From assembly GCA_007375645.1 (NCBI GenBank), contig VMER01000004.1:1-39603 (forward strand): DNA of 39,603 nt. Direction: 5' to 3'. The notes below the pieces were generated by a model, which was given only the letters and a program-made list of their open reading frames with translations, ran no database searches and had not been told where the DNA came from. Position 1 is the stretch's first letter. Each line of letters opens with the position of its first letter. Position numbers and translations under genes: made by a program. This document shows positions 1 to 39,603 of this stretch, in pieces. This stretch comes from Parcubacteria group bacterium LiPW_15 (GTDB lineage Bacteria; Patescibacteriota; Minisyncoccia; UBA6257; 2-01-FULL-56-20).

Positions 1-114
1 GAGGAGATTATTCAGAACCGAGGGTTTTGAAAAGCGAAGCGCGTGAAACTCCCTGTAGCGCCCACAGAGATGAAATATCGGCCTTAGGTCGATATTTTTC
101 TTTATATTACAAGT

Positions 115-330
115 TTACTCCAGTCCTCGAAGATCAAGCTTCCTTGCCTCTTCTAGATGAAACTTTAACGCCCCGTTGGTCGCAGGCGGCGGCGATATGG
201 CTTTGGAAAAGTTTTCCGCTATTATCCCGGTGGTATCCACAAAAAACCAGATCAACAATCCGGCGAAAAGAAAGGCAATCACGATAAGCAGCTGATCAAT
301 ATATTGTTTTACGAACCTGCTTAATTTCAT
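115..330 (-). CDS. small single-TM protein downstream of PilO-like gene
   Basis: ORF 71 aa with N-terminal hydrophobic segment; start overlaps the stop of 327..860 (ATGA-type overlap), same operon. Confidence 0.55.
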   Translation of the reverse strand: MKLSRFVKQYIDQLLIVIAFLFAGLLIWFFVDTTGIIAENFSKAISPPPATNGALKFHLEEARKLDLRGLE

Positions 331-860
331 TGGAAAAATGCTCGCCCTTGCAGAACCAAATGATAGTTTCCTTCGCCGACTTGCGAAAGGTCAAAAGTAT
401 CAATACTTATTATATATCTGGTCGCCTTCGGCTCTATGTCGTTTAAGAACAACAGAAGGTTTTCCAGTTTTCCACTGGAATCCAAAGAAAAAGCGGCTAT
501 TCCGGCCGCATTCGTTTGCGGCAGGATCGGCACTCCGCGGAAAGAAAAACTGAAGGTCACGGCATGGGCCGAAGCCGAAGACTGTAATGCCTGCGGCAAA
601 TTCAGGAGCTGCTCCTGCATCGGAAGAAGCGAGTTCATTTTTTGCGCATAAAGACTGACCTCCTGGCTGGATTTCTTTATGTCCGCAAGATTAGAAATAA
701 GCTCCGCACGTCTTAAAAGAAATACTTTGGAGGCGGCGATGTTAGTGCTCAACTCGGAAATAGCCCCGGAAAACAACGCGGAACCCACAAAAAATAGCGT
801 TATGGTGCCGACAATTATGCAGATTCCGACAATGACATCTTTTCTAAAACTTTTTTCCAT
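327..860 (-). CDS. PilO-like type IV pilus assembly protein
   Basis: 177 aa; N-terminal TM, coiled-coil region, small ferredoxin-like C-terminal domain as in PilO; divergent from dprA. Confidence 0.6.
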   Translation of the reverse strand: MEKSFRKDVIVGICIIVGTITLFFVGSALFSGAISELSTNIAASKVFLLRRAELISNLADIKKSSQEVSLYAQKMNSLLPMQEQLLNLPQALQSSASAHAVTFSFSFRGVPILPQTNAAGIAAFSLDSSGKLENLLLFLNDIEPKATRYIISIDTFDLSQVGEGNYHLVLQGRAFFQ

Positions 861-933
861 CTACATACAAATTATATCACACGCGGGTTGTGCTGGCAGA
901 CCAAGATTTTTTAATGTAAATTAATAAGTAATA

Positions 934-1944
934 GTGAAAAACGAAAAGATTTTTTACAATGCGGTTGCCAACATCCTGGGAGGTGATTATAAAAAAATCA
1001 ACCGTCTTTTTACTTCCAAGGGCACTTGGGAAAATTCCTTTAAGAGTCTTGGAAAAAACGATGAACTTCCGCAAAACCTGTGGCGGCAGCTCGAATCTCT
1101 CGGCGTTGGTCTGGTATTAAAAGGCGAGCGGGACTATCCTGCCTTACTCGGCGAAATTCCCCTGCCTCCCTTCGGCATATATTTCTTAGGAAATATTCCA
1201 AAAGTGGATGAGATTTCTTTGGCCATAGTCGGCACTCGAAAAGTAACGCCCGACGGCGAAGATCTGGCCCATGAATTCGCGAAGATCCTGGCCGGCAGAA
1301 ATATCAATATAATAAGCGGTTTGGCTTTCGGAGTAGATTCCGCCGCCCACCGAGGTGCGCTGACCGCGGGGCGCACATGCGCGGTCCTGGCGACCGCGGT
1401 AGATAACCCGACACCTGCCACAAATAAACGACTGGCTGAGGAAATTTTGGCTAAAGGCGGGGCGCTCATCTCCGAATACCCTCCTGGCTCGCCCGCTTTT
1501 GCCCATCGGTTTCTCGAAAGAAATAGGATCGTAAGCGGACTATGCCGCGCAGTTATATTGATCGAAGCGCCGGAGCGTTCCGGAAGTCTCGCTACCGCGC
1601 GCTTTGCGATGGAACAGAACCGGGATGTTTTTGTCGTACCGGGACCGGCTGTGCATCGCAACTATAAGGGCTCTCATGCTTTAATTAGGGAAGGTGCCAG
1701 GCTTGCGACATCCGCGGCGGAGGTGCTTGAAGATCTGGGATTTTCTCAAAAGAAAATTTCGCTCTTTGAGGGAACGCCGGAAGAGCAAACTGTCCTTGCG
1801 ACAATAACCGATCTTCCAAACGCCGGATTTGACGAAATCGCGGAAACGGTTAAACTGGACCCCGCGCTCTTGAGCCAGATACTGAATTCTCTGCTCATCG
1901 CGGAACAAATAGAAGAAACGCCAAATGGCTACAAAATCATCTAA
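934..1944 (+). CDS. dprA: DNA processing protein DprA (Smf), GTG start
   Basis: motifs LAIVGTRKVTPDGEDLAHEFAKILAGRNINIISGLAFGVDSAAHRGAL and PGPAVHRNYKGSHALIREGA typical of DprA. Confidence 0.93.
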   Translation: MKNEKIFYNAVANILGGDYKKINRLFTSKGTWENSFKSLGKNDELPQNLWRQLESLGVGLVLKGERDYPALLGEIPLPPFGIYFLGNIPKVDEISLAIVGTRKVTPDGEDLAHEFAKILAGRNINIISGLAFGVDSAAHRGALTAGRTCAVLATAVDNPTPATNKRLAEEILAKGGALISEYPPGSPAFAHRFLERNRIVSGLCRAVILIEAPERSGSLATARFAMEQNRDVFVVPGPAVHRNYKGSHALIREGARLATSAAEVLEDLGFSQKKISLFEGTPEEQTVLATITDLPNAGFDEIAETVKLDPALLSQILNSLLIAEQIEETPNGYKII

Positions 1945-4174
1945 GACATTAGTTATCGTGGAGTCCCCCACCAAAGCCAAAACCATCGGTTCGTTTTTGG
2001 GTTCCGAATATATAGTGGAATCTTCCATGGGACATGTCCGTGATCTGCCCAAAAGCAAGATAGGCATAGATGTAAAACACGATTTCACTCCGCAGTACGT
2101 GATTCCAAAAAAAGCGGCTGAACACGTCGCGGAGCTTAAAAAGCTCGCCTCCAAAGCCGCGGAAATAATACTGGCAAGCGATGAAGACCGTGAAGGAGAA
2201 GCTATCGCCTGGCATATCGCCGAACTTTTTAAAGAGTCCGGCTCGGTCAAAGATCCGGAGAAATTGAAGCGCATCGTTTTTCACGAAATAACAAAGAAGG
2301 CCATTGCCGAAGCTATTGAAAACCCGAGGCGCCTGGATATGAACCTGGTTAATGCCCAGCAAGCGAGAAGAATCTTAGACAGGCTTGTCGGCTACGAACT
2401 CTCCCCTTTTCTTTGGAGAAAAATACGCTACGGACTTTCCGCCGGCCGAGTGCAAAGCGTCGCGGTGCGTCTTGTGGTGGAACGCGAACGCGAGATACAA
2501 AATTTTAAAAGCGACGAATACTGGTCTATCGAAGGACTTTTCGAAAAGAAAAAGAGTCAGACCTTTGCCGCGAAGTTGAACACCGCTCACGGCAAGCCCG
2601 TCGGCAAAATGGACATCCACTCCGAAACGGAGGCAAAGGAAATACTTTCCGCGCTCAAGGGCGCCGAATATTCGATCGGAGAAGTATCCACCAAACAAAT
2701 AAACCGCAATCCCTCCGCGCCGTTTACGACCTCCACCCTGCAGCAAGAGGCGGCGAGAAAATTAGGATTCAGCGCCAAGCAGACCATGGTCCTGGCGCAA
2801 AAGCTTTACGAAAAAGGCTACATCACCTATATGCGCACGGATAGCTTGAATCTTTCCGCTTCTTCACTCGAACAAGCCCGCGAAGTTATAACTTCCGAGT
2901 TCGGCAAGCAATACGCGCTCGAGACCCCGAGGTCTTTCACCAATCGCTCCAAGGGAGCACAAGAAGCTCATGAAGCTATCCGCCCGACCGATCTTTCAAA
3001 GAAGATCGGGAATGCCGGCTTCCGGCTGGAAGACCGCGGAGAACAAAAACTATATGACCTTATCTGGAAACGAACCCTCGCCTCGCAGATGCAGCCCGCA
3101 CTCGTGGAACAAACCGCGGCAGATGTTGAAACTGCTGACAAGAAATTTGTTTTCCGCGCCAATGGCCAAACCATAGTTTTTGATGGTTTTATCCGGGTCT
3201 ATACCGAAGGAAACGACGATCAGGCCGAGGATGAGGCTAACACCCTGCCGCCTCTTTCGTCCGGCGACAAAATCTCCGCCAACGAAATAAAACCCTATCA
3301 GCACTTTACCGAACCGCCGGCCAGATATACGGACGCGACTCTCGTTAAAACTCTGGAAGCCGCCGGCGTGGGACGCCCCTCTACTTATGCTCCAACCCTC
3401 TCCACTATCCAGGAACGGGAATACGTGGAAAAAATTGATAAAAAATATCAACCGACCGAAATAGGAATTCTCGTGAACGACATGCTAGTCGAAAATTTTC
3501 CGGAAATTGTGGATATAAATTTCACCTCCCATGTGGAAGAAGAATTCGACAGTATTGCCGAAGGAAATATCGAATGGGTAAAAGTCTTGAAAGAATTTTA
3601 TGTACCCTTCAAAAAACATCTGGACGAGAAAGAGGCATCTGTCGAGAAACAAATTGAAGTCTCCGAGACTCCGTGCCCGCACTGCGGAAAACCGATGCTC
3701 ATAAAATTTGGCCGGATGGGAAAATTTCTGGCTTGTCCGGAACCCGGAAGCAAGGTAACCCAGCCACTGCCGGAGGAAGCAGCAAAAATAAAAGAGCTCC
3801 AAGAAAAAACCGAAGGCGAACTTTGTCCGATTTGCGGAAAACCGATGGAAGTAAAGCGCGGACGTTTCGGATTTTTCTTGGGCTGTTCGGATTATCCGAA
3901 GTGCAAAGGTATCTCCAAAATTTGGAATAAAACCGGATTTAAATGTCCGAATTGCCTTGCGGCGCCGGAAAGAGCCGACAAACCGGGCGATATCGTGGAA
4001 AAGAGAGGCCGCGGCCGCGGCAAACCGTTTTATGCCTGCACCCGCTATCCGGACTGCACTTTTGTGATGAACAAGAAACCGGAAACCCAAGCCGAACTTG
4101 ACGAAGGATATAAATATTGGAAAGCGAACCCTCCGAAGCCTTCGCGTTTCAAAAAAAAGCCGGAAGGAAAGTAA
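1925..4174 (+). CDS. topA: DNA topoisomerase I with C-terminal zinc-ribbon repeats
   Basis: TOPRIM KTLVIVESPTKAKTIGSFLG, active-site region YITYMRTDS, C-terminal CPxCGKPM zinc motifs; overlaps dprA 3' end by 20 nt. Confidence 0.97.
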   Translation: MATKSSKTLVIVESPTKAKTIGSFLGSEYIVESSMGHVRDLPKSKIGIDVKHDFTPQYVIPKKAAEHVAELKKLASKAAEIILASDEDREGEAIAWHIAELFKESGSVKDPEKLKRIVFHEITKKAIAEAIENPRRLDMNLVNAQQARRILDRLVGYELSPFLWRKIRYGLSAGRVQSVAVRLVVEREREIQNFKSDEYWSIEGLFEKKKSQTFAAKLNTAHGKPVGKMDIHSETEAKEILSALKGAEYSIGEVSTKQINRNPSAPFTTSTLQQEAARKLGFSAKQTMVLAQKLYEKGYITYMRTDSLNLSASSLEQAREVITSEFGKQYALETPRSFTNRSKGAQEAHEAIRPTDLSKKIGNAGFRLEDRGEQKLYDLIWKRTLASQMQPALVEQTAADVETADKKFVFRANGQTIVFDGFIRVYTEGNDDQAEDEANTLPPLSSGDKISANEIKPYQHFTEPPARYTDATLVKTLEAAGVGRPSTYAPTLSTIQEREYVEKIDKKYQPTEIGILVNDMLVENFPEIVDINFTSHVEEEFDSIAEGNIEWVKVLKEFYVPFKKHLDEKEASVEKQIEVSETPCPHCGKPMLIKFGRMGKFLACPEPGSKVTQPLPEEAAKIKELQEKTEGELCPICGKPMEVKRGRFGFFLGCSDYPKCKGISKIWNKTGFKCPNCLAAPERADKPGDIVEKRGRGRGKPFYACTRYPDCTFVMNKKPETQAELDEGYKYWKANPPKPSRFKKKPEGK

Positions 4175-4238
4175 TCCCTCCGCCCCCCTGGGTTATCTTT
4201 GCTAAAAAAAGCGTGCGGTTCTATCATAACCACACAAG

Positions 4239-5948
4239 ATGACTGTTAAAGAGACAGTAAAATCTGAGCCCCAAGGTCAGATAGCGAAAGCTTATAAGTT
4301 CGCCGAAATTGCGCACTCCAAACAAAAACGCCGAACCGGCGAACCATACTTCGTTCACGTCTTAGCTACCGCGGAGATATTGAACTCTTGGCATCTGGAC
4401 GAAGCGACCATCGTCGCCGGACTTCTTCACGACACGGTGGAAGACACCGGCACCACTTCGGAAACTATAACTCAAGAGTTCGGCGACCAGGTAACTTTTT
4501 TGGTAAACGGAGTGACCAAGCTCGGCAAAATTAAATATCGAGGAGCGGAAGCCGAGGCCAAAGCGGAAAATCTCAGGAAAATGATATTGGCCATTTCCGA
4601 AGATCTGCGCGTGGTTTTCATCAAACTTGCCGACAGACTTCACAATATGCGCACCCTCTCTGCTCTTCCTCCGCAAAAACAAAGGCGCATTGCTTTGGAG
4701 ACCCACGAAATCTATGCGCCCTTGGCCTATCGGCTCGGTATGCAAAATATTTCCGGCGAACTTCAGGATTTGGCATTCCCCTATCTCTATCCGGAAGAAT
4801 ATCGCTGGCTCAAAGCCCAGGTGGCGGAAGCATATGAAGCGCGCCTCAAATATTTGGAGAAACTTAAACCCGTAGTGCAAAAAGCCTTGGAGGATAAGGG
4901 TATCCGTTCCGCGACCATAGACTTTCGGGCAAAACGTTATTCCAGCCTTTATAAAAAACTTTTGCGCCAGAGCATGGATGTGGAAAATATTTATGACCTC
5001 GTCGCAATGAGGCTAATACTCAAAAACCAAGAAGCCTGCTATGGGGCGCTCGGCATAATCCACTCTATGTGGCCACCGCTCCCGGGACGCATCAAAGACT
5101 ATATCGCCATGCCCAAGCCGAACGGCTACCGGTCGCTTCACACCACGGTCATCGGACCGGAAAAGAAAATCGTGGAGTTCCAGATCCGCACCGAAGAGAT
5201 GCACGACGAAGCGGAACACGGCGTAGCCGCACACTGGATATATAAGGCGCATGGCGGAGCTAACCCAACCCAACAAAAACGAGTTTTCGATGAGGCCAAG
5301 TGGGTGGAACAACTAAGGCGCTGGCAGGAACATCATGCCGGCACGAACCCGGACGAATTTTTGGAGTCGCTGAAGGTAGATTTCTTCAGAGACAGAATAT
5401 TCGTCATCACTCCACGCGGGGAGGTTCTGGATCTGCCGGTCGGTTCCACGCCGATAGATTTTGCCTATGAGATACACTCCGAAGTCGGCGACACTGCAGT
5501 GGGAGCAAAAGTGAATAACCAGATCGTACCGTTGAGCCACGAACTTCGCTCCGGAGATTTTGTGGAAATTCTTACCCAAAAAAATAAGAAGCCGTCCGAA
5601 GATTGGCTAACCTTTGTAAAAACCTCCAACGCCAAGGATCACGTGCGAATCGCGCTCCGAAAGAAACAAACGGGCCTCCGAAAAATGGCGCCCTTAAAAT
5701 CCGAAATAAAGATGGTCACCAAAGACCGGGTGGGTCTTATAAAAGACATTGCGGTCGTCATCGCCCGTTCGCACGTAAACCTTGAAGGTCTTACAACCGC
5801 GCTTGTTCCCGGCGGTAATTTTCAATCCATTAAAGCTGTCTGCGACACTGCGGACAAACAAAAAATCGAGCGCTTGATCCTGAAATTAAAAGCGATAAAG
5901 GAGATTAAGGAAATAAGCTATCGTCTTCTTGAGCACCAAGCCGCCTAA
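4239..5948 (+). CDS. rel: RelA/SpoT family bifunctional (p)ppGpp synthetase/hydrolase
   Basis: HD domain (LLHDTVEDTGTT), synthetase domain (IKDYIAMPKPNGYRSLHTTVIG), TGS domain (VITPRGEVLDLPVGSTPIDFAYEIH), ACT-like C-terminus. Confidence 0.95.
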   Translation: MTVKETVKSEPQGQIAKAYKFAEIAHSKQKRRTGEPYFVHVLATAEILNSWHLDEATIVAGLLHDTVEDTGTTSETITQEFGDQVTFLVNGVTKLGKIKYRGAEAEAKAENLRKMILAISEDLRVVFIKLADRLHNMRTLSALPPQKQRRIALETHEIYAPLAYRLGMQNISGELQDLAFPYLYPEEYRWLKAQVAEAYEARLKYLEKLKPVVQKALEDKGIRSATIDFRAKRYSSLYKKLLRQSMDVENIYDLVAMRLILKNQEACYGALGIIHSMWPPLPGRIKDYIAMPKPNGYRSLHTTVIGPEKKIVEFQIRTEEMHDEAEHGVAAHWIYKAHGGANPTQQKRVFDEAKWVEQLRRWQEHHAGTNPDEFLESLKVDFFRDRIFVITPRGEVLDLPVGSTPIDFAYEIHSEVGDTAVGAKVNNQIVPLSHELRSGDFVEILTQKNKKPSEDWLTFVKTSNAKDHVRIALRKKQTGLRKMAPLKSEIKMVTKDRVGLIKDIAVVIARSHVNLEGLTTALVPGGNFQSIKAVCDTADKQKIERLILKLKAIKEIKEISYRLLEHQAA

Positions 5949-7134
5949 GAAGGCCGATGAGTTCTTCCTTGGAATAAAAGGCGATGGTAATTTTTCCCGC
6001 GCCGCGGCTTTCTCGAATTGCAACCGGAGCGCCGAGTTCGGAAGCTAAACGTTCTTCGGCCATTTTAATTTCTGCGGGCATTTCCGCTTTGGCCTTTTGT
6101 TCTTCTTTGGCGTGGCTATAATTTGTAGCCTCCATTTTTAACTCCCTGGTAGTCAGCTTGTTTGCCAGTAAGTCCCTAAAAAGCTTTTTCTGAAGTGCGG
6201 CGTCATCAATCGTCAAAAGCAGCCTGCCGTGGCTTTCCGTAAGCTGTCCCTTTTCGATGGCTTCTTGAATAGGACTCGGAAGGTCTAGAAGGCGCAGAGT
6301 ATTCGCAACCGTCTCCCGGCTCTTCCCAAGCCTCGCGGCTACTTCCCTTTGGGTTAGGCGAAACTCGTCTTGAAGCCGCGCGTAAGCGCGGGCCATTTCC
6401 AACGGGTTAAGATTTTCGCGCTGAAGATTTTCAATTATCGCGAGCTCCAATCTCTCCCTCTCTAAACGCATATTGCGGATTATGGCGGGGATGGTTTCCA
6501 TACCCAAAAGCTTCGTGGCCATCAATCGCCTTTCTCCGGCAATCAGCTCATATTCCACCTCGGTGCCTGTTTCCGTGTCTTTCTCGATCTTTGAAACGAC
6601 TATCGGCTGCAGTAAGCCGAACTCCCGGATGGATGCAGCAAGTTCGCGGAGCGCGTCTTCATCAAAATTTTTGCGCGGTTGGTCCGGATTCGGATGAATT
6701 TTTGCTACTTCAATGTAATATATCGCCTCGCCGGTTTTTTTCGGTTCGTTTTCTTTTTTAAAATGCTGGACAGGTTTTTGAACTGCCGGTTCCGGTTTCT
6801 TTTCCGCGATTACAGGTCTGCCTTCGGGTTCGAGCTTTTTTTCGACTATGGGCTCAAGAACCATAAAATTTTTAACCGGTTCCGTTTTTATCGATTCACC
6901 TATTGAAGGGACTTCCTCCTCCTCCCAGATCGGTGCGATCCTTGCGGGAGGCGCGGTAAACACCCGAGCAGGCTCCTGCCTGCCGGCAGGCAGGTCTTCC
7001 GCCGGACCCATGGGGAGGTCCAAAACCGCATCATCGGGCGGTAGAACAGTCGGAGGTGGCGCATCGTCTGCTTTGCGCTGTTGGCTTTTTGGTATTAGAG
7101 ACTCAAGTCCCCGGCCCAAGGGATTTACGCTCAT
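5905..7134 (-). CDS. parB: ParB-like chromosome partitioning protein with long low-complexity N-terminus
   Basis: IHPNPDQPRKNFDEDALRELAASIREFGLLQPIVV, ELIAGERR, HTH LTQREVAARLGKSRETVANTLRLL; 3' end overlaps rel 3' end convergently. Confidence 0.95.
   Translation of the reverse strand: MSVNPLGRGLESLIPKSQQRKADDAPPPTVLPPDDAVLDLPMGPAEDLPAGRQEPARVFTAPPARIAPIWEEEEVPSIGESIKTEPVKNFMVLEPIVEKKLEPEGRPVIAEKKPEPAVQKPVQHFKKENEPKKTGEAIYYIEVAKIHPNPDQPRKNFDEDALRELAASIREFGLLQPIVVSKIEKDTETGTEVEYELIAGERRLMATKLLGMETIPAIIRNMRLERERLELAIIENLQRENLNPLEMARAYARLQDEFRLTQREVAARLGKSRETVANTLRLLDLPSPIQEAIEKGQLTESHGRLLLTIDDAALQKKLFRDLLANKLTTRELKMEATNYSHAKEEQKAKAEMPAEIKMAEERLASELGAPVAIRESRGAGKITIAFYSKEELIGLLRRLGAQEDDSLFP
6975..6994. 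repeat. palindrome CCTGCCTGCCGGCAGGCAGG, copy inside parB
   Basis: 20-nt perfect palindrome. Confidence 0.9.
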
Positions 7135-7191
7135 GCTGGTTTTTTGGTAGGAGTGCAGCGACTATTTAAAAAAACCAAAGCACCCCGCCCT

Positions 7192-7419
7192 CTATGCGTT
7201 AATTCGTTTTTTGAGGGACCTCCAAGCGCCGCTATATTGTTTGATTTTCCGCTCTCTATCTCTAGCTCCTTTTTCCGACACATATGCTTCATAATAAATC
7301 AATTTCCAATTATTGTCATCGCGCAAATGTTCTGCGGTCCTCCGCTTCAAATCATTAGTGTAGCCAAAATATATACCTTCTTTTTTGCTGGTCTTCTGCA
7401 AAACATAGAAATAAAACAT
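7192..7419 (-). CDS. GIY-YIG domain endonuclease-like small protein
   Basis: MFYFYVLQKTSKKEGIYFGYTNDLKRRTAEHLRDDNNWKLIYYEAYVSEKGARDRERKIKQYSG, classic short GIY-YIG protein. Confidence 0.9.
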   Translation of the reverse strand: MFYFYVLQKTSKKEGIYFGYTNDLKRRTAEHLRDDNNWKLIYYEAYVSEKGARDRERKIKQYSGAWRSLKKRINA

Positions 7420-7452
7420 TTGCCGTGAGGGCGGGGTTTCGATCTGATTTCA

Positions 7453-8316
7453 TCAGATCTCAATATTAAAGTTTCCGAAGTTTTCGCTCATTGAAGGACG
7501 TTCCGCGACATAATAAGCATTTTCGAGACGCAATATTTCTTTGGCTAGTTTTTCATAGGCTTGGGCCCCGGAAGAATCCGGCCGATATAGCGGAATAGGC
7601 TTACCGAAACTTGGAGCTTCGGCCAAAGCAACACTCCTCGGGATCTCCGTATCAAAAACAGTATGCGGGAAATAACGGCGCAGATTCTTGGCCACTTCCC
7701 GGCTCAAATGTTCGCGTTTATCAAACATAGTGAGGAGCGCACCTTTGACGGTTATCGGATGATTCAAATTCTCTTTGATCATGTCGATGGTCTCTAGAAG
7801 CTGACCCAAACCTTCCAAGCTATAATATTCCGCCTGCACGGGGATTATTATTTCGTCGCTTGCGGCGAGCGCGTTGATAGTTAAAAGCGTAAGCGAGGGA
7901 GAAAGATCTATAAGAATATAGTCGTATTCGTGGCGAAGTTGAGTCAAAAACTTGCGCAAAAAATACTCGCGGTTTTCGACGCCGACCAATTCCACCAGCG
8001 CTCCGGCAAGATGCGGGGCAGAAGGAATCAGATGGAAGTTATAAACAAGCGAGGGACGGATGAGACTTTTCGGCGGAACCAGATCTAAAATGCCGTGGTA
8101 AACGCTTTCGCTTATGTGAATCGGGCTCACCCCAAGGTGAGAACTCGCATTACCCTGCGGATCAAAATCCACGAGCAAGACCCGCTTGCCCTGAAGCGCC
8201 AAATACGCCCCCAGATTTACGGCTGTCGTGGTTTTTCCTACTCCGCCTTTTGCGTTGCAAACCGCTATAACACGTGCCATTTTCTTGATTTTAACCCAGA
8301 AAGCCTCTATCATCAA
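7453..8316 (-). CDS. parA: ParA/Soj chromosome partitioning ATPase (true start probably at 8283, MARVIAVCNAKGGVGKTT)
   Basis: deviant Walker A CNAKGGVGKTTTAVNLGAYLA; DFDPQGNASSHLG. Confidence 0.95.
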   Translation of the reverse strand: MMIEAFWVKIKKMARVIAVCNAKGGVGKTTTAVNLGAYLALQGKRVLLVDFDPQGNASSHLGVSPIHISESVYHGILDLVPPKSLIRPSLVYNFHLIPSAPHLAGALVELVGVENREYFLRKFLTQLRHEYDYILIDLSPSLTLLTINALAASDEIIIPVQAEYYSLEGLGQLLETIDMIKENLNHPITVKGALLTMFDKREHLSREVAKNLRRYFPHTVFDTEIPRSVALAEAPSFGKPIPLYRPDSSGAQAYEKLAKEILRLENAYYVAERPSMSENFGNFNIEI

Positions 8317-8334
8317 TCAGTAAAGTTTATGAAG

Positions 8335-8417
<83 letters not shown>

Positions 8418-8430
8418 CATAAATAAAAAT

Positions 8431-8453
8431 ACGGCCCTTGCGGCTGTTTTTTA
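8431..8453 (+). terminator. intrinsic terminator after tRNA-Leu
   Basis: ACGGCC-cttgc-GGCTGT hairpin followed by T-tract. Confidence 0.6.
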
Positions 8454-8466
8454 TTTGCTTAAAAAG

Positions 8467-8493
8467 TTGACAGAAAACCCGGGAAAATATAAT
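8467..8493 (+). promoter_or_regulatory. sigma70-like promoter for small ORF
   Basis: TTGACA (8467-8472), 15-nt spacer, TATAAT (8488-8493). Confidence 0.65.
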
Positions 8494-8527
8494 CTTTGCT
8501 CAGCGGGACATCATCGAGGGCGGAAAC

Positions 8528-8650
8528 GTGAAGTGGGTGCACGTACACCCCTTTGCCAACTGGCTCCACCGCGCCATCCTCGTCTTCGCCGGCAAGCTCG
8601 ACTACTACAACGGCGACATCAACAAGCTCACCCTCGTCCACGCAAGCTGA
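8528..8650 (+). CDS. 40-aa small protein (M)KWVHVHPFANWLHRAILVFAGKLDYYNGDINKLTLVHAS, GTG start
   Basis: SD-like GAGG 8 nt upstream; 37 of 40 codons end in G/C; own promoter and strong terminator; not in supplied ORF track. Confidence 0.6.
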   Translation: MKWVHVHPFANWLHRAILVFAGKLDYYNGDINKLTLVHAS

Positions 8651-8675
8651 AGACGGCCCTCTCGCCCCACCGCAA

Positions 8676-8703
8676 CCCCGCCGCACCGGCGGGGCCTTTT
8701 TAT
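8676..8703 (+). terminator. intrinsic terminator after small ORF
   Basis: CCCCGCCG-CAC-CGGCGGGG followed by CCTTTTTAT. Confidence 0.85.
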
Positions 8704-8743
8704 TTACAAAACCCGCATTACTGCGGGTTTTGCCTGCCTGCCG

Positions 8744-9325
8744 TCAGGTAGATATTTCTATAATGTCTATCTCTTCTATTTCCACGATTTTCTCTTTCGG
8801 TTTCACGAGTCTCTCCCAATACGGTTTCAAAAGCTTATGAATAAAAATCGCCGAAAGTGCGCCGACCAACAATCCTCCTAAAATGTCCATTGGCCAGTGC
8901 ACTCCCGCGGCAATGCGCGCGATTCCGACCACGAAGGAGAGGCTCAAGAACCAATAGCCGAACTTTCGATTATAAAGCCAAACAATAAGCCCCAGCGCGA
9001 AAAGAAAAGTCATATGGCCTGACGGAAATGATGCGCCGGACTCCGGGATTAAACTTTGAAACCCAAGCGCTTCAAAAGGCCTCGCGTGATAATAGGCAAA
9101 GCGGATCCACTCCGTTATCAATCCCCTTGCCACTATGGCCGCGATAGAAAGCTCGGCGAATATGAAAAGACGCTTGCGGGAATCCTTGGAAAATAACCAA
9201 ATGATAAGTGCAATGACCAGAAAGTATGTCAGATATTTGGCAAAAAATATTATCCCAGCGTCCAAAATTCCGCTCCGATGAGCGAAGCCCCAAAACAACT
9301 CGAATATCTTTCCGTTTAAATCCAT
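8744..9325 (-). CDS. PAP2-family phosphatase (undecaprenyl-diphosphatase-like)
   Basis: RPFEALGF...SGASFPSGHMTFLFALGL...ARIAAGVHWPMDILGGLLVG matches PAP2 motifs. Confidence 0.9.
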   Translation of the reverse strand: MDLNGKIFELFWGFAHRSGILDAGIIFFAKYLTYFLVIALIIWLFSKDSRKRLFIFAELSIAAIVARGLITEWIRFAYYHARPFEALGFQSLIPESGASFPSGHMTFLFALGLIVWLYNRKFGYWFLSLSFVVGIARIAAGVHWPMDILGGLLVGALSAIFIHKLLKPYWERLVKPKEKIVEIEEIDIIEIST

Positions 9326-9387
9326 GGATTACATTATAAAGGATTTAATATCTTGCATAAAGCTGGGTTAAAAACATTCGACACATA

Positions 9388-9414
9388 CAACAAATGCCCC
9401 TCTGGGCATTTGTT
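9388..9414 (-). terminator. intrinsic terminator hairpin downstream of rpsR
   Basis: inverted repeat caacaaatgcccctctgggcatttgttg. Confidence 0.5.
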
Positions 9415-9429
9415 GATTCGTGGCATTCG

Positions 9430-9449
9430 CCTGCCTGCCGGCAGGCAGG
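9430..9449. repeat. palindrome CCTGCCTGCCGGCAGGCAGG, intergenic copy
   Basis: identical 20-nt palindrome as in parB. Confidence 0.9.
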
Positions 9450-9480
9450 GATGTATTCGTAGATTCGTATCGCGATTGGC

Positions 9481-9684
9481 CTATCTGGAAACGAATGGCA
9501 GAAGGGCCATATGCCTCGCGCGCTTTATGGCTTCGGAAAGCTTCCTTTGATGCTTGGCGCAGATGCCCGTATGCTTAGGATCAATTATCTTCGCCTGGCT
9601 CGAAATAAACCTCCGAACAAGGTCTACCTCCTTGTAATCAACGTCATTAAGATTTTGCGAGCAGAAGAAACACTGTTTGGTCAT
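9481..9684 (-). CDS. rpsR: 30S ribosomal protein bS18
   Basis: DYKEVDLVRRFISSQAKIIDPKHTGICAKHQRKLSEAIKRARHMALLPFVSR; ends in TAG. Confidence 0.95.
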   Translation of the reverse strand: MTKQCFFCSQNLNDVDYKEVDLVRRFISSQAKIIDPKHTGICAKHQRKLSEAIKRARHMALLPFVSR

Positions 9685-9726
9685 TTGGGTTATAAGTATC
9701 GCGGAAAACTTGGTTTAAGTCAAGAT

Positions 9727-10200
9727 TTAAAACGGAATGTCGTCCATCTTCGGCTCCTCGCTGTCCAGGTCGATCACCGGAATGTCTTCCTGCGCCGGAG
9801 CTTGGGAAACTGGCTCGCTTTGAGCTTGAGGCTTCGCTCCTCCCCATTCGCCGGAACGTCCGGCCGAACCTTGCGGCTTCGGGCCAAGCTGGAAACGCTC
9901 GCAGATTATCTCCGTGGTCTTATGGGTTGAGCCCTGCTTATCCTGCCAGGAACGAGTCGCAAGACGGCCCTCCACCATTACCATCGCTCCCTTGACCAGA
10001 AACTGGCTTGCGATTTCCGCTTGGCGGCCCCAGACGACGACATTGTGAAACTCCGTGTCTTCCTGTCGAGCGCCCGCCTTATCCGTCCAGACGCGATTTG
10101 TGGCCACGCTGAAAGTGGTCACTGATTGGCCGCCGGCGGTCTTTCTGAGTTCCGGTTGAGCCGTAGTTCGTCCGACAATGAAAACCTTGTTTAAGTTCAT
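9727..10200 (-). CDS. ssb: single-stranded DNA-binding protein
   Basis: MNLNKVFIVGRTTAQPELRKTAGGQSVTTFSVATNR and acidic C-terminal tip MDDIPF. Confidence 0.97.
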   Translation of the reverse strand: MNLNKVFIVGRTTAQPELRKTAGGQSVTTFSVATNRVWTDKAGARQEDTEFHNVVVWGRQAEIASQFLVKGAMVMVEGRLATRSWQDKQGSTHKTTEIICERFQLGPKPQGSAGRSGEWGGAKPQAQSEPVSQAPAQEDIPVIDLDSEEPKMDDIPF

Positions 10201-10205
10201 TTAAT

Positions 10206-10634
10206 TTATCCGAGTATTTCTTCGATCTTCTTTTCCAGATCCTCATTGGTCAGCGCTTCGGGCTTCGTCCCCTCAGCCGCCCTTGGAATCTGAACTCTAG
10301 CGGACGGAGTGTGAGATGTCTCCGGACGCGGCCTTGCCTCCATCTTTTTGAAAGGCGGGGTAATAATAAGATGCCTTAAGACTGCGACGGAGGTCTCCAT
10401 TTCATGTTCCAAGTGCTTTATCTCTTCCGGAGAAAAAGCGAAGTGAAAATACCCGAAAAATCCGCTGGTCTGCTTCTTGATCGGATAAGCAAGGGCGATC
10501 TTCATGACCGGTCCTTCAAGCGCTATATCCCCTCCCAGCTCTTTGATGAACTTAAGGACGGTCTTCGCGCCATCTTCTTCCTTCACAAGGAAGGACATTT
10601 CGTACTGTTTTTTTTCTATTTCGTTTATTTCCAT
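10206..10634 (-). CDS. rpsF: 30S ribosomal protein bS6
   Basis: YEMSFLVKEEDG...LAYPIKKQTSGFFGYFHFAFSPEEIKHLEHEME; operon position rpsF-ssb-rpsR. Confidence 0.88.
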   Translation of the reverse strand: MEINEIEKKQYEMSFLVKEEDGAKTVLKFIKELGGDIALEGPVMKIALAYPIKKQTSGFFGYFHFAFSPEEIKHLEHEMETSVAVLRHLIITPPFKKMEARPRPETSHTPSARVQIPRAAEGTKPEALTNEDLEKKIEEILG

Positions 10635-10649
10635 GTGTATTTATCCCGT

Positions 10650-13600
10650 TTATTGGACTTCTTCATCAGCCGCGTCACCCGCATCGGTCAGGACAACGTC
10701 CTTTACCGTACCTGCCGGAATGAGCCGACCAATGATGACATTCTCCTTGAGACCGCGCAGTGTGTCAACCCTTCCCTCAACTGCGGCATTAACGAGCACC
10801 CTTGCGGTGTCTTGGAAGGATGCAGCGGACAAGAAGGATTCCGTGGAAAGAGCAACCCGGGTAATACCCAAAAGAAGTTGTCTCGCTTTGGCCGGAGCTT
10901 TGCCGGCGCGCTTCAGGGCGCGGTTTGTTTCTAGGAATCTGGACTTCTCGATCAGTTCTCCCATAACTAGCTCTGGAGAATCGCCCGCATCGGTAATGCG
11001 CACGCGAGAGAACATTTGTCGCGCAATGATCTCGATGTGTTTGTTGTTGATCGGCGCGCCTTCGCTCGAATAGATCTTCTGAATTTCGCCGATGATGTAA
11101 CGAATAACTTCCTGGGAACCCTTTAGCGCGAGAAGCTCTCTAAGATCAATATGACCCTCGGAAAGCTGATCTCCGGCCTTAACTTTGTCGCCAACCTTGA
11201 AACGCAAGATCAAGGAGCGCGGAACGGAATATTCCGCTTTCTCGGCCGGCTTCTTGGATTTGGATTTCTTTCCGATTTCGCTCTTCTTCCCGGCATCAAG
11301 CTTGACGATGATATTTTTGAGATTGCCTTTTTCTTCAATGTCTTCGATAACTCCGTCACCTTCCGAAAGTATGGCTTTTCCTTTCGGCGGCCGGGCTTCA
11401 AAAAGCTCTTCCACGCGGGGCAAACCATAGGTGATATCAGACGAAGCCACACCACCGGCGTGGAAAGTTTTCATAGTGAGCTGGGTTCCAGGTTCACCGA
11501 TAGACTGGGCAGCGATAACGCCGACCGCTTCGCCGATCTTAACCGGAGTATTGCGGCCGAGGTCCAAGCCGTAACACTGGGCACAAAGGCCGTAGAGCGT
11601 CTTACAGGTCAAGGGAGATCGAACCCTAACGCCATCCGCCTTAGATCTATCTATCTCTTCCGCAATATCTTTGGTGACGACGTCTCCGGCATGAGCAATT
11701 ATCTTGTTGCCGGATTTAACGTCTTCAATAAGCACCCTGGAGAATACGCGGGTGGCAAAACTCTGACGGCCCTGCTCTTCGCCTTCGGAACGAAGCATCG
11801 TCACGCCTTCCTTGGTGTGGCAGTCTTCTTCGCGAATAACAAGATCCTGAGCCACATCCACCAAGCGGCGAGTAAGATATCCGGCCTGGGCGGTCTTGAG
11901 AGCTGTGTCGGTAACACCTTTTCTCGATCCGTGAGTGGAGATGAAGTATTCCAAAACGGAAAGTCCTTCTTTGAGTGAAGATTTGATCGGCAATTCTATC
12001 GGTTCACCCTGAGGATCGCGGACGACACCTTTCATACCCATCATCTGCACCGGCTGAGCCCAGGTTCCGCGAGCGCCGGAATCGATTATCTGATATATCG
12101 GATTATCCGTGCCCAAAGATACGGTAACTTTTTGAGCGATCTCGTCTTTGGCTTTTTCCCAAATGCCGATAACGCGGGCTCGGCGCTCGGGGGCGGTCAA
12201 AAGTCCTTCACTGAAATGTTCTCTGACTTTCGCGGCCTCACCTTCGAACTTCGCAAGAATTGCTTTCTTTTCTACGGGGACTATCAAATCCATGATTGAC
12301 CAGGTGATACCGGAACGGGTCGCGGATTCAAAACCCAAAAGTTTCACGGTGTCCAAAACCTCCGCGGTTTTTTCCGTACCCTTGGTGCGGAAAACCAATT
12401 CCATTACTTTCTCGAGTTTCTTTTTGTTCAGCGCGTCGTTCACGTAAGGAACGGCTCCGCCCAGGGCTTCATTGAAGATCACTCTGCCAATGGTGGTTTT
12501 TTCCTTCATCCCGATCGCTTCAACCAATATCGGTTCGTGTACGGTTATCGCGCCGGTCGCATAAGCCATCATCGCTTCATTGATATCGACAAAAGCCTTG
12601 TTCCGATCGGCGATCAGCGGATCGTTGAGAGTAAGATAGTAAATACCCAAAACGGAATCCTGCGTAAGATTGGTTACGATATCTCCGGTTGCCGGCTTCA
12701 AAAGGTTCTTGCCGGCGGCCATTATTTCCCACGCTTCGCGCTGAGCTTCAACGGAAAGCGGGACATGGACGGCCATCTGGTCGCCATCAAAGTCCGCGTT
12801 GAACGCGTTGCAAACGAGCGGCGGGAATTGTATCGCCAAGCCTTCCACAAGGCGCGGCCTGAATGCCTGTACGGAAAGACGATGCAGGGTCGGAGCGCGG
12901 TTCAAGAGAACTCTCCTGTCTTTGATTATTTCTTCGAGTATCGCCCAAACCTCATCGGTTCCCTGCTCAATGACACGGTTCGCGTTCCTGATGTTATGTG
13001 CGATACCGCGGCGGATTATTTCGCCTATTACGAACGGGCGGAAAAGTTCCAAAGCCATTTTCTTCGGCAGACCGCATTCGTCGATCTTCAAACGAGGACC
13101 GACCACGATAACGGAACGGCCGGAATAGTCCACGCGCTTACCCAAAAGGTTTTGGCGGAAGCGGCCCTGCTTACCCTTCAACATGTCGGCCAAAGATCGA
13201 AGCGGACGCCTGGTGGCATTCATCTGCTGCGCGCCAAAGCGGGCGGAGTTGTCGATCAACGCATCCACGGCTTCCTGAAGCATTCTCTTCTCGTTCTTCA
13301 CTATGATTTCCGGAGCCTTAATCTCCAAAAGTTTTTTCAAACGGTTGTTGCGGTTAATAACGCGCCTATAAAGATCGTTCAGATCGGAAGTCGCATAGCG
13401 ACCGCCGTCCAAGGCAACCATCGGCCTAAGATCCGGAGGAAGCACCGGCAAGACGCTCAAAACCAACCACTCGGGGCGGGCATTATTCTTGATCATGGAG
13501 CGCACGATCTTTAATCTGCGCAGAAGCTTCGCTTCATTAAGCGGATCCTTAACTCCGGCAACTTCTTTTTCAATTTTTTTGACTTCACTCCTCAAATCCA

Positions 13601-16600
13601 GTTGTTCAAGAATTGAACGAACGGCCTCGGCTCCGGTTCCGGCCTTAAAGATGTCGCCGAAACGCTTGGACAACTTGAAATATTCGTCTTCGGAAAGCAC
13701 AAGACCCAGGCGCAGATCATCGATCATTTCACGCAAACCTTCCGCGGAAGAAAGAAGTTCTTTCTTCATAGTCCTGTCCTTTTCCTCGGTAGCTTTAAGT
13801 TTCGCTTTAAGCTCTTTGTCCAGTTCGCCGATAACACGCGTACGCTGTTCTTCGTCCACGTGGGTAACCACGTAATCGACGTAATACATAACTCTTTCGA
13901 GTTTCTGAGCAGGCACGTCCAACAAAAGACTCAGGGGAGACGGGGCGCTCTTCAAGAACCAAATGTGCGCAACCGGCGCAGCGAGAGTGATATGGCCCAA
14001 GCGTTCACGGCGAACGACTGAACGGGTGACCTCAACGCCGCACTTATCGCAAACCACGCCCTTATAACGGATCCTGCGGTATTTTCCGCAATAGCATTCG
14101 TAATCCTTGCTGGGTCCGAAAATGCGCTCGGAAAAGAGTCCGTCTTTTTCCGGCCGTTGAGTACGATAGTTGATAGTTTCCGGTTTTATGACCTCGCCAT
14201 GAGACCAGCCCATAATGTCCGCCGGAGACGCCACTCCTATTTCCAATGCCTCAAAAACATTCTGCTTGCCGCCTTCTTCCGGCTTCGGAACCTGATCCAC
14301 GCGCAAACCCAAAGCTTTAAGTTCGTTTATCAAAACATTAAAGGACGCGGGGATATTCGGCTCGCGGATAGGTTCGCTCCTGATAATGGATTCGTATGCG
14401 GCGGAACGGCCCATCACGTCGTCGGACTTGATGGTCAGCATTTCCTGAAGCATATGGCGGGCGCCATAACCTTCAAGCGCCCAAACTTCCATTTCTCCAA
14501 AACGTTGTCCTCCGAATTGCGCCTTGCCCCCTAAAGGCTGCTGGGTGATCAAGGAGTAGGGACCAATGGAGCGCATATGCACCTTATCTTCAACCAAGTG
14601 GTTGAGTTTCAACATATATATCTGTCCGACCATAACTTTCTGGTCAAACTTATCTCCGGTGCGGCCGTCGTAAAGGTCCACCTTGCCGTCTTCCGGAAGG
14701 CCGGCCTTCCTAAGTTCATCTTTAATTTCTTCTTCGCTTACCGGGTTGAACGAAGGCACAACGGCGCGATAGCCGAGCTTCTTCGCGGCCCAACCCAAAT
14801 GAGTTTCCAAAATTTGTCCGAGGTTCATACGGGAAGCAACGCCCAAAGGATTCAAAATAATATCCACCGGGGTCCCATCGGCCAAGTGAGGCATATCTTG
14901 CACCGGACGGATCTGGGAGATAACACCTTTGTTCCCGTGACGACCGGCGAGCTTATCACCCACCTGCACCTTTCTCAAACTCGCAACTTCCACATGAATC
15001 CTCTTGATAATGCCGGCCTCAAGCTTGTCGCCCTGATCGCGCGAGAAAACTTTTATGCCGACAATTCTGCCGCGCTTGCCGTGCGGAAGAGTAAGCGAAG
15101 TATCTTTAACGTCACGGGCTTTTTCTCCGAAGATGGCGCGCAAAAGTCTTTCCTCTGCGGTAAGCTCGGCTTCGCCGCGCGGAGAAATCTTTCCAACCAA
15201 AATATCTCCGGCCGTGACTTCCGCGCCGATCCTAATTATTCCCTCTTCGTCCAAGTTTTTTAGTTTTTCCTCGGAAACGTTCGGAATATCCGGAGTGGTT
15301 ATTTCGGGACCGAGTTTGGTATCGCGTACGTCGCAGGTATATTCCTCAATGTGAATAGAAGTGAAAATATCGTCGCGGACAACCTGCTCGGAGAGGATTA
15401 TGGCATCCTCGAAGTTCGCCCCGTCCCAAGAGATGAAAGAGACCAAAAGATTCTGGCCGAGAGCCAAAACTCCGTTGTCGATAGAGCTGCCGTCCACCAA
15501 AATATCTCCTTTCTTCACTATTTGGCCCTTATTTGCCAAGGGTTTCTGGGAAATGCGGGTAAACTGGTTGGAACGCTTGAACCTCTCCAAACGATAGTTT
15601 TTTGTGTCCTTCGCGTATTTTACGGTTATGTGATCCGCGTCCACCGCCGTAACTTCTCCCGGACCTTCGGCTTTAATGACGTAGCCGGAATCGGCCGCAA
15701 CTCTTTCCTCTTCGCCGGTACCGACAAGCGGAGCGACAGGTTTAATGGAGCTGACCGCCTGGCGTTGCATGTTCGAAGCCATAAGCGCGCGGTGCGGTTC
15801 GTCGTGTTGGAGAAACGGAATGAGCGAAGTCGCCACGGAAACGAATTGATGCGGGGCAAGTTCAAGAAGATCAACTTCGGCTCTTAAACAGGTACCCGGC
15901 GCGCCGTAGACGCGGGCTTCGACTATCTCCGGAATAATTTTTCCGGAGGCGTCTCTCGGAATCGCAGCGTGGATAATCCTGTATTTTTCTTCTTCAATAG
16001 CATCCATCCAGACCATCTCCTCGGTTGCTTTTCCGTTCTTAACTTTTATATAAGGAGTCTCCAAAAATCCCAGATCGTTCACGCGCGCAAAACTCGCGAG
16101 ATAAGAGATCAAACCGATGTTCGCTCCTTCCGGAGTTTGAATCGGACAAATGCGGCCGTAGTGAGAGCTATGCACGTCGCGGACTTCAAAAGACGCGCGC
16201 TCGCGGGTCAAACCTCCGGGACCCAACGCAGACAAACGCCGCTTGTGCTCCAATTCGGCCAGAGGATTCACCTGGTCCATGAACTGAGAAAGCTGGGAGG
16301 AAGCGAAAAATTCTTTGACCACCGCGGCGATAGGGCGGAAATTTATCAGCTGGGCCGGAACAATGGTGTCTTTCTCGAGCGTGGACATCCTATCCTGAAT
16401 AATGCGTCGAAGCCTCGCGATACCGACGCGCAACCTTCCCTGGAGAAGCTCGCCGACGGCTTTAACGCGGCGGTTTCCCAAATGGTCGATGTCGTCGGGT
16501 TTGGCCACGGGATCATTGTTCAAGCGGATAATCTCGCGAACTATGGCAATTATATCGGCGCCATCCAAAAGCATGTTCTGCTTAATCTTGCCGAAATTAA

Positions 16601-17426
16601 GCCTTTGATTGGCCTTAAAACGACCGACCGCGGAAAGATCATAACGATCCGGACGCTGGAACATGCCGTCAACCAATGACTGAGCTCCGTCCACGGTCGC
16701 CGGATCTCCGGGACGAAGACGGCGATAGATTTCTAGATAAGATTCTCCGACGTTGGCAGCCACATCTTTTTTGAGCGTTGCATCAATATGCTGTAGAGAG
16801 CCTGTATCGATATCGGCAAAAACTTTTCTGATCTCTTCGTCGGTCACGCCGAAAATGCGCAAAAGATCCGTCACCGGAACCTTCCTGTGGCGGTCGATCT
16901 TCACCCCGATGGAACCGTCTACGTCGGTTTCAAATTCGAGCCAACTTCCGCGGTTCGGAATAACCTTGGCTCCGAAAAGGCGGCGATCCCGATATTGGTT
17001 CGCGGTAAAATATACGCCCGCGCTCCTGATAAGCTGAGAAACGACTACGCGCTCTACTCCGTTCATGATGAACGTGCCCCTGTCGGTCATCATCGGAAAT
17101 TCGCCGAAATATACCTCTTGTACATCGGCCTTCCCGGTCAATTTATTAAAAAGTTTTACGCGGATATGAAGCGGCGCCTCCAGACTCGCATCCTTGTAGC
17201 GGGCAGTTACCTCATCATATTTCGGCTCTCCAAAACTATAATCTTCAAAAGTTAATTCAAATTCTTTACCGGTATGGTCGAGAATCGGCGAAACTTCTTT
17301 TAAGAGTTCCCTGAGTCCCTCTTTGAGGAACCATTCGTACGACTTGATCTGCACTTCGTTCAGGTTACTCGGAAACATGAACGATTTGGACTTTGAAAAA
17401 TCCTTGACCGGAAGTCGGTGAGGCAT
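10650..17426 (-). CDS. rpoBC: fused RNA polymerase beta-beta' subunit (RpoB-RpoC), 2258 aa
   Basis: RpoB signatures ([43 protein letters not shown]) followed in frame by RpoC signatures ([55 protein letters not shown]) without a stop. Confidence 0.95.
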
Positions 17427-17521
17427 TTGGTTTATGATTTATTAAAAATAGTTAATGATTTTTTGGGGGCCGAACCCAAAGACGCTAAAAAAACAATAAG
17501 CCAAGGGGACTTGGTTGTTTG

Positions 17522-18505
17522 TTATTTCATAAGGTATTTAACTCTATTTGAGGCATGTATGTCAAGAGTCTCGCTCCAAATGGTCTTTCCCGTGGCCGGG
17601 TCGCTCAGATAGTACCAATAAGAAGTGGCGACGGGAGCCATTGCGGCCTTAATTGATTCCGCTCCCGGATTCCCGATGGGGCCGGGGGGCAAACCTTTAT
17701 TTAGATAGGTATTGTAAGGAGAATCAACCTTGAAATCGGCTGGGCTGAGCGGGTAACAGCTCGTCTCCCCCGCCATTTCTTTGAGGTAGCAGATGGTCGC
17801 GTCCACCTGTAGCGGCATTCCGATCTTCACCCGTTTCAAAAGTATGCCGGCGGCAATCTGCCGATCCTTGAACTCCGGCACCTCACGCTCAAGAAGCGAA
17901 GCCAAAATAAGATTTCGTGTCGCCTGCTTCGGATCCTTGTCGAGAATCGACTTGGCCTTCAGATCAAAATTCGCCCTCATCCTCTCCGCAATATCTTTAG
18001 GATTTGATTCCAAAAAGAAGTCGTAGGTATCCGGAAAAAAATATCCTTCGCCAAAAATGCTTTGCGCTTTTACCCAAGAGACGAACTCTCCATTTTTGAC
18101 GACAAAATTATTGGCAAGAATTCCATCGATATCGTAAATAGAGGAGCCTTCTGGAATCACAACCTTTACCGTTTGTTTTTCGCCATTCCTTAAAATCTCG
18201 GATATCTTCGGCACCCCTTCTCCGGGATCAAAAATATATGCTCCAGGTTGGAGATGAAATGCGGAACCGGAAATTAAAAAGTATATTTTTGCCGCCAGCG
18301 CGGATCGAATGACCCCGCCCGTCCGCAACTTCTCGACCACATCCCTAAATCCGTCGCCCCCCGACACGGTAAAAAATTTCTTCTCCGCCAAAACCGGCTT
18401 TAGCGCCGCTACGAACCAGATCGCGAAACCCAAAATTAGCCCCGTAAAACAAAGCAGGACCAAACGCGCTCTAAATCTAATTTTAGGATCTTCTCCAAAT
18501 TGCAT
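17522..18505 (-). CDS. mltG: endolytic murein transglycosylase MltG (YceG family)
   Basis: VVIPEGSSIYDID, FPDTYDF, ASLLEREVPEFKDRQIAAGILLKRVKIGMPLQVDATICY, SPYNTYLNKGLPPGPIGNPG. Confidence 0.95.
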   Translation of the reverse strand: MQFGEDPKIRFRARLVLLCFTGLILGFAIWFVAALKPVLAEKKFFTVSGGDGFRDVVEKLRTGGVIRSALAAKIYFLISGSAFHLQPGAYIFDPGEGVPKISEILRNGEKQTVKVVIPEGSSIYDIDGILANNFVVKNGEFVSWVKAQSIFGEGYFFPDTYDFFLESNPKDIAERMRANFDLKAKSILDKDPKQATRNLILASLLEREVPEFKDRQIAAGILLKRVKIGMPLQVDATICYLKEMAGETSCYPLSPADFKVDSPYNTYLNKGLPPGPIGNPGAESIKAAMAPVATSYWYYLSDPATGKTIWSETLDIHASNRVKYLMK

Positions 18506-19538
18506 TGATTATTGCGAGCAAAAGCGAGCTCATCAAAATGTTCGACCCTCCGTAGCTTAAAAATGGGAACGGTACGCCCACAACCGGCGTAAGCCCCACA
18601 GCCATCCCGCCGTTTAGAAGCAGATGAAGCCCCAGCATTATAGCCGCACCCAGACAGATAAATTTTTCCATATTTTGATCCGCGTATAAACCAATTCGCA
18701 GAATATGGAAGACAAGGGAAAGAAAAGCCGCGATAACCAAAAGTCCCGCGACCAATCCCCACTCCTCTATTAAAGCAGGAAAAATGAAGTCTGTCGCCGG
18801 CTCGGTCAGAAACCCAAGCTGAGTCTGCGGGCCCTGTTTATAACCCCTACCCCAAAGCCCCGCGGACCCGATCGCGATCTTTGCCTGCGAGGTGCTGTAG
18901 TTTATTCCCAATGAATTTGATTCCGGATTTAAAACCCCGACAATTCTGGCCTTTTGATAATCTTTCAAAAAATATGTCCAACCGACCGGACCCAGAATCA
19001 TCAGGGCGATAAGTCCGGCGATGATCCACTTGCGCGGTAGGCCGGAGACCAAGAGAAATCCGAGCCAGATGCCAAAGAGTACCAGAGTCGAACCGGTATC
19101 ATTCAATCTAAGCGTGGCAAACGCCGGCAAAAGAAAAAGAAGAAATGAGCCTAAAATATTCGAGAATCTTGCGATAGATAAATGCCGTCGCGCGAAATAA
19201 CTTGCGTACATCAAAATGAGCGCGACCTTCGAGAGTTCTACCGGTTGAAATCTTATCGGTCCCAAGACCAACCAGCTCCTGGTGTTTCTTATTTCCGGGG
19301 CGGCAAAATATGTGAGAATCAGAAGTCCCAGGCTCACCGCATATATTACCCAAACGATTGGCCGAGAACGAAGGATGGAGTGCCAGTCAAAATACAGAAA
19401 ACCGAAAATAAGCGCAGCTCCCAAAATCACCCAGGAAAGCTGGGTTAAGAAAAGTTTTGTGGAAATACTCGATATTTCCAAAAGCCCCGCAAAAACTATA
19501 AATCCGGCGCTTAAAAGCAGACCTCGGGAACCTTTCAT
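18483..19538 (-). CDS. rodA: RodA/FtsW SEDS-family peptidoglycan polymerase
   Basis: multi-TM; RSWLVLGPIRFQPVELSKVALILMYA; LWGRGYKQGPQTQLGFLTEPATDFIFPALIEEWG; VGVPFPFLSYGGS. Confidence 0.93.
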   Translation of the reverse strand: MKGSRGLLLSAGFIVFAGLLEISSISTKLFLTQLSWVILGAALIFGFLYFDWHSILRSRPIVWVIYAVSLGLLILTYFAAPEIRNTRSWLVLGPIRFQPVELSKVALILMYASYFARRHLSIARFSNILGSFLLFLLPAFATLRLNDTGSTLVLFGIWLGFLLVSGLPRKWIIAGLIALMILGPVGWTYFLKDYQKARIVGVLNPESNSLGINYSTSQAKIAIGSAGLWGRGYKQGPQTQLGFLTEPATDFIFPALIEEWGLVAGLLVIAAFLSLVFHILRIGLYADQNMEKFICLGAAIMLGLHLLLNGGMAVGLTPVVGVPFPFLSYGGSNILMSSLLLAIINAIWRRS

Positions 19539-19622
19539 ATAAAATCAATTTATCACGGGACAGCGAAAAAGGACAGATTAAAACACGCCACAATCCTATC
19601 AAAAAATAAATTCTAAAGTCCG

Positions 19623-22600
19623 CTACATCCCGTTCAACACTCCCCTCGTCAAAGCTCCCACATATCCCGCTGCCGGGGTAATATTCTGCGCCTTCTGAAA
19701 AGCGATGACGGCTTTTTGGGTCAGAGAGTAGAAGTTGCCGGTAATGGGGCCGGTATAGAAACCGAGCTTGGTCAGAAGTTCTTGAAGTGCGGTGACATCC
19801 TGATCGTTCTCGAGTCCGTAGTAGAGGTTTTTCAAGAATGCGACTTTCGCTGCCGGAGAAACCCCGTTCGGAGTAGCTGCCTCGCCATTTGAAGGCGCAG
19901 AGTTAAGAACGCTTCTTGTTAAGACTCCCACATATCCCACGGCTGGGACAATGTCGTGTTCCTTTTGGAATTTGATGACGGCATTTTGCGTTAAGGAGTA
20001 GAAGTTTCCGGTAATGGGGCCGGAGTAAAATCCTAGTTTTTTCAGAAGCTCTTGAAGTGCGACGACATCATTACTACCCTCCATTCCATAATAGAGATTC
20101 TTGGAGAAGGAATATCCTGGAATGCCGGTGGTAGTAGCGGGAGAGACCGGGGGTGTGCTTGGAGTTGCCGTCGCGGTAGTTGTTGCGGTTGGCGTTACGG
20201 TCACTGACCCGCCGCCACCTCCCCCAGAAGAAGGTGTTCCGGCATTACCCACCATAACAGCACTCCCAGGGTTGGTGATAACCGTAATGGTATGCGTTCC
20301 GGACATCGCCACAGTTGAAGCACTACCCCAAGAACCCACATCGCTGGCTTCAAGAGTGAAAGAGTAGACTCCGGCTGCGGTTGGAGTCCCGGAAAGAGTA
20401 CTCCCATTGAAATGAAGACCGGGCGGCACTGCTCCGCTGGTCACAGAATAAACGACTGTTCCCTGGGAATCGGTAGCGGATGGCAAGGTATAAGAGTAGC
20501 TGTTGCCCATGGTTGCGGACGATGGAAAACTCGGCGAGCCCGGAGTGAAGAATTTATAGAACATGATGCGATTGTTCCCGCTATCGGAAACTATCAGGCG
20601 GCGATTCGTCGAGTTGTAAGATACACCGGTGGTGTAATATAGACCGCTTTGGCCAGTAGTCCCCGTTGAGCTTGTGAAGTCAGCTTTTCCAAAAACCGCA
20701 GAGGCGTTTTGGCCATCAGTCACCGATCCGGCAGCAACATCAAACACCAAAACCCGCTGATTGCTATTATCGCTCACAAATAATTTGCTGTTTGTAGGAT
20801 CATAAGCGAGTCCTGCAAGTTGGTTCATCCTGGACTGAGTTCTGCCGGAAACAGAAGCTGTAAATGTGGTCTGGCCCAAAACATTCGAAGCATTCATGCC
20901 ATTGGAAACCGTGCCGGTTGCGACGGAAAAAATAGTAACGCGATTATATTGCGAATCTCCGACAAACAAACGACTGTTTACGGAATCGTAAGTCAATGAG
21001 ATGGGAGAGCTCATTCCGGATTGGGTTGTTGCCTGGTTAGATGCGGTAAAAGTGGTCTGCCCCAAAACAAAAGAGGCGTTTTTCCCGTTGGAAATTGAGC
21101 TTGTTGCGACATCATATATCGTCACACGATGACTAGAATTACTTCCGACAAACAAACGACTGTTTACGGAATCGAAAGCCAGGGCCAGTGGAGCAATCAT
21201 CCCAGACTGAGTCGTAGCGCTAACCCCACTCGTAAAATCTACCTGTCCCAGGACATAGGATGCATTCATCCCGCTAGCAAGGCTGGATGTATCAAAAATA
21301 AGCACGCGAGAGTTAAAATAATCGGCGACAAATAAGCGATTGCCTACGGGGTCAAAAGCAACATCGGATGGTTTCCTCATTCGGTTTTGCGCACGCGTGG
21401 TGGTTGCCCGAGAATAAAGATTGTCCTGACCAAGCACATAATCGGCTTCGTAATCGACAGGATTGCCTGAAGCATCCAAATTGAAAACTAGGACGCGATT
21501 GTTGTCGAAATCGGCTGCAAAGAGCCTCTGCCCCGCAAGATCAAGCGCTGTCCCGTAGCGATTAGGAAATGTGTACGAATCTCTACCGTCCGCGCCGGCA
21601 GACAGACCATTTGCACTGGGAGCCCCGAACGGCAGATTTTTTATATAATCCGGGTTTCCATTTCCATCGTATTGCCCCAAAACACCTGAGGCGTTCATAC
21701 CATTCGAGACTGTTCCGGTCGCCACGGAAAAGATAAGAAAGCGCTGGTTGTCCGGATCGGAAGCGAACAATTTATTTTCTGCGGGATTGAACATGAGGGT
21801 TCCAATGTATCCAAAACTGGAACCGAATCCATCATTGCCATTACTGAATTTATTCTGGCTTGGCCACGTACTGGCCGGATAGGTTCCGGAGGTGAAATTG
21901 GCCTGTCCCAAAACGAAAGATGCGTTCTTTCCGTTCGTGACAGTGCCGGTAGCTACGTCAAAAATTAATGTGCGAAAATTCACGGCATCGTAAACAAAGA
22001 GCCTATCATTCGCAGTATCATAAGACACGCCTGAAGGATTTTTCATGCTAGCTTGCGTAGTTGCCTGGGTACTGGATGTAAAATTTATCTGCCCCAATAC
22101 AAAAGAAGCGTTTTTCCCGTTCGTGACAGTGCCGGTAGCTACGTCAAAGATAAGCACTCGATTATTATCTTTGTCGCCGACAAATAGCCGGTCATACTCA
22201 GAATCATATTCAAGACCGGTAGGCGCAGACACGCCGCCCTGGGTTGTAGTCGCCGTACTTGAGGTAAACCCGGTCTGCCCCAAAACGAAAGATGCGGACA
22301 TGCCGTTTGTAATGGTGGCCGTATTAAATATAAGTACTCGATTATTATCTTTGTCGCCGACAAATAGACGGTTGCCGACGGAATCATAAGCGAGACCTTC
22401 CGGCGAAGACATTCCAATTTGAGTGGTTGCCGCTGCGCTAGAAGTGAAATTGGCCTGTCCCAAAACGAAAGATGCGGACATGCCGTTTGTAATGGTGGAA
22501 AGATCAAAAACCAAAACTCGATTATTGTCTTGGTCGACCACAAAAAGGCGGTTGCCAACAGAATCATAAGCAAGATCAGTAGGACCCAATAAATTATTGT

Positions 22601-23561
22601 TGGCCACGCCAGCCACATAGTATTTACGAAAGTCCGATTTACCCAAAACATAGTCGGCCGCGGAATCCACCAATTGATTTGAAGAATTAAGATTATAAAC
22701 CAGCACCCTGTATCTATCGGAGACGAATAAACGGTGATTAACTGAATCGATAGCCGCATACCGAGCGTCTAAGAAACCTAAGTTATTAGGAGCATTATTC
22801 GGTGATCGATCGGTATAGGAAGGATTCCCGCTGTCGTCCAACTGCCCTAACAGGCCGTAGGCGTTGTAGTCGGAGCTCTGATAGATCACAAAACTTTGGT
22901 CGCCAGAAATTCCTCCGCCAGGAGCCGGAGTGGAAATATAAACATAGGATGTGCCGGCGCTCGCGATATTTGCGGCCGGGACGGAAGCGGTGAGAACGGT
23001 GGTTGAAGCATAGGTCGTGGTAAGCGGCGAACCGCCCCAGTAGATAACGGAGGAGGGCAGAAAATTAGTTCCGTTAACCGTAAGAGTGAAAGCACTGCCT
23101 CCGGCCAGCGCGGAACTTGGAGAAATGCAAGTGAGCGTCGGCGCAGGAGAGGAAGAGCTATGACAAATGCTTGCCTCAGAGATTGTATAGGTGGAAGAAG
23201 CCGTGGTCTGGGTTATCGTCACGCTCGCGGCAGCGGCGTCGCTACAGGCGGAACTTGTAAAAGTGCTTCCACTACCGCTGGTCAAAGAAACGGAAAAATC
23301 TGAAGATGTGGCATTGATGGTAAAAACATCGCCCGTGGCCAAGGTTACCACCACGGTTGAACTGCCAACCGTCAAAGCATCCGCAGTTGACCCTGGCTGG
23401 ATGACAAAATATGTGTCCGGAGTAGACAGATAAAGTGAGGTTGCAGAGGAATAGGTGAGGGTAGAGGCGGAAGCCGTGTTTACGAGAGAAAAAAGAAGGC
23501 CGAAGGCGACCAATAAAAAGAGACCAAAGGCTGTATTTACAATTCCCCTATTGAGACTCAT
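19623..23561 (-). CDS. large secreted NHL/beta-propeller repeat protein with IPT/TIG-like and putative-Ig domains and two C-terminal PG_binding_1-like domains
   Basis: signal peptide; ~10+ repeats of YDSVGNRLFVGDKDNNRVLIFD...NGMSASFVLGQ; two copies of KNLYYGxExxxDVxALQELLxKLGFYxGPITGNFYSLTQxAVIxFQK. Confidence 0.88.
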   Translation of the reverse strand: MSLNRGIVNTAFGLFLLVAFGLLFSLVNTASASTLTYSSATSLYLSTPDTYFVIQPGSTADALTVGSSTVVVTLATGDVFTINATSSDFSVSLTSGSGSTFTSSACSDAAAASVTITQTTASSTYTISEASICHSSSSPAPTLTCISPSSALAGGSAFTLTVNGTNFLPSSVIYWGGSPLTTTYASTTVLTASVPAANIASAGTSYVYISTPAPGGGISGDQSFVIYQSSDYNAYGLLGQLDDSGNPSYTDRSPNNAPNNLGFLDARYAAIDSVNHRLFVSDRYRVLVYNLNSSNQLVDSAADYVLGKSDFRKYYVAGVANNNLLGPTDLAYDSVGNRLFVVDQDNNRVLVFDLSTITNGMSASFVLGQANFTSSAAATTQIGMSSPEGLAYDSVGNRLFVGDKDNNRVLIFNTATITNGMSASFVLGQTGFTSSTATTTQGGVSAPTGLEYDSEYDRLFVGDKDNNRVLIFDVATGTVTNGKNASFVLGQINFTSSTQATTQASMKNPSGVSYDTANDRLFVYDAVNFRTLIFDVATGTVTNGKNASFVLGQANFTSGTYPASTWPSQNKFSNGNDGFGSSFGYIGTLMFNPAENKLFASDPDNQRFLIFSVATGTVSNGMNASGVLGQYDGNGNPDYIKNLPFGAPSANGLSAGADGRDSYTFPNRYGTALDLAGQRLFAADFDNNRVLVFNLDASGNPVDYEADYVLGQDNLYSRATTTRAQNRMRKPSDVAFDPVGNRLFVADYFNSRVLIFDTSSLASGMNASYVLGQVDFTSGVSATTQSGMIAPLALAFDSVNSRLFVGSNSSHRVTIYDVATSSISNGKNASFVLGQTTFTASNQATTQSGMSSPISLTYDSVNSRLFVGDSQYNRVTIFSVATGTVSNGMNASNVLGQTTFTASVSGRTQSRMNQLAGLAYDPTNSKLFVSDNSNQRVLVFDVAAGSVTDGQNASAVFGKADFTSSTGTTGQSGLYYTTGVSYNSTNRRLIVSDSGNNRIMFYKFFTPGSPSFPSSATMGNSYSYTLPSATDSQGTVVYSVTSGAVPPGLHFNGSTLSGTPTAAGVYSFTLEASDVGSWGSASTVAMSGTHTITVITNPGSAVMVGNAGTPSSGGGGGGSVTVTPTATTTATATPSTPPVSPATTTGIPGYSFSKNLYYGMEGSNDVVALQELLKKLGFYSGPITGNFYSLTQNAVIKFQKEHDIVPAVGYVGVLTRSVLNSAPSNGEAATPNGVSPAAKVAFLKNLYYGLENDQDVTALQELLTKLGFYTGPITGNFYSLTQKAVIAFQKAQNITPAAGYVGALTRGVLNGM

Positions 23562-23603
23562 TTGAGTTTATTATAACAGTTAAGAACAAAATAAATCCGC
23601 CGC

Positions 23604-24719
23604 CTACTGGCAAACTGCCGGCTTAGTGGTGGTAGCAGACAAGACCCCGCCGGTGGCGGTTATATAGTTTATCGTGCCGTTCCCGGCGCTATCCAGAAGC
23701 TCGATACAACCGGCGATACTCGGTCCCCCAATGCGCAAGGTCGGAGTGGTCGCTCCGGTTATCTGCAAAGCGGTTGCGGGCGTGGTCGTGCCAATACCGA
23801 TCTTCCCGGCGAAATAAGAGTTTGAAGCGGAAGAAGAATAAATCGCGTATTTCGTTGTTGTGCCGATATCTATGGAATTGTCCATATATATTCCGTAAGA
23901 AGTTCCGGCGGCTCCGGTCCAACCGGAAAGCGCAAGTCCATAGGCCCGAGTGACCACAGCCGGACTGGTCTGCCTCACTTTTATGATCGCTCCATACGCA
24001 TCGGTGATGGTGCTGTTTTGAAGCGCAACGGTATCCGCATAAACCGAATAAGCCGTACCGATTGTACCGGTGCCATAGACCAGCACTTGATCGAAGGCCC
24101 CGTAGGCTTGATGCGCATATCCCGCAACTTGAGTCTCCGCATCAACCGAGATCATATTATCCGTTTCGATACTGGTCGCCAGCAATGCTTTTCCCTGAAC
24201 CCCAACCAACGTTCCATGGCCAAACCCTCCGGATGTTTTTTGGGCCTGGCCAAATACCCCCATTAATCCATTTTCGGTCATAGCTCCGGCAAGCGAATGA
24301 TACCCGCCATATTCGGTGGCAGAGGCGCCAAAAACACTTGAGTCGGCGCCAGTTATATCTATATTTATATGCTTTGCAGCATTAGGTACTGTCCCGGCAA
24401 GGCCGATATTCCCGCTTGTCGCGATTGAAAATACCGCTGCACCGGTTGTCGGACTGACCAATACAAATGAAGTCGACGGAGTGGTGGTCCCGACGCCGAC
24501 ATTGCCGTTCAAAACGGTAAAGCCCGTTCCGGAGGGGGTTAAAATAACATTCTGGTTTGTTCCTCCGGCGGAAAGATTAAGCACGCCATTGGACACCACG
24601 CTTTGATCGGAAAACGTAAGAGCCCCATGGACCACAAAGTATCCGAGGGACAGAAACATCAGCGAGAGAACAAAGACGGCTACGGGTTTTTTATTCAGCG
24701 TTTCGGAGATTTTTCTCAT
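23604..24719 (-). CDS. surface/tail-fibre-like repeat protein with N-terminal TM
   Basis: NGNVGVGTTTPSTSFVLVSPTTGAAVFSIATSGNIGLAG...GKIGIGTTTPATALQITG, resembling phage tail fibre / endosialidase-associated repeats. Confidence 0.6.
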   Translation of the reverse strand: MRKISETLNKKPVAVFVLSLMFLSLGYFVVHGALTFSDQSVVSNGVLNLSAGGTNQNVILTPSGTGFTVLNGNVGVGTTTPSTSFVLVSPTTGAAVFSIATSGNIGLAGTVPNAAKHINIDITGADSSVFGASATEYGGYHSLAGAMTENGLMGVFGQAQKTSGGFGHGTLVGVQGKALLATSIETDNMISVDAETQVAGYAHQAYGAFDQVLVYGTGTIGTAYSVYADTVALQNSTITDAYGAIIKVRQTSPAVVTRAYGLALSGWTGAAGTSYGIYMDNSIDIGTTTKYAIYSSSASNSYFAGKIGIGTTTPATALQITGATTPTLRIGGPSIAGCIELLDSAGNGTINYITATGGVLSATTTKPAVCQ

Positions 24720-24807
24720 CGGTTAATCGATTGGTTAATCTTAGTTTATTCTTGCCGCTAAATTATACAACGGACGCGTTCGAATAATCCAGACTCGTTA
24801 TTAGCCC

Positions 24808-25566
24808 CTACTTCCTTGCCGCATAAACGAATGGCTGGATACTATCAAGATTGAGCTCCAGAGATGCCGGATAAAGTATGGTAAATTCTTTGTTTTCTCC
24901 AGGGGCGAGGCTCTGTATTTCGGTTTCCGAAACTCCGGCGCGATTACCCATTGCATCGTTAAATATGGCCACGACCTTAACGGTCGCAAAAGGAACTGTG
25001 TCACGATTGACGATGCGTCCCCGATATTCGACATTGTTCCCGGAAATAGATGCTGATGGGGATTGAACAACGAGATTGGGCTTGGAGAATTTTCCCGCCT
25101 CGATCCAAACCGGATCGGTTATCTGAAATTCCGCCTTGGCCGGCACAGAACCACCCAGGTTTATGGCAGGAATATCTATATATTTTATTTCGCTCGCGTA
25201 AAGGAAGGAATCCCCGCTTAGAGTTTTTACGATCAAGCCTGCTTCGTCATAGATGTTTACCGCGTATTTAAAGCTCGTTATCGCGTAATCCGGGTTGGGA
25301 TTCTCCGGCCAAAAAAGAACGCTCCATAGTCCGTTGGTAGAAAAAAGCTGAGCTTCTCCGGAGAGAGTCAGGGGTCGAATAGTGGAAGGCAAGCAGATCT
25401 TGGCGCAAGGACCGCCGCAGTCCACGCCCGGTTCGCTCTGATTCTGTCTGTTGTCAAAACAGCTCGCCGGAGGCTTAATGAACATCAAAAAAGCCAGATA
25501 TCCGATTCCCGTGAGAATCGCTAGGTAAAAAATTCCGTAAAAAAAGTGTTTTAGGAAACGCTTCAT
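24808..25566 (-). CDS. TM-anchored extracytoplasmic protein with CxDNxxNxxEpGvDCGGpCxxxC motif
   Basis: N-terminal TM; SCFDNRQNQSEPGVDCGGPCAKIC. Confidence 0.7.
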   Translation of the reverse strand: MKRFLKHFFYGIFYLAILTGIGYLAFLMFIKPPASCFDNRQNQSEPGVDCGGPCAKICLPSTIRPLTLSGEAQLFSTNGLWSVLFWPENPNPDYAITSFKYAVNIYDEAGLIVKTLSGDSFLYASEIKYIDIPAINLGGSVPAKAEFQITDPVWIEAGKFSKPNLVVQSPSASISGNNVEYRGRIVNRDTVPFATVKVVAIFNDAMGNRAGVSETEIQSLAPGENKEFTILYPASLELNLDSIQPFVYAARK

Positions 25567-25586
25567 CCTTTAATTGTATACCAATT

Positions 25587-26315
25587 TCAGCGAAATTCCT
25601 TGCTAAAATAAATTTTGAGATATGCTCCGATATACCTAAAATTTGTTGCAAATAGGCCTTCTTTTTCAAATCGCCGAGGAGAGCTCTTTACGCTAAGTTC
25701 CGGATCAAACCGCACTTTCCCGACATGGCGCGAAAGGAGCATGGCTATGGCCACGTCGTCGCCGTAAAACTTTAAGGGCGGCAATCCCCCGATCTTTTCC
25801 AAAGCCCAATTCCAAGCGGCAAAATTGCCGCCGATTATCACCCCCGCCTTCCGCCAGAAAAGAGTTCTCAATATTTTCGGCACATTCGGCAAAAAATGTT
25901 TTGAGTAGGCCTTGTCGACAAATCTCATTATCCCCTTGAATCCGTAATCGAATGGTCCGGAAACTGCCGCCATTCCCGGCTCCGAAAGATCCGCCTCGAT
26001 CCTAGAGAGCCAATCCATGGGCGGAGTGCTGTCGGCATCTAAAAACGCTATTATCTCGCCCTCGGCAGCTTTTCGTCCGGCCTCCCGAGCGAAGTTAGTT
26101 CCGGGTTCGCGCTCAAAGATAACTTTGTCCGCCTTATTCGCTCTGGCAATCTCTCCGGTTCTGTCTTTGGAATTATTGTCCACCACAATAATTTCGTAAT
26201 CTCTCCGCGGAGTGCCCAAGCGGCGCAAAGAACCGAGCGTCTTCGCGATAACCTCTTCTTCGTTGTAGGCGGGGATGACTATGGAAAATCGCATCCCATT
26301 AGAAGCAGATCGCAA
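25587..26315 (-). CDS. family 2 glycosyltransferase (start possibly at internal MRFSIVIPAYNEEE)
   Basis: FSIVIPAYNEEEVIAKTLGSL...IIVVDNNSKDRT...EIIAFLDADSTPP. Confidence 0.93.
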   Translation of the reverse strand: MRSASNGMRFSIVIPAYNEEEVIAKTLGSLRRLGTPRRDYEIIVVDNNSKDRTGEIARANKADKVIFEREPGTNFAREAGRKAAEGEIIAFLDADSTPPMDWLSRIEADLSEPGMAAVSGPFDYGFKGIMRFVDKAYSKHFLPNVPKILRTLFWRKAGVIIGGNFAAWNWALEKIGGLPPLKFYGDDVAIAMLLSRHVGKVRFDPELSVKSSPRRFEKEGLFATNFRYIGAYLKIYFSKEFR

Positions 26316-26417
26316 TCAAGCGACTTGCATAATTAGCGACTTTTTTATTGTTTATTTTAATTCCCATGTTTTTTATGAAAAGCTGAACGCGATTGCGGCT
26401 TCTAACGGGACACGTTT

Positions 26418-27041
26418 TTATACCAGTTCTTTATCTTTGTGACTCTTTCGCCATTTTCGAAGCTGTCTTACAAAATAGAAAACCAAGAGAGCCGCAAGAA
26501 TAATGTAAATTATCCGGCTCGTTCCTCCGATCTTGTCCGCAAACGTCTGCCAGTACGGACCCATAAGTTTTCCGGCGATTACATATCCTCCGCTCCAGGT
26601 GACAGCAGAGAGAAAAACCATGGTAAGAAATATCTTTGGCTTGAGCTGCAGGAAACCCGCAGCGATCGAAGCATAACCCCTGAGGTACGGGATAAGGCGC
26701 CCCAAATATATCCCCCACCAATCTTTTTTTGAAATAAAATTGCTCAAGCGCTCGATATGCTCTTTATGGATCGGTATCCAGCGCGGTTTCTTGGCGATGA
26801 TGGTTTTACCGAAGAAATAGAAAACAAAATAAAGCAGGGTAGTGCCGATAAAATCACCGGCCACCGCGGAAAGGAAAACTAGCGGAAAACTTAGGGTTCC
26901 GGTGGAAGCCAAGAAGCCCGAAAACAAAAGTACGAGCTCGTTCGGCACCGGGTTCGGAATGCCTATTTCCTGCAAGAAAACTAGGGAAAAAATAGCCAAA
27001 TATCCATAGGAAGAAATGTAGCCGGCAAGTTCAGGAGGCAT
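26418..27041 (-). CDS. DedA-family membrane protein
   Basis: GIPNPVPNELVLLFSGFLAS...LGRLIPYLRGYASIAAGFLQLKPKIFL. Confidence 0.88.
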   Translation of the reverse strand: MPPELAGYISSYGYLAIFSLVFLQEIGIPNPVPNELVLLFSGFLASTGTLSFPLVFLSAVAGDFIGTTLLYFVFYFFGKTIIAKKPRWIPIHKEHIERLSNFISKKDWWGIYLGRLIPYLRGYASIAAGFLQLKPKIFLTMVFLSAVTWSGGYVIAGKLMGPYWQTFADKIGGTSRIIYIILAALLVFYFVRQLRKWRKSHKDKELV

Positions 27042-27064
27042 AGCTAATTATAACATCGCCAGCG

Positions 27065-27883
27065 CTAAACCTCGGGTTCGAGTTCCAAGAGTATCGGATC
27101 GTGATCGGAAAGTTCCGGCTTCAAGTGTTGAGGCCCGTATTGAACGGCCCTCATTCCGATCTTTTTAAGATCCTTTACCAAGATATAATCGAACCGTTTG
27201 GGAACTACTGTCCGGTTGATCCAGTTATCCACATAAGGATTTTCCGGACGATAGCTCGGCATCTCATTGCTCGCGTGTCCGTTATGGAACGGATGGCGGA
27301 ATCCCGAGGACTCGAAAAGTATGGAAAAATCCTGCTGGTTTTGAAGAGCGTGCTCGTTAAAATCTCCGGTCAGAATAGTGGGCATATCTTTTTCGCCGGA
27401 CAGAAGACCGAACATCTTGGCCAGCTGGCTCAGGCGTACCGTGCGATCGAAAAACGGGGTTTCTTCGTGAAGGTGGGTGTTTAAAACCCTGATCTCTCCC
27501 GCCGGAGTTTTAAGGATGACTTCCAAAAATCCTTTACGGGCCACTATTTCTCCGAAGGCGGAATTGAATATGCGGCTGTAAGAAACGAAATTGCTCCTGA
27601 TTATCGGGAATTTGGAAAAGACTACCAATCCCCCGCTCATGTCGAAAAGTTTAAAAAAAAGTAAACGCCGGGTCTCCTCGGTATCGCCGGCCATATAATA
27701 ACTATCCGTGAGCGTGTCTTTTAAAAAAAGACGGTTTTTTATATCGAAGGATTCCTGAATACAAATGATGTCCGCATCGGATTTTTTCAGATATTCCGCC
27801 GTTCTCTTGATCCGCTCTTTGCGGTTTTTCACAAAGAATAACGGCAGATCCCAGATATTAAAGCTGATGACTTTAAGTTTCAT
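27065..27883 (-). CDS. endonuclease/exonuclease/phosphatase family protein
   Basis: VISFNIWDLP...DADIICIQES...RVLNTHLHEE...TILTGDFNEHA...LSDHDPILLEL. Confidence 0.9.
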   Translation of the reverse strand: MKLKVISFNIWDLPLFFVKNRKERIKRTAEYLKKSDADIICIQESFDIKNRLFLKDTLTDSYYMAGDTEETRRLLFFKLFDMSGGLVVFSKFPIIRSNFVSYSRIFNSAFGEIVARKGFLEVILKTPAGEIRVLNTHLHEETPFFDRTVRLSQLAKMFGLLSGEKDMPTILTGDFNEHALQNQQDFSILFESSGFRHPFHNGHASNEMPSYRPENPYVDNWINRTVVPKRFDYILVKDLKKIGMRAVQYGPQHLKPELSDHDPILLELEPEV

Positions 27884-27928
27884 ATTTTAAGCTCTCCACA
27901 AAGTTTACCGCTTTGCCGATAAAATTAA

Positions 27929-27965
27929 AAAGGCCTCCGGAGCCCTGTTTTCCGGAGGCTTTACT
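27929..27965 (-). terminator. intrinsic terminator
   Basis: minus-strand hairpin CCTCCGGA...TCCGGAGG followed by TTTTTAATTTT. Confidence 0.75.
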
Positions 27966-27983
27966 GACTCGCAGAACCCCTGC

Positions 27984-28283
27984 CTATTCTCGCCGACCCA
28001 GTCTCTTCCGCCGGATCCTCGCACCGCTTGCTCGATCCAACTTTTTGGGATTGATCTTCGACGGCCTGGGCATAAAAGGCTCGAGGTGTTTGTGCCCGCA
28101 ATCGTAAAGCTTGCTGCAGTTACATCCTCCGCCCACGGAGCTTGACGCCACGTATTCTTGGACGCGCCGCTTGAAATCCTGTTCGTCTTTCTCTTTGCGC
28201 GGCGCAACGACCGACGCCCTGTATGCGTTGAATTTGATACCTCGCAATTTACGCGCTGACGGCACACGTGCCTCCTTTCTCAT
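27984..28283 (-). CDS. small basic Cys/His-containing protein of unknown function
   Basis: 99 aa ORF followed by terminator on the same strand; contains CNCSKLYDCGHKH; start codon uncertain. Confidence 0.45.
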   Translation of the reverse strand: MRKEARVPSARKLRGIKFNAYRASVVAPRKEKDEQDFKRRVQEYVASSSVGGGCNCSKLYDCGHKHLEPFMPRPSKINPKKLDRASGARIRRKRLGRRE

Positions 28284-28402
28284 CTTTCATAATTGAAATG
28301 CCAGTTCCAAGATTAAACCATCGTCTTAATCAAAACAAGTGCAACAAAAAAGCGGGTCCTTACTGCGCCGAGCGAGGAGCAGAATATATTCCAAGATATT
28401 CT

Positions 28403-28669
28403 GGCCGAGCGATGTCGGAGGAAAAAGCGCAGCCTTTTGTTTGCCGGGAACCGGCAACTGAGGACTCGATTTACTAAAATATTTAAAACAAAAAATCGGG
28501 TCCTTAGTTGCCGGCACATCCTACTTTCCCGAGGCCCGAAGGCCCAAGTATCATCAGATTTGGACGCTTTCACTTCTCTGTTCGGAATGGGAAGAGGTGG
28601 GACACATCCAAATAAAACACCGGCAACTAAAGACCCGATTCCGGGTCTTTGCTCCGACATCGCTCGGCC
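28403..28669. repeat. 18-bp perfect inverted repeat flanking 5S rRNA
   Basis: ggccgagcgatgtcggag (28403-28420) / ctccgacatcgctcggcc (28652-28669). Confidence 0.9.
28508..28626 (-). rRNA. rrf: 5S rRNA
   Basis: minus strand TTGCCGGTG...CCACCTCTTCCCATTCCGAACAGAGAAGTGAAAGCG...GGGAAAGTAGGATGTGCCGGCAA. Confidence 0.93.
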
Positions 28670-29082
28670 GTAGCGCAATTTGTATTTGCGTTACGCTCCT
28701 TCGCTCGTCGTAGTAAGAACTCCGATTTCAGATTTCAGTTTAAAATTTCGAAGTATTTGCGATTAATTAAAGATTACATTTGATCAAACCAGCATTGGGA
28801 TGGCTGGCGGCTATTAGTATTCCTTGGCTAAACACATTGCTGTGCTTACACCTAGAACCTATCAACGTCGTAGTCTCCGACGAAGCCATAGCACCTAATC
28901 TTGAGGTTGGTTTCGCGCTTAGATGCTTTCAGCGCTTATCCAGTCCGAACATAGCTACCCGGCATTTCAGTTGGTACCAAAGCCGGTAGACCAGAGGTTC
29001 GTTCATCCCGGTCCTCTCGTACTAGGGACAACTCCTCTCAAGTGCGAACGCCTGCAGCAGATAGAGCCCAACCTGTCTCACG

Positions 29083-29847
29083 CTGTTGAATTAGCCGCTA
29101 GCGACTAGTAAATAGCCACTAGGGTTCATTGTCCATCATTGCTGATGGGATCGGACTATACCATCACCCGAACATTTATGTTTTTGGGTGGTTGACGTGT
29201 TAGCAAGGCTTATGCCTCACTCTGCTCTTTGCATTTTTAGAGCAAGTCTCTACGGGGTCAATACACGTTTCTTTCTTTTTTTGGAATAATTGAGCTCCCG
29301 ATAAGAATCGATAAGCGTAAGCAGAGTCGAAAAATCTTTTTCGTTCTCAACCTTCGCTTTCAGTTCAATTATCTTAAGCATTAGTTCCAATTGTCTTTTC
29401 TTCAAAATGACGAATGGTTTTACCGACTCCAGGAACTTTTTGATGTCATCTATTTTACTGATGGCATATTCCAGGATTCCGTCTTTCCTTTCGCGCATTT
29501 TTCCGCATCCAATAAGTTCGCATACCGCTTCAAAGTTTTCCTTATCTTGGGCGGACTGAAACAACACTACGTACAGAGCGATTTGGAATCCGTACCGATA
29601 GGTAGAATTCGGTTTTGCTCTTACATAAATGCTGCCGTCCCCATCAAGGAAACCGGCGATATATGCTCTTTTATTGGACGATAAAGACTTTGATAACATG
29701 TACGACTTCCCTCGATATTATCCTAACATATGACAGGTTGAATGTCTTGTATTGTTAGGACTTCATCGATATGAGTCAACTTATGCATCCAGTTATTCCT
29801 AACTGGAGCCGCCGTGTGTTCGATGTCATTTCCTCGGGTTCATTTTG
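29083..29847 (-). other. group I intron in 23S rRNA at E. coli ~2593 (L2593)
   Basis: 5' exon ...GAGCTGGGTTCAAACCGT ends in U; intron ends in G before 3' exon CGTGAGACAGGTTGGG; conserved GGTATAGTCC core near 3' end; encodes LAGLIDADG endonuclease. Confidence 0.88.
29250..29699 (-). CDS. LAGLIDADG homing endonuclease, I-CreI-like
   Basis: AYIAGFLDGDGSIYVRAKPNSTYRYGFQIALYV...FLESVKPFVILKKRQLELMLKIIE aligns by eye with I-CreI (LAGFVDGDGSIIAQIKPNQSYKFKHQLSLTF...QPFLKLKQKQANLVLKIIE). Confidence 0.93.
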   Translation of the reverse strand: MLSKSLSSNKRAYIAGFLDGDGSIYVRAKPNSTYRYGFQIALYVVLFQSAQDKENFEAVCELIGCGKMRERKDGILEYAISKIDDIKKFLESVKPFVILKKRQLELMLKIIELKAKVENEKDFSTLLTLIDSYRELNYSKKRKKRVLTP

Positions 29848-31280
29848 ACGGTTTGAACCCAGCTCACGTGGCCTTTTAATTGGCGAACAGCCAAACGCTT
29901 GGGAGCTTCTCCACCCCCGCGCTAGGCCGAGCCGACATCGAGGTGCCGAGCATGATCGTCGCTGTGGACGCTCGGATCATACTAGCCTGTTATCCCCGGA
30001 GTAGCTTTTATCCGTTGTCTCCGACCGTTCTATTAAGTGTCGTCGGGTCACTAAGTTCTGCTTTCGCATCTGCTCGACTTGTAGGTCTCGCAGTTAAGCC
30101 GGCTTTTGCCTTTACGCGTCGTGCCCGGTTTCCATCCGGACTAAGCCGACCTTAATAAACTCCTCCGTTACTCTTTAGGAGGAAAACGCCCCATTTAAAC
30201 TACCCGCCAGACACTGTCCCAGTTAGGTTTACCTTTTTGGGCTTCCTAACCGGTTAGCTTTTAAAATTGTGAAGATGGCTGTTTCATTGTCGAGTCCACG
30301 CAAACCGAAATCCACGTATCAACCTCTCACCACTACGCTACGCATCAAAACTCTAAAAGCAATATCAAGCTATAGTAAAGCTTCCGGGGTCTTTTCGTCC
30401 CGCTGCAGGTATCCCGCGTCTTCACGGGAATCGCATTTTCACCGAGCTCATCGTTGAGACAGTTCTCCAGTCGTTACGCCTTTCGTGCGCTTCGGAACTT
30501 ACCCGAAAAGGAATTGCGCTACCTTAGAACGGTTATAGTTACCGCTGACATTGACGAGGGCTTCGGGCGGTACGTAACACACCTTGCGGCATGCCACATC
30601 CACCGTTAACCTTCTCGCATCGGTCAGGCGTCACCCCCTATACATCCTATTGCTAGTTAGCAGGGAGCTGTGTTTTTGGTAAACAGTCGCTAGAGATACT
30701 TTCGCTGCGGCTCCGCTTGCGCGGAGCAGGCCTTATCCCGAAGTTACGGCCGCTTTTTTGCCGAGTTCCTTAACGATGACTCACTCGTTCCCCTTAGGCT
30801 TCTCGCCTCACCCACCAGTGGCGGTTTACGGTACGGAAGCCACACTATCGCTTTACTGGGTTTTTCTCGGAAGGCTCTTCGTTCACGTCCGCCCGGTAAA
30901 AACCGAACGTTCTCCCTCTCTCGGCCGAAGCCTTCAAGCAGGAATGCCAAACCAATAAGGCACGTGAATTTATTTTCTTCGTCCCCCAGATATGATAATG
31001 CGGCTGTGCAGGAATATTAACCTGCTGTCCATCAGCTGCGGCTTTCGCCATTGCCTTAGGGCCGACTAACCCGTGGTTGATTGCCAGTGCCACGGAAACC
31101 TTGGATTTGCGGGGTCTCAATTTCTCATTGGGATTGTGGTTACTCATTCCAACATTCTCTCTTCTTGGCGCTCCACGGGTCCTCGCGGATCCCGCTTCGC
31201 AGCAGCCAAGAATGCTCTCCTACCACTTGCGGACTTGATTGAGGAGGCGAGTTTGGTACTCGCCGGAAACCTGAAAGGCG

Positions 31281-31356
31281 TGGTGTGTCGTAGAGGACTT
31301 GAACCCCCAACTGAGAGATTTAGAGTCTCCCGCTCTACCAATTGAGCTAACGACAC
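31281..31356 (-). tRNA. tRNA with CUA (amber) anticodon, CCA encoded
   Basis: GTGTCGT TA GCTC AATTGGTA GAGC G GGAGA CTCTAAA TCTCT CAGTT GGGGG TTCAAGT CCTCT ACGACAC A CCA; all stems pair. Confidence 0.85.
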
Positions 31357-31389
31357 ACGCTTCCTTTCGAAAAGAACTGGTCAAAGAAA

Positions 31390-31465
31390 TGGAGCAGGTG
31401 GAAGGATTCGAACCCCCGACCCCCGGCATCCTGTGACGGTGCTCTGCCCACTGAGCTACACCCGC
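31390..31465 (-). tRNA. tRNA-like gene (Gly-like acceptor, U73) with aberrant anticodon arm, CCA encoded
   Basis: GCGGGTG TA GCTC AGTGGGCA GAGC A CCGTC ACAGGAT GCCGG GGGTC GGGGG TTCGAAT CCTTC CACCTGC T CCA. Confidence 0.75.
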
Positions 31466-31485
31466 TCATTTCTTTTCTGAGAATT

Positions 31486-31564
31486 TGGTGGAACTGGGTG
31501 GATTGCAACCACCGACCTCCCGAGACCCTCTCGGGCGCTCTTCTGCTTGCTGAGCTACAGTCCC
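31486..31564 (-). tRNA. tRNA-like gene with aberrant anticodon loop GAGGGTC, CCA encoded
   Basis: GGGACTG TA GCTC AGCAAGCAGAA GAGC G CCCGA GAGGGTC TCGGG AGGTC GGTGG TTGCAAT CCACC CAGTTCC A CCA. Confidence 0.75.
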
Positions 31565-31590
31565 ACTTATTTCTTTTTGAAGAAGATCAA

Positions 31591-31665
31591 TGGTGGGCGG
31601 TAGTCGATTCGAACGACTGACCGGCGGCCTATCGAGCCGCTGCTCTTCCGCTGAGCTACCCGCCC
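31591..31665 (-). tRNA. tRNA-like gene with loop TCGATAG (GAU at anticodon position but C33), CCA encoded
   Basis: GGGCGGG TA GCTC AGCGGAA GAGC A GCGGC TCGATAG GCCGC CGGTC AGTCG TTCGAAT CGACT ACCGCCC A CCA; G7/A66 mismatch. Confidence 0.75.
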
Positions 31666-31710
31666 ACTCACTTTTCTTCTTATCTTTCACATGTATTGAT
31701 TCCCAAGAAA

Positions 31711-31800
31711 TGGTCGGGTCGGCAGGAATTGAACCCGCGACCCCGTCGGTCCCGAAGCGCTTCGGCTTTGACGTGCTCTGCCAGGCTGAGCTACGACCCG
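31711..31800 (-). tRNA. tRNA-Pro-like gene with ~13-nt insertion in anticodon arm, CCA encoded
   Basis: CGGGTCG TA GCTC AGCCTGGCA GAGC A CGTCAAAGCCGAAGCGCTTCGGGACCGACG GGGTC GCGGG TTCAATT CCTGC CGACCCG A CCA. Confidence 0.75.
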
Positions 31801-31822
31801 ACCTTTCTTCCAACATGTGTAG

Positions 31823-31955
31823 ACTGCCCGTTCTTAAGGAGTCATCGGAGTTTTGATGGGCTTGGTTTCACGCGAAGCGTGAACCATCAAAACGAGATAC
31901 AGGCGCAAAATTTCCGCTGGAGAAATTTTGACGCCGGTCCTTAAGAACGGGCAGT
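31823..31955 (-). repeat. long hairpin element (18-bp perfect inverted repeat with two internal hairpins) inside helix-45 IVS
   Basis: actgcccgttcttaagga (31823-31840) / tccttaagaacgggcagt (31938-31955); inner gttttgatgg/ccatcaaaac, ttcacgc-gaa-gcgtgaa and caaaatttc/gaaattttg. Confidence 0.9.
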
Positions 31956-32611
31956 CGTGATCCTCAATCAAGTCCGCAAATCCATAGCTTCGGTAGCGCG
32001 CTTAGCCCCGGTACATTTTCGGCGCTCCATACCAATCGAATAGTGAGTTGTTACACACTCTTTAAAGGATGGCTACCTCTAAGCCAACCTCCTATCTGTC
32101 CATGGTACAAAACTGCCTTTTACACTTAGCGCGCATTTAGGGACCTTAGCTTATGGTCTGGGCTGTTCCCCTCACGTACACGGAGCTTAGCCCCCGCGTA
32201 CTGACTACCTGGATTCCATGCACGGTATTCGGAGTTTGATTGGTCGGGCAGTCTTTCGACTATTACCGACCATCCAGTGCTCTACCCCCATGCATTACCG
32301 CCAGGCGCTAGTCCTAAAACTATTTCGGAGAGAACTAGCTATTACCGAAATCGATTAGCTTTTCACTCCTTACCCCAAGTCATCCGAGAGTGTTGCACAA
32401 CTCACCGGTTCGGACCTTCCTCCATCTTTCGACGGAGTTCATCCTGCTCAGGGCAAGCTCTTCCGGCTTCGAGTCTTATGCACGCGACTATCCTAAAAGG
32501 ATTACGCCCTATTCAGACTCGGTTTCCCTATGGATGCTCCCCCTAGGGGGATTATCCGAGCCACGTGCACAAAGTCGTTGGATCATTCTTCAATAGGCAC
32601 ACTATCGTCCG

Positions 32612-32879
32612 CTGCATCCCGAACAAATAAAGCGAGATATTGGTGGATTCGGCTTCTGCCGATTCCGCGACGCTCCGACGAAAGTGTAGTCTCGATGAAA
32701 CTACATTGAGGAGGTGCAACAATGGAATCGGCGAAGTCCGAATCCATACCAGATTATTTTTATTTCTGGCTTCGTTGCGCGTCGCTCATGTATCAGCTTC
32801 TGATACACATCGCTTCTTGCGCCTGGCCAGAAATAAAAATTCTTCTGGCCAATGCTCGTTCTATTTGTTCGGGATGCAG
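32612..32879 (-). other. helix-25 intervening sequence of 23S rRNA
   Basis: perfect inverted repeat ctgcatcccgaacaaata (32612-32629) / tatttgttcgggatgcag (32862-32879) with internal long hairpins, located between the CCTGAAACC segment and the next conserved 23S segment. Confidence 0.85.
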
Positions 32880-32949
32880 TCTAGACTTTAGTTCCTTGTA
32901 GACAAATGGTTTCAGGTTCTATTTCAACGGCCTCACCGGCCTGCTTTTA

Positions 32950-32980
<31 letters not shown>

Positions 32981-33650
32981 ATCATCAAAAGTATTTAGCC
33001 TTGCCTGATAGTACAGGCGAATTCCTTCAAGGCTTTCTTACCTTGAAGTACTCAAGAAAATAAACTAAAAAGTTCATCTGTTTTCGCCTACGGGGCTATC
33101 ACCCACTTTGGCTTCGCTTTCCAGCGAATTCGACTAACAAATGATTTTGTAACTTCTCCTTAGATCTAACCGCTATGCACTAGAGATGCACACAGCGGTT
33201 AAATCCAGTGTCTATTTCTTATGACCCCAAAAATAAATCTTGCGAAAAACTTTTGGTTTAGGCTCTGCCCGTTTCGCTCGCCGCTACTAAGGGTATAAAG
33301 ATTTTTCTTTTTTCCACCAGGTACTGAAATGTTTTACTTCCCTGGGTTCGCTCCTTGGCTTGCGCCAAGATAATTGAGGTTTACTCAATTGGGTTGCCCC
33401 ATTCGGAAATCCCCGGATCATCGGTTGCTACACACCTTCCCGAGGCGTATCGCCGCTACGCTGCGTCCTTCGTCGCCTTTTGATGTCAAGGCATCCACCA
33501 TTCGCCCTTATGCCAGCCATCCCAATGCTGATTTAACTTAAATGCGGACTTAATTTCTATTAAGTCTTACCTTTAATTTACCCAATCACCTTCATAAGGT
33601 GTTGGGGTTCGCATACTTCGATTTTCAAATTTCAGGAATGTATATTCACG

Positions 33651-33676
33651 AAAAAACCGCTGAGAGTCCAGCGGTT
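33651..33676 (-). terminator. intrinsic terminator-like hairpin in 23S leader
   Basis: minus strand AACCGCTG-GACTCT-CAGCGGTT followed by TTTT; between promoter and 23S 5' end. Confidence 0.7.
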
Positions 33677-33682
33677 CCAGAG

Positions 33683-33696
33683 TTCGTCAAAGAGAC
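33683..33696 (-). promoter_or_regulatory. boxA-like antitermination element in 23S leader
   Basis: minus strand GTCTCTTTGACGAA resembles boxA TGCTCTTTRACAA. Confidence 0.5.
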
Positions 33697-33752
33697 GGCT
33701 TTAGACCGCAGAGACTATTGGTTTTATCTGAATATTCATTCGTGAGGATAAG

Positions 33753-33780
33753 TTTATATGAACTGCCACCCGCAAGTCAA
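33753..33780 (-). promoter_or_regulatory. 23S-5S rRNA promoter
   Basis: minus strand TTGACT-16 nt-TATAAA. Confidence 0.7.
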
Positions 33781-33912
33781 GGGGTTGAAATGCAAACTCG
33801 GCGCATAGATAATAGATGCCTCGGCCTCAAGCCTAGGTCTCTATATATAGTGGAGTTTTCGCCAATACCGCCAGGAAAAGCTTATTTTATGAGTTTCGCC
33901 GGGCATTGCCTC

Positions 33913-33953
33913 TCCCCATTGACAAAACCTCTCTAAAATGCTACAATTCCCGA
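33913..33953 (+). promoter_or_regulatory. promoter upstream of surface protein gene
   Basis: TTGACA-17 nt (aaacctctctaaaatgc)-TACAAT. Confidence 0.65.
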
Positions 33954-33994
33954 ACAATTCAATTACCCGAAAAACGGGCTAAAATAATAACGAA

Positions 33995-36373
33995 ATGACC
34001 ATAACCAACAAAAAAATTCTCGGAATCGCAATTGTCCTCGTGGGCCTCACGTTCGCGGGAACTTCTGTTTCTACGGTGAATGCCGCTACCTGCCCCACGC
34101 TTTACGGCCACATTGTCCATCCGGGCGGAAACGGCTATCCAGCAACAGCTACGGCCACTAACGGATCTGACAACTGTACTGCGGAAATAACTTTCAGCGC
34201 ATATAAAGTTTATGTCACCCCGGGTCATCCGGGCTGGCTTGATACTCAGACTCTTTTTGATTCCCAAACCCTCACCTTCGCCCCGGGAGAAACCAAAACC
34301 TTCACGGTTAACACTCCCCAATGTTACGCCCAGCTCGATCTTTATGAAGGACCCGCACAACCCCATTTGAGCGACGCTGCTGGTGGATTTCCGGGCCAAA
34401 ATCTTTTGTCCTATTTGTTTACTGGCGGATCCGCCCTCTGTACGAACACACCCCCGCCGCAGCTCTCCTGCTCTCCCGCCAACCAAAATGTGGACATCAA
34501 TCAATCCGCTAATTTTTCCGCGAACGGCGGAGATGGAACCTATTCCTGGAGCTCGGGGTCAGGTTCTCCTTCGACCGGCAACGGAGCAAATTTTTCTTCT
34601 TCCTGGAACACTTCCGGAAACAAAACTGTAACCGTTACGAGCGGCTCCCAAACCGCTACCTGTTCGGTGTCCGTAAATCCTCCGGCTGTCGAACTTTCTT
34701 GTCAGCCTCAAACCCAGACCATTAACGTCGGCGATATTGCGGTCTTTTCCGCGCAGGGCGGCAACGGCAACTACAACTGGACCTCTCCCGGCTCCCCCGC
34801 CTCCGGCGTAGGTGCCAATTTTAGTTCCGCATTCTCTAGCGCCGGAGTTAAAACCGTAAACGTTACGGACGGAACTCAAACCAAGCAGTGTTCGGTTACC
34901 GTGAACGAAGTTGCGCAAAATCTTACTTGCTCTCCTTCGAGCCAGACCGGAAACGTGAATGACTATCTTACTTTTAGCGCCCAGGGCGGCAGCGGAAATT
35001 ACACTTGGAATGGCGGCGGAAATCCGACTACCGGCAACGGCACTTCGTTTGTCACGCAGTTTTTAACTTCCGGAAATAAAACTGTAACCGTTACGAGCGG
35101 CTCCCAAACTGCGACTTGTTCCGCATACATCAACCAAACCTCCTGCATCCAACCGAGCATCTATTTGAACGCAGCCAACAACATCACCGAGAACTCCGCG
35201 ACCCTTAATGGTTATATTGACCCTCAGGGCAAACCAACCACTTATTACTTTGAGTATGGCGTGAGCCAATCTTACGGCTACACCACCAATTCTCAGACGA
35301 TCACTTCTCCCCAAACCGTCACCTTCAGCATCTATGGCCTGCAGCCGAATACTACCTATTATTACCGTCTGGTAGCTCAAAGTGAATGCGGAACCAACCG
35401 CACCTCGGCTTTCAGTTTCACCACCCCCGGCGGCTACACCCCGCCCCAGCAGCAAATTTACTGCAATCCCCAAAACCAGAATGTTAACGTTAACGACTGG
35501 GTAAACTTCAACGCGACCGGCGGCAATGGCAACTATTATTGGTCCACCTCCGGAGACGCTTCTCCCTACAGCGGAAACGGCCAGAGCTTTGGCACCCGCT
35601 TTTCCAATAATGGAACGAAGATCGTAACCGTAAGTTCTTCAAATGGTGGAAGCGCGCAATGTATCGTCTACATAAACACCCCCCAGCAATATTCGAATTT
35701 TCAGATAACCAAAAATGTCTTGAATCGCACCCTCGGTCAGAGCGTGTATGTGAATAACGTTGAGGCTCAGTCTCAGGACCTAGTAGAATTTGAGATTCGC
35801 GTCCAAAATGCCAACTACAACAATAATTATTCCAATAACAACAATTACTACAATAATTACCAAATATTGGTTCGCGATGCGTTGCCCTACGGACTGACCT
35901 ATGTTCCCGGTTCCACGCGCGTTAACAACAATCAGGTTGCGGACGGGCTTACCCAGGGCTCCGGAATTTATCTGAATAACAATTACGGAAACCAGGAGCA
36001 GATCATCCGCTTCCAGGCGACCGTAAATCCGGACCGCATTGACGGATTACTTACCAACCAGGCTACTGTTACAATTAACTCAGATACGCGAAGCGCTTAT
36101 GCCACCGTGACCGTTCGCCCCCGTGGAACCGTTTTGGGAGCGGCTGATATAGTTACCGGTCCGGAAGACACGCTTCCCATAGTGCTTGCTCTCGGTTTCG
36201 CGTCCGCGCTTGCAGCCTATTATCTTTTGTTCCATCGCAAGGATGCCTCCCCGAAGCTAAACCTCGCTTCCGCCATCGTTTCCGAGACGCCTCGCGTAGA
36301 ACCCAAAAAGAAAACTGAGTTCGAAAAAATGCTGGAACGCATCCGGACAGAAGAAAAGTCCCCCGACGCGTAA
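33995..36373 (+). CDS. secreted/cell-surface protein with Ig-like repeats, FnIII-like and DUF11-like domains, C-terminal TM
   Basis: signal peptide; four repeats of LSCSPxxQxxNVxDxxxFSAxGGxGxYxWxxxG...KTVTVTSGSQTATCSV; DALPYGLTYVPGSTRVN; C-terminal TGPEDTLPIVLALGFASALAAYYLLFHRK. Confidence 0.85.
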   Translation: MTITNKKILGIAIVLVGLTFAGTSVSTVNAATCPTLYGHIVHPGGNGYPATATATNGSDNCTAEITFSAYKVYVTPGHPGWLDTQTLFDSQTLTFAPGETKTFTVNTPQCYAQLDLYEGPAQPHLSDAAGGFPGQNLLSYLFTGGSALCTNTPPPQLSCSPANQNVDINQSANFSANGGDGTYSWSSGSGSPSTGNGANFSSSWNTSGNKTVTVTSGSQTATCSVSVNPPAVELSCQPQTQTINVGDIAVFSAQGGNGNYNWTSPGSPASGVGANFSSAFSSAGVKTVNVTDGTQTKQCSVTVNEVAQNLTCSPSSQTGNVNDYLTFSAQGGSGNYTWNGGGNPTTGNGTSFVTQFLTSGNKTVTVTSGSQTATCSAYINQTSCIQPSIYLNAANNITENSATLNGYIDPQGKPTTYYFEYGVSQSYGYTTNSQTITSPQTVTFSIYGLQPNTTYYYRLVAQSECGTNRTSAFSFTTPGGYTPPQQQIYCNPQNQNVNVNDWVNFNATGGNGNYYWSTSGDASPYSGNGQSFGTRFSNNGTKIVTVSSSNGGSAQCIVYINTPQQYSNFQITKNVLNRTLGQSVYVNNVEAQSQDLVEFEIRVQNANYNNNYSNNNNYYNNYQILVRDALPYGLTYVPGSTRVNNNQVADGLTQGSGIYLNNNYGNQEQIIRFQATVNPDRIDGLLTNQATVTINSDTRSAYATVTVRPRGTVLGAADIVTGPEDTLPIVLALGFASALAAYYLLFHRKDASPKLNLASAIVSETPRVEPKKKTEFEKMLERIRTEEKSPDA

Positions 36374-36398
36374 TATCAAAAAGTCGGCGACCCACAAA

Positions 36399-37364
36399 AT
36401 GAAAATGCTACAAAGAATTAAAAATTTCTTTATGCCGACCGAAGAAAACGCGGGCCTCCCGATATTTCTTTCCTCCTTCTCTCTCACCTTGCTCGGCGTT
36501 TTGGCCGCCTTTCTTCTGCTTGCTCCAGCAACCATCCGCGAAAATCAACTTGCTCAGCTTTTGGGCGGACCGACTTTTGCGAAAACGGATGTTATCCGTT
36601 TGGTTAATTCCGCTCGCGTGAATGCAGGACTCCCAAGCCTCAAAGAAAATGAAGTCTTGGATATCGCCGCCGCGGCCAAGGCCGAGGATATGGCAAGTAA
36701 AGAATATTTTTCCCATAATTCTCCGGATGGAAAAACTCCGTGGGATTTTATCAAGGGCGCGGGCTATAAATATACCGCTGCCGGCGAAAACCTTGCGATG
36801 GACTTTACAACCGCAGAAGCGGCCGAGAACGCACTCATGGCTTCTCCGACTCACCGTGCGAACATTTTGAACCCGCTTTACACGGAAATCGGCGTTTCCG
36901 TTGTTCGGGGAACGTTTGAAAGCCGTCCGGCCATCTATTTGGTTCAACACTTCGGCAAGCCGTCGGTGAAAGTTTCTCAACTCCCGCCGATAAAAGACCT
37001 GACTGCCGCCAAAGAGATACTGAAGCTCCCTGTCCAAAAAATCGAAACTCCGACAACCACCGCCAAGACCGCGGTTCTGGGCACGGAAATCAAACCCCAG
37101 GCTGTAAATCAGGCCGGCTCTCCGGCAACCGATATTCCCGATGTTCCGATCCGTTTTTTGGGATTTTTCGTGACCTTCATGCTCTTAACGACTCTTGCTA
37201 TAGCGCTGATCCGCTTAGGCGCGCTGCCGTTCGGAGTCATGATAAAAACTTTTGTTCTTATACTTATTTTCGGCTACATCGCGACCCATAGCGCGATCCT
37301 CAAGGAGGCTGCCCAAATAACGCCGGTATCTTTTTCCACTAACGCGATTAGCGTCGCAAGGTAG
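36399..37364 (+). CDS. CAP (SCP/PR-1) domain protein with multiple TM segments
   Basis: LVNSARVNAGLPSLKENEVLDIAAAAKAEDMASKEYFSHNSPDGKTPWDFIKGAGYKYTAAGENLAMDF...THRANILNPLYTEIGV. Confidence 0.93.
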   Translation: MKMLQRIKNFFMPTEENAGLPIFLSSFSLTLLGVLAAFLLLAPATIRENQLAQLLGGPTFAKTDVIRLVNSARVNAGLPSLKENEVLDIAAAAKAEDMASKEYFSHNSPDGKTPWDFIKGAGYKYTAAGENLAMDFTTAEAAENALMASPTHRANILNPLYTEIGVSVVRGTFESRPAIYLVQHFGKPSVKVSQLPPIKDLTAAKEILKLPVQKIETPTTTAKTAVLGTEIKPQAVNQAGSPATDIPDVPIRFLGFFVTFMLLTTLAIALIRLGALPFGVMIKTFVLILIFGYIATHSAILKEAAQITPVSFSTNAISVAR

Positions 37365-37382
37365 AACGAGTAGAATATAGTA

Positions 37383-38036
37383 GTGAGGCGCCCGCTCCAA
37401 AACAAATTCCGCCGCCTGGCAATTTTTATCTTGCTCTTCTTGGGCGCAAGTTTATTTTTTTATCTTTTGCTGAATGGCGGAGCATTCTTTAAAGAACTCC
37501 GCTACGCAATATTTTTGAATTCGCCTTTTGTTTCTTATGATCTGAAGACCGGGGAAATATTAAAATTGGCTTCTGCCTCAAACTTGCCGCCGGGAGCGAA
37601 CTATCAGTTATTCCTCCCGCGCGTGCAGATCCAAACACCCATCGTCTCCCCAAAAGATCCTGGAACGGCATCGGTTTTAGCCGCGATGGAAGACGGCGTG
37701 GCTCTTTACCCGGGTTCTGTTCTGCCCGGCAATGTCGGCCGCGCGGTAATGCTGGGACACAGCTCCAGGGCCAGTTGGTATAGGGGAAACTACGCGACGG
37801 TTTTTTCGCTCCTCCCCCAAATGAAAGCTGGAGACATCATATATATAGTGGGAAACGGCAAAAAATATACTTACCGGGTCTCCGACAAAAGGGTGATGAG
37901 CCCAAACGATACCAATGCCCTTTTGAAGTCCGCCCCGAATGATTCCGAAATCGCGCTGATAACCTGCTACCCCATAGGTTCCGCCTCGCAAAGGAATATC
38001 GTTCTAGCAAAACTAATTGCGACGGAAAATATTTGA
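37383..38036 (+). CDS. sortase
   Basis: GNVGRAVMLGHSSRASWYRGNYATVFSLLPQMKAGDIIYI...SEIALITCYPIGSASQRNIVLAKL, catalytic His, Cys and Arg recognisable. Confidence 0.88.
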   Translation: MRRPLQNKFRRLAIFILLFLGASLFFYLLLNGGAFFKELRYAIFLNSPFVSYDLKTGEILKLASASNLPPGANYQLFLPRVQIQTPIVSPKDPGTASVLAAMEDGVALYPGSVLPGNVGRAVMLGHSSRASWYRGNYATVFSLLPQMKAGDIIYIVGNGKKYTYRVSDKRVMSPNDTNALLKSAPNDSEIALITCYPIGSASQRNIVLAKLIATENI

Positions 38037-38067
38037 TTGAGGGCCCGCAACCGCGTAACATATAAAT

Positions 38068-38874
38068 ATGCTTCCGATAGATTTAATTCTGGTTCGCCAC
38101 GGACAATCCGAGGGCAATGTTGCGAACAAAACAAGCCGGAGCGGCGATAACCGTTTCTTTACCGAAGAATTCAGAAATAGACATAGTCGCACATTTCGAT
38201 TAACCGACAAAGGCATCGAAGAAGCAAAGGCTGCGGGAGAATGGCTTAAAAATAATATCTCTACACCTATCGACAGATTCTATGTAAGCGATTATATCCG
38301 CGCCATGGAAACCGCGACGCTCTTGGATCTATCGAATGCGCTTTGGAGAAGAGAGTTTCATCTTAGGGAGCGCGATATGGCGCTCCAAGACAATCTTCCG
38401 GACGATGAGCGAAAGGTTTTATATCCGAAAGAAGACAAGCAGTACGCACAAAACAAATTCCTATCCATACCCGCCGGAGGCGGAGAATCCATTGCAAGTC
38501 TCTGCTTGCGCTTAAAGGCAACAATGCTGGCACACTGGGCCAGAGAATGCAGCGACAAGCGAGTTATCGCAGTTTGCCATGGACATGTAATGCGAGCGCT
38601 GCAGGTTGAGATTGAAGACCTTTTGCCCGAAAGATTCATAGAGCTTGATGAGTCGGAAAAACCGGAAGACAAAATACGCAATTGTCAGATTTTTTGGTAC
38701 ACACGCCGGGATCCGGAGACAAATGCTCTTGCTCCGCACATAATCGCAGTTCGCTCCGTTTGCCCATGGGACAAGCAGGGTGATTTCGGCTGGCGAAAGA
38801 TTCCCCGCAAACACTGGAGTAACAAGGAGCTTGCGGCCGAGGTTGAGAAACAAGAACGGCAAATTGCGCAATAA
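38068..38874 (+). CDS. histidine phosphatase (phosphoglycerate mutase-like) family protein
   Basis: LILVRHGQSEGNVANK...LTDKGIEEAKAAGEWL...YVSDYIRAMETA...VCHGHVMRAL. Confidence 0.92.
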   Translation: MLPIDLILVRHGQSEGNVANKTSRSGDNRFFTEEFRNRHSRTFRLTDKGIEEAKAAGEWLKNNISTPIDRFYVSDYIRAMETATLLDLSNALWRREFHLRERDMALQDNLPDDERKVLYPKEDKQYAQNKFLSIPAGGGESIASLCLRLKATMLAHWARECSDKRVIAVCHGHVMRALQVEIEDLLPERFIELDESEKPEDKIRNCQIFWYTRRDPETNALAPHIIAVRSVCPWDKQGDFGWRKIPRKHWSNKELAAEVEKQERQIAQ

Positions 38875-38906
38875 GTTTGTGTTTGTCGCTAAAAGTTACT
38901 TCGTTC

Positions 38907-39603
38907 CTATTTTGTAGCGTTATAGAGCGCCGCTATTTCCGCCGCGGAAAGCGCGCGATTGTAGACGCGGACATCATCGATCTGGCCGTCAACGCCGTTT
39001 ACGCTATTGGAAATATTCATTGCATGAGAGCTACCCACGGGGGTTATTGTTTGCACCGCCGAAAATTTAAATTTCCCGTCAACGTAAAATTTCAAGTTGC
39101 TCCCGTCTGTTGTAAAAGTAAGAAGAACCCAGCTGCCTGCGCCAACGCCATTGGTGGCTTCGGAACCGCTCACAACATTGCTCGTTACCCCGTTCGCGAT
39201 CAATCCGTTGATGGTGGTCGCCCCGGACATCAGTCTGTAATTTACGCTAATATTTCCTCCGCCCGAACTTTTTAATACCACATAGCCATAATCTTTTAAT
39301 TGATCGAAATTTACCCAGGCGCTTATTGAAAAATTGCTTTCGAGCTTTAGAACATTATCGCCATTGCAGGTTATATAATCGTTTACCCCGTTAAAATTCC
39401 CCGAGTAAGATCCGACTTTACCGCCCGCATATCTTTCGGTAGAGGTTCCGTTCCACGTGCCGTTGTTTCCGTATCCCGAAGAATCTATTGTGTCTCCATC
39501 CAACTTCCAATACCCCACAAGACCAGATGGATTGTATAGAGGTGAAAGAGACAGGTTGTTACCCATGGCTATGACTCCGGGGTAATTGGAGATATTAGGG
39601 TTA
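38907..39603 (-). CDS. LamG/concanavalin-A-like domain protein, 5' truncated by window edge
   Basis: GLVGYWKLDGDTIDSSGYGNNGTWNG...QIDDVRVYNRALSAAEIAALYNA; reading frame is open upstream to the window end. Confidence 0.85.
   Translation of the reverse strand, partial: NPNISNYPGVIAMGNNLSLSPLYNPSGLVGYWKLDGDTIDSSGYGNNGTWNGTSTERYAGGKVGSYSGNFNGVNDYITCNGDNVLKLESNFSISAWVNFDQLKDYGYVVLKSSGGGNISVNYRLMSGATTINGLIANGVTSNVVSGSEATNGVGAGSWVLLTFTTDGSNLKFYVDGKFKFSAVQTITPVGSSHAMNISNSVNGVDGQIDDVRVYNRALSAAEIAALYNATK

Follow-up and report, generated by a model that had tools for sequence, protein, structure and literature searches.

A unit of some 240 bp in the window, by which we mean the whole 39,603-bp contig analysed here, is very probably a moron-like cassette: one coding stretch of foreign composition, equipped with a promoter and a terminator of its own. 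The cassette has probably decayed, a deletion having brought its promoter up to the 3′ portion of a gene that was once longer. The source genome (792 kb, 98% complete, 5 contigs) carries a dozen or so larger cassettes that resemble it.

Anatomy and surroundings of the unit

The unit opens with exact matches to a TTGACA −35 box (8467–8472, plus strand) and a TATAAT −10 box (8488–8493, plus strand), separated by a spacer of 15 nt that lies below the optimal 17. This is the sole perfect TTGACA/TATAAT site of the window, and none appeared in 100 shuffles. A leader of 34 nt runs from the −10 box to a GTG codon and includes a weak Shine-Dalgarno-like GAGG (8516–8519, plus strand) 8 nt before the GTG. 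The ORF of 40 codons that begins there (8528–8650, plus strand; GTG 8528–8530, TGA 8648–8650) lies in a frame that is open back to 8471. It is followed by an intrinsic terminator (8676–8704, plus strand), the stem of which (8676–8694) comprises eight G-C pairs and a loop of 3 and is succeeded by CCTTTTT. Promoter, GAGG, GTG ORF and terminator had all been described in a reading of the letters alone (the sequence-only reading); all are present.

Terminators of two neighbouring genes bound the unit. On the left, the tRNA-Leu (CAA) gene (8335–8418, plus strand; ARAGORN, Rfam) ends in a terminator at 8431–8456 (plus strand; stem 8431–8447, then a T run), and the left neighbouring protein gene encodes a ParA/Soj ATPase (7453–8316, minus strand; Pfam AAA_31, 1e-58). 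On the right, the convergent gene of a PAP2-family phosphatase (8744–9325, minus strand; Pfam PAP2, 4e-18) has its terminator, an 11-bp perfect inverted repeat, at 8707–8732 (minus strand). The independent transcription unit that had been proposed is thus upheld as a prediction, with a perfect promoter and a terminator of its own between two other terminators, and it is likely transcribed from about 8500 to 8701.

Coding signal of the 40-codon frame

Thirty-seven of the 40 codons end in G or C. The resulting GC3 of 0.925 contrasts, as the sequence-only reading had noticed, with 0.51–0.53 in the two neighbouring genes; the mean for the genes of the genome is 0.54 (sd 0.07–0.08), and among 73,241 windows of forty codons taken from other genes, only 0.13% reach the value of the unit. 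Codon log-odds based on the codon frequencies of 15 further high-GC3 genes from the source genome gave the plus frame 21 bits over the 40 codons and 29.7 bits over its best segment. This last score was attained by 0 of 2000 dinucleotide shuffles, which served as the null (mean 5.9, sd 1.7, maximum 15.5), and the contrast of GC3 with GC1 and GC2 was equally beyond all 2000. The remaining frames and the opposite strand scored negatively. Because the plus frame behind the promoter scores beyond the shuffles and the other frames are negative, the stretch is coding, or was until recently.

These data bear on three other readings. A structured non-coding RNA, in which the codon bias would be a by-product of C-rich composition, would suit a unit of about 200 nt that stands isolated with its promoter and terminator and whose ends can pair in the minimum-energy fold. 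However, the folding z-score is merely −1.6 even with the terminator included, the Rfam search proposed along with this alternative returned no credible match even at E 10, and the codon signal is frame-specific and out of reach of the shuffles; we consider the RNA improbable and the frame coding-like. Searches for tmRNA, SRP and 6S RNA gave no match in the region of the unit (ARAGORN, Rfam), and the idea of a divergent RNase P RNA was abandoned, as RNase P is located elsewhere in the genome.

A gene on the minus strand, where a 75-aa ORF (8459–8686) stays open for 75 codons, can be given almost no credence: its codon score is −3.6 bits, compared with +17.7 for the plus frame when that region is scored, promoter and terminator lie on the plus strand, and its composition, VVVVELAGEDEDG, is what NNC codons typically leave as a shadow on the opposite strand. 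The unit might, finally, be a product of chance, with a spurious ORF lying between an unrelated promoter and terminator, or of an error in sequence or assembly. The orphan sequence and the draft state of the genome, in 5 contigs, would agree with this, but the codon statistics, the perfect promoter and the many similar units in the source genome make it very improbable.

A class of stand-alone high-GC3 genes

The sequence-only reading had attributed the extreme GC3 to high expression. This is not borne out, as the genes for the ribosomal proteins S11, S12 and L27, EF-G, DnaK and the RpoBC fusion of the source genome have a GC3 of 0.54–0.61. What extreme GC3 marks in this genome is a class of orphan genes that stand alone (GC3 0.74–0.92), and the unit is a member of it. 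The class was surveyed among 703 predicted genes over 694 kb of the source genome with a GC3 cut-off of ≥0.74, which 16 genes reached; the class numbers are approximate because genes were called mechanically, as the longest ORFs that do not overlap. A near-consensus promoter lies ≤220 nt upstream of 7 of these 16 genes versus 25 of the 687 others (P 2e-6), an enrichment of about 20-fold as an odds ratio. Conversely, 8 of the 14 perfect promoters of the source genome (spacer 15–18) precede lone genes of high GC3. Visual inspection of examples showed good GGAGG sites and G+C-rich terminators in most of them, and a Pfam scan of ten cassette proteins assigned mostly no family. Members are found, among others, at L057:13535–14098, L071:8424–8693 and L067 near 4252 (minus strand), and on L074, L063, L064, L076 and L077.

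Truncated tail or complete microprotein

A complete, functional gene of this class, translated from the GTG at 8528 into a microprotein of 40 aa, would account for the proper order of promoter, leader, GAGG-N8-GTG, ORF and terminator and for the strong coding statistics. The 34-nt leader and the spacing of GAGG and GTG would be workable for an intact gene, which counts against truncation. Nevertheless, the coding signal reaches upstream of the GTG as far as CAG 8501, 8 nt past the −10 box. The nine in-frame codons at 8501–8527 on the plus strand (CAG CGG GAC ATC ATC GAG GGC GGA AAC, for QRDIIEGGN), which we interpret as left over from the truncated gene and which are predicted to be leader in the RNA, score 6.9 bits (permutation P 0.002), a value that 1 of 14 real leaders of other cassettes attains. 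The start also differs from those of the other listed cassettes, which have GGAGG or AAGGAG sites, nearly all ATG starts and mostly 89–458 codons.

The protein homology search that had been suggested was run across the genomes of the order (244), the class (384) and the phylum, and was extended to GTDB contigs, IMG/VR, phages and plasmids; it revealed no significant relative of the peptide. Searches of Pfam, PHROGs, NCBIfam, PADLOC and the PDB with the protein of the unit gave nothing, and a DNA search of 60 relatives gave 15–46 nt of noise only. Among about 600 genomes, the best protein match fell on a lone orphan ORF of 85 aa with a proper AGGAG site in genome G059 (L119:3001–3255, also covered by L022), for which no relatives were found in turn. 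The alignment, with 17 of 47 residues identical, opens with DIIxGGxV, a stretch that begins ahead of the GTG and spans it, and closes with INKLTxV, close to the C-terminus of either protein; it drops from 33 to 24 bits without the part before the GTG. Its E value of 7e-4 to 1e-3 per genome is at noise level given the some 600 genomes searched. Other protein matches were dropped as relatives, being inside large proteins or off-frame. In our judgement the G059 ORF is the favoured candidate relative, as it is a real stand-alone ORF with a collinear C-terminus; if the relationship is true, the window ORF would lack about 31 N-terminal residues.

We therefore lean towards a 5′-truncated tail rather than a complete gene, because of the coding signal before the GTG, the candidate homology across it, the weakness of GAGG and GTG as a start and the shortness of the ORF. 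The complete, conserved microprotein of the sequence-only reading did not hold up, since no significant relative was found and both the coding signal and the candidate homology start upstream of the GTG. We rate a complete and functional microprotein as rather unlikely overall, and as a minority reading, somewhat less doubtful, once the unit is granted to be a cassette. Membrane association, which had been suggested from the composition, found no support either: over windows of 19 residues the Kyte-Doolittle mean is 0.80 at most, well under the usual transmembrane level, and no transmembrane helix is indicated.

An empty site in a related genome

A comparison with genome G023 (L094), which belongs to the same family and consists of a single contig, reveals the site without the unit. 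ParA, tRNA-Leu, PAP2, rpsR and ssb are collinear in both genomes, with identities of 66% for ParA and 45% for PAP2, and the distance from tRNA-Leu to PAP2 is 33 bp in G023 and 325 bp in the source genome. The unit was presumably gained by insertion rather than lost in G023; gain would be the more economical course because the codon usage of the unit is foreign, although the comparison consists of one empty site and does not by itself decide the direction.

A second cassette has a comparable setting. The cassette at L057:13535–14098, the large cassette of highest GC3 (0.92), is flanked by ManB and FtsK, which adjoin each other in G023, and has one weak relative only among 60 genomes. Next to the tRNA-Leu gene of another genome, G037 (L087:1597–1775), an adjoining TTGACA is fused to an ORF of 25–29 codons with a GC3 of 0.92, followed by a terminator; by analogy, this piece may be a parallel remnant.

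Flanking repeats of the window unit were considered as an insertion scar and rejected as unconvincing. They amount to complementarity between the T-tracts of the terminators and to an imperfect 11-nt repeat with a single mismatch (AATACGGCCCT at 8428, AAGACGGCCCT at 8650).

Other features of the window

The 23S rRNA gene (29728–33520, minus strand) contains a large insertion at 31281–31970, at about position 1218 of the Rfam LSU model (H45 region). The insertion harbours four or five tRNA genes (one for Ile, two for Pro, a Pyl/CTA call and an undefined one) and is a tRNA array in an intervening sequence. The rpoB and rpoC genes are fused in one ORF of 2258 aa (10650–17426, minus strand) in which the Rpb2 domains of Pfam precede the Rpb1 domains. 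A protein of 1312 aa (19623–23561, minus strand) displays numerous NHL repeats and, at its C-terminus, two stretches that match peptidoglycan-binding domains (Pfam).

Discussion

We propose that a cassette was inserted between genes that are adjacent in a relative, and that a deletion subsequently fused its promoter to the 3′ part of its gene. Judged by the candidate relative in G059, the parent gene would have had at least about 75–85 codons and encoded a small orphan protein of some 80 residues. The decayed remainder would consist of the promoter, about 50 codons and the terminator, and is probably still transcribed. Its GTG and weak GAGG could yield a soluble, aromatic peptide of 40 aa, most likely without the original function. 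Truncation and continued transcription, like the gain by insertion, are inferred.

Reduced-genome patescibacteria are expected to hold few dispensable genes. A class of orphan genes, each under a strong promoter of its own and differing in codon usage from the highly expressed genes of the host, raises questions of origin and function, and of the route of entry, given that no mobility genes are visible. The 240-bp unit is minor in itself, but it led to the class and may show how a cassette decays. More tentatively, and with slightly less than even confidence, we suggest that patescibacterial chromosomes hold a standing, turning-over pool of moron-like cassettes that are gained and eroded singly at intergenic sites, of which the window unit and the G037 fragment would represent stages of decay. 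Each cassette of such a pool would be one orphan gene with a consensus promoter, a strong terminator and extreme GC3 codon usage, in a tiny genome; the genomes of the relatives are mostly 0.4–1.2 Mb. A limited search found no literature on such cassettes in Patescibacteria.

Among known systems, integron gene cassettes are likewise single-gene mobile units at intergenic sites. They usually lack a promoter and end in an attC site, whereas the unit has a promoter and a terminator and is not part of an array. Bacterial leader peptides and small intergenic sORFs share with the unit a short ORF, a promoter and a terminator. However, the unit is not followed by a gene in its own orientation that it could regulate, as its terminator closes it and the next gene is convergent.

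The closest resemblance is to phage morons, which are single coding regions of differing composition, flanked by a promoter and a terminator and inserted between genes that are adjacent in related phages (PMC4378225, PMC3029335). The unit likewise comprises a single coding region with its own promoter, its own terminator and a differing nucleotide composition, and the two genes on either side of it are neighbours in a relative. A known acquisition mechanism is lacking for both. In contrast to morons, the unit is apparently decayed and resides in a bacterial chromosome (ParA, tRNA-Leu, PAP2, rpsR, ssb) rather than in a phage or prophage, of which neither its housekeeping flanks nor the searches of phages gave any sign. 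Because four features of morons are present and the phage location is not, we call the unit moron-like and not a moron.
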